From positions 1-55,114 of the forward strand of contig JAGTRW010000028.1 in NCBI GenBank assembly GCA_018262095.1: a stretch of 55,114 bases of DNA. The letters are read 5' to 3'. Shown in pieces: positions 1-55,114 of this stretch. The position numbers and the translations under genes were made by a program. The notes under the pieces are model-generated. The model made no database searches and was not told where the DNA came from. It was given only the letters and a program-made list of their open reading frames with translations. The DNA is from Pseudomonadota bacterium. GTDB lineage: Bacteria; Pseudomonadota; Gammaproteobacteria; Burkholderiales; Rhodocyclaceae. Position 1 is the first letter of the stretch. Every line of letters begins with the position of its first letter.

Positions 1-391
1 ATTCAAGCTCGCCCTGCAAGCGATGCATGCGCTCGAGCAGCGCTTCGTGATCGGCGTCGGCTTCGCCCATCGCATGCGCCACCGCGTGATAATCGGCGAG
101 CAGCGCGGAAACCTCGCCCATGCCGGCGACCACCGCGGCGAACACGGTCAGCTCGGGGTCAAACGGCGGTTCCTGCGGCACATAGCCCATGCGGATTCCG
201 GGCTGCAGCCAGACGCTGCCGTCGTCAAGCGCGCCCTGGCCGGCCAGAGCGCGCAACATCGACGATTTGCCGGTGCCGTTGCGGCCGATCAGCGCAACGC
301 GTTCGCCCGGATCGAGCTGAAAATCGGCGTGGTCAAGAAGAGGAACGTGGCCATAGGCGAGCGAGGCATCGGACAGAATCAGTTGCGGCAT
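1..391 (-). CDS. ABC-F family ATPase, N-terminal part (cut by window edge)
   Basis: The minus-strand frame starts with ATG at 391 and runs off the window edge, giving about 130 N-terminal residues. It opens with a typical ABC-F nucleotide-binding domain: MPQLILSDASLAYG, then the Walker A GRNGTGKSS near residues 37-45, followed by a Q-loop region (GYVPQEPPF). ABC-F proteins carry two ABC domains without membrane segments and act at the ribosome or, for Uup, in DNA-related roles. The start lies 9 bp after the stop of the peroxiredoxin gene, so the two may be cotranscribed. The Uup/EttA subgroup cannot be settled from this fragment, though the N-terminal style is Uup-like. Confidence 0.85.
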   Translation of the reverse strand, partial: MPQLILSDASLAYGHVPLLDHADFQLDPGERVALIGRNGTGKSSMLRALAGQGALDDGSVWLQPGIRMGYVPQEPPFDPELTVFAAVVAGMGEVSALLADYHAVAHAMGEADADHEALLERMHRLQGELE

Positions 392-400
392 GAAGTGAGC

Positions 401-931
401 TTACTTTCGGGAGGATGAGGACAGTTGCTTGAGGTCGGCAATAATCTCGGCGGAATGCTTCGAGGTATCGACCTTGAGATAGGTTTTCGCAATTTTACCC
501 TGCGGGTCGATCAGAAACGTATAACGCCGCGCGAAACGCGCGACAAACCAGTCGGCGTAGGCGCCATAACGCCGCGCCACGTCGCCGTCGTGGTCGGCGA
601 GCAGCGGGAAAGGCAGATGGTACTTGCTGGCAAAGGCGGCGTTCGACGTTGCGCTGTCGATGCTCACGCCGACGATCTGCGCGCCGAGCGCGGTGAGTTG
701 CGCGAGGTCGTCTCGAAAGCTGCAGGCTTCCTCGGTACAGCCCGGCGTATCGTTTTTCGGGTAAAAATAGAGCACCACCCACTTGCCGCGCAAGCTGTCG
801 AGCGAAACATCGCGCCCGCCCTGATCGGACAAGTCAAACGCCGGCGCCAGACTGCCGACCGCCGGCACGTCGTCGGCCCAGGCCAGGTTAAACGCGACCA
901 GCGACAGCAACAATCCGATTCGCTTGAGCAT
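401..931 (-). CDS. Exported thiol peroxidase, peroxiredoxin of the BCP/PrxQ type
   Basis: The protein has about 176 residues and a peroxiredoxin fold. An N-terminal hydrophobic segment (LLLSLVAFNLAWA) looks like a signal peptide, so it probably acts in the periplasm. The peroxidatic site is PKNDTPGCTEEAC, with the second cysteine five residues after the first as in BCP/PrxQ enzymes that form an intramolecular disulfide. Three ATG codons follow one another (937, 934, 931). The AGGAG just upstream is well spaced (7 nt) only for the one at 931, so that start was chosen. An exported BCP is less common than the cytoplasmic form. The likely role is reduction of hydrogen or organic peroxides by a thioredoxin-like donor. 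Confidence 0.88.
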   Translation of the reverse strand: MLKRIGLLLSLVAFNLAWADDVPAVGSLAPAFDLSDQGGRDVSLDSLRGKWVVLYFYPKNDTPGCTEEACSFRDDLAQLTALGAQIVGVSIDSATSNAAFASKYHLPFPLLADHDGDVARRYGAYADWFVARFARRYTFLIDPQGKIAKTYLKVDTSKHSAEIIADLKQLSSSSRK

Positions 932-998
932 CATCATTCTCCTGAAATCAACAGAAACTGGCGGCCGACCGCCCCGACGCGATAGAATACGCGCCGAC

Positions 999-1073
999 CT
1001 CCTCGTAGCATAATGGATAGTGCACGCGCCTCCTAAGCGTGAGATATGGGTTCGATTCCCGTCGAGGAGGCCA
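999..1073 (+). tRNA. tRNA-Arg (anticodon CCT)
   Basis: The cloverleaf can be drawn by eye. Acceptor CTCCTCG pairs with CGAGGAG, the D-arm GCATAATGGATAGTGC follows T8-A9, the anticodon stem CGCGC/GCGTG (one G-U pair) holds loop CTCCTAA with anticodon CCT, and the T-arm has TTCGATT. CCA is encoded. A TAGAAT hexamer at 983-988 could be its -10 element. Confidence 0.93.
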
Positions 1074-1108
1074 GTTCAACATCCAACGCAGTCCAGCAGC
1101 CCCCACAG

Positions 1109-1133
1109 AACCCGCCCAAGTGCGGGTTTTTTA
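1109..1133 (+). terminator. Rho-independent terminator after tRNA-Arg
   Basis: Stem AACCCGC (1109-1115) pairs with GCGGGTT (1122-1128) around a 6-nt loop and is followed by a T run. It sits 35 bp after the tRNA. Confidence 0.85.
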
Positions 1134-1333
1134 TCGACTTTTTATACGCAAGCGTTTCAGCTGAGACTTTTCGGGGGCTCCTGAAGGTCTGGCCCGAGCC
1201 TAGCGCCACCCCCGTCTAAGTGCCAGGAACGCTTTGCCCGGGAAGCTTGGCTAGTTTTAAGCGCATAATTGGCGAGCCCGCCCCGCCAGTGATCAGCAAT
1301 GCACCGGCCACGACAATTTTTCGAAGGCGCAAA

Positions 1334-2056
1334 ATGCTGAAGTATTTTCTCCTGGCAGTTTTAGCCTCCACGGCGGTTTCCGCTGATGCCGATGTCTTCA
1401 AGTGCAAAGGGGCTGACGGCAAGGTCCAGTTCTCTGACACCGCCTGCAAGGCTGACAGCACGTCGGAGCTGATGCCTGACCGCGCCCCGGTCACGCAACA
1501 GCAGAGCCATGAGGCCCAGCAAAGGGGGCAACGACTACAGAACGAAGCAGCTGCTCTCGATGAAGAAAAGGCCTCTGCGCGTGCAGCTCAGCAAGCCCAA
1601 CAGCAGCGTCAGGATTCTGAGGCAGTGAAGAAGTCAGCCACAGCGAAGATTTCAGACGACGACGCTGAAGCGGTGGCCACTTGCGTGAAGGACGTCGAAC
1701 GGCGTGGCGCGTCGCAAAACGTCAAGGCCGAGATGATCGCGGCGTGCCGTACGGCCGGATCGGCCCAGCGTTCCTCAGGCATTTCGAGCGATGCGGTCAG
1801 CACATGCGTTAGGAATGTTGAGCGCACAGGAGCGTCAGAGAAAGACAAGGCTCGACAGTTGGCGCTTTGTCACGGAGGCGACGTTCAGCCTGAGCCCCTG
1901 CCACCACCAAAGCCCCACCCCACAACAGTCACTTCATGCGACAAGGCCAACTGCTGGGATAATTTGGGCGGCAGATACAACAAGACAGGAAGCAAGCTGA
2001 TCCGGAGCGACGGCAAGGTTTGTCAGCTCATCGGCAATCTGCTCAACTGCAATTGA
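1334..2056 (+). CDS. Exported DUF4124-like protein with duplicated cysteine module
   Basis: The protein has 240 residues. The ATG at 1334 follows a GAAGGCG Shine-Dalgarno-like stretch and begins a clear signal peptide (MLKYFLLAVLASTAVSADA). The mature start, DVFKCKGADGKVQFSDTAC, matches DUF4124, a short domain common in exported proteobacterial proteins of unknown function. A Gln/Ala-rich, probably helical linker follows. Then come two related modules of about 30 residues, AVATCVKDVERRGAS...AACR and AVSTCVRNVERTGAS...ALCH, each with a pair of cysteines that could form a disulfide. The C-terminus holds four more cysteines. The function is unknown. The frame stays open upstream to 1220, but that part has no signal peptide and a weaker start. 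Confidence 0.75.
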   Translation: MLKYFLLAVLASTAVSADADVFKCKGADGKVQFSDTACKADSTSELMPDRAPVTQQQSHEAQQRGQRLQNEAAALDEEKASARAAQQAQQQRQDSEAVKKSATAKISDDDAEAVATCVKDVERRGASQNVKAEMIAACRTAGSAQRSSGISSDAVSTCVRNVERTGASEKDKARQLALCHGGDVQPEPLPPPKPHPTTVTSCDKANCWDNLGGRYNKTGSKLIRSDGKVCQLIGNLLNCN

Positions 2057-2717
2057 CGATTGTCCAACGATTTACAGGGCGCTGCTGCTCTCGCCCTTGC
2101 CCTGCAGGCGACCAAGGCAAAGACAGGCGGACACCTGGTATGTTGTCACCGGCGAAGAGGCCGCAGAATCATAGCGGCCGCCAAGCAACGCGCCGAGGAA
2201 ATCGCGGGGAAGCGTATGGTGCCATGAACCGCACCAAGGAATTTTCCGATGCAACCCAGGCCGGCTTTTCGTCGCTCATGGCTTTGACCGAAAAAGCTGT
2301 TTCTCAAGTTTCTCAGCCATTTCTCACTATTCTTGCGAAAAATGAAAAGCGGTCAACCGCCCCCCTCCCTCGCAAGACAAGCGCCGGGCAATGGCCGACT
2401 TATCGTTGCGGCGGATGTCGCAATCCACAAGAATCAACGCCGGAAATACCAGCTTTCACCGCCGCCTCCTTTGACAATCTCGCATTGGCACGTAATGTGC
2501 TCATTGCTCGTGCAAGCGAGGACAGCCATTTGCATGACGATCAAAGCAATGCCTCAACAGCTGCTTTGGTGGGCAGTTGCGCGTGCGCCCAAGGCCGGAC
2601 GAAATGGCCCAAAGCGTATTCGCTACTGGCGACTGGACCGTTTATTGACAATTACCGCAGAATGACCGGTGAATTGAACGACACGAACATTCTGCGACTT
2701 ATATGCATGGTGAATTT
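2057..2717. other. Long intergenic region ahead of dhaK
   Basis: This 661-bp stretch has no convincing gene. A frame beginning at 2224 (MNRTKEFSDATQAGFSSL...) briefly looks protein-like, vaguely phasin-like, then turns into low-likelihood sequence, so it may be a decayed gene or chance. The region carries a sigma54-type promoter (2486-2501). It also has TTTCTCA three times (2300, 2309, 2320) and TTGCG/CGCAA half-sites, including an inverted pair at 2406-2423, which could be activator sites. Confidence 0.5.
2486..2501 (+). promoter_or_regulatory. Sigma54 (-24/-12) promoter for dhaKL
   Basis: TGGCACGTAATGTGCT matches the sigma54 consensus TGGCACG-N4-TTGCW with one mismatch, and the GG and GC dinucleotides are exactly 10 bp apart. 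Transcription would start near 2512, giving a leader of about 206 nt before dhaK. An EBP is encoded downstream at 4809-6581. Confidence 0.72.
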
Positions 2718-3716
2718 ATGAAAAAAATAATCAACGCGCCCGATCATGTACTTCAAGACATGTTGACCGGAATGGTCGCCGCGCATCCTGACTATGTGCG
2801 AAAACTGCCTGACTACAATTGTCTCGTCAATCGACTTTCGCCGATTGCCGGAAAAGTCGGCATCATCTCCGGCGGCGGCAGTGGCCATGAGCCGGCACAC
2901 GCGGGTTTCATCGGCAAAGGGATGCTCGACGCCGCGTGCATCGGCAACGTATTTTCGTCGCCCACCCCCGATCATTTCCTCGAGGCGGCGAAGGCGGCAG
3001 ACAGCGGCGCCGGCGTGCTGATGGTCATCAAGAACTACTCGGGCGACTTGATGAACTCGCAAATGGCCGAGGAAATGGCCGAGTTCGAAGACGTCAAGGT
3101 TGCCAGGGTCATCGTCGATGACGACGTCGCCGTCAAGAACAGCACCTACACGACCGGACGCCGCGGAATTGCGGGAACCATCTTCGTCCATAAAATCGCC
3201 GGCGCGATGGCGGCGCGAGGCGCTGATCTGGCTGAGGTCAAACGCGTTGCCGAGAAAACCGTCGCCAACGTCCGCTCGATGGGAATGGCGCTGACCCCCT
3301 GCATCGTCCCGATTGCCGGGAAAGCCAATTTCCACCTGGCTGACGACGAAGTCGAAATCGGCATGGGAATTCACGGCGAACCGGGAATAAACCGATGCAA
3401 GATCACCACCGCCGATGAAATCACTTCAGTCCTGCTTGAAAAAATAATCACCGACCTGCCGTTCGCCAAGGGCGACGAAGTCGCCGTTCTGGTCAATGGG
3501 CTTGGCGCGACCCCGCTGATGGAGCTGTATATCGTCAACAAGAAAGTCAGCGAAATTTGCGCCGAGCGTGGAATCAAGATCTACCGGACCTACGTTGGCG
3601 AATACATGACGGCACTCGAAATGGCCGGCGCGTCGATCAGCCTGTTGCGTCTGGATGGCGAATTGAAAAGCTTGCTCGACGCCCCTGCCGACAGCATTGC
3701 ATTCAAGCAGTTTTGA
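2718..3716 (+). CDS. dhaK: Dihydroxyacetone kinase substrate-binding subunit DhaK
   Basis: The protein has 332 residues, close to the usual DhaK length. It keeps the substrate residues of the family: GGGSGHEPAHAG with His57, NYSGD with Asp110, and GMGIHGEPG with His219, the histidine that forms the covalent hemiaminal with dihydroxyacetone. DhaK holds the substrate while DhaL passes on the phosphate, making dihydroxyacetone phosphate in the cytoplasm. The ATG at 2718 was preferred to the in-frame ATG at 2703 because a GGTG lies about 8 nt upstream and the product then begins MKKIINAP as in relatives. dhaL follows after 23 bp. The true substrate may differ from dihydroxyacetone given the unusual neighbours. 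Confidence 0.93.
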   Translation: MKKIINAPDHVLQDMLTGMVAAHPDYVRKLPDYNCLVNRLSPIAGKVGIISGGGSGHEPAHAGFIGKGMLDAACIGNVFSSPTPDHFLEAAKAADSGAGVLMVIKNYSGDLMNSQMAEEMAEFEDVKVARVIVDDDVAVKNSTYTTGRRGIAGTIFVHKIAGAMAARGADLAEVKRVAEKTVANVRSMGMALTPCIVPIAGKANFHLADDEVEIGMGIHGEPGINRCKITTADEITSVLLEKIITDLPFAKGDEVAVLVNGLGATPLMELYIVNKKVSEICAERGIKIYRTYVGEYMTALEMAGASISLLRLDGELKSLLDAPADSIAFKQF

Positions 3717-3739
3717 CCCGTATTGAAAGGTACCTATAA

Positions 3740-4372
3740 ATGGACAAATTAGCAGCCGTCGATGTGGTGAATATCATTGCCGAGTTTTCCAAGGTGATTA
3801 TCGCCAATCGTGATTACCTCAACGAGTTGGATGGAAAATTGGGCGATGCCGATTTCGGCACCAGCATTTGCGCAGGATGTTGCGCAGTCGAAAAAATCAT
3901 TCCGGAGTTGGGCTCGACAAAAACAGGGTTTGCACTCGGAAAAACCGGAACGACACTGGTCAAGTCGATGGGCGGCGCTTCTGGTCCGCTATTTGGCACG
4001 ATTTTCATGAAAGCCGGCAAGGCCCTGGGAGAGACCACAGAAGTCGGCGTACAAGAGCTCGCCAACATGTTCGCTGCGAGTCTTTCCGGAGTAAAAACCC
4101 TGGGCAAATCCGACGTCGGCGACAAAACCCTGATCGACGCGCTGGCCCCGGCCAGCATCGCACTTGAGGCGGCGGCGGCGAACAACTCGTCGTTGCAGGT
4201 GGCGCTAGCCAATGCCAGCGCGGCGGCGGCGCAGGGTGTGGAAGACACCAAGAATCTGGTTGCCAACCGGGGGCGCGCCCACTACGTCGGCGAACGCGCC
4301 TTGGGCCATCAAGATGCGGGCGCCACGGCGATTCAGATGTTGTTCAAAGTCTTCGCCGACTACGTCAACTAG
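3740..4372 (+). CDS. dhaL: Dihydroxyacetone kinase ADP-binding subunit DhaL
   Basis: The protein has 210 residues and is all-helical by composition. The Mg-ADP site is recognisable: LDGKLGDADFG with Asp31, Asp36 and Asp38, then MGGASGPLFGT, GDKTLIDAL and GRAHYVGERALGHQDAGAT. In PTS-linked DhaL the metal loop usually reads GDADHG; here the histidine is phenylalanine. In the bacterial PTS-dependent kinase the bound ADP is rephosphorylated by DhaM, but no dhaM or PTS gene is in the window. The phosphate donor is therefore unclear: DhaM elsewhere, or direct ATP use. A perfect 14-bp hairpin follows the stop. Confidence 0.92.
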   Translation: MDKLAAVDVVNIIAEFSKVIIANRDYLNELDGKLGDADFGTSICAGCCAVEKIIPELGSTKTGFALGKTGTTLVKSMGGASGPLFGTIFMKAGKALGETTEVGVQELANMFAASLSGVKTLGKSDVGDKTLIDALAPASIALEAAAANNSSLQVALANASAAAAQGVEDTKNLVANRGRAHYVGERALGHQDAGATAIQMLFKVFADYVN

Positions 4373-4389
4373 TCGAGCAGGTCCTCTTC

Positions 4390-4423
4390 ATAGGCTCAGC
4401 AAGCATTGTCTTGCTGAGCCTAT
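4390..4423 (+). terminator. Hairpin after dhaL
   Basis: ATAGGCTCAGCAAG (4390-4403) and CTTGCTGAGCCTAT (4410-4423) form a perfect 14-bp stem with a 6-nt loop, 17 bp after the dhaL stop. No T run follows, so it may be an RNA-stabilising hairpin or a factor-assisted terminator. Confidence 0.6.
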
Positions 4424-4808
4424 TGCCGCCCCCAACGCTTGGCGAACGCGGCAAAGCTCTTTTTAGCAGCCTTCGACGCGGCGATCTGTTTACGGCAAGA
4501 CTTTCCGCAGCACGCAGCCTTGCCCGGCGATCCGATCTCACCGTGGCGAACAAGGCCCTCGCCTGCGCGCTAGCCAGAGCGCCCCATCCGCTTGGCGCAG
4601 CGCCCAGACGAGCGATCTATGCGCGACGCCGCTGCAAAATTCGAGTAGTCTTCAAAGCTGCGTTTTCTCCGTCAGCAAGCTGCCCCGGTCACACAGCAAG
4701 GTCTGGAGGCAGCTGCCAGGCTATCGTCACAGACGTTCCAGGTCGTGTGCGAAACAGCGAAGATCCGTATAGTTGTTGTCCTATCCAATTCATTCAGAGC
4801 GAAGATCA
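4424..4808. other. Intergenic region between dhaL and the sigma54 regulator
   Basis: No intact gene is seen. On the minus strand a 49-codon frame (4420-4569) without a start codon encodes a protein-like, Cys/Lys/Ala-rich tail (GSPGKAACCGKSC, then SKAAKKSFAAFAKRWGRQ and stop). It may be a gene remnant or a dispersed repeat. The rest shows nothing recognisable; a promoter for the regulator is presumably here, but no good -35/-10 pair was found. Confidence 0.4.
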
Positions 4809-6581
4809 ATGACCGGGCTGTTAGATATACGAGATGCTGTTCAGCAGATCTCTGAAGCCATAGCGAGCGTTCTGGATATCGACGTCATCATCTCCGACGC
4901 CGATTTCCGGAAAATCGGCGACACCAAGAAGCACTACAAACTCGAAGTCAAGGAAATCAAGGAAAAGTACGTCATCGGCGGCGTGATCAAAACAGGTGTC
5001 ACCCAGGTCATTGGCGGAAAAACCGAGAGCGAGCATTGCTTATCGTGTGGAATTCAGGAGAACTGCAACCTGGAAGCCATGATCTGCGTTCCCATCCGCA
5101 ATTTGGAAAAATGTATCGGCGCGATCGGCCTGATCGCGATCACCGAATCGTCGCGCCAAAGGCTGCTCGAGAACCAGAAGAATCTGATCGAGTTTACCGA
5201 ACGCATGGCTGATCTCATCGTCGGCAAACTGCGTGAGAAGGAAGCGACGACCAAGCTGACCGTCGCACGGAATCAATTGATTTCGATCATGAATTCAATC
5301 GACGAAGGAATCGCCGCCACCGACGAGAACGGCCGTATCGTCTATCTGAATTCGGTGCTCGAAGAAATACTGCGCGCCAAGAGCGAAACGCTGATTGGTA
5401 AAAACATTGGCGACGTTTTTGCCGTCCCCTACATTACCGCGCTCGTAAACGACGGAACCAAATTCAACAACATCGAGTGGCGCGTCAGCAATCCGGACCT
5501 CGATGTGCATTGCCTCATTTCTGGCAGCACCGTGATCCTCGAGGAAAAAAACGCCGGGTCGATCATCGTCCTGAAGAAGATGGAGGATGTCTACAAGGTC
5601 ATCAACAAGCTCACCACGGCCGCCTTATCGACGTCATTTGAGCAGATTATCGGCGACAGCCCGGCGATGATTCAGCTCAAGGAGACAGCGCTCAGGGTTG
5701 CCGCCGGAAGTTCGAGCATTCTGATCACCGGAGAAAGTGGAACCGGAAAGGAGCTGTTTGCCCGCGCCATTCACCATTGCAGCCCCCGATGCAAGAGCCC
5801 GTTTATCGCCATCAATTGTGCGGCGATGCCCGAAGCGCTGATTGAGAGCGAGTTGTTCGGCTACGAAGAAGGTTCATTTACCGGCGCCTCGCGCGGCGGC
5901 CGTCCGGGAAAATTCCAGCTAGCGCATGGCGGAACGATCTTCCTCGACGAAATCGGCGACATGCCGCTGCATTTGCAGCCGAAACTGTTGCGCGTCATTC
6001 AAGAGAAGACCGTCGAGAAGTTGGGCGGACACAAGAGCATAAATGTCGATGTCCGCCTGATTGCGGCGACCAACAAGGATCTCGAAAGCATGGTCGAGCG
6101 TGGCGAATTCCGCGAGGACCTGTATTACCGAATCAATGTCATCCCCTTGCATATTCCGCCGCTCAGGAGTCGTCCGGGCGATGTGCGCCTGCTGCTGTCT
6201 TGCCTGCTCAAGCAATACAACGCCAAGCTGAACAAGAAGATCAAAGGCTTTACCGCAGACGCGGAAAGCACCTTGTTGTCCTGCCGCTGGAAAGGAAACG
6301 TCAGAGAACTCGCCAACGTCGTCGAGTACGCCATAAATATGGAGCCCTCCGCTTATATCACGACCAACAGCCTGCCCTTCAGGATTTTCGAAAAAGCTCA
6401 AGACCCCACTCAGAGCGCGCCGGTATCGACGCTCCATCTGGCCGAAAAGGAATTGATCCGCAACGTGCTGGCGGAATTCGGCGCGTCGGTTTCGGCCAAG
6501 CGGCGCGCCGCCGAGACGCTGGGAATCAGCCTGTCCACGCTGTATCGCAAACTCAAGGAAATGGAGATCGACCGAGCTTAG
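4809..6581 (+). CDS. Sigma54-dependent enhancer-binding activator (GAF-like, PAS, AAA+, Fis HTH)
   Basis: The protein has 590 residues. The N-terminal region (about 1-140) looks GAF-like and carries a cysteine cluster, Cys77-X2-Cys80-X5-Cys86 plus Cys93 and Cys102, which could bind a metal or sense redox state. A PAS-like segment (about 150-255) follows. The AAA+ core spans about 278-510: Walker A GESGTGKE (308-315), sigma54-contact loop GSFTGA (355-360; consensus GAFTGA), Walker B IFLDEIGD (377-384), and an arginine-finger region [11 protein letters not shown] Fis-type helix-turn-helix lies at 545-585. EBPs use ATP to open sigma54-RNA polymerase complexes. Sigma54 promoters ahead of dhaK, the liv operon and the ATC-hydrolase-family gene are its likely targets. 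The start at 4809 was chosen over 4773 by alignment of the GAF-like region. Confidence 0.93.
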
Positions 6582-6610
6582 CGCTCGATCGATCTAGCGC
6601 GCGCCGATCG

Positions 6611-6652
6611 TGCGGGGCATGACGACAAAGATCAGTGATCGGACGCCCCGCA
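6611..6652. terminator. Hairpin between convergent genes
   Basis: TGCGGGGC (6611-6618) pairs with GCCCCGCA (6645-6652), with an inner GATC/GATC. It lies between the convergent regulator and livF ends and may serve both. There is no clear T run. Confidence 0.4.
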
Positions 6653-6659
6653 AGAGCTT

Positions 6660-7379
6660 TCAGCTGGCATGCCCGCCGAGATAGGCAGCGCGTACCCGGG
6701 CATCGTTAGCCAACTCAGTGCTCGACCCCTCGATGGCGATGCGACCGCCGTCCATCACGTAGGCGTAATCGGCGACGCGTAGCGCCGCGCGCGCATTCTG
6801 CTCGACCAGCAGCACCGAATGCCCTTCAGTGCGAATCAAGCTGATCAGATCGAAGATTGCGCGAACTACTTTGGGCGCCAGCCCGAGCGAAGGCTCATCC
6901 ATCAGCAGCAACTTGGGGCGACACATCAGCGCGCGTGCGATGCAAAGCATCTGCTGCTCGCCACCGGACAAGGTACCGGCTTGCTGACGATAGCGAGCAC
7001 GCAGGATCGGAAAGCGGGCGAGCTGCTTTTCCTGCTCCTCGGCCTGCTCATCGGGACTCAAGCCGACAGCGCCGATACGCAGATTTTCCGCCACCGTCAT
7101 CGACGAAAAAATCTGCCGTCCTTCGGGCGCCTGCGCGAGGCCGGCGGCAACGATGCGATGCGAAGGCCAGCGCGAGATATCGCTGCCATCGAAGTGGATG
7201 CTCCCTGCCGTGCTGCGATAGACGCCCGACACCGCGCGCATCAACGTCGTCTTGCCGACCCCGTTGCTGCCCAGCACGGTGACGATGCCTCCGGTCGGCA
7301 CATGCAAGGAGACGCCGTCGAGAATGGTCTGCTCGCCCATGCGCACCTGCAGGCCCTTGATTTCCAACAAGGCGTTCAT
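6660..7379 (-). CDS. livF: Branched-chain amino acid-type ABC transporter ATPase LivF
   Basis: The protein has 239 residues and a single ABC domain: Walker A GSNGVGKTT, signature LSGGEQQM, Walker B LLLMDEPSLGLAP, and the H-loop replaced by LLVEQNA as is typical of LivF. It is the second ATPase of a HAAT-family importer that takes up amino acids or amide-like molecules. Its ATG overlaps the livG stop (ATGA), so the genes are translationally coupled. It is the last gene of the livK-H-M-G-F operon. The substrate cannot be read from the ATPase. Confidence 0.93.
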   Translation of the reverse strand: MNALLEIKGLQVRMGEQTILDGVSLHVPTGGIVTVLGSNGVGKTTLMRAVSGVYRSTAGSIHFDGSDISRWPSHRIVAAGLAQAPEGRQIFSSMTVAENLRIGAVGLSPDEQAEEQEKQLARFPILRARYRQQAGTLSGGEQQMLCIARALMCRPKLLLMDEPSLGLAPKVVRAIFDLISLIRTEGHSVLLVEQNARAALRVADYAYVMDGGRIAIEGSSTELANDARVRAAYLGGHAS

Positions 7380-8158
7380 GCGGCCTCCCCTTCATTCTCA
7401 ATATCGCTGCCCAGATAGGCTTCGAGAACGATCGGATCGCGTGAAATCTCCTGCGGCGTGCCGTCGGCGATCTTGCGCCCCGACGCCATCACCATCACGC
7501 GTTCGCACAAATTCATCACGAAGTTCATGTCGTGTTCCACCAGCAGCAGGCTCAAGCCTTCATCGGAGAGCTGGCGAACGAATTGGCCCAACTGCGCAGT
7601 CTCGGTGTCGTTGAGTCCGGCCGCCGGTTCATCGAGGATCAGCAGGCGTGGCGACAAGGCCAGCGCGCGCGCGATCTCGAGGTATTTGCGCTTGCCGTAC
7701 GACAGATTGGCGGCGAGCTCTCCGGCCACATCTTGCAGGCCTGCGCGCTCAAGCACCTCCCAGGTGCGCCGACTGATGTCTTCGGCGTAGCCACGACGGT
7801 GCAACAAGGCGGCAACCGGCGAATGGCCGAATGCACCGAGCGCGCCGATCGAGACATTGTCGAAGACCGAGAGGTTGGGCATCACGCGCAGGTTCTGAAA
7901 GGTTCGTGCCATACCGAGGCGAGCGACCTCGAATGACTTGAGCGACGATATATCGGAGTCGTCAAAGCGGACAGATCCCGACGAGAGCGGCGTAAAGCAG
8001 GTGATCAGATTGAACAGCGTGGTCTTGCCGGCGCCATTGGGCCCGATCAGCCCGACCCGTTCGCCACGCTGAACCACGCCGGAAAAATCATCGACCGCGA
8101 GCAGCCCGCCGAAACGCCGGGTGGCGTTGCGAATCTCCAGTAAAGGTGTTGTTGTCAT
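7376..8158 (-). CDS. livG: Branched-chain amino acid-type ABC transporter ATPase LivG
   Basis: The protein has about 260 residues. It contains Walker A GPNGAGKTT, signature LSYGKRKYLEIARAL, Walker B LLILDEPAAGLN, and LLLVEHDMNFV, all as in LivG. The ATG at 8158 overlaps the livM stop as ATGA and was chosen over the one at 8167, which lacks room for a ribosome site. It pairs with LivF on the cytoplasmic face of the LivH-LivM channel. Confidence 0.93.
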   Translation of the reverse strand: MTTTPLLEIRNATRRFGGLLAVDDFSGVVQRGERVGLIGPNGAGKTTLFNLITCFTPLSSGSVRFDDSDISSLKSFEVARLGMARTFQNLRVMPNLSVFDNVSIGALGAFGHSPVAALLHRRGYAEDISRRTWEVLERAGLQDVAGELAANLSYGKRKYLEIARALALSPRLLILDEPAAGLNDTETAQLGQFVRQLSDEGLSLLLVEHDMNFVMNLCERVMVMASGRKIADGTPQEISRDPIVLEAYLGSDIENEGEAA

Positions 8159-9144
8159 TGACGCCATCCCAAGTGTTTTACGTTATCCCAAGCCAGGCCG
8201 AACTGCCGACGCATCACCGCCAACACCGACGTCTCACCGAGCACCCCGCGCGGCAGGAAAAGGATCGACAGGAACATCACGGCACCGACGACGATCATGC
8301 GGTAATCGCCGATCGGCCGCAGCACTTCCGGTAGCCCGAGCAGGATCACCGCGCCGACGATCGCACCGGGCAGGCTGCCGAGTCCGCCGACGACCATCAT
8401 CGCGAGAATCAGGATCGACTCGGAAAAGCGGAAATCGGCCGGCGAAATGTAGCCCGTGGTATGCGCCCACAGCGCGCCCGCGACACCAGCGAAGAAACAG
8501 GCGAAGGCGAACGACTGGATCTTGAGACGAACGACGTTGAGTCCCATCGACGCGGCGCACTGGTCATCCTCACGAACGGCGCGCAGCGCATTGCCATAGT
8601 AAGAATGGGTCAGCCGCCCGAGCGCAAAAGCGGCGACCACGACGGCCAGCGCCACGGCGTAGTAATTGACGATGTCGGACGCGGAAAACAGTCCGTCGAG
8701 CGCGATTCCCGGAATCGCCGAGATGCCCATCGGCCCGCGCGTAAAGCCGACCCAATTGAGCAGCGTCAGGTGGATGATCTCGCCAAGACCCAGCGTCGCG
8801 ACGGCAAAATAAATCCCGATCAGGCGCATCGTCGGCAGCGCCAGCAGGATGCCGAAGAACGCGGTGACCACGCCGGCGGCCGGCAGCGTCAGATAGAACG
8901 GCCAGTGCAAGTTGGTCGCCAGCAAAGCCGCGGTATAGGCACCGATGCCATAGAAACCGGCGTGTCCGATCGACATCAATCCGGTGGTGCCGGTGATCAG
9001 GTTGGCGCTCATCGTCAGGATGATGAATACGCCGATGGTGGTCGCGACGCGAAACCAGTAGCCGCCGCCCACCGCCACGAGAATCCCCGGCAAGACCACC
9101 AAGACGGCAATCAAAATAACCAGAATAGAGAGCTTTCTGCGCAT
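8155..9144 (-). CDS. livM: Branched-chain amino acid-type ABC transporter permease LivM
   Basis: The protein has 329 residues with about eight to ten hydrophobic membrane segments and the LivM signature region GHAGFYGIGAYTAA followed by LPTMRLIGIYFAVATLG. The start at 9144 (MRRKLSILVILIAV) lies 2 bp after the livH stop. The frame stays open further upstream, but that part overlaps livH and reads as non-protein-like arginine-rich sequence. It forms the membrane channel with LivH. Confidence 0.92.
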   Translation of the reverse strand: MRRKLSILVILIAVLVVLPGILVAVGGGYWFRVATTIGVFIILTMSANLITGTTGLMSIGHAGFYGIGAYTAALLATNLHWPFYLTLPAAGVVTAFFGILLALPTMRLIGIYFAVATLGLGEIIHLTLLNWVGFTRGPMGISAIPGIALDGLFSASDIVNYYAVALAVVVAAFALGRLTHSYYGNALRAVREDDQCAASMGLNVVRLKIQSFAFACFFAGVAGALWAHTTGYISPADFRFSESILILAMMVVGGLGSLPGAIVGAVILLGLPEVLRPIGDYRMIVVGAVMFLSILFLPRGVLGETSVLAVMRRQFGLAWDNVKHLGWRQ

Positions 9145-9146
9145 GA

Positions 9147-10061
9147 TCAGACCCGTTCCCTTCCACCGCCAAACAGGCCGGTCGGGAAAAAGATCAGCGT
9201 GATGATCAGGAACACGTAAGCGACCAGATCGCCCCAGCCCTGCGCGAAGAAGCTGGTGGTCACCGCTTCGGCGACGCCGAGGATCAGCGCGCAGACGACC
9301 GCGCCGCCGATCGACGACAGGCCGCCCATGACCATCGCGACGAAGGCCTTGATGCCCGGAGCGAAGCCCATCGCCGGAAAGATCGCGCCCTGGTAGAGAC
9401 CGACGACCAGACCGGCGGTCGCCCCCAGCGTCGAACCGATGACGAAGGTCGCGATGATCGTGCGTTCGGTGTTGATTCCGACGTAGGTGGCGCCCATCGG
9501 ATTGTTGGCCACCGCGCGAATGGCGAGCCCCACCCGCGTGCGTTTGAGCAGCCACTGCAGCCCGCCGAGCATGACGATCGACAGGCCGAAGATCAGGAAC
9601 TGGCCGCTGGCGAAACTCAAGGGGCCGATCTCGATCGGCGTGAGCAACAGGTAGTCCTGCGGAATCGTCTGCATGTTCGAGCCGAATATCTTCTCCGCGA
9701 CCTCGCGAACGATGATCGAAATCGCCAGCGACGAGAGTAGCGTCGCCTCGCGCATCGCCTTGGATTTTAGAGAGGCCTCGTCGCGAAAGCGTCGAAACGG
9801 TCGGAAAGCGATGCGCTCCAGGCTGAAGCCGGCGAGTGCGCCAATCGCCAGCGCAATCAGGATGACGACGAACAGCGGCGGCGCAAAAATGGTGATCGAC
9901 AGCCACCCGGCGTACGCGCCGATCATGTAGATTTCGCCGTGCGCGAAGTTGACCACGTTGAGCACGCCGAAGATCAGCGTGAAGCCGATCGCCATCAGCG
10001 CGTAGATGAAACCGACCGAGAGGCCGTTCACCAGTTGCTGAACAAAGAAAATATCGAACAT
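9147..10061 (-). CDS. livH: Branched-chain amino acid-type ABC transporter permease LivH
   Basis: The protein has 304 residues and multiple membrane spans. The N-terminus, FVQQLVNGLSVGFIYALMA, and the segment NFAHGEIYMIGAYAGW are hallmarks of LivH permeases, as is GLVVGLYQGAIFPAMGF later. The gene follows livK after 63 bp that contain a stable hairpin, a common arrangement that lets the binding protein be made in excess over the permease. Confidence 0.93.
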   Translation of the reverse strand: MFDIFFVQQLVNGLSVGFIYALMAIGFTLIFGVLNVVNFAHGEIYMIGAYAGWLSITIFAPPLFVVILIALAIGALAGFSLERIAFRPFRRFRDEASLKSKAMREATLLSSLAISIIVREVAEKIFGSNMQTIPQDYLLLTPIEIGPLSFASGQFLIFGLSIVMLGGLQWLLKRTRVGLAIRAVANNPMGATYVGINTERTIIATFVIGSTLGATAGLVVGLYQGAIFPAMGFAPGIKAFVAMVMGGLSSIGGAVVCALILGVAEAVTTSFFAQGWGDLVAYVFLIITLIFFPTGLFGGGRERV

Positions 10062-10071
10062 AGTGTCAGTG

Positions 10072-10095
10072 CTGGCTGGCCTTGCGGCCAGCCAG
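10072..10095 (-). promoter_or_regulatory. Intercistronic hairpin between livK and livH
   Basis: CTGGCTGGCC (10072-10081) and GGCCAGCCAG (10086-10095) form a perfect 10-bp stem with a TTGC loop. No T run follows in the direction of transcription, so it is more likely to protect livK mRNA or attenuate read-through than to stop transcription. Confidence 0.6.
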
Positions 10096-10124
10096 TTTCT
10101 CCCAAAGAAGGATTGGTCGGGCGC

Positions 10125-11246
10125 TTACTTCACCAAGACAAACTTGCCATTCTGAATCTCCAACTTGGTCAGCAGCTTGGCCGGCTCACGCGTCTTTGGA
10201 TCGAACGAGGTCACCCCAGTGACGCCGGGGAAGTCCTTGGTCGCGGCCATGGCATCGCGTACCTTGGCGCGCGTTGCGTTGGCGCCGCCAGCGGCGACGA
10301 AAGCCTTCAATACGATGTTGGTCGCATCATAGGCCTGGGCCGCGAACATATCCGGTTTGCTGCCATAGCGGGCTTCATAATCCTTGACGAAAGCCTTGAC
10401 GTGTGGCTCGGGACTATCCAGCATGAAAGTCGTCGACAGGTTCAGGTTGTTGGCGGCGGGGCCGGCAAGCTCGAGCAATTTCTGCGAGTATAGCGACGAG
10501 GTGCCATACATCTGCTGCTTCAGACCGAGTTGCACCTTCTGTTGCAGAAAGGCCGAGCCGTCCTCGTAGAAGGACCCGAGATAAATCGCATCCGGCTTGC
10601 CGCGTGCAACCTTGGTCAGGATCGAACGGAAGTCGCGCGTCCCGGGATTGAACATCTCGACATCGGTGATCTCACCGCCATTGGCCTTGACGTAATCGAC
10701 GAAATTCGACACGACGGACTGCCCCCAGTCGTTCTGGATCGCCACCACCGCAATCTTCTTGGCGCCGTTGGCGAGTGCCCATTTGGCGATCAGCGGGCTT
10801 TCATAGCTCATGGTCGTGATGTTGCGGAACTGATACTCGCTGATCTTGACGAAGTCCGGGTGCGAAGCCGTCTGCGAAAGCTGCGGCAGCTTCGTTTGGG
10901 CATAAACCTGGCCAGCCGCCATCGACACCCCGGAGCTGAAATCACCGATCGCGGCAAGAATGCTTGGGTCATCCGAAAACTTGCGCGCGATGTTTACGCC
11001 TTCTTTCGATTCGCCTTTACTGTCCTCAAACTTAAGCTGCACGGTCACACCGGGCAGGCGACCCGACTTGTTGAATTCGTCGACGGCAAGCGTCGCCGAG
11101 TTGCGGAAAAGCGCACCATATTGGGCATTTTCGCCGCTCAATGGTGCATGATAGCCAATGGCGATCGTCTTGTTCTGAGCGGAAGCGCCACAGGAAAATG
11201 CCGCCAGGCAAATGGTAGCGAACAGCGTCCGATAATATTTTGTCAT
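10125..11246 (-). CDS. Periplasmic substrate-binding protein of the Liv-type ABC transporter
   Basis: The protein has 373 residues and is a type I periplasmic binding protein (LivJ/LivK/AmiC-like). It begins with a signal peptide (MTKYYRTLFATICLAAFSCGASAQ) and continues IAIGYHAPLSGENAQYGALF, the usual first strand and ligand loop. The ATG at 11246 is preceded by GGAGAAG at good spacing; an open extension to 11318 is not needed. It would capture the solute and deliver it to LivHM. Such proteins bind branched-chain amino acids, amides, urea, aromatics or other compounds. The ligand here is unknown, and the neighbouring cysteine-related genes make a sulfur compound worth testing. Confidence 0.9.
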   Translation of the reverse strand: MTKYYRTLFATICLAAFSCGASAQNKTIAIGYHAPLSGENAQYGALFRNSATLAVDEFNKSGRLPGVTVQLKFEDSKGESKEGVNIARKFSDDPSILAAIGDFSSGVSMAAGQVYAQTKLPQLSQTASHPDFVKISEYQFRNITTMSYESPLIAKWALANGAKKIAVVAIQNDWGQSVVSNFVDYVKANGGEITDVEMFNPGTRDFRSILTKVARGKPDAIYLGSFYEDGSAFLQQKVQLGLKQQMYGTSSLYSQKLLELAGPAANNLNLSTTFMLDSPEPHVKAFVKDYEARYGSKPDMFAAQAYDATNIVLKAFVAAGGANATRAKVRDAMAATKDFPGVTGVTSFDPKTREPAKLLTKLEIQNGKFVLVK

Positions 11247-11452
11247 AATACGCTTCTCCAAGTAAAAATAACTTCGATTACGATACAAAGAATAAACCGT
11301 TTCAAAACAACACATCAAGATAGCTACGGTAGTTACAAATCAAAGGGGGCTGATGTCGAACTCACCGACCAAAAACCCGCAAGGTTTGACTGGCTGCCTA
11401 CCGATAAGAATTTTCCCTTCCGGTCTTAATCGCAGAGACCCGTTCAACGCTC

Positions 11453-11468
11453 AGCAATTTCTGGACCA
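11453..11468 (-). promoter_or_regulatory. Weak second sigma54-like site ahead of livK
   Basis: On the minus strand the sequence is TGGTCCAGAAATTGCT. The -12 part is perfect, but the -24 part keeps only TGG; GG-N10-GC spacing is correct. It may be a secondary promoter or chance. Confidence 0.35.
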
Positions 11469-11535
11469 GTCTCAAAACATCAGCGGAAAAAGTGTATTTT
11501 TAAACTTCCAAGACTCAAGCGTTGCCATCACCATA

Positions 11536-11551
11536 AGCAATTCTCGAGCCA
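11536..11551 (-). promoter_or_regulatory. Sigma54 (-24/-12) promoter for the liv operon
   Basis: On the minus strand TGGCTCGAGAATTGCT matches TGGCACG-N4-TTGCW with a single mismatch and correct GG-N10-GC spacing. Transcription would begin near 11525, leaving a leader of about 280 nt before livK. Confidence 0.7.
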
Positions 11552-12063
11552 GACAAAAAACAAATTCCGAGTCGTCAGCAATACAATTGATACGCTCGGC
11601 TTTCTCAATTTGACCGGCGAACTCAGGTTCGCCCCGGCCAATGCGCGCGCAGCAAGGATACCCTACTCCTCACTCGAATGTGGCGCCCTTTTGACGCACT
11701 GATTGGCCACCGACAAGCAAGCCATTTCGGTTGAAAAGACCGCCATTCCTTAGAAACAAAACGCGCTGCCGAGGCGACGCCAAAGCAGCTTCTCAAATTC
11801 TCATCGGAATTTCCCAAACTGGGAATTCACTGCCGCGGCAAGCCATACAGCTGCGCAAGAGAGCGACCGCTTGCGTTACCGAGCCCGCCAGCCCAACGAA
11901 CGACCAGCGCTGCGCTCGCATCGGCAACCGCTTCGTTGCGCAAGCCAATAGCAGAAAGCAAGGAGCAATACGGCACTTAGAAACCTGTAATCATCAGCTT
12001 AAGACGCCAATCCGTTCTTTTGATGGCGAACCGACACCAGCACTCGGCAATGTCGCGCTACTC

Positions 12064-12079
12064 TGGCACGCTACATGCT
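12064..12079 (+). promoter_or_regulatory. Sigma54 (-24/-12) promoter for the ATC-hydrolase-family gene
   Basis: TGGCACGCTACATGCT matches TGGCACG-N4-TTGCW with one mismatch and exact GG-N10-GC spacing. Its TGGCACG half is identical to that of the dhaK promoter. The leader to the start codon at 12348 would be about 258 nt. Confidence 0.7.
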
Positions 12080-12347
12080 TATCATTGCGTGTCGCATGGG
12101 TAACAAGGATCGAGCAAGAGTTATTGACTATATATTTTTGGCAAATAAATCGTCCGCAGCATTCACGAGCATAGCCATTGAAAAATCGCGAGCCGTTTTG
12201 AGATATTTCGCGGCCAAGGCGAATTAATTACGAGAAATCGATATTTTTCTCGTGGTTCGATTTATTATCTTCTCTTGCCATATTCGACCTACAACTATTT
12301 ACAAATCAGAAACATCGAAAGACGTAACGAAAACCGAGGAGAAAAGA

Positions 12348-12866
12348 ATGTGCATTTGCCACAGCAATCAACCGAAGAACACCGACAACAAAGAAACCAA
12401 CAAGCTGAGAAACGCTTTTGGTCATCGCGCCTTGTGGATGGGTTTAATCATAAAGGAAATGAAAGACCGGGGGCTTGACTGGGAAGAAATCGGTCGTTCT
12501 GCCATTTTCTCCACGGGTTGCATGCACGGAGATCAGATAAAGAATCAACTCAAATCCCCGGATAACCTGATCGAGTTTGGCAAAACCTTCCTCAACGAAG
12601 ATGTACAGAAGATATTCGAGATGGACATCAAGAAGCTCGATGACAACGAACTCACGGTCGAATTCGGATACTGTCCGCTGGTGACCGCATGGACACAGGC
12701 CGGCATCGAGGGCGAACTACTCAACAAACTGTGCGACATCGCCATGGATGGCGACCGCGGCATCGGTAGCCAATTCGAAAATTTCGAATTCCGCCTGGGA
12801 AAAACCATCGCCCAAGGCAATCGAGTGTGCGAAGTCGCATTCGTCCGCAAGAACAAGAAGTCGTAG
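12348..12866 (+). CDS. L-2-amino-thiazoline-4-carboxylic acid (ATC) hydrolase-family protein
   Basis: The protein has 172 residues and a cytoplasmic look. The ATG at 12348 follows a strong GAGGAG ribosome site. The central motif FGYCPLVTAW (107-116) and LCDIAMDGDRGIG (129-141) match what I recall of the ATC hydrolase family, which opens the thiazoline ring on the route from D,L-ATC to L-cysteine in Pseudomonas; many members have untested functions. The N-terminus (MCICHSN) adds further cysteines. The next gene is an L-cysteine desulfidase, which fits a cysteine-yielding reaction followed by desulfuration. A sigma54 promoter lies upstream. The family call is moderate and the reaction is inferred. 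Confidence 0.65.
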   Translation: MCICHSNQPKNTDNKETNKLRNAFGHRALWMGLIIKEMKDRGLDWEEIGRSAIFSTGCMHGDQIKNQLKSPDNLIEFGKTFLNEDVQKIFEMDIKKLDDNELTVEFGYCPLVTAWTQAGIEGELLNKLCDIAMDGDRGIGSQFENFEFRLGKTIAQGNRVCEVAFVRKNKKS

Positions 12867-13143
12867 TCGCTCCCCGGGCCTCAAGTCACCGGCCCATTGA
12901 ATGACAGCGGGTTGGTTAGCGCCGGTTTCGTTCGACCAATTCCGCTGAGCATTCGCGACGACAACCCCGCTGGCGCGCGAAATACCGCGTTCGCCTGGCG
13001 AACTGGCGGCCGGCTGTATTGCGTGCGCTACCTGAAACACAAGAGTCGTTTTCGGCGAGCGCGTCACAGACCATACGGCAGCGACTTTTTGCGCGGGTTC
13101 GCAACGCTCGCGACCACACAGCATCAAAAAAGGATTTTTGAAA

Positions 13144-14433
13144 TTGACCTTCCAGCGCAAACTTTGGCCCGAATTCATTAAAGCAGTCAAACACGAAGTC
13201 GTTCCGGCACTCGGGTGCACCGAACCGATATCGCTGGCACTGGCTTCGGCGATCGCCAGTCGGCATCTTGGAACGACGCCGCAACGCATTGAAGCCAAGG
13301 TATCGGCCAATTTGATGAAAAACGGCATGGGCGTCACCGTCCCTGGAACCGGCATGGTCGGCCTGCCGATCGCAGCCGCCGTCGGCGCACTGGGCGGCAA
13401 TCCGGACGGCGGGCTCGAGGTTCTCAAGGACTTGACCGCCGACGTTGTCGAGGCCGGAAAACAGTTGCTGATCGACAAGAAGGTGCTGGTCGGAATTGCC
13501 GACGTCAGTTCTGTCCTTTATGCGGAGTCCCGCGTTTCCAACGGCCAGGACTGGGTGCGCGTGTGCATTGCCGACGCCCACACCCACGTCATCCTGATCG
13601 AAAAGAATGGCGAAGCCCTGTTCTCGGCACCTGCCGCCGACACCGAGAGCGAACACTATTCGCTGAAGGATGCGACGGCACGTGGCGTCTATGATTTTGC
13701 AACCACGGCGCCATTTGCCGACATCGCTTTCATCCTGGACGCAGCCAGACTCAACTCAAGCCTGTCTCAGGAAGGCATGACTGGCGACTACGGGCTGCAC
13801 ATCGGCGCAACCTTGAAGCGCCAGGTCGAGCGTGGGCTGCTTTCGGACGACCTGCAGACAAAGATATTGATCCAGTCGTCGGCCGCTTCCGACGCCCGCA
13901 TGGGCGGCGCCTCACTACCGGCGATGAGCAATTCGGGATCGGGCAACCAGGGAATCGCAGCAACCCTCCCCGTCGTCGTCGTCGCCGAGCACGTCAAGGC
14001 CGACAAGGAAACCCTCGCGCGTGCGCTAATGCTCTCGCACCTGATGGCGATTTACATTCACAGCAAACTACCCAAGCTCTCCGCGCTGTGCGCCGTAACG
14101 ACTGCCGCCATGGGCTCCGCCGCCGGCATGTCGTGGCTGCTGCGCGGCGGCTACGAGGCAGTGAGCATGGCCATCTGCAGCATGATCGGCGATGTCGCAG
14201 GCATGATCTGCGACGGCGCCTCCAACAGTTGCGCGATGAAGGTATCGACCTCGGCGAGCGCCGCCTACAAGTCGGTACTCATGGCATTGGACAACTCGCG
14301 CGTGACCGGCAACGAGGGAATCGTCGAAGACAGCGTTGATGCCTCTATCGCCAATCTTTGCGCACTGGCCAGTGAAAGCATGGTGCATACGGATCGCCAG
14401 ATTCTTCAGATCATGGTCAGCAAGGCATGCTGA
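13144..14433 (+). CDS. cyuA: L-cysteine desulfidase, CyuA/YhaM (UPF0597) family
   Basis: The protein has 429 residues, a full-length member of the family that breaks L-cysteine into pyruvate, sulfide and ammonia with an oxygen-sensitive [4Fe-4S] cluster. [11 protein letters not shown] near the N-terminus supplies Cys25, and Cys316, Cys345, Cys356 and Cys363 lie in the conserved C-terminal region ([12 protein letters not shown]). No ATG is available. An in-frame TTG at 13138 lies only 3 nt after AAGGA, while TTG at 13144 has 9 nt spacing, so the latter was chosen. The gene lies 277 bp after the ATC-hydrolase-family gene on the same strand. Some family members also act on serine, so the substrate is probable rather than certain. 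Confidence 0.88.
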
Positions 14434-14620
14434 CCTAGCAGCCGCCGACGCGATGACGACGCTCGACGCGAGCACCGGGTGACGCTCGCCGAGCGCGCCC
14501 TTTACGCCAAGACCGGATGAAGCCCAAAGGCGTTTAGCAACGAGTTTTCGCACGCGACCGCCGCGCATTGCGCCGATCGACTGCTATGCTATTGGCCCTT
14601 CCCCTCCTCGCGCAGAAGCC

Positions 14621-15046
14621 ATGGCCCGTATCCAGATTGAAATTCCGGAGCAGTTCCCCTTCTCGACCGACGTCCCGCTCTACCTCAGCCACATGAATTA
14701 CGGCGGGCACCTCGACAACGCGTTGCTGCTCACTGTGGTTTCAGAAACTCGCATGCGTTTCTTCCAGTTTTTTGGACACACGGAGATGAATGTCGACGGG
14801 GTCGGCATCATCGTCGCCGATGCGGCGGTGCAATACCGCTCGCAGGCGTTTCATGGCGAGGTGATGGAAGTTCGCATGGCTGCGGTTGAATTCAGCACGT
14901 ACGGCTGCGACCTCATCTGGTGCATGAATGAAAAGACCTCGGGACGCGAAGTGGCACGCGGTAAGACCGGAATCGTCTTTTTCGACTATGCGGCGCGCAA
15001 GGTCATGCCGACTCCGGAGAAATTCCGCGCCAACTTTGTGGACTAA
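14621..15046 (+). CDS. Hot-dog fold thioesterase-like protein
   Basis: The protein has 141 residues of 4HBT/YbgC-like type. The segment LYLSHMNYGGHLDNALLLTVVSETRMRF resembles the helix-and-loop that carries the catalytic acid in acyl-CoA thioesterases, and VQYRSQAFHGEVMEVR is the typical central strand pair. These enzymes hydrolyse acyl-CoA or acyl-carrier thioesters. It starts 187 bp after cyuA and may be separately transcribed. The substrate is unknown. Confidence 0.78.
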   Translation: MARIQIEIPEQFPFSTDVPLYLSHMNYGGHLDNALLLTVVSETRMRFFQFFGHTEMNVDGVGIIVADAAVQYRSQAFHGEVMEVRMAAVEFSTYGCDLIWCMNEKTSGREVARGKTGIVFFDYAARKVMPTPEKFRANFVD

Positions 15047-15250
15047 GCGGCAACGACCCGTACCCGCGGCGAGTTCTGGCCTGACTGGTCGGCGCAAGAC
15101 GGCGTTGCCTGGTCGCGCGCCATTTGCGCAAAGAAACGGCCGAAAAAGTACAATGCTCGCAATAAAATCATGCTGCTCAGAAGTCGCTGGCCATTGAAGC
15201 GGTGCGGCACGCCCAATTATCCTGACTAGAGATGAAACTGGAATGAACAG

Positions 15251-15505
15251 ATGAAAACCCGAACCCCTCGCTTGGCGAGCGTCATTGTCGCCGCCGCATT
15301 CTGCTGCGCCAGTGCGACAGCGTCAGCCATGCCGAAAGCTGCCGAAGACGAAAGCGCGCAGGTCAGCAGCGGCATCGATAGCGCACGGCCGAAACATTCG
15401 TCGGCCAAGCCACCGCCGGTCGCCGGCAAAGCGAAGCCGGCCAAAAAGCCGGCCAAGTCCAAGGCGTCGCCGAACAAGCCTAAACGCGCCCATTCCCACA
15501 AATAG
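15251..15505 (+). CDS. Small exported Lys/Pro/Ala-rich protein
   Basis: The product has 84 residues. A plausible signal peptide (LASVIVAAAFCCASATASA) is followed by a strongly basic, low-complexity tail of KP/KA repeats ending in HSHK. No domain was recognised. The tail could bind anionic surfaces or nucleic acids, but that is a guess. Antisense frames in this GC-rich stretch are weaker. It precedes a DUF192 gene by 67 bp. Confidence 0.55.
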   Translation: MKTRTPRLASVIVAAAFCCASATASAMPKAAEDESAQVSSGIDSARPKHSSAKPPPVAGKAKPAKKPAKSKASPNKPKRAHSHK

Positions 15506-15572
15506 CCACGGGTCATGACTTGGCGTTTGTGCTAGAGTCATTCCCCTTTGCTCGCCCAACACGGAGTTCGCG

Positions 15573-16004
15573 ATGCGTGCCGTCCTCTTATTGATGATTC
15601 TGCTGGCTTGCCCGCAGGCCCAGGCCCAAATGCCGCGCATCGAACTCAATGCCGGTTTCCACCGTATCGACGCCGAGGTTGCTGCCGACCAGAAAAACCG
15701 GATGCAGGGGCTGATGAATCGCCGCAGCATGGCGGCCAACCAAGGAATGCTCTTCGTCTTCACCCAGCCCGATCGCCATTGCATGTGGATGCGCAATACC
15801 TTGCTGCCGCTTTCGGTCGCTTTTCTTGACGAGCAGGGCCAAATCCTGAATATCGAGGACATGAAGCCGCAGACCGAGAACAATCACTGCGCATCATCAC
15901 CGGCGCGCTTTGCGCTCGAAATGAACCAAGGCTGGTTCGCCAGCAAGGGAATCAAAGCGGGTCAGCGCATTGGCGGCATCGAAAAATCGCCGCGCCCGCA
16001 GTAG
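15573..16004 (+). CDS. Exported DUF192 family protein
   Basis: The protein has 143 residues. A signal peptide (MRAVLLLMILLACPQAQA) is followed by the DUF192 fold with its usual landmarks: EVAADQKNRMQGLMNRRSM, GMLFVFTQPDRHCMWMRNT and PLSVAFLDEQGQI. GGAG stands 6 nt before the ATG. DUF192 proteins are small periplasmic beta-rich proteins of unknown function. It is followed by ubiC after 18 bp, suggesting cotranscription. Confidence 0.88.
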   Translation: MRAVLLLMILLACPQAQAQMPRIELNAGFHRIDAEVAADQKNRMQGLMNRRSMAANQGMLFVFTQPDRHCMWMRNTLLPLSVAFLDEQGQILNIEDMKPQTENNHCASSPARFALEMNQGWFASKGIKAGQRIGGIEKSPRPQ

Positions 16005-16022
16005 TTTCCACGACCAATCATC

Positions 16023-16565
16023 ATGAACTTCAAGACCCGCATCGCCTGGCGCAGCAAGTTACCGCGTAGCGCAGCCCCCGTCAGCCAATGGCTGCTTGGC
16101 CGCGGATCTCTGACGGCACGCCTGCAAGCGCGTGGCAGCTTCACCCTGGACCTGCGCTACCAAGGCCTGGCGCGGCCCACGCTCGACGAAGCAATCGCAC
16201 TCGGCGCCAAACGCAACCGGCTGCTGCGCGTGCGCGAGGTAGTGCTGCGGGTTGATGGGCAAGCGCTCGTCTTCGCGCATACGGTACTGCCCTGCCGGCC
16301 GCGCGGCCCGCTGGGCGTCTGGTTCGCACGCCTGGGGAGCCGTTCGCTCGGTGCGTTGCTCTTCGCGCATCCCGGATTCGCACGCAGCGCGATAAGTTGC
16401 CGTCGACTCGATCCCCGTCATGTGCTTTTCAAGCCGGCGACCGACGCCTTGCAGTTGACCGACGTGCCGCCGAAAGTCCTGTGGGCCAGGCGTTCGCGCT
16501 TTGTTTTTGGCCAGCAGTCGGTGCTCGTCACCGAGATCTTCTCGCCCGCGCTACACGGCGTTTGA
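16023..16565 (+). CDS. ubiC: Chorismate lyase
   Basis: The protein has 180 residues. It resembles UbiC along its length, with REVVLRVDGQALVFAHTVLP, LGSRSLGALLFAHPGFAR and the C-terminal LWARRSRFVFGQQSVLVTE, whose closing glutamate matches the catalytic position. UbiC removes pyruvate from chorismate to give 4-hydroxybenzoate, the first committed step of ubiquinone synthesis. That fits a cell with the bc1 complex seen at 28.5-31.2 kb. No ubiA follows here. Confidence 0.88.
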   Translation: MNFKTRIAWRSKLPRSAAPVSQWLLGRGSLTARLQARGSFTLDLRYQGLARPTLDEAIALGAKRNRLLRVREVVLRVDGQALVFAHTVLPCRPRGPLGVWFARLGSRSLGALLFAHPGFARSAISCRRLDPRHVLFKPATDALQLTDVPPKVLWARRSRFVFGQQSVLVTEIFSPALHGV

Positions 16566-16881
16566 CGAGCTCTCGCTCAACGCCACAAATATTTAGCTCG
16601 ACTCCTGGCGGACAAACGGGTATATTGCGCGCCGTGTGTCGCTGATTTTATGCGAGGCACAACGCGCTTCGCGAACCTGGCCGCATTTCAAAGCCCTCCT
16701 GCCTTCTGGTGTCGATTCATTGAACACCGCCCTGGCACAAAGCTTTTTGTGCCGAAAAGTATCGAATTCTCTCGCACTGGCAGAGTCTCTCTTAACTATT
16801 TCGTTGGTTGGCGTTGCATTTTTTTCGACCGTGCGCCGATATTTTTCGGCAGCGCGACGCTGTCCCATACGAAAGTGATTC
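16566..16881. other. Leader region of the DEAD-box helicase gene
   Basis: This 316-bp gap holds no convincing gene; short frames lack protein-like composition. Genes for RhlE-type helicases often have long regulated leaders, and the stretch 16780-16880 is more T-rich than average, but no specific motif was identified. Confidence 0.4.
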
Positions 16882-18321
16882 ATGACATTTGCAGAAATTG
16901 GTCTCAACGAAGTCCTCATCAAGGCACTAAACGCTTCAGGCTATACCGAGCCGACGCCGGTTCAGGCGCAAGCCATTCCGGCCGGAATAGAAGGACGCGA
17001 CCTGATGGTCTCGTCGCAAACCGGCTCAGGCAAGACCGCCGCCTTCATGCTGCCGGCGCTGCACCGCTTTGCCGTGCAGGAAGTTCCGGCCGCCGCGCCG
17101 CGCCGCACCGCCAACCAGGAGCGCCAATCGGCGCGTTCGCGCGGCAACGACCGCCCGCGCTATCAAGCCGCCCAACCGAAGATGCTGGTGCTCACGCCGA
17201 CCCGCGAACTCGCGTTGCAGGTTACCGCTGCCGCCGACAAATACGCTGGCGCACTTCGCCACCTCAAAGCCGTCGCCATTCTCGGCGGCATGCCTTACCC
17301 GAAACAAATGGAACTGCTGTCGCGCAACCCGGCCATTCTGGTCGCCACGCCGGGCCGCCTGATCGACCATATGGAGTCGGGCAAGATCGACTTCTCGCAA
17401 CTGCAGATCCTGGTGCTCGACGAAGCCGATCGCATGCTCGACATGGGTTTCATCGAAGACATCGAGAAAATCGTCGCCGCAACCCCGGCGCAACGCCAGA
17501 CCATGCTCTTCTCGGCGACGCTCGACGGCACCGTCGGCCAGATGGCGCGCAAGATGACGCGTGACCCGCTGATCATCCAGGTCGACGCCTCGCACTCGAA
17601 GCACGAAAACATCGAGCAGCGCATGCACTTCTGCGACGATCTGTCGCACAAAAATCGCCTGCTCGACCACCTGCTGCGCGACGTCACGATTGATCAGGCG
17701 GTCGTGTTCACCGCCACCAAGCGTGACGCCGACACCATCTCCGACCGCCTCAACATCGCCGGCTTCAACGCCGCCGCGCTGCACGGCGACATGCACCAGG
17801 GCGCGCGCAACCGCACGCTCAGCGCGATGCGTCGCGGTCAGGTGCAGATTCTGGTCGCCACCGACGTCGCCGCGCGCGGTATCGACGTGCCGACCATCAC
17901 TCACGTCTTCAACTACGACCTGCCGAAGTTTGCCGAAGACTATGTGCACCGCATCGGCCGCACCGGTCGCGCCGGACGCAACGGTCTGGCGATTTCGCTG
18001 GTCAATCACGCCGAACAGTTCAACGTGCGCAAGATCGAGCGCTTCACCAAGCAGATCATCCCGGTCGAGGTCGTCGTCGGCCACGAACCGACGCGCCGCG
18101 CGCCGACCGGCAACGGCCGTCCGCCGAGCGGCAAGCCGAATGGTCGTCCGGCGTGGAAGTCAGGATCGGGCAACGGCCATGCCAAGCCGCGCAGCGAAGG
18201 CGGCTACGCCGGCAAGCCCGGCGCGGCCAAGCACGACGGCTATGCGCGTAGCGCCCCGCGCGACGGCGCCAAGCGCCCGCCCGCAGACGGCGGCAACCGC
18301 AGGACCTACGGCGATCGGTAA
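16882..18321 (+). CDS. DEAD-box ATP-dependent RNA helicase, RhlE-like
   Basis: The protein has 479 residues. Motifs in order are: Q motif (TPVQAQAIP), I (SSQTGSGKT), Ia (PTREL), Ib (TPGR), II (LDEADRMLDMGF), III (SATLDG), V (ATDVAARGIDVP) and VI (HRIGRTGRAG). A basic, Gly/Lys/Arg/Asn-rich tail of about 85 residues, typical of RhlE, would help hold RNA. An extra charged stretch of about 40 residues (VPAAAPRRTANQERQSARSR...) lies between motifs I and Ia. Roles include unwinding RNA duplexes in ribosome assembly and mRNA decay. A strong terminator follows. Confidence 0.93.
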   Translation: MTFAEIGLNEVLIKALNASGYTEPTPVQAQAIPAGIEGRDLMVSSQTGSGKTAAFMLPALHRFAVQEVPAAAPRRTANQERQSARSRGNDRPRYQAAQPKMLVLTPTRELALQVTAAADKYAGALRHLKAVAILGGMPYPKQMELLSRNPAILVATPGRLIDHMESGKIDFSQLQILVLDEADRMLDMGFIEDIEKIVAATPAQRQTMLFSATLDGTVGQMARKMTRDPLIIQVDASHSKHENIEQRMHFCDDLSHKNRLLDHLLRDVTIDQAVVFTATKRDADTISDRLNIAGFNAAALHGDMHQGARNRTLSAMRRGQVQILVATDVAARGIDVPTITHVFNYDLPKFAEDYVHRIGRTGRAGRNGLAISLVNHAEQFNVRKIERFTKQIIPVEVVVGHEPTRRAPTGNGRPPSGKPNGRPAWKSGSGNGHAKPRSEGGYAGKPGAAKHDGYARSAPRDGAKRPPADGGNRRTYGDR

Positions 18322-18332
18322 TTTGTCGTAAC

Positions 18333-18362
18333 AAAAAAACCCGCCTGACGCGGGTTTTTTTT
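18333..18362 (+). terminator. Rho-independent terminator after the helicase gene
   Basis: AAACCCGC (18337-18344) pairs with GCGGGTTT (18350-18357) with a 5-nt loop and a long T run, 15 bp after the stop. Confidence 0.92.
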
Positions 18363-18440
18363 CGTCTGCTTAGCATTCCGAATGGATAATGCGCGACAAT
18401 TTGCCAACCGGTCCATTGACCGCATGCGGGAAGACCTGCC

Positions 18441-18917
18441 ATGAGTTCTGAACTGATCAGCAGTTGGGCCGACTACGACGGCGCGCTACAGAAGGTCCTG
18501 CTACTGGCCTCAAGAACGCTACGCATCTTCGACGACGACCTGTCGAAGCTCAAGCTCGAAAGCCTGGAAAATTCGGAAAGCCTGCGCCGCTTTCTGTCGG
18601 CCAGACAAGAAAACGGCCTATGCATCGTACTCAAGGACGCCGACCCCTTGCGAAGTCATCGCCCGCGCCTGATGAAACTGCTGACGAACTACCCGCAACA
18701 AATGAGCGTCATCGAATGCCCGCCGCATCTGGCTCCGATCAACAACTCGCTGTGCCTCGCTGATGAACGGCATGCGCTGGTACGTATTCACCGGGATCAT
18801 GCGCGCGCCAGAATAGTCATCGACAGCGCGCCAGACTGCGCGCCCTACCTGCAGCAGTTTGCAGCGATCCTCGCCGAAGGCGGCGAGCCGATTAGCGCGA
18901 CGACGCTCGGCCTGTAA
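18441..18917 (+). CDS. Conserved hypothetical protein (DUF7931-like)
   Basis: The protein has 158 residues. It resembles small proteobacterial proteins related to phospholipase-D-like folds without catalytic HKD motifs: LASRTLRIFDDDLSKL, LRRFLSARQENGLCIVLKD, and a C-terminal LADERHALVRIHRDHARARIVID. The family link is from memory and the function is unknown. It lies between a terminator and the promoter of the lipoprotein gene, so it is probably monocistronic. Confidence 0.65.
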   Translation: MSSELISSWADYDGALQKVLLLASRTLRIFDDDLSKLKLESLENSESLRRFLSARQENGLCIVLKDADPLRSHRPRLMKLLTNYPQQMSVIECPPHLAPINNSLCLADERHALVRIHRDHARARIVIDSAPDCAPYLQQFAAILAEGGEPISATTLGL

Positions 18918-18961
18918 AATTCGCAAGAATGGTGCACTGCAGCGCCGACGCCGTCATATTC

Positions 18962-18970
18962 TGCTATAAT
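18962..18970 (+). promoter_or_regulatory. Extended -10 promoter of the small lipoprotein gene
   Basis: TGCTATAAT gives a perfect TATAAT (18965-18970) with the TGn extension. No good -35 is seen, as is usual for extended -10 promoters. The leader to the ATG at 19073 would be about 96 nt. Confidence 0.6.
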
Positions 18971-19072
18971 TGCTAACTGATCGGCGGGCACGCTGATCAA
19001 CCAAACAGTCGTTTGTATTGTAAATGCTCTTTGGTTCGTTTCTGCAATTTTCTTATCGATAGGACTATTAAC

Positions 19073-19303
19073 ATGAAAAACTCGCTCCTCATTGCCGCTC
19101 TCGTCGCTCTGACCCTTTCCGCTTGTGGCAAGAAGGAAGAAGCTGCTCCGGCTCCGGCACCTGTTGCCGCTCCTGCCGCTGCCGCCCCGGCTGCTGAACC
19201 CGCACCGGCACCTGCTGCTGCTCCGGCCCCGGCTGCTGATGCCGCCGCTCCTGCCGCCGCTGCTCCTGCCGCTCCGGCCGCCGCAGAACCGGAAAAGAAG
19301 TAA
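19073..19303 (+). CDS. Small Ala/Pro-rich lipoprotein
   Basis: The product has 76 residues. Residues 1-18 form a lipoprotein signal with lipobox LSAC, then GKKEE and a tail built almost wholly of Ala-Pro repeats with few Glu, ending PEKK. The mature protein would be anchored by lipid and extended like a rod. Family members are common in Rhodocyclales and of unknown function. AGGA stands 9 nt before the ATG. A promoter and a strong terminator frame it as a single-gene unit, probably well expressed. Confidence 0.75.
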   Translation: MKNSLLIAALVALTLSACGKKEEAAPAPAPVAAPAAAAPAAEPAPAPAAAPAPAADAAAPAAAAPAAPAAAEPEKK

Positions 19304-19317
19304 TTGCTCCAAGCGTC

Positions 19318-19346
19318 AAAAGCCGGCTTTCGCCGGCTTTTTTTTC
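19318..19346. terminator. Bidirectional terminator
   Basis: GCCGGC (19322-19327) and GCCGGC (19332-19337), flanked by A and T runs, form a hairpin with a 4-nt loop between the lipoprotein gene (plus) and fucU (minus). The T run is strongest for the plus strand. Confidence 0.88.
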
Positions 19347-19371
19347 GTCTGCCGAAAAGTGACCAGATGCG

Positions 19372-19821
19372 TCACACGTCGTAGACAACGCCTTTCTTGA
19401 GGATGAAGCAACCGTAAGGACGGTTTTCGCTGTTCTGCACGACGGCGAAACACTTCTTGGCTGCGGCGTAAAATTGGTGGCGTTCGATTACCGCATGCGG
19501 CACATCATGCCCCTCGGCACGCCGGCAAGCTTCCAGCACATCGGCATGAACCGGCAGCACGACGCCCGGTTCAACCGACGAATCCATCCAACTCAGCGGC
19601 GCATCGACAAAACTGTCGAGCGGCATCAACTCGAGGATCCCGCCAATCGAGGCTGGCGCATCCATCCCGCCCAGGGTGATCAGCTTTCCTGACTGGGTCG
19701 CCAAGGCCACCGACTGCGCCGGAAAGTTCCGATCGACCACCGCCAGTTCGTCGCCATGCCCCATCGCGGCGAGCACCCACAACAAGTCGGCATCGATGAA
19801 CGCCGGTACGTGTTTCAGCAT
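19372..19821 (-). CDS. fucU: RbsD/FucU family sugar mutarotase
   Basis: The protein has 149 residues. The start at 19821 follows AAGGAGAA and gives MLKHVPAFIDADLLWVLAAMGHGDELAVVDRNFPA, the standard FucU opening with the catalytic histidine in MGHGDE. RPYGCFILKKGV at the C-terminus matches the second active-site strand. The enzyme interconverts alpha and beta forms of fucose or a related sugar. It is 16 bp after srkA on the same strand, an odd operon partner, and no fucose genes are nearby, so the exact sugar is uncertain. Confidence 0.85.
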   Translation of the reverse strand: MLKHVPAFIDADLLWVLAAMGHGDELAVVDRNFPAQSVALATQSGKLITLGGMDAPASIGGILELMPLDSFVDAPLSWMDSSVEPGVVLPVHADVLEACRRAEGHDVPHAVIERHQFYAAAKKCFAVVQNSENRPYGCFILKKGVVYDV

Positions 19822-19837
19822 AAACTTTTCTCCTTTT

Positions 19838-20890
19838 TCAGGCCGACCATAGCGGCGCCTCATCCATCAGCGCAATTTGCTCGCGCAACTCGAGTATACG
19901 GTCCTGCCAGTAGCGCTGGCTATTGAACCAGGGGAACGCCGCCGGGAACGCCGGATCGTCCCAACGCCGCGCCAGCCAAGCGGCGTAATGAATCAGCCGC
20001 AACGTACGCAGCGCTTCGATCAGATAAAGCTCGTGCGAATCGAACTCGTAAAAATCCTCGTAGCCCGCAAGCACGTCGGCCAATTGGCGAACCTGGTCGG
20101 CACGCTCGCCGGACAGCAACATCCACAGATCCTGGATCGCCGGCCCCATGCGCGCGTCGTCGAAGTCGACAAAGCACGGCCCGCCGCCGCCCAGGTCGCC
20201 CCCAACACCATCGCCACCTTCAACCCACAGCACGTTGCCGGCATGGCAGTCGCCGTGCAGGCGTAGCGTCGCAACCTCGCCGGCGCGTTCAAAGCAGCGC
20301 CGAACACCGCCGAGCGCCTGATCGACGACACCAAAGTAGACCGCCGAGAGTTCCGGCGGCAGGAAACCACCGTCCAGCAGGAAATCGCGGGGTTCCTCGC
20401 CGAAGCTCTCGATATTGATTTCCGGACGATCGACGAAGGGCTTGAGCGCGCCCACCGCATGCATGCGGCCGATAAAACGCCCCATCCATTCGAGCGTCTG
20501 ACCGCTGTCGAATTCTGGCGCCCGGCCGCGCTGCCGCGGGAACACGGCAAAGCGCAGATCGCCGCGGTGGTGCAATGTCTGCCCACCGATAGCGAGCGGC
20601 GCGACGACCGGCAACTCGCGCTCGGCAAGCTCGGTCGAAAACGCGTGTTCCTCGAGAATCGCCGCGTCCGACCAACGGCCAGCGCGATAAAACTTGCAAA
20701 CCAGTGGCGCGCCCTCTTCCATGAACGCCTGGTAGACCCGGTTCTCGTAGCTGTTGAGCGCCAGCAAACGCCCGTCCGGGCGCAGCCCGACGGCCTCCAG
20801 CGCGTCGAGCAGCGAATCGGGAGTCAGCGAGGAAAACGGTGCTGTTCCGGGCGTTGTTCCTGCATTGTCCTGTTTCGGGTCGCGCTTCAT
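19838..20890 (-). CDS. srkA: Stress response kinase SrkA (YihE/RdoA family)
   Basis: The protein has 350 residues and an aminoglycoside-phosphotransferase-like kinase fold. Landmarks are NSYENRVYQ, the lysine in PLVCKFYRAGRW, the catalytic LRLHGDCHAGNVLW, and the metal site CFVDFDDARMGPAIQDLW. A Gly-rich insertion (GGDGVGGDLGGGG) separates the catalytic and metal loops. In E. coli SrkA is a Ser/Thr kinase that lowers stress-induced death. fucU follows after 16 bp. Confidence 0.9.
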   Translation of the reverse strand: MKRDPKQDNAGTTPGTAPFSSLTPDSLLDALEAVGLRPDGRLLALNSYENRVYQAFMEEGAPLVCKFYRAGRWSDAAILEEHAFSTELAERELPVVAPLAIGGQTLHHRGDLRFAVFPRQRGRAPEFDSGQTLEWMGRFIGRMHAVGALKPFVDRPEINIESFGEEPRDFLLDGGFLPPELSAVYFGVVDQALGGVRRCFERAGEVATLRLHGDCHAGNVLWVEGGDGVGGDLGGGGPCFVDFDDARMGPAIQDLWMLLSGERADQVRQLADVLAGYEDFYEFDSHELYLIEALRTLRLIHYAAWLARRWDDPAFPAAFPWFNSQRYWQDRILELREQIALMDEAPLWSA

Positions 20891-21027
20891 GCAGGATCTC
20901 TGAAAGGCCGAACGTATCGTAAACTCATCGCCGAAGGATACACCGGAACGGCAGCCAAAAACGCCTGCAGTTTCGCCTTGGACGCCGACACGTTAAGATT
21001 CGCATCCACCTCAACCGACGAACATCA

Positions 21028-21792
21028 ATGGCCAAGCATCCCAACAACTCGATCGAAGTTTCCGAAGAAGGCGGCGTGCGCTACCTGCATTTTTCCGTTG
21101 ACTGGATCCAGGGCGCGATGCGCATCGCGCGCCCCAATGCGCTTGAACTTGCCTACACGCGTGAAATGATGGCTGGCTTGCTGCTGCGCCAAGCGCCGTG
21201 GCCGCGCGAAGCGCTGCTGATCGGCTTGGGCGCCGGATCGCTGGCCAAGTACATCTACCACAAACAGCCCGCCACCAAGATCACCGTCATCGAGATCGAC
21301 CCACAGGTCGAGATCATCGCGCGCCTGCACTTCAAGCTGCCCGACGACCCGCTAAGGCTGCGTATCATCATTGGCGACGGCGCGCACTACATGCTCGAAG
21401 ACGGCAGGAAGTTCGACGCCATCCTAGTCGACGGCTTCGACAAGAGCGGGCGCGCTGGCGTGCTCGACACACTGCCTTTCTACCAGGCTTGCCGCTCGCG
21501 GCTCACCGACAACGGCCTGCTGGCGGTCAATCTGCTTGGTCACAGCCGCGGCTTCAAGGCCAGCACCGAGCGCATCGCCAGCGCCTTTGACGGCCGCTCG
21601 CTGGTCTTGCCGCCGTGCGGCAGCGGCAACGCCATCGCCTTTGCCACCGGCGGCGATCCGGTCGACGTCACGCTAGAGCAACTGATCAGCCGTGCCGAGC
21701 AGATCAACAAGGCCTCCGGCCTGAATCTGACGCCGACGATAGAGCGCCTGCAGTCCTCGGAGACGCTGTTCCAGGACCGGCTGCTGATCTGA
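21028..21792 (+). CDS. Spermidine synthase-like protein
   Basis: The protein has 254 residues and a Rossmann methyltransferase-type fold. LLIGLGAGSLAKYI is the glycine-rich loop, ITVIEIDPQVEIIAR the acidic strand end, and FDAILVDGFDKSG the position of the catalytic Asp region. It is shorter than true SpeE and lacks the N-terminal beta domain of polyamine synthases, so it may be a methyltransferase-like relative. It is convergent with cbiX, whose stop lies 2 bp away. Confidence 0.75.
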   Translation: MAKHPNNSIEVSEEGGVRYLHFSVDWIQGAMRIARPNALELAYTREMMAGLLLRQAPWPREALLIGLGAGSLAKYIYHKQPATKITVIEIDPQVEIIARLHFKLPDDPLRLRIIIGDGAHYMLEDGRKFDAILVDGFDKSGRAGVLDTLPFYQACRSRLTDNGLLAVNLLGHSRGFKASTERIASAFDGRSLVLPPCGSGNAIAFATGGDPVDVTLEQLISRAEQINKASGLNLTPTIERLQSSETLFQDRLLI

Positions 21793-21794
21793 GT

Positions 21795-22169
21795 TCATTC
21801 GCCAGCCAGCGCCAGCACGTGCGCAGCCATCGCCTGCACGACACTGTCCGCTTCGCCCACCGCGTCGGCCTGTTCAAACCGGATCTGCGGATACAAGCCT
21901 CTGAGCTCGTCGAGCAGTTTCGGCACATCACGCTTGAGATGCCCGCCCTGGGCAATGAACATCGGCAACACGACGATGCGCTCAAAGCCCTCGGCGATCA
22001 GCAATTCAACGCAGTCGCGCAGATGCGGTGCGATGAATTCAAGGAAGGCGAGTTCGACGCGAAGTTCGGGCGAGCGGGCGCGAACCAGCGTACAGACGCG
22101 CCGTATCGGAGACGCCCACTCGGGATCGCGGGAGCCGTGGGCAAACAGGACGAGAGCAGTAGTCGACAT
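21795..22169 (-). CDS. cbiX: Small CbiX-type (sirohydrochlorin) chelatase
   Basis: The protein has 124 residues, the short CbiX-S length. LVLFAHGSRDPEWASP holds the metal-binding histidine, and VVLPMFIAQGGHLKRDVP the second. Such chelatases insert cobalt or iron into sirohydrochlorin for cobalamin or siroheme. Short forms work as homodimers. No other corrin genes are in the window. The stop abuts the convergent spermidine-synthase-like gene. Confidence 0.88.
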   Translation of the reverse strand: MSTTALVLFAHGSRDPEWASPIRRVCTLVRARSPELRVELAFLEFIAPHLRDCVELLIAEGFERIVVLPMFIAQGGHLKRDVPKLLDELRGLYPQIRFEQADAVGEADSVVQAMAAHVLALAGE

Positions 22170-22310
22170 GGTTTCCTTCGCGCATCAACAGGAACAGCTG
22201 ATCTTGAACACACTGCGTTCAAACTCAATCAAAAACTCTTCGGCGGTTTCGACGCATTGTTCCGCGCTTTCTGACAACGCCTCAAGCAAAACGTTTTCCA
22301 ACCCGCCCGC

Positions 22311-23666
22311 TCAGCGCCGAAAAACAGCGATCGATTGACGATCGACAATTTCATCGGCCATAAACTGCAAAGCCAGCTCGAGCAGTACCGAATTGTCATT
22401 GCGATGAGCGGCACAGAAAGCGCGTACGCTCTCCTCGATGTTCAACGGATCCAGATCAATTTCACGGTACATCTGATCTGAGTGATTGAAGGCGGTAAAC
22501 AGCTTCTCGTCGTGGCCGTGTGCCAGCTCGAGGTCACCGGCGTTTTCGTCGATTTCAGTCAAACAAAAGAATTCCGGTTTGCCGCCACGATGAACGAGCC
22601 GGGCGAAGCCGATAACCGACGTTTTCATCGGATAGCGACCAGCCTTGAATCCGCACTCCTCGGTCAACTCGCGCTCGGCGGCACGCCTGACGACGGCCAG
22701 AAGATCGTTGCTCTGGCCCAAATCGCGCCAATCGACCGATCCAGAGCCGCTCGGTGCCAGCAGGCGACGGCTCTGAATATTATGACTCGACTGCCCGGTG
22801 ATCAACACCACGCCATCGCGCGTAACCGCCATCGTTGACACACCCAGGTGGTTCGAACAACGCGACCCGGCGAGTTGAGCCAAGGTCAACCGCTCGCCGA
22901 TCTGGGTCAGGAACAGCGAAAAACCGTCGTAGATTGATTTTAGCGGACTATACAAGTCAGACACCGGGCGACTATTTACCTCAAGATACGACACATCGTT
23001 AGTCGCCAGCCCCGAGAAATACCGCGTCTTCTGGATCTCGACACGTTTTGGCAGTTTTCCTTTGTTCAGTAACAGATCGCTACCCAGACGAAGCTTGTCC
23101 GCATCAAAAACAAGACCCCGCCGTGATGCGCGGTAGAGCGCAAAGGGCAACAACTCTTCGCCGAGACCGCGCAGTTTCCACAGTCCTTCGCGCACGTTTA
23201 GCGGCAACTCCGCGGCGCAGCGGATTGCCCGATTGACGGCCAAAGACACCACGGCGCGCCCGTACTGCTCCGCGGGGCCAGCCTCGACGATCTGATAGCC
23301 CGCATCGAGGTAGTCTTGAGGCAGGCCAGGCATACCCGGTGCTCGCACGGGCTTCTCTAACCAGAGCAGGTTGCGGCCCAACATAGAACTCAATTGGCGG
23401 TAAAGGAAAAAAGCACTGGCGCAGGCAGTCACGAAACTGACCAGCAATCTTGGCCAGTGCTCGGCCAGCGCTGCAACAGCCTTGGGCAAATAGACCTTGC
23501 AAAGTACTTCCCACAGGCTGGCCAAATCGATGCTGGCGGCCATGGTCAACAACGAGACCAGACCTGTCGCCAGTGCCAACACTGCCTTGATTGAAATCTC
23601 GCGTTGCTCGCTCTTTGACTTTGACGCCCAGGCGCATTGAACGAAAGCCTTGATTCTGAGCCACAT
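22311..23666 (-). CDS. Membrane-anchored protein with C-terminal Nudix-like domain
   Basis: The protein has 451 residues. Two hydrophobic segments near the N-terminus (ISIKAVLALATGLVSLLTMAA, about 25-45, and LLVSFVTACASAFFLY, about 72-88) suggest membrane anchoring. The C-terminal third has GVSTMAVTRDGVVLIT and RRAAERELTEECGF, the second half of a Nudix box (REUXEEXGU). The first-half glutamate of the box is replaced, so the catalytic status is uncertain. The middle region was not recognised. The start at 23666 was chosen for its GGAG at 8 nt; a GTG at 23720 is in frame. It could be a nucleotide-sensing or signalling protein. Confidence 0.6.
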   Translation of the reverse strand: MWLRIKAFVQCAWASKSKSEQREISIKAVLALATGLVSLLTMAASIDLASLWEVLCKVYLPKAVAALAEHWPRLLVSFVTACASAFFLYRQLSSMLGRNLLWLEKPVRAPGMPGLPQDYLDAGYQIVEAGPAEQYGRAVVSLAVNRAIRCAAELPLNVREGLWKLRGLGEELLPFALYRASRRGLVFDADKLRLGSDLLLNKGKLPKRVEIQKTRYFSGLATNDVSYLEVNSRPVSDLYSPLKSIYDGFSLFLTQIGERLTLAQLAGSRCSNHLGVSTMAVTRDGVVLITGQSSHNIQSRRLLAPSGSGSVDWRDLGQSNDLLAVVRRAAERELTEECGFKAGRYPMKTSVIGFARLVHRGGKPEFFCLTEIDENAGDLELAHGHDEKLFTAFNHSDQMYREIDLDPLNIEESVRAFCAAHRNDNSVLLELALQFMADEIVDRQSIAVFRR

Positions 23667-23855
23667 CAACAATACTCCAGGGTCAACTGCTTGCACGCCA
23701 CGCCCGATCAACGCTATCACCGCAGCTTAATCTGAACAGTACGCGCTTTGCGCTTTCGAGCGGCGAACCGGCGGTCAGCGAATTCAATATTGGGATCATT
23801 TACCGCGTCTGATCACCGGGGCGCAGCAGCTCGCGGCCGGCCAGCGCCAGCCCCC

Positions 23856-25175
23856 TTACGCCGAACTGTCGCTGCCGTCGTCGAACGGGGTGGGAAGCTT
23901 GGCCAGCAACACCTTATCGACGCGATTCTTGTCCATATCGACCACCTCGAAGCGGCAACCCCCGACCTCGAAGTGATCGGCCACCGCCGGAATCCGGCCA
24001 AGCACGTACATCACCAGACCGCCCAGCGTGTTGAAAGCATTTTCGTCTTCGCCCGGCAGATCGTCTTCGATGTCCATCACCGATTTGAGACGCTCGATCG
24101 CGACGCTGCCGTCGACCAGCAGCGAGCCATCAGAGCGCTCGACGATATCCTGTTCCTGCGTCGTGTCCGACGAAGGGAGTTCGCCGACGATCGAGGTCAG
24201 CACATCGGTGAGCGTCACCAGCCCCTGCAACTCACCGTATTCATCGACGATCAGCGCGCACTGCTGGCGCGCCTTGCGAAAGCTCTCGAGCAGATGCGTC
24301 GTCGTCACCCCCTCCGGCACGTAGAGCGGCGGGCGCAGGAAGGGCTCGACATCGAGCTTCTCGCCGGCCAGCGCCAGTTTGAGCAGGTCGGCGGTGCGCA
24401 GGATGCCGACGATATGTTCGAGGCCATCGCGACAGACGACGATCCGCGTGTACGGCGCTTCAGACAGGCGCGAACGAATTTCCGCCTCGGGTTCATCGAG
24501 GTCGAGCACGTAGATGTCGTTGCGATGCGTCATGATCGCGCCGATGCGCTGCTCGTCAAGTCGCAACACGTTGGAGACGATGGCCTGTTCGCTTTCATGA
24601 AACACGCCGGCTTCGGCCCCCTGCACCATCAACACGTTGATTTCGTCGTTGCTGACCGGCGACTCTTCGCGGCTACGCGCGCCGATGAGGTGCAGCAACA
24701 GCGTCGACGACGACGACAGCAGCCAGACCACCGGCCGCGTCATTCGCGCCAGCATATTCATCGGCGTCGCGATCATTGCGGCGATCGCCTCAGGCGCCAG
24801 CAGGCCCAGACGCTTGGGCACCAACTCGCCAACCACCACCGAGAAATAGGTCAGTCCAATGACCACCAGCGTCATCGCCAGCGAGCGTGCGTAGGGTTCG
24901 GTCAAGGCGAAGCCCGACAGCCAGCCGGTCAGCGGATCGGCCAGCGCGCCCTCGCCGATCGCACCGCTCAGAATACCGACGGTCGTAATGCCGACCTGGA
25001 CGGTCGACAGGAAAGCCGACGGCTCGTTGTTGAGTTCAAGCGCCGACTGCGCGCCGGGACTCTCGTCGTCGGCCAGTTTTTGCAGCCGCGACTTGCGCGA
25101 GGAGACCACGGCAATCTCCGACATCGCCAGAATGCCGTTGAGAAAAATGAGGAAAACGAGCAGCACGATGTCCAT
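23856..25175 (-). CDS. CNNM/CorC-type membrane protein with CBS domains (hemolysin C family)
   Basis: The protein has 439 residues. A DUF21/CNNM membrane domain of about four spans occupies residues 1-190 (FLNGILAMSEIAVVSSRKSRLQ, VVVGELVPKRLGLLAPE). A pair of CBS domains follows (IMTHRNDIYVLDLDE...; ALIVDEYGELQGLVTLTDVL), then a C-terminal CorC/HlyC domain (DENAFNTLGGLVMYVLGRIP). Relatives take part in magnesium or cobalt export and ion homeostasis; 'hemolysin' is a historical label. The gene lies 25 bp after terC on the same strand, so both are likely cotranscribed. Confidence 0.9.
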   Translation of the reverse strand: MDIVLLVFLIFLNGILAMSEIAVVSSRKSRLQKLADDESPGAQSALELNNEPSAFLSTVQVGITTVGILSGAIGEGALADPLTGWLSGFALTEPYARSLAMTLVVIGLTYFSVVVGELVPKRLGLLAPEAIAAMIATPMNMLARMTRPVVWLLSSSSTLLLHLIGARSREESPVSNDEINVLMVQGAEAGVFHESEQAIVSNVLRLDEQRIGAIMTHRNDIYVLDLDEPEAEIRSRLSEAPYTRIVVCRDGLEHIVGILRTADLLKLALAGEKLDVEPFLRPPLYVPEGVTTTHLLESFRKARQQCALIVDEYGELQGLVTLTDVLTSIVGELPSSDTTQEQDIVERSDGSLLVDGSVAIERLKSVMDIEDDLPGEDENAFNTLGGLVMYVLGRIPAVADHFEVGGCRFEVVDMDKNRVDKVLLAKLPTPFDDGSDSSA

Positions 25176-25200
25176 TTAGGCCTTTGTAAAACTCAATCGA

Positions 25201-25962
25201 TCAGTCCGACGACTTGCGCGAGTAGTGCGCGTGCAGATGAACCGGTTCGGCACGCTTGTTTCGCATTCGCAGATTGAGCATTTCGACGCCAAGCGAGAAC
25301 GCCATCGCGAAATAGATATAGCCCTTCGGCACATGGTGGCCAAAACCTTCGCCGACCAGCGTCATTCCCACCAGCATCAGAAACGACAGCGCCAGCATCT
25401 TGATACTCGGATGGTCCGAAACAAAAGCCCCGATGCTTCGTGCAAAAAGCATCATCAAGCCGACCGAAACGATCACCGCGGCGATCATCACTGCGACATT
25501 ATCGACCATGCCGACGGCGGTGATGATCGAATCGAGCGAGAAGACAATATCGATGACAATGATCTGCACGATGATGGCGCCAAAAGTCGCCTTGACCGCG
25601 CTCGCTTCCTGCTCTTCCTCGCCTTCGAGCAACTGGTGGATTTCCTGCGTGCTTTTCCAGAGCAGAAAAACACCGCCGCCGATCAGGATCAGGTCGCGCG
25701 GCGAGATCGACTTGCCGAGTACGACAAACAACGGGTCGGTCGCGCCAACGACCCACGACAGCAGGAGCAACAGACCGACGCGCATGAACATCGCCAGAAA
25801 CAGGCCCAAGCGGCGTGCGCTCTCGCGGTTCGAAGGCGGTAGCCGGTCGACCAGAATCGAGATGAAAATGATGTTGTCGATACCCAGCACCAGTTCGAGT
25901 GCGGTCAGCGTGAAGAAGGCAATCCACAACTCGGGATTGGTCAACAGCGAGAGCGTTTCCAT
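25201..25962 (-). CDS. TerC family integral membrane protein
   Basis: The protein has 253 residues with about seven membrane spans. The signatures LELVLGIDNIIFISI and IDIVFSLDSIITAVGM carry the paired acidic residues typical of TerC/Alx proteins, which are linked to manganese export and metal handling in the membrane. The C-terminus is His/Lys-rich (HLHAHYSRKSSD). It leads a two-gene unit with the CNNM/CorC protein, which supports a role in metal ion homeostasis. Confidence 0.9.
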   Translation of the reverse strand: METLSLLTNPELWIAFFTLTALELVLGIDNIIFISILVDRLPPSNRESARRLGLFLAMFMRVGLLLLLSWVVGATDPLFVVLGKSISPRDLILIGGGVFLLWKSTQEIHQLLEGEEEQEASAVKATFGAIIVQIIVIDIVFSLDSIITAVGMVDNVAVMIAAVIVSVGLMMLFARSIGAFVSDHPSIKMLALSFLMLVGMTLVGEGFGHHVPKGYIYFAMAFSLGVEMLNLRMRNKRAEPVHLHAHYSRKSSD

Positions 25963-26043
25963 TTGAGCCGGAGTCCTTATTCGCGAAGTCGATCAGTTGA
26001 ATTATACCGATACCGCACCGTCGCCCCCCAAATGATGCGCCGA

Positions 26044-27027
26044 CTAAGTTACGCTCAGACCGTTTCCTTCGACCGCGATGATCGCCTTGGCCTGGTTGAA
26101 GTCATCGGCATAGCCGCTGGCATAGAGGCAGCAGGCCAACTGATTGGCAATCGGCGGCGGCAACGCCGACTCGCCCGAGAGAACGCGCCGCATCCAATCA
26201 GCCGTGGTCTTGGCATCACAACTCTCGGGCAGTGTCGGCAAGCGCTTGAGGCTGTCGTGCTCGGCCTCGAACAGGATGTCGCAAGCACCATCGTGCAGAT
26301 GTTCGATGCGCGGACGACGTTTTGGATTGGCAAAGGGCTCGCCTTCGGTGCCGCGCAGCAGCAGGCCATGCGTACCCTGCGCCGAGAGCACTTCGCGCAT
26401 GGTATCGAGGTACTCGGGGTGCGTCGCTGCGGCAAGCAGCAGCCCCTCTCCCTTGAACGGATCGAGCATCTTGACCAGGCTGTGCGCGCTGTTGCGTAGC
26501 CCAAGGCGGCTGCGCAGTGCGAGTTGGACACTCAACCCCGGAGAGAGCACCGAAAGCGGCACATAGACCAGGCCGCTGTCATCGAGCATCTGCTGCGCCT
26601 GTAAATGGCTGCTGCTCGGCAACAGGCCGAATTCGCGAAAAATCTGCGCCGTCGTAACCCGGCCAAAACCTTCGATCAAGCCATGAACGACCACCGGCAC
26701 GCCGAAACGCCGCAACAGCAGCGCCAACAACGGCGTCAGATTGACCCCCTTGCGCGCACCGTTATAGGTCGGAATGACGACCGGGCGGATACGTCCCGAC
26801 GGACGACGCAGCGTATAGAGGCGCTCGTAGGATGCCGACAAAAAACCGATCATCTCGCTTACCGTTTCGCCCTTGACGCGCAGCGCAATGGCGATGGCGC
26901 CGAGCTCAAGCTCCGGAACCCCGCCGTCGAGCATTGCCGCATAGAGCTGCTGCGCCTCGTCAAGCGTCATGTCGCGCGCGCCTTCGCTGCCGCGGCCAAG
27001 CTCCCGGATGATATGTGCGTAGTTCAT
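26044..27027 (-). CDS. ybiB: YbiB/TrpD2-like protein (anthranilate phosphoribosyltransferase fold)
   Basis: The protein has 327 residues. LTLDEAQQLYAAMLDGGVPELELGAI is the helical N-terminal domain shared with nucleoside phosphorylases and TrpD, and VVHGLIEGFGRVTTAQIFREFG is typical of YbiB/TrpD2. These proteins bind nucleic acids and appear not to make tryptophan precursors. The real TrpD loop GTGGD is replaced by PTYNGARKG, consistent with loss of the enzyme activity. Confidence 0.85.
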   Translation of the reverse strand: MNYAHIIRELGRGSEGARDMTLDEAQQLYAAMLDGGVPELELGAIAIALRVKGETVSEMIGFLSASYERLYTLRRPSGRIRPVVIPTYNGARKGVNLTPLLALLLRRFGVPVVVHGLIEGFGRVTTAQIFREFGLLPSSSHLQAQQMLDDSGLVYVPLSVLSPGLSVQLALRSRLGLRNSAHSLVKMLDPFKGEGLLLAAATHPEYLDTMREVLSAQGTHGLLLRGTEGEPFANPKRRPRIEHLHDGACDILFEAEHDSLKRLPTLPESCDAKTTADWMRRVLSGESALPPPIANQLACCLYASGYADDFNQAKAIIAVEGNGLSVT

Positions 27028-27386
27028 ACTTCTCCCTCGAAGACGACAGGCCCATCAGTCATTTGTCTGAACTCGGGCAGACAGGAGCCGCAGAAAGTTC
27101 CGCACTCAGATTTTTTGCTGAGAATCTGGCCGCGTCAAAATCCGCGCAAGGAAAAGCGCGCGCCGCAGGCCGACACCGGCGCATCTCGAAAGGATAGATC
27201 GGCGGCAACTGATCGGCGTTGAGGTTGATTTGTTTCGTCATATGGGCCACTCCTGCTGCCAGTTGAGCAACAGCTGTGCCATGAATACAAATCAATGACT
27301 TGCGGCATTCATACCGCCCAACAAGCGGGGCGGCGCTTCATCCTGGTGCGACGCCGAAGGCCGGCGCCTCAAGACCGGGCAGCGTT
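27028..27386. other. Gap between ybiB and sspB
   Basis: Apart from the doubtful small frame at 27059-27241, this 359-bp stretch shows nothing clear. No tRNA, terminator with T run or promoter could be supported. Confidence 0.4.
27059..27241 (-). CDS. Possible 60-residue protein or N-terminal gene remnant
   Basis: A minus-strand frame begins at ATG 27241, preceded by AGGAG at about 8-9 nt. The first 20 residues (MTKQINLNADQLPPIYPFE) look like a true protein start; the rest turns Arg/Ala-rich and looks frameshifted. It could be the remnant of a longer gene. It ends 31 bp before ybiB. No family was recognised. Confidence 0.3.
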   Translation of the reverse strand: MTKQINLNADQLPPIYPFEMRRCRPAARAFPCADFDAARFSAKNLSAELSAAPVCPSSDK

Positions 27387-27806
27387 CTATTTGACGCGCT
27401 GCAACTTCGGGCGGGTTGGCGCCGGAGGCGGCTCGGGTGACTCGTCCGGTGCACTTGCCGGTGCGTCTGGCGCACCGTCGACGCTCTCGCTTTCCGGCTC
27501 GAAGGCCATCCCGGCGCCATTTTCCTTGGCGTAGATCGCCGCGACATTGCCGATCGGTACGGAAATGTCGCGCGCCACGCCGCCAAAGCGCGCCTGGAAG
27601 GTAATTCCGTCATTGGCGATCTGCAGATGGCCGGTCGCTTCGTAGCCGATGTTGAGCACGATCTGGCCGTCGCGAACGAATTCGCGCGGCACCTTGGCCC
27701 GCCCGTCAGCAATCACCGAGAGGTAAGGGGTAAAACCGTTGTCGCAGCACCACTCGTGAATGGCGCGCAATAGGTAGGGTTTGGTCGATGGCAGAGTCAC
27801 GTGCAT
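27387..27806 (-). CDS. sspB: ClpXP protease specificity-enhancing factor SspB
   Basis: The protein has 139 residues. The SspB fold starts STKPYLLRAIHEWCCDNGFTPYL and contains the substrate-groove segment VLNIGYEATGHLQIANDGITFQARFGG. A Pro/Ala/Glu-rich linker ends with a short basic tail (RPKLQRVK) that would dock on the ClpX zinc-binding domain. SspB delivers ssrA-tagged peptides to ClpXP. It follows sspA, as is common in beta- and gammaproteobacteria. Confidence 0.93.
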   Translation of the reverse strand: MHVTLPSTKPYLLRAIHEWCCDNGFTPYLSVIADGRAKVPREFVRDGQIVLNIGYEATGHLQIANDGITFQARFGGVARDISVPIGNVAAIYAKENGAGMAFEPESESVDGAPDAPASAPDESPEPPPAPTRPKLQRVK

Positions 27807-27825
27807 TTCCCGGAGCAGACAGAGA

Positions 27826-27856
27826 GGACGCCCGGCGCAATAGCCGCCGGGCGTCC
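27826..27856 (-). promoter_or_regulatory. Hairpin between sspA and sspB
   Basis: GGACGCCCGGCG (27826-27837) and CGCCGGGCGTCC (27845-27856) form a perfect 12-bp stem with a 7-nt loop. There is no T run, so it may tune read-through from sspA to sspB rather than end transcription. Confidence 0.6.
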
Positions 27857-27863
27857 GGGCAAA

Positions 27864-28460
27864 CTAGCGGCGCATCGCCTTTTCGGACGGCGTCAGCGCG
27901 TCGATGAATCCCTGACGACTGAAAATCCTTTCAGCATATTTCATCAGAGGCGCCGCCGACTTCGGCAACTCGATCGCGTAGTGGTCAAGACGCCAGAGCA
28001 GCGGCGCGATCGCTACGTCGAGCATCGAAAACTCCTCTCCGAGCATATGCTTTTGCTTGACGAAGACCGGCGCCATTTCGGTCAGGCGATCGCGGATGAT
28101 CTGACGCGCCTTGTCGGCGGTCTTGACGTTCTTCTCGAGCGGCTCGATGTACGCAAAGACTTCGCGTTCCATGGTGATCAGCAGTTGCCGTGCGCGCGCG
28201 CGCATGATCGGATCGGCCGGCATCAGTTGCGGATGCGGGAAACGCTCATCGATGTATTCATTGATGATGTTCGGCTCGTAGAGAATCAGATCGCGCTCGA
28301 CGAGTACCGGCACCCGGCCGTAGGGATTGATCATGGCGATGTCTTCCGGCTTGGCGAAGAGATCGACGTCGATGACCTGGAAATCCATTCCCTTTTCGTA
28401 GAGGACGATGCGGCAACGTTGGCTGAACGGACAGGTAGTGCCCGAATATAGATTCATCAT
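27864..28460 (-). CDS. sspA: Stringent starvation protein A
   Basis: The protein has 198 residues and a glutathione-S-transferase fold. LYSGTTCPFSQRCRIVLYEKGMDF starts the thioredoxin-like domain, and NPYGRVPVLVERDLILYE holds the cis-proline. SspA binds RNA polymerase and helps in acid and stationary-phase gene control. It lies directly downstream of the bc1 operon but beyond a terminator. Confidence 0.93.
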   Translation of the reverse strand: MMNLYSGTTCPFSQRCRIVLYEKGMDFQVIDVDLFAKPEDIAMINPYGRVPVLVERDLILYEPNIINEYIDERFPHPQLMPADPIMRARARQLLITMEREVFAYIEPLEKNVKTADKARQIIRDRLTEMAPVFVKQKHMLGEEFSMLDVAIAPLLWRLDHYAIELPKSAAPLMKYAERIFSRQGFIDALTPSEKAMRR

Positions 28461-28471
28461 GATTCATACCC

Positions 28472-28529
28472 CAAAAAAACGAACCGGCATCGTGACGACG
28501 ATCAGCGATTTTCACGCTGATGCCGGCGA
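28472..28529 (-). terminator. Terminator after the bc1 operon
   Basis: In the minus direction GCCGGCATC...GATGCCGG (28519-28526 with 28484-28491) closes a branched hairpin containing ATCAGCG/CGCTGAT and is followed by seven T (28473-28479 as A on the plus strand). It separates petC from sspA. Confidence 0.75.
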
Positions 28530-28556
28530 TGCCGCTGCCCAAGAACAGGCGGTTAC

Positions 28557-29294
28557 TCAATTATTTTTCTTGACGTCTTTCCAGTACGCCTTCTTGAGCG
28601 CATAGGACACGCCAAAGAGGACCAGCAGGAAGGCCAGGACACCATAACCGACCTGCTTGCGGAAACCGGCACCGGGCTCGGCAGCCCAGACCATGAAAGC
28701 GACCAGCTCGCCAATCTGTTTGTCGTACTCGGTCGGCGACAACTGACCGGCAGTCGCCAGTTCGAGCTTGTGACTTTCGTGGTTGAGCGTTTGCTCGCCC
28801 TGCAGTTCCCAAAGCACATTGGGCATTCCGACGTTGGCGAACAGCGTATTGTTCCAGCCGGTCGGGCGCGCATCATCGCGATAGAACGAGCGCAGATAGG
28901 TATAAACCCAGTCGGCACCGCTGCCCGCCTCCGAGGCGCGCGCACGGGTGACCAGCGTCAGGTCGGGCGGCATCACGCCGAACCACTGCTTCTGTTCGGC
29001 AGGTTTTGCCGCGACGCGCATCGGCTCGCCGATCTTGTCGGCGGTGAACATCAGATTGTCGCGGATCTGCTGCTCGGAGAGCCCGAGTTCGGTCAGGCGG
29101 TTGTAACGAACGAAACTCATGCCGTGACAACTCAGGCAATAATTCACGAAGGTCTTGGCGCCGCTTTGCAAAGCCGCCTTGTCGCCCTGCAGGTCCGGCG
29201 CCCGGTCGAGGTGCACCAACGCGCCGGCGGCGAGTGCCGTGAGCGGGGAAAAGAGCAGCGCCAGCAGCAATTTCCTCATGATCTTCGTTTTCAT
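28557..29294 (-). CDS. petC: Cytochrome c1 of the bc1 complex
   Basis: The protein has 245 residues. A signal peptide (MRKLLLALLFSPLTALAAGA) is followed by the heme-binding CLSCH near residue 53 and a C-terminal membrane anchor (VGYGVLAFLLVLFGVSYALKK). The methionine ligand probably lies in NVGMPNVLW or a nearby segment. It passes electrons from the Rieske protein to soluble cytochrome c in the periplasm. Its ATG overlaps the cytochrome b stop (ATGA). Confidence 0.93.
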   Translation of the reverse strand: MKTKIMRKLLLALLFSPLTALAAGALVHLDRAPDLQGDKAALQSGAKTFVNYCLSCHGMSFVRYNRLTELGLSEQQIRDNLMFTADKIGEPMRVAAKPAEQKQWFGVMPPDLTLVTRARASEAGSGADWVYTYLRSFYRDDARPTGWNNTLFANVGMPNVLWELQGEQTLNHESHKLELATAGQLSPTEYDKQIGELVAFMVWAAEPGAGFRKQVGYGVLAFLLVLFGVSYALKKAYWKDVKKNN

Positions 29295-30595
29295 TTGAAG
29301 GTCACCCTTTCCGGCACCGGCGTGCACTTGTCGATCTTGGAGTACCAGGGCATCAGCAGGAAGAAGCCGAAATAGATCACGCTGCAGACCTGCGAGATGA
29401 ACTGGCCGGCCGGCGACGGCGGCAGCGTGCCCAGATAGCCGAGCGTCAGAAAGGCGATCACGAAGGCGGCCAAGAACGTCTTGTAGATCGGACCGCGGTA
29501 GCGGATCGACTTGACCGGAGCGCGGTCGAGCCACGGCAGGAAGGCGATCACCACCACCGAAGCGCCCATCGCGACGACGCCCCAGAACTTGGCGTCGAGC
29601 CCGAACAGCGGCCAGACCATCGAGCGCAGGATCGAGTACGAGGGCGTGAAGTACCATACCGGAGCGATGTGCAACGGTGTCTTGAGCGGGTCGGCGGGGA
29701 AGAAATTGTTGTATTCGAGGAAGTAGCCGCCGCCTTCGGGAGCGAAGAAGACGATGATCGAAAAGACCATCAGGAAGACGACGACGCCGACGATGTCCTT
29801 GACCGTGTAGTAAGGATGGAAGGGAATGCCGTCGAGCGGGATCCCCTTGTCGTCGAGATGTTCCTTGATCTCGACACCGTCCGGATTGTTCGAGCCGACT
29901 TCGTGCAGCGCCAGGATGTGCGCGGCGACCAGGCCGAGCAGCACCAGCGGTACGGCGATCACGTGGAACGAGAAGAAGCGGTTGAGCGTCGCGTCGCCGA
30001 TCACGAAGTCGCCGCGAATCCAGATCGACAGCGGCTCGCCGATGAGCGGGATGGCCGAGAACAGATTGACGATGACCTGCGCTCCCCAGTACGACATCTG
30101 CCCCCACGGCAAAAGATAGCCCATGAACGCTTCGGCCATCAGGCACAGGAAGATCAACGAGCCGAACACCCAGATCAGTTCGCGCGGCTTGCGATACGAA
30201 CCATAGAGCAGGCCACGGAACATGTGCAGATAGACGACGACGAAGAACGCCGAGGCGCCGGTCGAGTGCATGTAGCGGATCAGCCAGCCCCACTGCACGT
30301 CGCGCATGATGTACTCGACGCTGGCGAAGGCGACCGGAACGCCGCTGGCGTTGAGCGAAGCGTCGGGCTTGTAGAACATCACCAGGAAAATCCCGGTAAA
30401 GATCTGGATCACCAGCACGACCATCGCCAGCACGCCGAAGACGTACCAGAGGTTGAAGTTCTTCGGCGCGTAATACTCGGACAGATGGGCGCGCCACATC
30501 GACGTCGCCGGGAAACGCGCGTCGACCCACTCGAGCACATTGCCCTGCAGCGAACCGTCAGACTTGTATTTTTCGTACTGCGTATTGGCTGCCAT
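29291..30595 (-). CDS. petB: Cytochrome b of the bc1 complex
   Basis: The protein has 434 residues with about eight or nine membrane spans. GYLLPWGQMSYWGAQVI and the PEGGGYFLEYNNFFPADPLK region (carrying a PE-type quinol-site loop) are typical. Paired histidines on helices B and D that bind the two b hemes are present (RYMHSTGASAFF, YLHMFRGL; RFFSFHVIAVPL, AHILALHEVG). It catalyses quinol oxidation in the Q cycle. It lies 3 bp after the Rieske gene. Confidence 0.94.
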   Translation of the reverse strand: MAANTQYEKYKSDGSLQGNVLEWVDARFPATSMWRAHLSEYYAPKNFNLWYVFGVLAMVVLVIQIFTGIFLVMFYKPDASLNASGVPVAFASVEYIMRDVQWGWLIRYMHSTGASAFFVVVYLHMFRGLLYGSYRKPRELIWVFGSLIFLCLMAEAFMGYLLPWGQMSYWGAQVIVNLFSAIPLIGEPLSIWIRGDFVIGDATLNRFFSFHVIAVPLVLLGLVAAHILALHEVGSNNPDGVEIKEHLDDKGIPLDGIPFHPYYTVKDIVGVVVFLMVFSIIVFFAPEGGGYFLEYNNFFPADPLKTPLHIAPVWYFTPSYSILRSMVWPLFGLDAKFWGVVAMGASVVVIAFLPWLDRAPVKSIRYRGPIYKTFLAAFVIAFLTLGYLGTLPPSPAGQFISQVCSVIYFGFFLLMPWYSKIDKCTPVPERVTFK

Positions 30596-30598
30596 CGC

Positions 30599-31195
30599 TT
30601 ACGCCCCCTTCTGGTCTTCGCCGATCAGGATGCGCGTATCCGACAGATACACGTGCGGCGGCACTTCAAGGTTGGTCGGCGCCGGCTTGCTCTTGTAGAC
30701 GCGGCCGGCAAAGTCGAAGGTCGAACCATGACAGGGACACAGAAAGCCGCCCGGCCAATCAGCCGCCATGCCTTCTTCAGCGCCCTTCTTGAACTTGGAC
30801 GACGGCGAGCAACCGAGGTGCGTACAGATGCCGACGGCGACCAGCAGATTGGGCTTGATCGAACGCGTCGGATTCTGGCAATAGCCGGGTTGCTGCTTGA
30901 CTTCCGACTTGGGATCAGCGACCGCCTCATCGAGCTTGGGCAGCGTATCGAGCATGTCCTGGCTGCGGTTCAAAATCCAGACCGGCTTGCCGCGCCATTC
31001 GACGGTGATCATCTGACCCGGCGCAATACTGCCAACATCGACTTCAACCGGCGCACCGGCAGCTTTGGCCCGTTCCGAGGGGAGCATACTGGAGAGAAAG
31101 GGAACCAGCGCCGTGACCGCCCCTGCTCCGCCGACCGCCGCAGTCGCGATAATCAACCGCCTTCTGCCGCAATCCACTTTGCCTTCTGTGCTCAT
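30599..31195 (-). CDS. petA: Rieske iron-sulfur subunit of the bc1 complex
   Basis: The protein has 198 residues. A Tat-like start (DCGRRRLIIATAAVGGAGAV) also acts as the membrane anchor. The [2Fe-2S] boxes are CTHLGC and CPCHGS, each with Cys and His ligands. The ATG at 31195 follows GAGGA at good spacing. It leads the petABC operon of a quinol:cytochrome c oxidoreductase, so the cell respires with quinones as well as using the hydrogenase. Confidence 0.94.
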   Translation of the reverse strand: MSTEGKVDCGRRRLIIATAAVGGAGAVTALVPFLSSMLPSERAKAAGAPVEVDVGSIAPGQMITVEWRGKPVWILNRSQDMLDTLPKLDEAVADPKSEVKQQPGYCQNPTRSIKPNLLVAVGICTHLGCSPSSKFKKGAEEGMAADWPGGFLCPCHGSTFDFAGRVYKSKPAPTNLEVPPHVYLSDTRILIGEDQKGA

Positions 31196-31296
31196 CGTGC
31201 TGATCCTCAGGGCGAAAAAATGTACGGTAGAAACCAAAGCTTATAACTATACGCTAATTTTTCCCTGGACTGAAGAGGGACTGCGATGCCATACAG

Positions 31297-31899
31297 CTAA
31301 TCGGCGACCGATCGCCGCTCGCGAACGGCCTGCGCCAGCGTCCCGGCATCGACGTACTCGAGCTCACCGCCGACCGGAACGCCGCGCGCGATGCGCGAGA
31401 CGCTGATTGAACGGCTTTTGAGCATTTCGGTGAGGTAGTGCGCGGTGACTTCGCCTTCGTTGGTGAAATTGGTCGCCAGAATGACTTCCTGCACCACGCC
31501 ATCGCTGGCACGCGCCAGCAGCTGTTCGAGTTGCAACTCGCGCGGACCGATGCCGTCGAGCGGCGAAACCCGCCCCATCAGCACGTAATAGAGTCCCGAA
31601 TAGGCGTGCGTCTGCTCCATCATGTTCATATCAACGGGCGTTTCGACGACGCACAGCAAGCTGGCGTCGCGCTTGCTCGACAGGCAACGCTCGCAGATTT
31701 CAGCCTCGGTGAAGGTATTGCAGCGCTGGCAGTGACGCAATGCGCCGAGCGCGAGTTGCAGCGCATCGGCCAGTTGCTGAGCGCCTGGCCGGTCGCGTTG
31801 CATCAGATAATAGGCCAGGCGCTGCGCCGATTTCGGGCCGATTCCGGGCAAGCAGCGCAAGGCCTCGATCAGAGATTCGAGGCTCGACGGCGTCGTCAT
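31297..31899 (-). CDS. recR: Recombination protein RecR
   Basis: The protein has 200 residues. It contains the helix-hairpin-helix [19 protein letters not shown], the four-cysteine zinc finger CQRCNTF...CERC, and a Toprim domain ([14 protein letters not shown]). RecR forms clamps and loads RecA with RecFO. The start overlaps the ybaB stop, and the genes follow dnaX in the classic dnaX-ybaB-recR order. Confidence 0.95.
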
Positions 31900-32222
31900 C
31901 AGAATGGCAGCTTCATCCCGGGCGGCAGATTGAGACCTGAGGTGAAGCCGGCCATGCGTTCCGAAGAAACCTGTTCGACGCGGCGCACAGCATCGTTGAC
32001 CGCCGCCGCCACCAGATCTTCGAGCATCTCCTTGTCGTCCATCACCGACGCATCGATCGCCACGCGACGCACGTCGTGCGCACAGGTCATCAATACCTTG
32101 ACCATGCCGGCACCCGACTGGCCCTCGACCTCGACCTGCGCCAGCTGCTCCTGCGCCTTTTTCATGTTTTCCTGCATTTGCTGAGCCTGTTTCATCAGGC
32201 CGGCGATTCCGCCTTTCATCAT
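31899..32222 (-). CDS. ybaB: YbaB/EbfC family nucleoid-associated protein
   Basis: The protein has 107 residues. [24 protein letters not shown] is the typical helical start, and [12 protein letters not shown] the central strand. It is a small dimeric DNA-binding protein. It lies 20 bp after dnaX and is coupled to recR. Confidence 0.94.
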
Positions 32223-32242
32223 CGTGCTTACCTCAACTCAAG

Positions 32243-33937
32243 TTAAACGGGTTTTATGGAAGATTCGATCAGTGTCGCATCGAACAGATCGATGACCTCG
32301 CGCACGAAGTCATCCTGTTCGAGCGAAGCAACGGCACGCTCCTGATTTTCATGCTTGCGACGCTGAGCGGTCGCGGCCGGCGTATCGCCGACCGTCTCGT
32401 GCAGCTCGATGCTCAGTTGTAGCGGCCGACCAAAATATTCGGAAAGCGATTGCTGCAGCTTGTCCTGCGCCGGTTTCATCTGCAGATGGCGATGCGTCGG
32501 CGACAGGCAAAGCACCACCTGAGCGCCGTCGACGCGCAGCAATTGGCAATGCTGACCGAGTTCGCGTGCCATGCCACCGAGCTTGAGCGCAGCCAGAATG
32601 GTGTGCCAGTCGCTCTCGTCTGCAGTAGGCTGGTTGGCCGGCCCGCCAGCAAGCTCGGCAGGCGCAGCGGCCGGCGGGTCGGGGAGAAAGGACGGCGGCT
32701 CGGGCTCTGCGACACGGCCCACGGCCGGCGGCGCGCTGGCAGGCGTCGCCACCGGCACCCTCGACGTTCTTTCCGCCGCCTCGGCGACGGGCGACGCCGC
32801 GACCGCTTTGGCTGCAGACAGCGGCGCAGACGGACGCTCAGCGTCACTCGCCAGCGCCGGACGGAAAGTATAAAGACGCAGCAGCGTCATGATGAAGCCA
32901 GCCTGTTCGTCGGGCGCCAACGGCAATTCCTGGCGCCCATGGACGGCGATCTGATAGCCGAGCTGAACGTATTCCGGGTCGAAGCGCGCGGCCATATCGA
33001 GCAGGCGCGCGCGCTCGGGCAGGTCGTCGGCGATCGCCTGCGGCGCCAACTGGGCGACCTGCAAACGGGTAAAGAGACTGGCCAGCTCCTGCAGCGCTGC
33101 GTCGAACGACAGGCTACGCGTCGCCATGTCGTCGGCGACCTGCAGCATGCCAGCGACGTCGCCGGCAAGCAAGGCATCGAGCAGCGAAAACAGGTAATCG
33201 AGATCGACGCTGCCGAGCATCTCGCGCACCTGCGCCTCGCAGACCTTGCCGGCGCCGTGCGCAATCGCCTGATCGAGCAAGGAGAGCGCATCGCGCATGC
33301 TGCCGCACGCCGAACGCGCGAGCAGGATCAAGGCCCCGGGCTCGGCGGCTATCGCCTCGACGGCGAGGATCTCTTTGAGATGACCGGAAATCAATTGCGG
33401 CGTCATCTGCTTGAGGTTGAACTGCAGACAGCGCGAGAGCACGGTGACCGGAATTTTCTGCGGATCGGTCGTCGCCAGGATGAACTTGACGTGTTCCGGC
33501 GGCTCTTCGAGCGTCTTTAACATGGCGTTGAACGCCGAGTTCGAGAGCATATGCACTTCGTCGATAACATAGACCTTGAAGCGGCCACGCGTCGGCGCAT
33601 AGACGGCGTTCTCAAGCAGCTGCCGCATTTCATCGACCTTGGTGTTGGTCGCGGCATCGACTTCGAGCAGATCGACAAAGCGGCCCGAATCGATTTCGGT
33701 GCACGCCGAGCAGACACCGCACGGCGTCGCGGTGATGCCGCTCTCGCAATTGAACGACTTGGCCAGAATTCTTGCCAGCGTCGTCTTGCCAACACCACGC
33801 GTGCCGGTAAACAGATAGGCATGATGCAAGCGCTTTTCGGTCAAGGCATGGGTCAAGGCGCGAACGACGTGCTCCTGCCCGACCAGGCTGTCAAAGGTTT
33901 TCGGACGCCACTTGCGGGCCAGTACTTGATAGGTCAT
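32243..33937 (-). CDS. dnaX: DNA polymerase III subunits gamma/tau
   Basis: The protein has 564 residues. MTYQVLARKWRPKTFDSLVGQ is the standard start (33937). Walker A GTRGVGKTTLAR, zinc-binding cysteines in CESGITATPCGVCSAC, and IDEVHMLS follow. A Pro/Ala-rich linker at about 370-430 leads to the tau-specific C-terminus. No A-rich slippery heptamer of the E. coli kind stood out, so production of gamma by frameshift is not supported. It loads the sliding clamp and couples the polymerases. Confidence 0.95.
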   Translation of the reverse strand: MTYQVLARKWRPKTFDSLVGQEHVVRALTHALTEKRLHHAYLFTGTRGVGKTTLARILAKSFNCESGITATPCGVCSACTEIDSGRFVDLLEVDAATNTKVDEMRQLLENAVYAPTRGRFKVYVIDEVHMLSNSAFNAMLKTLEEPPEHVKFILATTDPQKIPVTVLSRCLQFNLKQMTPQLISGHLKEILAVEAIAAEPGALILLARSACGSMRDALSLLDQAIAHGAGKVCEAQVREMLGSVDLDYLFSLLDALLAGDVAGMLQVADDMATRSLSFDAALQELASLFTRLQVAQLAPQAIADDLPERARLLDMAARFDPEYVQLGYQIAVHGRQELPLAPDEQAGFIMTLLRLYTFRPALASDAERPSAPLSAAKAVAASPVAEAAERTSRVPVATPASAPPAVGRVAEPEPPSFLPDPPAAAPAELAGGPANQPTADESDWHTILAALKLGGMARELGQHCQLLRVDGAQVVLCLSPTHRHLQMKPAQDKLQQSLSEYFGRPLQLSIELHETVGDTPAATAQRRKHENQERAVASLEQDDFVREVIDLFDATLIESSIKPV

Positions 33938-34085
33938 GGGGCGGATTTTACTCCGGATTGCTGATCGGGAGAGCCCGTAAGCGTGCCCCACCCTCCAGAA
34001 ACCCGAGTTTCAAGCATGAACTGATCGCCGGCAAGAAAACAGTGATCAGACAGCGCTTAAAAAGACCCGCCAGACGGCTTGCCGC

Positions 34086-34535
34086 TCAAGCAAGCGACGT
34101 CGCGCTCGATGCTGACAGCTGCTCGATGACGGCCTGCCCATGTGTCAACAGCGACAGCAGCGAAGCCGCCGGGGTTGTCGAACCGGGCGCGCCCTCGCCT
34201 TGCGCCAGCAGTCGCTCCTTGATTTTTTCGGCGATCGTTTCCTCGACCGCGGCGCGTTGCTCAGGCGGCATCGCGTCGAGGTCTCCTTCGGTCAGCCCCA
34301 TTTCCTCGAGGATTGCCTCGCGCAAATGCTGACCCACGCTCTTGTTTTGGTACTCGACGAGCTCTTCGCCCGCCGTCTTGCGGGTCGCCGAAACCTTCGC
34401 CGCGTCGCCGCCACTGACGACCAGACGCTGCTGCGCATCGTCGAGCGCCGCTTGAAAATCGGCCGTCGTGTTGGCGCGGCTCGACGCTGACGACAGCAAC
34501 GACGAGGCACTGCTTTGCATGGCATTGACTTGCAT
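34086..34535 (-). CDS. Hypothetical alpha-helical protein
   Basis: The protein has 149 residues. The ATG at 34535 follows GGAG at 9 nt. The N-terminus is Ser/Ala-rich (MQSSASSLLSSASSRANTT) and resembles secreted or structural small proteins. The middle has charged helical stretches (LREAILEEMGLTEGDLDAMPPEQRAAVEETIAEKIKERLL). No family was recognised. It lies between dnaX and typA on the same strand, 148 bp before the dnaX start. Confidence 0.55.
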   Translation of the reverse strand: MQVNAMQSSASSLLSSASSRANTTADFQAALDDAQQRLVVSGGDAAKVSATRKTAGEELVEYQNKSVGQHLREAILEEMGLTEGDLDAMPPEQRAAVEETIAEKIKERLLAQGEGAPGSTTPAASLLSLLTHGQAVIEQLSASSATSLA

Positions 34536-34764
34536 TGTGATTTTCTCCACCAAGATAAACGCTGGGAGTTAACGCATAGGACGTGCCACCCCGCTATCGC
34601 CGCGCTGAGAACGCCCAACGCAGCAAAAACGGCAAGATTTGCCGCTGGCGAAGCAGGCTGGCGGCAAACACCGGCGCCGCCAGCGACCTTGCTTTGTCGA
34701 CCAACGAATCCAACGAAGCCAACGAATTCGCCCCTGCGCTCTCGCCGCGGCGATGCCCAATGAC

Positions 34765-34803
34765 AAAGGCCTGACGATGCAGACACATCGCCAGGCCTTT
34801 TTT
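34765..34803. terminator. Terminator downstream of typA
   Basis: AAAGGCCTG-A-CGATG (34765-34779) pairs with CATCG-C-CAGGCCTTT (34786-34800) around a 6-nt loop, with T-rich flanks on both strands. It lies 27 bp after the typA stop. Confidence 0.8.
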
Positions 34804-34829
34804 AACGCAGGAGAACTGCGGTCTTGGGC

Positions 34830-36674
<1,845 letters not shown>

Positions 36675-36768
36675 GTGGGGGTAACTCTTTGATAAAAGGC
36701 GGCAATCCTAGCACGATTCGAGCCTCAAATGGTGCACCGGACAAACTATTTGTAGTTGAAAGATCTCT

Positions 36769-38922
<2,154 letters not shown>

Positions 38923-39100
38923 AGGGGGCGGATTCTACCGCAGAATCTCACCACTGAACCGCAAAGACCGCAAGGAAAACAAGGGATTGCCTCTATTTTT
39001 CGACTCGCCGGCAGCACCCGGGCGCGCCCGCCATGGCCACCAAAGACGGCCTGGAGATGCCCGTAAACATTGGCTTGCAGGGCATCGTCCAAAACCCTGA

Positions 39101-39811
39101 TCAGCGGCCGCTGTGGCGCATCATGTTGAGGAAAGGCAGGACATTTTGGCGCACCGTCCGCTCGCCGACGGCGCAGCCTTTTTCGCTGAGCGCGCCGGTC
39201 GGACAGACCTGGACGCATTTGCCGCACGACGTGCAACTCAGCGCCCGCCCCCACGGCTGATCGAGGTCGCAGCCCAGGCGCGAGTTGATGCCGCGCCCCA
39301 TGACGTTCCAGGTGCGCGCGCCTTCGACCTCTTCGCAGGCACGCAGGCAGCGCGTGCACAAGATGCAGCGATTGGGATCGTAGTTGAATCTCGGATGCGA
39401 GGCGTCGAACTTGAAGCGTGGATAGCGATACGGATAGCGCGTGTGCGTCACGCCGAGTCGCTGCGCCAGCGATTGCAGCTCGCAGTGCCCGTTCGCGACG
39501 CACACCGCGCAGACGTGGTTACGTTCAGCGAGCAGCAATTCGACGATCATCTGACGGTACTTGGTGAGCCGGGAAGAATCGATAGAGATGTCCATTCCCT
39601 CGGCGACCCGCGTCGCGCACGCGGCAAGCAAGCGCGGCACGCCGCGGATTTCGACCAGGCACAGACGGCAGGCGCCGACCGCAGACAGCCCCTTGAAGTG
39701 GCACAGCGTCGGAATGAAAAAGCCGTTATCACGCGCCAGATCGAGAATCGTCGTCCCTTCGCTGGCGGTCAGCTCGGCACCGGAAATTTTGAGCGTAACG
39801 GTCTTGGCCAT
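39101..39811 (-). CDS. hoxU: NAD-linked hydrogenase diaphorase small subunit HoxU
   Basis: The protein has 236 residues and resembles the N-terminal part of NuoG. Ligand sets in order are: [2Fe-2S] in CHFKGLSAVGACRLC; an HxxxCxxC-type [4Fe-4S] site in NHVCAVCVANGHC; and two [4Fe-4S] sites in CILCTRCLRAC and CTSCGKCVQVCP. HoxU wires electrons between HoxY and HoxF. The gene is last in the hoxYHWEFU order, 4 bp after hoxF. Confidence 0.93.
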   Translation of the reverse strand: MAKTVTLKISGAELTASEGTTILDLARDNGFFIPTLCHFKGLSAVGACRLCLVEIRGVPRLLAACATRVAEGMDISIDSSRLTKYRQMIVELLLAERNHVCAVCVANGHCELQSLAQRLGVTHTRYPYRYPRFKFDASHPRFNYDPNRCILCTRCLRACEEVEGARTWNVMGRGINSRLGCDLDQPWGRALSCTSCGKCVQVCPTGALSEKGCAVGERTVRQNVLPFLNMMRHSGR

Positions 39812-39815
39812 GGCT

Positions 39816-42800
39816 TCATCCTTTCGCCGCAGCGGGGTCGCGGACGTCGCAGCGCAGGCAGCGGCGGCTCTCGGCGTGCGCCATTTCGGGCGTCAGTCCG
39901 AGCAGCACTTCGGCATCGCTGGTCCGGCGCTGCAACACCGCGAGTTCAGGCGACGAATTGCGCGCACCGCCCTCGGGCTCGAGCGCTACGCGTTGGGCGA
40001 CGGCAAAGGCGCCGAGTACCTGTGCGAGGCGATCCTCGCCACAGAGGATGGCGTCGATCGCTCGCGCCGCATCCTTGCCGGTCGCCATCGTCGACGACAC
40101 GTTCGACGCGCCGGTCACCAGATCGCCGCCGGCAAAGACGCGCTGACGGTTGGTTTCATAGGTGACCCAGTCGGCCGCCGCAGTACCGTTCTCGCGAACG
40201 TGAATTCCGCAGCGGCGCAACGGTTCGACGTCGGGCCGCTCACCGATCGCCAGGATCAGGTTGTCACAATCGACGACAAAGGTATCGCCGGTCGACACCG
40301 GACGCCGGCGGCCGTCGAGCGTGTAATCGCCGAGCCTGGTTCGCATCAATTCGATGCCGGTGACTCGCCCGCGCTGGTCGCAAACGACGCGTTGCGGCGC
40401 GACCAAGAACATCAGCTTGACGCCCTCCATTTCCGCATCGCGCACTTCCTCGGCGATCGCCGGCATGTCCTGGCGTTCGCGGCGATAGGCGATGGTCACC
40501 GCGCAGCCGGCGCGTAGCGCGGTTCGCGCCGAATCGACCGCAGCGTTGCCGCCGCCGATGACCACAACCCGCTTGCCGATCGTCGTCGGCTGATCGCGCG
40601 CGACCTGTTCGAGAAAATCGATCGCATGCCAGACGCCCGGCGATTCCTCGCCGGGGACACCCGCGCTCGCCGCACTCCACGTTCCGGTCGCCAGGAAGAC
40701 GGCGTCGTTGTCGGCCTCGAGCACGTCGAGCGAAACGCCTGCACCAAGCTTTTGGCCAAAGCGGAAGGCGACACCCAGGCTTTCGATGACGTCGATTTCC
40801 TGCCTGAGCATTGCCCGGGGAAGGCGGTATTGCGGCAGCGAGTAACGCAGCATGCCGCCAGCCGCCTCGCGCGCCTCGAAAACAGTCACCTGGTGCCCGA
40901 ACAACGCGAGATAAAAAGCCGCGCTAAGCCCGGAGGGACCGGCGCCGACGATCGCGACGCGCTTGCCGCTGGACGGCAGGCGACGCCTGGCAAGTCGAGC
41001 CTTGATCTCACCCAGCAGCGCGCCCGCAAAGACCTGGTCGGCGATGAAGCGATGGACTTCACGCATATTGACCGGCGCATCGACGTGAGCTCGACGGCAC
41101 TGGCTTTCGCACGGATGCTGGCAGATTCGCCCGGTCGATCCGGGCAGCGGGTTGTCGAGCCAGATCAACTCGGCGGCCTGCGCGATTTGCCCGCTCCGGG
41201 TCAATTCGAGGAAGAGCGGAATGCGCATGTGCAGCGGGCATGAATTCTCGCACGGCGAGAGGAAGAGCGAATCGCAGACGCCAGCGCGGCAGCGATGCGC
41301 GCGCAAGTGCTCGTCGTACTCACGGCGGAAATGGCGTAGCGTCGTGAGCACCGGATTGGGCGCGCTCTGACCGAGCCCGCACAGCGACATTTCGCGGATC
41401 ATCGGCACGAGTTCTTCGAGCAGTTCGACGTCGGCGTCGCTGGCTTTGCCGGCGCTGATCTTGTTGAGCAGGGTCAGCGCCTGATCGAGCCCGGCGCGAC
41501 ACGGGATGCATTTTCCGCACGATTCGGCGTGCGTAAACTCCAGAAAATAGCGCGCGACATCGACCATGCAATTGTCTTCGTCCATCACCACCATGCCGCC
41601 CGAACCCATGATCGCGCCGAGCTGCAGCAGCGATTCGTAGTCGATCGCGACGTCGAAACTCGATGCCGGAATACAGCCGCCCGACGGCCCGCCCGATTGC
41701 ACCGCCTTGACTCGCTTGCCATCGGGAGCACCTTGGCCGCCCTGACCTATTTCGTAGATCATCGTCTTGAGTTGCGTTCCGAGCGGTAGTTCAACGAGGC
41801 CGGTGTTGACGACCTTGCCGACCAGCGAGAAGACCTTGGTTCCCGAGCTGCTCGCTGTCCCGGTTTGCGCGAACCACGATCCACCGCGCTCGATGATCAC
41901 CGGGATGTTGCACCAGGTCTCGACGTTGTTGATGTTGGTAGGCATTCCCCACAGACCCTTTTGCGCAGGGAACGGCGGACGCGGGCGCGGGCGTCCGGCG
42001 TGGCCCTCAAGCGAGGCGATCATCGCCGTCTCTTCGCCGCAGACAAAGGCGCCGGCGCCCTCGACGAGCTTGATGTCAAAGTTGAAATCGGTTCCCAGGA
42101 TGTGTTCGCCGACCAGCCCGAATTGGCGCGCCTCGGCGAGCGCGTGTTTCAAGCGCTCGACGGCGAGCGGATACTCGGCGCGCAAGTAGACGATGCCTTC
42201 GCTGGCGCCCATCGCGAATGCGCCGATCAGCATGCCTTCGATCAGCATGTGCGGATCGCTCTCGATCTCGTTGCGGTTCATGTACGCGCCGGGGTCGCCC
42301 TCGTCGGCGTTGCAGATGATGTATTTCTGTCCGTCTTGCAGTCCACTGCCGGCCTTGCGCAGCAGGTCCCACTTGACGCCGGTCGGATAACCGGCGCCGC
42401 CACGTCCGCGCAGTTTCGATTTCTTGACCTCCTCGATGATCTCGCCAACGCCCGGCTTCTGCATCGCCTGGTAGAGCGCATGATAGCCGCCGACCGCGAT
42501 GTATTCCTCGATGTCTTCGGGATTGATCAGACCGCAATTTCTGAGAACGATTTTCTTCTGCCCCTTGAAGAAAGCTATTTCGTCCCAGTGCGGCAGGTCG
42601 GCAAAACCGCGGCCGTACATCACGTGACCGGTCAGGTGGTCCCATTCGTCGATCCGGCAGATCGCCTTGTCGAGCGGCGGCTGACCCGCCGCGATGGATT
42701 CGACGATGGCGAGCGCATCTTGCGGCCTGACCCGACCGAGAACGATCAATGGGAAACCGGGAAGATGGATGTTGACCAGCGGTTCGGCGGCGCAGAAACC

Positions 42801-42998
42801 GAAGCAACCGAGCTTGGTCAGTTGCGCGTCGACACCACAGCGCTTGAGCGCGTCTTTGATCGCGTCAAACACGTCGCGCGCGCCGTTGCCGATGCCGCAG
42901 GTACCCAGGCCGACACCGATACGCGGTTTGCCCGGCAGTATCTTCATCATCCCCGTGCGTCGGGCGTCGTGCAATCCATCGAGATCGTGAATTTTCAT
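39816..42998 (-). CDS. hoxF: HoxF-like diaphorase fused to a GltD/NfnB-like flavoprotein
   Basis: The protein has 1060 residues; ordinary HoxF has about 600. Residues 25-100 form a thioredoxin-like [2Fe-2S] domain (GTCGIGNGA, GCFGFC) of the HydB/HndC kind. Residues 140-570 are a NuoF-like FMN/NAD module: GRGGAGYPTGVKW (198), NADEGDPGAYMNR, an SLBB segment, and N3-type cysteines 494, 497, 500 and 540. From about 570 a glutamate synthase beta-like half follows: cysteines 583, 587, 626, 630 and 634, FAD loop VGAGPSG (684-690), NAD(P) loop GGGNAAVD (815-822), YRRERQDMPA and AGGDLVTG. The start overlaps the hoxE stop (ATGA). It likely joins NADH and NADPH chemistry, possibly by flavin bifurcation. 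Confidence 0.93.
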   Translation of the reverse strand: MKIHDLDGLHDARRTGMMKILPGKPRIGVGLGTCGIGNGARDVFDAIKDALKRCGVDAQLTKLGCFGFCAAEPLVNIHLPGFPLIVLGRVRPQDALAIVESIAAGQPPLDKAICRIDEWDHLTGHVMYGRGFADLPHWDEIAFFKGQKKIVLRNCGLINPEDIEEYIAVGGYHALYQAMQKPGVGEIIEEVKKSKLRGRGGAGYPTGVKWDLLRKAGSGLQDGQKYIICNADEGDPGAYMNRNEIESDPHMLIEGMLIGAFAMGASEGIVYLRAEYPLAVERLKHALAEARQFGLVGEHILGTDFNFDIKLVEGAGAFVCGEETAMIASLEGHAGRPRPRPPFPAQKGLWGMPTNINNVETWCNIPVIIERGGSWFAQTGTASSSGTKVFSLVGKVVNTGLVELPLGTQLKTMIYEIGQGGQGAPDGKRVKAVQSGGPSGGCIPASSFDVAIDYESLLQLGAIMGSGGMVVMDEDNCMVDVARYFLEFTHAESCGKCIPCRAGLDQALTLLNKISAGKASDADVELLEELVPMIREMSLCGLGQSAPNPVLTTLRHFRREYDEHLRAHRCRAGVCDSLFLSPCENSCPLHMRIPLFLELTRSGQIAQAAELIWLDNPLPGSTGRICQHPCESQCRRAHVDAPVNMREVHRFIADQVFAGALLGEIKARLARRRLPSSGKRVAIVGAGPSGLSAAFYLALFGHQVTVFEAREAAGGMLRYSLPQYRLPRAMLRQEIDVIESLGVAFRFGQKLGAGVSLDVLEADNDAVFLATGTWSAASAGVPGEESPGVWHAIDFLEQVARDQPTTIGKRVVVIGGGNAAVDSARTALRAGCAVTIAYRRERQDMPAIAEEVRDAEMEGVKLMFLVAPQRVVCDQRGRVTGIELMRTRLGDYTLDGRRRPVSTGDTFVVDCDNLILAIGERPDVEPLRRCGIHVRENGTAAADWVTYETNRQRVFAGGDLVTGASNVSSTMATGKDAARAIDAILCGEDRLAQVLGAFAVAQRVALEPEGGARNSSPELAVLQRRTSDAEVLLGLTPEMAHAESRRCLRCDVRDPAAAKG

Positions 42999-43537
42999 GG
43001 CGCCGCTCCGGTGTCTGCGTCGATCGCCGCGACCAGTTTGCGCAATCTCAAATCGCTGACGTGGCCGTAGATTTCGTGGTCGATCGCCGCGACCGGCGCC
43101 AGTGCGCACTGGCCGAAACAGGCGACGGTGCGGATGGTGAGTTGACAATCGGGCGTCGTAAATGACGTCGCCGCGCCGCATTCGGACCCGACTTCGTCAT
43201 CGTCGTCGCGAAACCCGGCGGCGGCCTTGAGTCCATCGAGCAATTGCTTCGATCCGCGCGTGTGACACGCCGTGCCACGACAAACGGTGACCGTGTGCCG
43301 GCCCTGCGGCTTGAGATTGAAGAAAGCGTAGAAGGTGATGACGCTCATAAGCTGCGAACGCGCGACGCCCATCTTCTGCGCGACGAACTCGTGCGTTTCC
43401 GGCGGCAAATACTTGAGCGGATGAAGTTGCTGGATTTCCTCGAGGATGGCAAGCACGTCGCCGGTCCGCTCGGGATGACGCGCGATGACTTCATCGATGA
43501 TTTCTTCAGCGAGAGGTTTGCTTTGCGCAGCGATCAT
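42995..43537 (-). CDS. hoxE: Diaphorase subunit HoxE (NuoE-like)
   Basis: The protein has 180 residues and a thioredoxin-like [2Fe-2S] fold. Ligands appear in VCRGTACHTRGS and ACFGQCALAP. The N-terminus (GDVLAILEEIQQLHPLKYLP) is typical of NuoE. HoxE docks on HoxFU and mediates electron flow to quinone or ferredoxin partners in cyanobacteria. An acidic run (DDDDE) lies between the two ligand pairs. It precedes the fused hoxF with ATGA overlap. Confidence 0.93.
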   Translation of the reverse strand: MIAAQSKPLAEEIIDEVIARHPERTGDVLAILEEIQQLHPLKYLPPETHEFVAQKMGVARSQLMSVITFYAFFNLKPQGRHTVTVCRGTACHTRGSKQLLDGLKAAAGFRDDDDEVGSECGAATSFTTPDCQLTIRTVACFGQCALAPVAAIDHEIYGHVSDLRLRKLVAAIDADTGAAP

Positions 43538-43549
43538 CTCAACCCCCTT

Positions 43550-44038
43550 TCACTCGCCGAATAGGGCAACTGCCTCGTCGATCCGCTGCGCGGTTTCGGG
43601 AGAAATGGTCTCGCCCGTGGCGAAGCGAAAAGCCGGGATCCCGACAACCCAGGCATCAGGAACGCTGCCGCCGAGCCGGCCGACCAGAGCGAGCAGGCGC
43701 GCCGGATCGCCGTGATGACCCGGCACGCTGTGCGCATCGTCAGCACCGATTCGTTCGATGCGAAGCTTGGCGCCGGGCTCCTTGGCCGCGTAGGCGTCAA
43801 CAAACACCACTTGCGCCGCACGTGCAATATCTTCGGCCAGCTCGGGAGTCAGTTGATGAGTGACGATCACGCGTATCGGCGAGTCTCGCGCGGCGATCAT
43901 CGTCGCCGCGCGGATTCCGGCGCCGTCGTCGCCGCGCAGCGCATTGCCGTAGCCGATGATCAACAGCGCCAGGCGCGGCGACATGACTGGTCGCCGAAAC
44001 TCGTCGCATCGCGCGGTGAAATCCGGACACGTGATCAT
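43550..44038 (-). CDS. hoxW: Hydrogenase maturation endopeptidase HoxW
   Basis: The protein has 162 residues. IIGYGNALRGDDGAGIRAA is the family motif with the first nickel-site acid; VVFVDAYAA and the later GHHGDPARLLAL supply the others. HoxW cuts the HoxH C-terminus after nickel insertion. The ATG at 44038 lies 2 bp after the hoxH stop and suits coupling; an internal ATG at 43984 (MSPRLALLIIGYGN) is an equally good match to the family start. Neither has a strong ribosome site. Confidence 0.9.
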   Translation of the reverse strand: MITCPDFTARCDEFRRPVMSPRLALLIIGYGNALRGDDGAGIRAATMIAARDSPIRVIVTHQLTPELAEDIARAAQVVFVDAYAAKEPGAKLRIERIGADDAHSVPGHHGDPARLLALVGRLGGSVPDAWVVGIPAFRFATGETISPETAQRIDEAVALFGE

Positions 44039-44040
44039 TG

Positions 44041-45465
44041 TCAGCGCTCGCAGCAATCGAGCATCTCGCCGGCCGGATCGACCAGTTCGATGCGCAGCAT
44101 CATCTGCCCGAGCGCGTGCGTCGAGCAGCTCAGGCACGGGTCGAAACAGCGGATCACCGCTTCGACGCGGTTGAGCGCGCCCTCGCTGATTTTCGCTGCC
44201 TTGACGAAGCGTTTGGCGACCTGCGTGATCCCCCGGTTCATCGCCAGATTGTTGTGACCGGTGGCGATGATCAGGTTGGCCCAGCTGATCAGGCCGTTGT
44301 CGTCGATACGGTAATGATGGATCAGCGTACCGCGCGGCGCCTCGGAAACACCAATGCCTTCGCGCTTGTTCGGGTTGGCGATGGCGCGCACCGGCATACC
44401 CAGAATTTCCGGTGCAGCAAGCAACTCACCAACGCGTTCAAGCGCGTGGAGTATTTCGATCAGGCGCGCGCAATGGTAGTGGAACGAACTCAATACCGCG
44501 CCGTCCGGCTGCAAGGCGCGGAACTGCCCAAGTTCGCTCTCGGCGAGCGGCGTTCCCAAGCGCTCGCAGACATTGAGGCGCGCCAGCGGACCGACACGGT
44601 AGATCCCCTGCGGATAGCCGAGCAGCTTGAAGTAAGGCGACTTAAGATAGCTGTCAGCTTCGACGGCTTCGCCGATAGTGTCCGCATAGTCGCATGCGGC
44701 GATTTGATCGGCGACGATCCGGCGCTGCGCATCGACGATGCGAATCGATCCGTCGTAGTGCTCTATCGTTCCATCGGGAGAGACCAGCGCCATAAACAGG
44801 CTCGGGAAATTCGCAAAGCTGTCGATCTCGTCCTGAAAGCGGCTGATCACCGGCTTGAACCAATCGAGCGTCTTGCGAGCGATGGCTAACGCCTGCGAAA
44901 GCTGCACGACGATAGCATCGCGCGCCTCAGGACTTAGCGCCTGATTGACGCCGCCGGGAACGATCCAGGACGGATGAATCCGTTTGCCGCTCGTCAGTTC
45001 GATGATCTGCTGGCCGAACTTGCGCAGCCAGATTCCGTCTTTGGCGAGTTCGGGAAACTTCGCTGCGACGCCAAGAATGTGGCGCAACGCGGGGTCCGAA
45101 TCCATTCCCAGCAACAGGTCGGGCGAACTCAGATGGAAGAAGCTCAGTGCATGCGACTGGATGATCTGCGCGTAGTTGATCAGCCGGCGCAGCATCGCCG
45201 CTGATTCGGGGATGCGCACCGCCATGATCTCGTCGCAGGCTTTGGCCGATGCCAGCAGGTGACTGATCGGACAGATGCCGCAGGTGCGCGCGGTCAGCGA
45301 CGGCATTTCCTGAAACGGCCGGCCCTCGACGAACTTCTCGAAACCCCGGAACTGCGTGATGTGCAGCCGGGCGATATCGACTTCGCCGTGCTCGTCGAGT
45401 CGGATCGTGATCCGGGAGTGGCCTTCGATTCGTGTGACCGGGTCAATGGTAATGAGCTTGGTCAT
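44041..45465 (-). CDS. hoxH: [NiFe]-hydrogenase large subunit HoxH
   Basis: The protein has 474 residues. The nickel ligands sit in RTCGICPISH near the N-terminus and DPCLSCSTHALGQM near the C-terminus, matching group 3d bidirectional NAD-linked enzymes. The processing site is after the histidine in STH, so about 24 residues would be removed by HoxW. With HoxY it forms the hydrogenase module. No hyp maturation genes are nearby, so these must be elsewhere. Confidence 0.95.
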   Translation of the reverse strand: MTKLITIDPVTRIEGHSRITIRLDEHGEVDIARLHITQFRGFEKFVEGRPFQEMPSLTARTCGICPISHLLASAKACDEIMAVRIPESAAMLRRLINYAQIIQSHALSFFHLSSPDLLLGMDSDPALRHILGVAAKFPELAKDGIWLRKFGQQIIELTSGKRIHPSWIVPGGVNQALSPEARDAIVVQLSQALAIARKTLDWFKPVISRFQDEIDSFANFPSLFMALVSPDGTIEHYDGSIRIVDAQRRIVADQIAACDYADTIGEAVEADSYLKSPYFKLLGYPQGIYRVGPLARLNVCERLGTPLAESELGQFRALQPDGAVLSSFHYHCARLIEILHALERVGELLAAPEILGMPVRAIANPNKREGIGVSEAPRGTLIHHYRIDDNGLISWANLIIATGHNNLAMNRGITQVAKRFVKAAKISEGALNRVEAVIRCFDPCLSCSTHALGQMMLRIELVDPAGEMLDCCER

Positions 45466-45480
45466 AGTAACTCCCGGACC

Positions 45481-46020
45481 TTAGCCGAAGCGCAGCGTGC
45501 TTCCTGGATCAGGCAATCGGCCTTCGAGCAGCGCCGCGAGTGCGGTGAAAATGCTTTCGGCATGCGGCGGACAACCGGGAACGAAGAGATCGACCTTGAC
45601 GATCTCGTGAATCGGCTTTGATTTGGGCAGCAGGCGCGGGATAACTTCGCTCGGGATCGATTGATTGAACGAGGCATTTTCAAGGTACGCACGGCGCAGG
45701 ATTTCGTCGCGGCTGAAGTAATTGCGCATACCGGGAACGTTACTGGTCACCGCGCAATCGCCGAGCGCCGCCAGCAGCCGGGTGCGCGACCTGACAATCT
45801 TGAGCTTGTGCAGGTCGTCGTCATTGCTCACTGCCCCTTCGACGAAGGTCAGATCGACGTTTTCCGGAAAGACCTTGGCGTCGACCAGCGGGCTGTACAC
45901 CAGATCGATCTGGTCGGCGATGGCGAGCAGCCGTTCGTCCATGTCGAGAAATGACATATGGCAACCCGAACAGCCATCGAGCCAGACGGTCGCAATCCTA
46001 ATTTTGTTCATGGTCGACAT
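45481..46020 (-). CDS. hoxY: [NiFe]-hydrogenase small subunit HoxY
   Basis: The protein has 179 residues, the compact HoxY length, and no Tat signal, so the enzyme is cytoplasmic. The proximal [4Fe-4S] cluster ligands lie in WLDGCSGCHMSFLD, LGDCAVTSN and VPGCPPHAES. It is the first gene of the operon. No sigma54 site was found upstream, in contrast to Ralstonia-type hox operons, so another promoter is likely. Confidence 0.94.
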   Translation of the reverse strand: MSTMNKIRIATVWLDGCSGCHMSFLDMDERLLAIADQIDLVYSPLVDAKVFPENVDLTFVEGAVSNDDDLHKLKIVRSRTRLLAALGDCAVTSNVPGMRNYFSRDEILRRAYLENASFNQSIPSEVIPRLLPKSKPIHEIVKVDLFVPGCPPHAESIFTALAALLEGRLPDPGSTLRFG

Positions 46021-46246
46021 CCCCCATGATGCTCAAGCGGGGAAAAAACTGCTCGCGCTTCGCTATTCGGCTAGCTTTCGCCCTATTTCAGTAAGCACTG
46101 AGCAACGATTCGAGCCGCCAGCCAAGGTTCGCCGCGCCCCACAAGAATAGGAAATTCAAGCGTCGATTACAAAGTATCTTTGCCGCCGGAGCCTTGGCTC
46201 GTATCCGATAATCGCCAAAGACAAAAAGTTGAGTTATGCTTGCAGC

Positions 46247-46882
46247 ATGTGCAAACAATTTGCTCTCTACTGCCCTCTAGACAAGATCCGGGAGCATTTC
46301 AAGATTCCCGATGACGACCTTGATTTCTACCCGCGCTACCATCTGGCCCCCGGCCAGGTGGCGCCGATCATCCGCACGGACGCTGCGAACAACCGCTGCC
46401 TCTCTCTGGCGCTGTGGGGCTTGATTCCCGCCTGGACCGAAGTCACCGAAACACTCGTCAGACTGATCAACGCCAAGGTCGAAACGGCGGCGATCAAGCC
46501 AATGCTCCGAAATGCCTTCAGGCAAAACCGCATTCTGATTCCTGCCGACGCATTCTACGAATGGAAACCGACGGCAGGTCAGCGACAAACCTATCTGATC
46601 CATATGAAGAACAACCAACCCTTCGGCATGGGCGGTCTGCTTGAGTTCTGGCATGGCCCCACGGGCGAAGTTGCCACCTTCTCAATCCTGACCACGGCTC
46701 CAAACGCGCTGATCGCCGAGATTCACAATCGCATGCCGGTCATCATCCGCCCCGAGAACTACGCTGAATGGCTGGACCCGAACGCCAATGACGTGAATCG
46801 CCTGCATGCTCTGAGCGCCCCCTATCCCGAAAGCGATATGGTTGCGTATCCAGTCAGCGCGGAGAAAGAGGGATCGGAGTAA
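46247..46882 (+). CDS. SRAP/YedK-type abasic-site response protein
   Basis: The protein has 211 residues. Starting at ATG 46247 the second residue is cysteine (MCKQFALY), the SRAP nucleophile exposed after Met removal; a TTG-started extension at 46229 would bury it. NAKVETAA holds the conserved Asn and Glu, and IHNRMPVII the histidine. These proteins form a thiazolidine link with abasic sites in single-stranded DNA and protect them. Most relatives read MCGRF; here it is MCKQF. No SOS box was seen. Confidence 0.9.
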   Translation: MCKQFALYCPLDKIREHFKIPDDDLDFYPRYHLAPGQVAPIIRTDAANNRCLSLALWGLIPAWTEVTETLVRLINAKVETAAIKPMLRNAFRQNRILIPADAFYEWKPTAGQRQTYLIHMKNNQPFGMGGLLEFWHGPTGEVATFSILTTAPNALIAEIHNRMPVIIRPENYAEWLDPNANDVNRLHALSAPYPESDMVAYPVSAEKEGSE

Positions 46883-46917
46883 CGGAACGAGCACGAGTCC
46901 AGCCCCTCTAGAGCGCA

Positions 46918-46955
46918 AGAAAAAAGCCCCTGAAACCATTGGTATCAGGGGCTTT
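46918..46955 (-). terminator. Terminator after tRNA-His
   Basis: In the minus direction AAAGCCCCTGA and TCAGGGGCTTT (46945-46955 with 46923-46933) form an 11-bp stem with an 11-nt loop and a T run. It also faces the SRAP gene end. Confidence 0.85.
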
Positions 46956-46959
46956 GATT

Positions 46960-47036
46960 TGGGGCGACGTACGGGGCTCGAACCCGTGACCCTTGGAATC
47001 ACAATCCAATGCTCTACCAACTGAGCTAACACCGCC
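46960..47036 (-). tRNA. tRNA-His (anticodon GTG)
   Basis: Minus-strand cloverleaf with the extra 5' G paired to C73, as is diagnostic for tRNA-His. The anticodon loop is GATTGTGATTC with anticodon GTG, the D-arm is AGCTCAGTTGGTAGAGC, the T-loop TTCGAGC, and CCA is encoded. Confidence 0.96.
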
Positions 47037-47270
47037 ATTGTTCTGACAAACTCTGTGCTACGAGAACTGACACTTTCGATCGGTCAGGCCAAACAAAAAC
47101 CATAAGCCATTGATTCAATTAGAATCAGAACTCGCGAAAGCTGCTTTGTTCTCAACCGGACCGCATTCTACCGTACAAATATTGCGCAGTCCAATTTTGT
47201 GCGCTTTTTCTCTGCTCGGCACCGGTAAAAAAACGGATTGACGACGACTCGGTCCGACCACGTGCGATTC

Positions 47271-48527
47271 TCACTGTGCTATTCGGCCCCGCCGATTGCC
47301 TGTCTTGACGCTGAGCACCATCGATACGCTGATCACAACCCCGACCGCAGCGATCGGCCAGAATTTCCCGCTCCCCCCCGATCCGGCACGGGCGATTAAG
47401 TCGATAGCAAAGCCGAGCGCCGGCGCGAACAACATCTTGGCGAAGGTTTGCGACTGGCTCTCGACCGACAGGATGCTGGTGCCGTGTGTTTCGGGTGAAT
47501 AGGCGTCGAAACGGCTGATGATCAACGGACGCCAGGCGCCTTGCATCAGGAATAACAGGAAAAACAGGACCAACACTGGATAGTAGAAATCCAGAGCAAG
47601 ACAGGGCAACATCGCCAGGTAAATCAGCGTCATTCCCCACCACATGAAACCGCTGGCGCCATCATCGTCGCCAAAACGCTGGCTCAACCGATGTGACTGG
47701 CGACTCGACCAGGCCGAACCGAGATGAAAAATAAAATAGACCGCACCGATCAGCAAGGTGCTGCGCTTGTCATCGCCAAGCGTGAGCAGCAAGGGGACGC
47801 CCAGAACCATCGCCCTGATCATCGGTTGCAGGTAATCCTTGACGACGTCGAAGAAGCCTTCAAAACTCATCGATTCGACCATCAGACGACGCAAACCGGC
47901 AATCTTTATCGAATCGCGCAAAGTCTGCCACATATGGACAAAAATACGTTTGATGCTCGCCTCCCCTTCCGGTCGCCCGTCGAGTTCCTTCGGATAGGTG
48001 CACAGCGAGATGAAACCGATGCTGTAGGGGACGAGCGCCGCCAAGAAAAGGGTATTGAGATGGTCGGTGCAATAAGCGATGGCTGTCGCTATCGGAATGG
48101 AAACGGCTGAGCCGATTTTCGACCACGAGCGCGTGTAGCCATAGACCTTGGTCTTCTCGTCCATCCGGCCGTTAAGCCGCAACCAGGTGAAGATCATCGA
48201 CTTGTGCGTCCCTTCGCGAAACGCCTCGCCGATGCCGAAGAAAAACACGGCGATGAAAAGGTAGGGAAGTTGATCCGGACATAGACCGAAACACAGAAAG
48301 GCGATCATGTACGCCAGATACGAGACCAGCATGCAGCGGCGGCGCCCATACAGGTCGGCAATCGCGCCGGCAGGAATATTGGTCGCGTTGATGCAGAGTT
48401 CCCGAAAGCCGATCAAAAAACCAACCGTGGCAAAGGAGTTCCCGCTGCCGAGCAGAAACAGCATCATGAATGGCTCGAAGTAGCGCTGGTTCTTCAGGAA
48501 GCCATAGAGAGAAAAGCGGAAGATCAT
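47271..48527 (-). CDS. Major facilitator superfamily transporter
   Basis: The protein has 418 residues and about 12 hydrophobic segments. The loop between helices 2 and 3, GAIADLYGRRRCMLVSYLAYM, is the MFS motif A. A longer cytoplasmic loop falls mid-protein (KELDGRPEGEASIKRIFVHM). No substrate can be assigned. The gene lies between tRNA-Arg(TCT) and tRNA-His on the same strand, splitting what looks like a tRNA cluster. Confidence 0.82.
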   Translation of the reverse strand: MIFRFSLYGFLKNQRYFEPFMMLFLLGSGNSFATVGFLIGFRELCINATNIPAGAIADLYGRRRCMLVSYLAYMIAFLCFGLCPDQLPYLFIAVFFFGIGEAFREGTHKSMIFTWLRLNGRMDEKTKVYGYTRSWSKIGSAVSIPIATAIAYCTDHLNTLFLAALVPYSIGFISLCTYPKELDGRPEGEASIKRIFVHMWQTLRDSIKIAGLRRLMVESMSFEGFFDVVKDYLQPMIRAMVLGVPLLLTLGDDKRSTLLIGAVYFIFHLGSAWSSRQSHRLSQRFGDDDGASGFMWWGMTLIYLAMLPCLALDFYYPVLVLFFLLFLMQGAWRPLIISRFDAYSPETHGTSILSVESQSQTFAKMLFAPALGFAIDLIARAGSGGSGKFWPIAAVGVVISVSMVLSVKTGNRRGRIAQ

Positions 48528-48591
48528 AAGCCAGCCACCCAGTCAACGAAAAACAGCGGACGATCAATCCGCTGTATCGATTGGTGTTGCT

Positions 48592-48668
48592 TGGTACGCC
48601 CGGAGGGACTCGAACCCCCGACCCCCGGCTTAGAAGGCCGGTGCTCTATCCAGTTGAGCTACGGGCGC
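48592..48668 (-). tRNA. tRNA-Arg (anticodon TCT)
   Basis: Minus-strand cloverleaf. Acceptor GCGCCCG pairs with CGGGCGT (one G-U pair), the D-arm is AGCTCAACTGGATAGAGC, the anticodon loop CCTTCTAAG carries TCT, the T-loop is TTCGAGT, and CCA is encoded. Confidence 0.96.
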
Positions 48669-48728
48669 GAATTACGAGACGGCGGAGAATCCCCCTCCTC
48701 CGGTACCGCTTTTTGCTGCCTGAAATAC

Positions 48729-48805
48729 TGGTCGGGGCGGTGGGATTCGAACTCACGACCCTCTGCTCCCAAAGCAGATGCGCTACCAGGCTGCGCTACG
48801 CCCCG
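48729..48805 (-). tRNA. tRNA-Pro (anticodon TGG)
   Basis: Minus-strand cloverleaf. Acceptor CGGGGCG pairs with CGCCCCG, the D-arm is AGCGCAGCCTGGTAGCGC, anticodon stem CTGCT/AGCAG holds loop TTGGGA-like with TGG, the T-loop is TTCGAAT, and CCA is encoded. The 5' C is normal for tRNA-Pro. Confidence 0.96.
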
Positions 48806-49200
48806 AGAAGCGCGCATTCTACAGAGCAGGCCGTCCAAGGTCAATCGCACACGGCTTTTTTATTGATCGCTCGTAAATCACAGGAGCGCAAGAGAAAATC
48901 GCATTGGTGCAAAATACAAGGCGTAGCGGTCTATTCAGAGCATCACCAGAACGCATGCCTAGACTGGCGCGCTATTGATTGCTTGCAGTGTGACGATATT
49001 TCTGATATTTAATCGCCTCCTTGCAACAACAAACGGATGGTTCCTGGACATGCATGAAGAAACGCTCGCCAATAAAATTGTTTTTGCATAGACAAAAACC
49101 AAAATCAGGCGCTTATGTTATGTTCCATATAATTAACACCAAATCTTCATCATCATTTGGTCAAGCTACAAATAAAATCACTTTAGAATTAGGTGCTTAG
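48806..49200. other. AT-rich region upstream of dksA
   Basis: This 395-bp gap holds no gene that could be supported. The last 180 bp are AT-rich and probably hold both the dksA promoter and the promoter of the divergent tRNA genes. The stretch ACCAAATCTTCATCATCATTT near 49139-49158 forms part of an imperfect inverted repeat with the following TTGGT. No clear -35/-10 pair was chosen. Confidence 0.4.
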
Positions 49201-49626
49201 ATGGATATAGAACAGTTCCACAAACATTTCACTCCCTATGTTGCCAAAAAGGGCGAGGAATACATGAGCAGCAAACAACTGGCTCATTTCCGCACCATCC
49301 TCGAGACACTCAAGATGGAGCTGATGAAGGACATCGAGCGCACGGTACATACCATGCAGGACGAGGCGACGGTATTCGCCGACCCCAATGACCGCGCCAG
49401 TCAGGAAACCGACATTGCCATCGAATTGCGCAACCGCGACCGCGAACGCAAGCTGATCAAGAAGATCGAGGAAACGATCGATCACATTGAGAGCGGCGAC
49501 TACGGTTACTGCAACGGCTGCGGCGTCGAGATCGGTATCAAGCGGCTCGAAGCACGTCCGACGGCAACGCTCTGCATCGATTGCAAGACGCTTGAGGAAG
49601 TTCGCGAAAGACAGGTCGCCAAGTAG
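49201..49626 (+). CDS. dksA: RNA polymerase-binding transcription factor DksA
   Basis: The protein has 141 residues. A coiled-coil hairpin (about 25-95) carries DPNDRASQETD, with the acidic tip residues that reach the polymerase secondary channel. A four-cysteine zinc finger follows (YCNGCG and LCIDCK). It works with ppGpp in stringent control. The in-frame ATG at 49264 would remove the N-terminal helix, so 49201 was kept. A terminator follows. Confidence 0.94.
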   Translation: MDIEQFHKHFTPYVAKKGEEYMSSKQLAHFRTILETLKMELMKDIERTVHTMQDEATVFADPNDRASQETDIAIELRNRDRERKLIKKIEETIDHIESGDYGYCNGCGVEIGIKRLEARPTATLCIDCKTLEEVRERQVAK

Positions 49627-49660
49627 GCGACTACGTAAGCGACACTTCAAGTCGCTCAAT

Positions 49661-49688
49661 AAAAAAGGACGCCGAGGCGTCCTTTTTT
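49661..49688. terminator. Bidirectional terminator between dksA and pnp
   Basis: AAAAAAGGACGC and GCGTCCTTTTTT form a near-perfect stem with a 4-nt CGAG loop; A/T runs on both sides let it work for dksA (plus) and pnp (minus). Confidence 0.92.
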
Positions 49689-49708
49689 ATTGTCCTGCGT
49701 GAAACGAT

Positions 49709-51835
49709 TTACGCCTGGGGTTCGACCGGCTTGGCCGCCACACCGCCCTCTTCCACGCTCACCGCTTTCATCGACAGACGGACGCGACCCTTTTCGTCGG
49801 CCTCGAGCACCTTGACGCGAACTTTCTGGCCTTCCTTGAGGTAATCAGCAACGGCATTGACGCGCTCGTTGGCGATCTGCGAAATGTGCAGCAGACCGTC
49901 GCGACCCGGCAGGATGCTGACGATGGCGCCGAAATCGAGCAGCTTGAGCACGGTGCCTTCGTAGATCTTGCCGACTTCGACGTCGGCGGTAATCGCCTCG
50001 ATGCGCGCCTTGGCGGCATCAGCCGCTTCGCCGCTGACCGAAGCGATGGTGATCGTGCCGTCTTCCTTGATGTCGATCGTCGTTCCGGTTTCTTCGGTGA
50101 TGGCGCGAATCACCGCACCGCCCTTGCCGATCACGTCGCGGATCTTCTCCGGATTGATCTTCATGGTGTAGAGGCGCGGCGCGTAGGTCGACACTTCTTG
50201 GCGCGGACCGGCGGCCGAACTCTGCATCTGCGCCAGGATGTGCAGACGCGCTTCCTTGGCTTGCGCCAGCGCGACCTGCATGATTTCCTTGGTAATGCCC
50301 TGGATCTTGATGTCCATCTGCAACGCGGTGACGCCCGTTTCGGTACCGGCGACCTTGAAGTCCATGTCGCCGAGGTGATCTTCGTCGCCCAGGATGTCGG
50401 TCAGCACGGCAAAACGGTTGCCCTCCTTGATCAGCCCCATGGCGATACCGGCGACGTGCGCCTTGAGCGGCACACCGGCATCCATCAACGCCAGCGACGA
50501 ACCGCAGACCGAAGCCATCGAGCTCGAACCATTGGATTCGGTGATTTCGGAAACGACGCGCATGGTGTAGGAGAAGTCTTCCGGCTTCGGCAACACGGCG
50601 ATCATCGCGCGCTTGGCCAGACGACCGTGGCCGATTTCACGACGCTTGGGCGTACCGACACGACCGCATTCGCCGGTCGCGTAGGGCGGGAAGTTGTAAT
50701 GCAGCATGAAACGCTCGCGGTATTCGCCGGCCAGCGAATCGATGATCTGTTCGTCGCGGCCGGTACCCAGCGTGGCAACGACCAGCGCCTGCGTTTCGCC
50801 ACGCGTAAACAGCGTCGAGCCGTGGGTGCGCGGCAGAACGCCCGAACGGATGGCGATCGGGCGAACGGTACGCGTATCGCGACCGTCGATGCGCGGCTCG
50901 CCGCCCAGGATGCGGCTGCGAACGATCTTGGCTTCGACGTCGAAGAACAGATTTTTGATAGTGTTGGCGTCGGGGGCATTGTCGCCCGCCGTCAGCACAT
51001 CGACCGCCTTGTCGGAAATTTCGCGGATGCGCAGCGTGCGCGCCTGCTTGTTGGCGATGCGGAAGGCGTCCTGCAGGTCGGCTTCGACCAGCGCGTTGAG
51101 CTTGGCGACCAGCTCTTCGTTCTTGGCGGCGGGCGCCCAATCCCATTCCGGCTTGCCGGCTTCTTCGACCAGTTCGTTGATGGCGTTGATCACCACCTGC
51201 ATCTGCTCGTGGCCGTAAACCACGGCGCCAAGCATCACGTCCTCGGGCAGAATGTCGGCTTCCGACTCGACCATCAGCACCGCCGATTGCGTACCGGCGA
51301 CGACCAGGTTGAGCTGGCTGCTCTTGAGCTGCGTCAGCGTCGGGTTGAGCACGTACTGGCCATCGATATAGCCGACGCGGGCGGCGCCGAGCGGGCCATC
51401 AAACGGGATACCGGAAACGGCCATCGCCGCCGAAGCGCCGATGATCGCCGGGATGTCCGGATCGACTTCCGGGTTGAGCGAAACGACCATCGCGACAACC
51501 TGGACTTCGTTGTAAAAACCTTCGGGGAAGAGCGGACGCAGCGGACGGTCGATCAGGCGCGAGGTCAGCGTTTCCTTTTCCGAAGGGCGGCCTTCGCGCT
51601 TGAAGAAGCCACCGGGAATCCGGCCGGCGGCATACGTTTTTTCAATGTAGTCGACGGTCAGCGGGAAAAAATCCTGTCCGGGCTTGACCGACTTGTTGCC
51701 GACCACCGAGACCAGCACGACCGTATCATCAACCGTGACCATGATGACAGCACCGGCCTGACGGCCGATCTCACCGGTTTCCAGCGTCACCTGGTGAGCA
51801 CCATAGGTGAACGATTTTTTGGCGATAGTAAACAT
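49709..51835 (-). CDS. pnp: Polyribonucleotide nucleotidyltransferase (PNPase)
   Basis: The protein has 708 residues. It holds two RNase PH domains ([35 protein letters not shown]), the all-helical linker, a KH domain ([20 protein letters not shown]) and an S1 domain ([20 protein letters not shown]). The ATG at 51835 follows GAGAGGAAATA. The enzyme degrades RNA 3' to 5' with phosphate. It follows rpsO as in most proteobacteria. Confidence 0.97.
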
Positions 51836-51927
51836 TATTTCCTCTCTCAATAGTTAAACGCGCGCACCCACGACACCGATACGCAATTCAACGACGCGCC
51901 AACATGGCGTAAAGCTCTAAAAACAAC

Positions 51928-51963
51928 AACAGCGGCGCAACCCACTGGGGGCTGGCCGCTGTT
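51928..51963 (-). terminator. Hairpin between rpsO and pnp
   Basis: AACAGCGGC (51928-51936) and GCCGCTGTT (51955-51963) form a 9-bp stem; on the minus strand GTTGTTTTTAG follows. It probably ends most rpsO transcripts. The same interval in E. coli is an RNase III processing site. Confidence 0.75.
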
Positions 51964-52014
51964 ATCCATTCGAATCATCTGCACTCCAACCGCACCGCGG
52001 TCTGGCGGGCAGGC

Positions 52015-52284
52015 TTACTTGCGCAGGCCGAGGCGGGCAATCAGCGCACGATAGGAATCGACGTTGGTGCGCTTCAGGTAGTCCAACAGCTTGCGACGAC
52101 GGCTCACCATACGCAGCAGGCCGCGACGCGAGTGGTGATCCTTGACGTGCTCTTTGAAGTGACCGGTCAGGTCATTGATGCGTGCGGTCAGCAAAGCGAC
52201 CTGGACTTCGGAAGAACCGGTGTCACCTGCGACACGCTGAAAATCAGTCATGATCTGCGCTTTTTGCGCAACATTGATCGCCAT
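52015..52284 (-). CDS. rpsO: Ribosomal protein S15
   Basis: The protein has 89 residues, the standard length. [36 protein letters not shown] and the C-terminal [13 protein letters not shown] are conserved 16S rRNA-binding segments. The ATG at 52284 follows GAGAG. S15 nucleates the platform of the 30S subunit and often represses its own translation. Confidence 0.97.
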
Positions 52285-52508
52285 ATCAAACTCTCTTTCG
52301 AAAATAGCGACGCAGCCCCAGTTTGATAGAGCCAACGCCAGATTAGTGGATGTTTATCTCGCTCGGCGAAGCGAGGCGCGGATTATAGCCTGTTCGCCAA
52401 CTTGTCGGCAAGAAATTGAACCGATTACTGCGGGTTTTGGCGCGGGCCTTCAACATTTCACGCATTTCAAATGCCCGAAAAACACGATTCATGCCCGGCC
52501 CGAAGCTA

Positions 52509-53720
52509 TTATTCTCGGCCGCCGTGGGCATCGATGGCGACTTGGGCCTGGACAGTCCCTGCCCGATCGTACAGATAGACGGCCACAAACACCAGCATGG
52601 CCAGCGTCGAATAGCGGTACATCATGGCGTAGCTGTCTCGTCCAGCCAGGTAGCCGAGAACGACGGCGCCAACGATGTAGCCAAGATCGATCGCCGACAT
52701 GAAGAGTCCGTTAGCAGCGGCTTTGCGGTCAGCCGGACAGCGATTCACCGCCCAGGTCTGCAGCGACGGATGGACGGCACCATAGCCCAGACCATACAAC
52801 AGCGACGCCGCCACGAGCATGGCCGTCGACTGCGCCAGCGACAGCGCGAATAGGCCGAGAACGATCGCCACGCTGCCCGGCAGGATAATGATCGCATGCC
52901 CTCTCCGATCGAACAGCCGTCCGATGAATGGCCGGGTGAGCAGAATCATCGTTGAATAGCCAATGAAGAAGATCCAGACGTTCTCGATCTGCTGTTCCCT
53001 GCCAAACAGAACCAGGTAAGCCATGACCCCGCACAACGGGACCGAAAGTACGAAACAGAGGAACGACGGCAGCAGCGCTCCTTGTTCGAAAACATTCTGC
53101 AGCGTAATTCGGCGATAGCTTCCGCGCCGACCATCGATAGGCGGCAGTGACGACAAGCCCTTTCTGAGCAGCAGCAGCGCGGCACCGGTCAGCAAGGCCG
53201 AAGCGCCGAGCACCAGCGAGAAGCGGAACGAACTCATCAACAAGATGGCGACCAGCGGTGTCAGCGACAGCGAGATGATGACGGTCAATGAATAGTACCC
53301 AGAACCCTCGCCGCGTCGCTTTTCGGGGACCACCTTGTACACTGCGGTGGCGATGGCGGCGGTAGACAGGCCCCAACCGACACCTTGCAGACTGCGCAGC
53401 CACAAGATGCCGTCGACCGGCATCCAGACGAAGGAAAGCGTCGTCACGGCAATGATCACGATGCCGGTCAGAATGACTTTTTTCTCGCCGGCGGCATCGA
53501 CGACCGTTCCCGAAATCACTCGCGACGCGAGCGACATGATCGAAAACATGCCGATCACCAGACTGGCTTCGAAATTCGTCCCGCCGATCTGTTTCACGTA
53601 GGCCGGCAAGGTGGCCGGCAACATGTAGAAGCCGAAGCAGAGCAGCAAATTGACCGAAAGCAGAGCCACATAGCTTTCGCTCCATAAGCGATCGGATTGC
53701 CTCGACAAATTCTGCTGCAA
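52509..53720 (-). CDS. Major facilitator superfamily transporter
   Basis: The protein has about 403 residues and 12 predicted spans. The first helix region, LWSESYVALLSVNLLLCFGFYMLPATLPAYVKQIGG, is typical of small-molecule MFS exporters, and motif A-like loops appear in GTVVDAAGEKKVILTG and GRLFDRRGHAIII. The start is unclear: TTG at 53720 or a nearby codon. It lies 24 bp after the LacI-type regulator gene on the same strand and is likely controlled with it, but no substrate can be named. Confidence 0.82.
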   Translation of the reverse strand: MQQNLSRQSDRLWSESYVALLSVNLLLCFGFYMLPATLPAYVKQIGGTNFEASLVIGMFSIMSLASRVISGTVVDAAGEKKVILTGIVIIAVTTLSFVWMPVDGILWLRSLQGVGWGLSTAAIATAVYKVVPEKRRGEGSGYYSLTVIISLSLTPLVAILLMSSFRFSLVLGASALLTGAALLLLRKGLSSLPPIDGRRGSYRRITLQNVFEQGALLPSFLCFVLSVPLCGVMAYLVLFGREQQIENVWIFFIGYSTMILLTRPFIGRLFDRRGHAIIILPGSVAIVLGLFALSLAQSTAMLVAASLLYGLGYGAVHPSLQTWAVNRCPADRKAAANGLFMSAIDLGYIVGAVVLGYLAGRDSYAMMYRYSTLAMLVFVAVYLYDRAGTVQAQVAIDAHGGRE

Positions 53721-53744
53721 GCTCCATTCTCCCGTGCGTCGACT

Positions 53745-54764
53745 TCAAGCCGTTGCGGATTTCCTCGGTGCGCTGCTCGATTCACGCTTTTTCAAAACCG
53801 CCTCGCTGACCAGACTGCGTACCGGCAAATCGTGGTTTTCCATGCGCTGCGCGAGAAAGGTTGCCGCGTGCCTGCCGATCAAACGGGCTTCGATCGACAT
53901 CGTCGCCAGAGGAGGCCGCCAGCTGGCCGCGCCTTCGATATCGTCAAAGCCGATCACCGAGACATCGTGACCAGGCAGCAGGCCGAGTTCATACAAGCCC
54001 AGGGTGGCGCCAAAGGCGATCACATCGTTGAAGCAGACCAAGGCCGTCGGCGGCGACGGTTTGGCGAGCAGCGTTTTGGTCGCCTGCGCGGCATCGCCAT
54101 AAGTGTGTCGACAGTTGATCGCGTGCATCGATTCGGGCAACAGACCGTGCGCCTGAACAGCGTCACAAAAGCCTTGGTAACGCTCGTCGTTGACCGACGG
54201 CGAGATCGAACTACCGATGAAGGCTAGTCGCTGATGCCCGAGATCCAGAAGAAAATCGGCGGCGCGCCGCGTACCGAGCCGATTGTTTATCCCGGCATAA
54301 TCGAAGGGCGCACCGTCCATCATGCGCAACACCTGCACCACGGGAACGCCCTCGCGGGAATAGGGACTCAATACGGCGGGCGACGTGCCGGATACCGTGC
54401 TGATGATCAATCCATCAACGCGCATCTCCAGCATACGCAACAGGAACCGGGACTGACGCTCGAACAGTTCATTAGTGTCGGCGACGAAAACGACCTTGCC
54501 CAAGGGATCGAGCACGTCCTCTATGCCGGTCAGCAGATCGGCATAAACCGGGTTGGCGATGTCCGGAATGATCAAACCAACGGTATTCGAATGCGACGAC
54601 CTGAGGTTGGCAGCGCTTCGGTTATAAACGTAGCCGACTTCGGCCATCGCCTGCTCTACCCTCAAGCGCGTTTTCTCGGCGACCAACGGGCTCTCCCGAC
54701 AAACCAGGGAGACCGTCGCACGTGATACCCCGGCAATTTTGGCTACATCTTTGAGCGTCGTCAC
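53745..54764 (-). CDS. LacI family transcriptional regulator
   Basis: The protein has 339 residues. The N-terminal helix-turn-helix reads TLKDVAKIAGVSRATVSLVC, followed by the hinge helix (YNRSAANLRSSHSNTVGLII) and a periplasmic-binding-protein-like effector domain (VPVVQVLRMMDG; TALVCFNDVIAFGATLGL; VIGFDDIEGAASWRPPL). Such regulators usually respond to a sugar or related metabolite. Its neighbours are an MFS gene downstream and a TRAP-type permease upstream, both on the same strand, which suggests uptake of a sugar acid or similar carboxylate. Confidence 0.93.
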   Translation of the reverse strand: MTTLKDVAKIAGVSRATVSLVCRESPLVAEKTRLRVEQAMAEVGYVYNRSAANLRSSHSNTVGLIIPDIANPVYADLLTGIEDVLDPLGKVVFVADTNELFERQSRFLLRMLEMRVDGLIISTVSGTSPAVLSPYSREGVPVVQVLRMMDGAPFDYAGINNRLGTRRAADFLLDLGHQRLAFIGSSISPSVNDERYQGFCDAVQAHGLLPESMHAINCRHTYGDAAQATKTLLAKPSPPTALVCFNDVIAFGATLGLYELGLLPGHDVSVIGFDDIEGAASWRPPLATMSIEARLIGRHAATFLAQRMENHDLPVRSLVSEAVLKKRESSSAPRKSATA

Positions 54765-54916
54765 ACGATTTCCAATAATGAAAAACGGGCATTCAGGACT
54801 ATTTTATTTCCTCTCGCTACTCGCCTTTTCAAGTAGTCAACAACCCGTCAAAACGAAACGATGTCGCATCTGAGCCCAAACCGCAAGCACCAGCACAACA
54901 TTCGGCGAACCGCCAG

Positions 54917-54951
54917 TACCGAAAATCCCGCGCATTGGCGGACTTTCGGTA
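54917..54951 (-). terminator. Hairpin after the TRAP permease gene
   Basis: TACCGAAA (54917-54924) and TTTCGGTA (54944-54951) form a perfect 8-bp stem, with outer GGCG/CGCC bases adding to it. No T run follows. It lies in the 244-bp gap between the permease stop and the LacI gene and could end the permease transcript. Confidence 0.4.
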
Positions 54952-55008
54952 TCGCCGTCAAACCCGATCCCTAGCGGCGGGCCGCAGCCCGCCGTCGTCA
55001 CAAAGAAC

Positions 55009-55114
55009 TTAGTGCGTCATCCACTTGAGCGGCAGCATGACGATCTCGGGGAAGACGACGAGCAGGAACATCACGATGGTCTGCGCGATCATGAACGGGA
55101 TCACGCCGCGGATG
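55009..55114 (-). CDS. TRAP transporter large permease, C-terminal end (cut by window edge)
   Basis: Only about 34 C-terminal residues are in the window: RGVIPFMIAQTIVMFLLVVF, then PEIVMLPLKWMTH and stop. This pattern (a last hydrophobic helix, FPEIV..LP..., short tail) matches DctM-type subunits of TRAP transporters for carboxylates or sugar acids. The LacI regulator gene downstream fits that reading. Confidence 0.7.
   Translation of the reverse strand, partial: IRGVIPFMIAQTIVMFLLVVFPEIVMLPLKWMTH

Follow-up and report, generated by a model that had tools for sequence, protein, structure and literature searches.

A HydB-like subunit with a GltD/NfnB-like domain in place of its ferredoxin arm: a candidate hydrogenase for exchange between H2, NAD(H) and NADP(H)

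Introduction

HydABC enzymes have a mobile ferredoxin arm with two clusters, borne on a Zn/B2 hinge. All Bfu-type enzymes have been proposed to couple a third reaction to NAD and ferredoxin (PMC9304861). Bifurcation has been tied to the full cluster set B1–B5, and the HydB of S. wolfei, which is without B3/B4, does not bifurcate (PMC9304861, PMC11406978). Two models, one built around a Zn hinge (PMC9499530) and one around a B2 cluster (PMC8880783, PMC9304861), differ on the roles of the hinge, the arm and the FMN in this process.

Several described systems share parts with the locus analysed here. The NiFe-HydABCSL (NiFe-Bfu) enzyme of Acetomicrobium mobile (PMC8880783) is built from HydL, HydS, HydA, HydB and HydC, the counterparts of HoxH, HoxY, HoxU, HoxF and HoxE, and its HydB ends in a ferredoxin arm with B3/B4. 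The Stn or Nfn-Bfu enzymes (StnABC and T. sibiricus NfnABC; PMC7483475, PMC10482914, PMC9304861) have a HydB/HydC-like core and a GltD domain with FAD and an NADP(H) site; this domain is on the BfuA/NuoG-like subunit, and the ferredoxin arm is kept. The group 3d HoxEFUYH hydrogenases of cyanobacteria and Cupriavidus necator share their subunit names and HoxYH type with our locus.

Here, we analyse a 55,114-nucleotide stretch (the window) from a Pseudomonadota bacterium of the Rhodocyclaceae (assembly GCA_018262095.1, contig JAGTRW010000028.1). In its hox operon, the F position is held by a fusion of a HydB/BfuB-like half to a GltD/NfnB-like half, of which a full-text literature search returned no description. 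Our reading, drawn from the sequence, is that the operon probably encodes a soluble [NiFe] hydrogenase with three-way exchange between H2, NAD(H) and NADP(H), coupled or uncoupled.

The operon and its products

The genes hoxY-H-W-E-F-U form a tight operon on the minus strand (Table 1), an order that the initial annotation had proposed and that Pfam/NCBIfam matches of the gene products bear out. Successive gaps are 15, −97, 12, −4 and 4 bases. The second value is affected by the uncertain start of hoxW (ATG 44038 or the upstream GTG 44137), and the fourth is the 4-base overlap of hoxE with the fusion gene. HoxH carries both Ni-ligand motifs, and its top PDB match is A. mobile HydL (7t2r_D, 543.8 bits), against 427.9 for a chain of the NAD-reducing hydrogenase (5xf9_D). 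The same A. mobile enzyme provides the top matches of HoxE and HoxU (HydA, 7t2r_A). With its motifs CRGTAC and CFGQC, HoxE has the make-up of a BfuC subunit with the C1 [2Fe-2S] cluster. HoxU has 236 residues, against 692 in A. mobile HydA, and lacks the GltD domain found on the BfuA (NuoG-like) subunit of Stn. Scanning the six operon products with Pfam and NCBIfam turned up no NfnA-like protein.

Window HoxH groups with Acaryochloris HoxH (support 98), in a group that includes more than fusion-linked HoxH; it is 58.9% identical to Acaryochloris HoxH and 43.9% to C. necator HoxH. In the tree, Acaryochloris HoxH adjoins the HoxH of genomes that carry the fusion. All trees are quick searches with SH-aLRT supports only, and several of the forks used lie below 95. 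Judged by the HoxH tree, the HoxYH catalytic module is of the group 3d type, its top PDB match being HydL and not HoxH. Membership of group 3c, suggested by NCBIfam matches to VhuA and VhuG (F420_non_VhuG is the top match of HoxY), was rejected because both matches are under cut-off, the PDB search favours HydL and the tree favours cyanobacterial HoxH.

Table 1. Features of the operon and of the fusion gene (window positions)
Feature	Position	Strand	Basis
hoxY, [NiFe] hydrogenase small subunit, 179 aa, 4 Cys (17, 20, 89, 150)	45481..46020	-	Pfam Oxidored_q6
hoxH, [NiFe] hydrogenase large subunit, 474 aa	44041..45465	-	Pfam NiFeSe_Hases; RTCGIC at 60, DPCLSCSTH at 442
hoxW, maturation protease	43550..44038	-	TIGR00072 hydrog_prot, 68.4 bits (cut-off 47.45), on the longer frame
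hoxE, [2Fe-2S] thioredoxin-like subunit, BfuC/HydC/NuoE type	42995..43537	-	Pfam 2Fe-2S_thioredx; top PDB match A. mobile HydC 7t2r_C
Fusion gene (HydB/BfuB half + GltD/NfnB half), 1060 aa	39816..42998	-	ORF, translation, Pfam, alignments, AlphaFold model
HydB/BfuB-like half, residues 1–575	41274..42998	-	Alignment to 7t2r_B, ligands named in PMC9304861
Seven-residue junction, residues 576–582, last hinge Cys to first GltD Cys	41253..41273	-	Length constant in 45/45 fusions
GltD/NfnB-like half, residues 583–1060	39819..41252	-	Pfam Fer4_20, Pyr_redox_2; alignments 9bov_A, 9n5u_A, StnC 8oh5_C, NfnI-L 5jca_L; conservation
H649, place of non-Cys ligand of FAD-proximal cluster	41052..41054	-	Alignment
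FAD loop GAGPSG, residues 685–690	40929..40946	-	Motif, conservation
NADP(H) loop GGGNAA (815–820) and YRR (838–840)	40479..40556	-	Alignment A1
C-terminal RCLRC (C1047, C1050)	39849..39860	-	Alignments 9bov_A, 8oh5_C
hoxU, 236 aa, BfuA-type wire without GltD or H-cluster domain	39101..39811	-	NCBIfam PRK07569 HoxU, 357.2 bits (cut-off 333)

One reading frame and its junction

The 1060 residues of the fusion protein are read without a stop, within an open frame of 1121 codons; stops are present on the plus strand over the same positions. A single frame joining NuoF-like and GltD-like halves had been proposed with no strand given, and it is confirmed at the proposed coordinates, on the minus strand. 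Pfam matches run from Complex1_51K (190–365) and NADH_4Fe-4S (479–563) to Fer4_20 (564–656) and Pyr_redox_2 (679–966), with the motifs GRGGAG at 198, CxxCxxC at 494, GAGPSG at 685, GGGNAA at 815 and YRR at 838. The AlphaFold model has a mean pLDDT of 84.8 and a pTM of 0.74, and A. mobile HydB is the second-best PDB match of the protein, less than 1 bit behind the first.

An assembly or frameshift artefact joining hoxF to gltD, with a bad join near residue 570, can be dismissed with near certainty, because 44 fused loci sit on other contigs and the spacer is seven residues in all 45 fusions (the window plus these 44 loci); nothing supporting an artefact was found. In no case among the 81 loci compared does a separate GltD gene come after HydB. 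L037 and L094 do have a GltD-like stretch after HydB, located past the beginning of the following (HoxU/BfuA-like) chain, the arrangement seen in Stn; in two draft loci (L073 and L074) the frame is broken inside the GltD half.

A HydB-type front half that keeps the hinge ligands and loses the arm

The front half had been described both as HydB/HndC-like, with FMN, NAD and [4Fe-4S] motifs, and as a HoxF to which a flavoprotein was added. The former is borne out by Pfam, by GRGGAG and CxxCxxC and by the alignment to 7t2r_B: the half has the FMN/NAD NuoF core of a BfuB subunit and predicted B1 [4Fe-4S] ligands (C494, C497, C500 and C540). The latter does not hold. Ordinary HoxF does end near 600 residues, as had been remarked (CDS lengths give 554 aa for Acaryochloris and 602 aa for C. 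necator), and the HoxF of both organisms lacks the hinge ligands and a GltD domain, unlike the fusion. In the front-half tree, the fusion groups with HydB, away from cyanobacterial and short Acidobacteriota HoxF (supports 81–94), and the front half of the AlphaFold model fits the B subunits of Nfn-ABC and HydABC (9bov_B, TM by target 0.94). By alignment and tree position, the front half is a HydB/BfuB-type subunit and not the ordinary HoxF diaphorase of group 3d.

The Zn/B2 hinge ligands, shared with A. mobile HydB, are C477, H564, C570 and C575, with S515 at the place of A. mobile C476. All four are present in 45/45 fusions and 38/38 HydB and in 0/29 NuoF/HoxF. At the fifth B2 position, the window has Ser, most fusions have Thr and three have Ala; with this variation we count the B2 (or Zn) ligand set of the Bfu family (three Cys and a His, with Cys or Thr as the fifth) as present. 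In many complex-I NuoF rows, three of the four hinge columns are occupied by Cys/His/Cys, with C575 in none of the 29 comparators, and short Acidobacteriota HoxF retain the hinge ligands without any arm. Near the N-terminus, Cys 34, 65 and 69 occur in 44/45 fusions (one is cut), with no Cys at column 39, the sole fourth place checked for the B5 [2Fe-2S] cluster.

The ferredoxin arm, recognized by two CxxCxxCxxxC motifs, is found in 38/38 HydB and in 0/45 fusions: the C-terminal ferredoxin domain with B3/B4 (IPR017896) is absent from every fusion, and Fer4_20/GltD stands in its place. As the alignments have it, the GltD domain replaces the HydB arm directly behind the last hinge Cys and is not added to it. 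In Stn, by comparison, the same type of domain is on another subunit beside a kept arm.

A GltD/NfnB-type back half with a predicted NADP(H) site

The second half had been described as GltD/NfnB-like, with its own cysteine set, an FAD loop and an NAD(P) loop, and Pfam, motifs and alignments agree. All the features of a GltD/NfnB NADP(H) flavoprotein are found: cysteines for two clusters, the FAD loop and an NADP loop with YRR. G815, G817, N818, A820, Y838, R839 and R840 are invariant in alignment A1 (40 rows, that is, 40 of the 45 fused proteins), R725 aligns with StnC R239/NfnB R201, and GxGxxA is taken as an NADP(H)-type loop (PMC7483475). A NADP(H) site in the back half is a prediction well supported by sequence. 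The modelled back half fits the NfnI large subunit (5jca_L, TM by target 0.82) and StnC-type chains, the latter being its top sequence matches.

Predicted cluster ligands in this half are C583, C587, C626, C630, C634, H649, C1047 and C1050. The last two belong to RCLRC, which lines up with the RCLEC that follows the GltD domain in StnC-type chains; a weak stretch of 7.4 bits can also be aligned to the N-terminal cluster motif of 5jca_L. Both Cys occur in 39/45 fusions, and the remaining six are gapped or cut at this site. The non-Cys ligand of the FAD-proximal cluster is Lys170 in StnC and Glu in NfnB (PMC10482914). At this place we predict a His ligand instead, in the window (H649) and in 43/45 fusions overall (the window and 42 loci), with Lys only in L091 and L097.

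This cluster set bears on whether the enzyme would have a fourth partner, with ferredoxin docking at the distal [4Fe-4S] of the GltD half, as in NfnB, and linking to H2, NAD and NADP. Seven cysteines in the half could hold two clusters, and NfnAB ferredoxin is reduced via the two NfnB clusters (PMC10482914, PMC7483475). On the other hand, the FAD-proximal ligand is His where bifurcating NfnB has Glu, and the operon differs from NfnAB in its want of an NfnA-like product among the six scanned and in the HydB-like front half; we hold a four-way enzyme to be improbable, for all the resemblance of the back half to NfnB/NfnL (5jca_L).

Distribution and genetic partners

The same fusion occurs in 44 of the best 80 public loci. 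These 80 rank highest among at least 586 confirmed stretches in public genomes, so the counts are no census; phyla come from record titles, and nearly all genomes are MAGs. L079 is left out of the fused count, since its contig ends at query residue 513, and L101 (a HydB row mis-extracted at 7 aa) is left out of later counts. In sampled Pseudomonadota (overlapping sets of 274, 120 and 398 genomes), the fusion appears only in the window's own genome among the matches listed, namely those below 1e-180 and 1e-185 in the 120- and 398-genome sets and those at the head of the E-value order in the 274-genome set, where the second row covers only residues 27–587. The fusion is not confined to the window: it is also present in two Ancalomicrobiaceae MAGs and in public genomes from other phyla.

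A position beside hoxYH, as first annotated, is found in the window and in 13 of the 44 loci, but the fusion is not tied to hoxYH: 14 others have an [FeFe] hydrogenase instead, the GltD domain again replacing the ferredoxin arm in HydB beside an H-cluster HydA. One locus has a molybdopterin enzyme, ten have no catalytic partner on the contig and six are undecided at contig ends. One clade holds fusions beside [NiFe] HoxYH (13 loci and the window) and [FeFe] HydA (13 loci; the 14th is the outlying L091). The [FeFe]-linked fusions form a sister branch, and front- and back-half trees agree on the [NiFe]/[FeFe] split. NCBIfam gives the L054 HydA the name 'NADH-dependent [FeFe] hydrogenase, group A6' (876.1 bits against a cut-off of 765). 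The A2/A3 rule of HydDB, which checks the protein that lies downstream of the catalytic subunit for GltD or NuoF (PMC5037454), would as stated miss the fusion because it lies upstream of hydA.

The ten hydrogenase-free loci are Acidobacteriota with an E-F(GltD)-U set, and 7 of their 10 genomes also encode a hoxEFUYH set apart from it, whose HoxF is short, so the module may work apart from H2. The thought that a HoxH elsewhere in the genome (10 of 11 genomes searched) serves these loci is weakened by the separate sets. The unit could then be mainly a transhydrogenase module between NADH and NADPH that associates with a hydrogenase in some cases. We regard this as very improbable, given that hydrogenase genes lie beside the fusion in 27 of the 44 loci and that the window genes form one tight operon.

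Electron path and coupling

For the three-way exchange that we favour, we infer the electron path, the substrate use and bifurcation rather than plain equilibration. The site for H2 would be HoxYH; NAD(H) would react at the FMN in the HydB-like half, and the FAD in the GltD half would serve NADP(H). Electrons would pass between HoxYH and the FMN over HoxU and the B1 cluster, with HoxE placed next to the FMN, like HydC. The hinge ligands are kept, with the arm exchanged for a GltD domain with predicted sites for two [4Fe-4S], FAD and NADP(H); because of this exchange on a kept hinge, NADP may take the place of ferredoxin as the third partner. The constancy of the hinge ligands and of arm loss across the fusions, the invariant NADP loop and YRR, the fit of the model, the pairing with both [NiFe] and [FeFe] enzymes in one clade and the H2 pressures calculated below argue for this. 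Against it stand the missing B3/B4, the hydrogenase-free Acidobacteriota loci, the three hinge columns shared with complex-I NuoF, the Ser/Ala at the fifth B2 position and the short HoxF with hinge ligands and no arm.

In its most likely form, which takes about two thirds of the weight given to three-way exchange, NAD(H) and NADP(H) would be coupled in one cycle: 2 H2 + NAD+ + NADP+ <-> NADH + NADPH + 2 H+. We tentatively propose, at somewhat under even chances, a ferredoxin-free electron-bifurcating hydrogenase that divides the electrons of H2 over NAD+ and NADP+, or produces H2 from NADH and NADPH together, from a unit paired with [NiFe] and [FeFe] parts. In the uncoupled form, whose probability is part of that for three-way exchange, FMN-NAD(H) and GltD-FAD-NADP(H) would each simply equilibrate with H2 via the cluster chain, as a hydrogenase and transhydrogenase without bifurcation. 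The absence of B3/B4, as in the non-bifurcating S. wolfei HydB, speaks for it, as does the GltD FAD of Stn, a non-bifurcating site (PMC10482914). The constant hinge ligands are hard to explain without motion or coupling, an argument weakened by the Acidobacteriota short HoxF, which keep the ligands without an arm; we consider the uncoupled form unlikely.

Use of the NADPH in a Calvin cycle was considered and rejected: the sole RuBisCO_large match in the window's own genome is a 436-aa frame that matches the catalytic-domain model only, and we read it as RuBisCO-like. This frame adjoins one that by eye resembles a transporter permease.

Significance

An armless version with NADP instead of ferredoxin would put the separate contributions of hinge, arm and FMN to bifurcation to a direct test. 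If the coupled cycle is true, a cell could make H2 from NADH, the stronger donor being NADPH, or form NADPH from H2, pulled by the reduction of NAD+. By calculation (E' −280 and −380 mV, Table 1 of PMC9304861), the H2 pressure that still permits H2 production would rise from about 3 Pa with NADH alone to about 147 Pa with NADH and NADPH coupled. Predictions would change for uncultured Acidobacteriota, Bacteroidota, Omnitrophota and Spirochaetota, where hydrogenase names such as 'NADH-dependent' omit NADP.

The fusion gene and its operon

The gene lies on the minus strand at the coordinates that the initial annotation gave it, and its translation is the single frame of 1060 residues described there. 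The hoxYHWEFU operon was found as well, on the minus strand in the order hoxY, hoxH, hoxW, hoxE, fusion, hoxU, with intergenic gaps of 15, -97, 12, -4 and 4 bases (the start of hoxW is uncertain for the -97). Both nickel-ligand motifs are present in the window's HoxH, and cluster motifs are present in HoxU and HoxE.

Position of the fusion gene in the window and of Pfam domains in its product
Feature	Position	Strand	Description
Fusion gene	42998 to 39816	minus	one frame, 1060 residues, stop-free
Complex1_51K	residues 190-365 of fusion		Pfam
NADH_4Fe-4S	residues 479-563 of fusion		Pfam
Fer4_20	residues 564-656 of fusion		Pfam
Pyr_redox_2	residues 679-966 of fusion		Pfam

Reality and spread of the architecture

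A protein scan of the genome collection, with the best 80 of at least 586 confirmed loci kept, found both halves in one joined frame at 44 of these 80 (L038-L078, L080, L091 and L097, some truncated by contig ends). Another 35 of the 80 are of the HydB type without GltD, and one, L079, is unassigned as its contig ends first. At L073 and L074 the frame breaks later, within the GltD half. The spacer from C575 to C583 (window numbering) is exactly seven residues in all 45 fusions, the window's among them. These 44 loci and the constant spacer rule out an assembly or frameshift artefact, including the break or bad join near residue 570 that had been considered earlier.

By record title, the fused loci (nearly all from MAGs) belong to Acidobacteriota, Bacteroidota, Omnitrophota, Kiritimatiellota, Spirochaetota, Lentisphaerota, Verrucomicrobiota, Chloroflexota, Bacillota and Pseudomonadota (Ancalomicrobiaceae). 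The fusion is a real architecture of many phyla. It is rare within the window's own phylum; overlapping draws of 274, 120 and 398 Pseudomonadota genomes gave no fusion beyond the window's own genome among the matches listed.

The front half

The top PDB sequence matches of the fusion are T. sibiricus NfnB (9n5u_B, 633.5 bits) and A. mobile HydB (7t2r_B, 632.9 bits). Passages of PMC9304861 give the A. mobile B2-site ligands as C438, C476, H525, C531 and C536, which align with C477, S515, H564, C570 and C575 of the window protein. At the corresponding T. maritima site a passage of PMC9499530 places a Zn bound by three Cys and one His, and part of PMC10482914 reports a Zn for the StnB linker. The full hinge set of C477, H564, C570 and C575 occurs in 45/45 fusions, 38/38 HydB rows and 0/29 NuoF/HoxF rows, and both Acaryochloris and C. 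necator HoxF are without it. This set could be over-read, because many complex-I NuoF rows miss only C575 and match the other three hinge columns with Cys, His and Cys, and because the fifth B2 position varies (Ala in three fusions).

In a tree with short HoxF rows, the fusions (22 rows used) form one group with support 100, nested where only HydB rows accompany it (forks 81 and 93), and cyanobacterial and short Acidobacteriota HoxF fall together at 94; the supports 81, 93 and 94 are all unstarred. The PDB matches, hinge ligands and tree placement uphold the earlier description of this half as HydB/HndC-like.

An AlphaFold2 model of the fusion, built from a 40-row alignment, has a mean pLDDT of 84.8 and a pTM of 0.74. 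In a Foldseek search of the PDB, the front half hit BfuB chains (9bov_B, TM by target 0.94), and the back half hit the NfnI large subunit (5jca_L, 0.82) and StnC-type chains. No listed PDB match spans both halves, since none of the 50 exceeds 624 aligned columns of the 1060 residues.

The back half

Two CxxCxxCxxxC motifs (B3/B4) directly follow C575 in 38/38 HydB rows and in 0/45 fusions, where a GltD-like domain occupies the position. The fusions thus differ from the Bfu family, whose BfuB carries the B3/B4 clusters, in one of the membership features tested. C583, C587, C626, C630 and C634 are kept in all 45 fusions, and the NADP loop GGGNAA (G, G, N and last A) and YRR show no variation across the 40-row alignment, which bears out a glutamate-synthase-beta-like half with its own cysteines. 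C1047 and C1050 are present in 39 of 45 fusions, the remaining six being gapped or cut there. This C-terminal pair matches, by alignment, the place of RCLEC behind the GltD domain in StnC-type chains; a weak stretch (7.4 bits) also pairs its region with the N-terminal cluster motif of NfnI-L. H649 aligns with K170 of StnC, which binds the FAD-proximal cluster there and has Glu as its counterpart in NfnB (a passage of PMC10482914); 43 of the 45 fusions have His at this position, and the outliers L091 and L097 have Lys. R725 aligns with StnC R239 and NfnB R201.

Partner enzymes

The placement of the fusion beside hoxYH, proposed from the window, holds for 13 of the 44 other fused loci (hoxY and hoxH on the same contig), but not for 14 with [FeFe] HydA, one with a molybdopterin enzyme and ten with neither. 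Contig ends leave six unclassified by partner (L039, L051, L062, L064, L070, L072). In the 14, an H-cluster [FeFe] HydA replaces hoxU; all three H-cluster motifs were found in 13 and one in L059 before the contig end, and Pfam Fe_hyd_lg_C in all six [FeFe] loci scanned. The HydDB rule for [FeFe] A2 and A3, as worded in part of PMC5037454, inspects the protein downstream of the catalytic subunit, whereas the fusion lies upstream of it in the present [FeFe] loci. The fusion also occurs apart from hydrogenases, because its neighbour at L097 is a NuoG/molybdopterin enzyme. At that Chloroflexi locus (L097:8926-14997), the outlying HydB-GltD fusion with its Lys ligand is followed by this enzyme in two frames.

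The nearest relative among the best 80 of at least 586 loci is L038 (Kiritimatiellae), with the window's Y-H-W-E-F gene order and identities of 70% over the protein and 73% in the front half.

The hydrogenase-free contigs are L042, L046, L049, L050, L067, L071, L074, L075, L078 and L080. HoxH is encoded elsewhere in nine of these ten genomes (the search covered 11, including that of L039, and matched in 10). Seven of the ten, the Acidobacteriota genomes of L046, L049, L071, L074, L075, L078 and L080, hold eight separate hoxEFUYH sets in total (L168-L175). These separate sets with a short HoxF weaken the idea that a hydrogenase is the fusion's partner in every case. In the six sets whose ends were read, HoxF stops 10 to 16 residues past the last hinge cysteine (in one, L174, hoxF is split over two frames). 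L169 and L172 contain unread bases, and their 98 and 80 bases up to hoxU are too few for GltD. Where the end was read, the short HoxF has the HydB-type hinge ligands but neither ferredoxin arm nor GltD. Judged by sequence, it is a third state of the position after the hinge.

Separate GltD-like genes lie near the fusion in two genomes (L059:555-1802 and L097:16055-17314); they pair up in the GltD tree, apart from the His649 fused halves.

Evolutionary history

In the front-half tree the His649 fusions form one group (43 rows, support 100). One of its branches holds the [FeFe] loci (90), another the [NiFe]-linked and hydrogenase-free ones (94), and both also include loci unclassified at contig ends. 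The tree with short HoxF, built from other rows, does not settle the latter branch. The split returns in the back-half tree (23 fused rows used), where each branch has support 97 and the 21 His649 rows come together at 99. Since the half-trees agree, a single ancestral fusion seems to have been retained as a unit while the hydrogenase was exchanged. L091 and L097 fall outside the His649 group in the front-half tree. More than one fusion event is possible because L091 lies outside the main group in both half-trees, and these two may be separate fusions, though the junction length is identical (seven residues in L091 likewise). The L091 locus (L091:373-5083, Clostridiaceae) combines a fusion with Lys at 649 and an [FeFe] hydrogenase.

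In the HoxH tree the window joins L038 at 95, then HoxH of other fusion-bearing genomes at 96 (a group that also includes HoxH of short-HoxF operons), with Acaryochloris next at 98.

Genomic surroundings

The flanks hold ordinary chromosomal genes (PNPase, a radical SAM protein with DUF3362, SRAP), and the window's TypA is 71.3% identical to that of Neisseria, the best of 53 plasmid-collection records; these place the operon within what looks like a betaproteobacterial chromosome. The SRAP gene (46229-46882) is divergent from the hox operon, and tRNA-His, -Arg and -Pro genes lie within 3 kb, in the region 46000-50499. G+C is about 0.60-0.66 across the operon versus about 0.55 across 46000-50499. 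HypD is encoded on a different contig (G000:C20), where a second [NiFe] large subunit, group-4-like (Complex1_49kDa and NiFeSe_Hases; L165, L167), lies about 19 kb from hypD. Another contig (G000:C37, L166) encodes a RuBisCO-like protein, which may act in a sugar-acid pathway and not as a Calvin-cycle RuBisCO, adjoining a frame that by eye resembles a transporter permease.

Proposed electron flow and relation to known enzymes

On the most likely reading, H2 would be oxidized at HoxYH and electrons would reach FMN via HoxU and B1, with HoxE positioned at the FMN. The arm mounted on the HydABC hinge is regarded as the exit to ferredoxin; in the fusion enzyme this exit would instead lead through two predicted clusters to FAD and NADP(H). 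The kept hinge ligands and the position of the arm suggest that electron flow could be bifurcating, but B3/B4, treated as needed in passages of the Bfu papers (PMC9304861, PMC11406978), are lost. With potentials of -280 and -380 mV (Table 1 of PMC9304861), the computed H2 pressure at equilibrium comes to about 3 Pa with NADH alone, 147 Pa with NADH and NADPH together, and 7.2 kPa with NADPH alone.

A full-text literature search (titles, abstract openings and selected passages) returned no description of a NuoF/HydB/BfuB-GltD fusion, and the terms GltA, GltD, glutamate synthase, fused and fusion are absent from the main text of the Bfu classification paper (PMC9304861). A fusion-type member may lie among the 17 Bfu clades to which that paper assigns no function. 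The architecture offers a clear, testable mechanistic idea.
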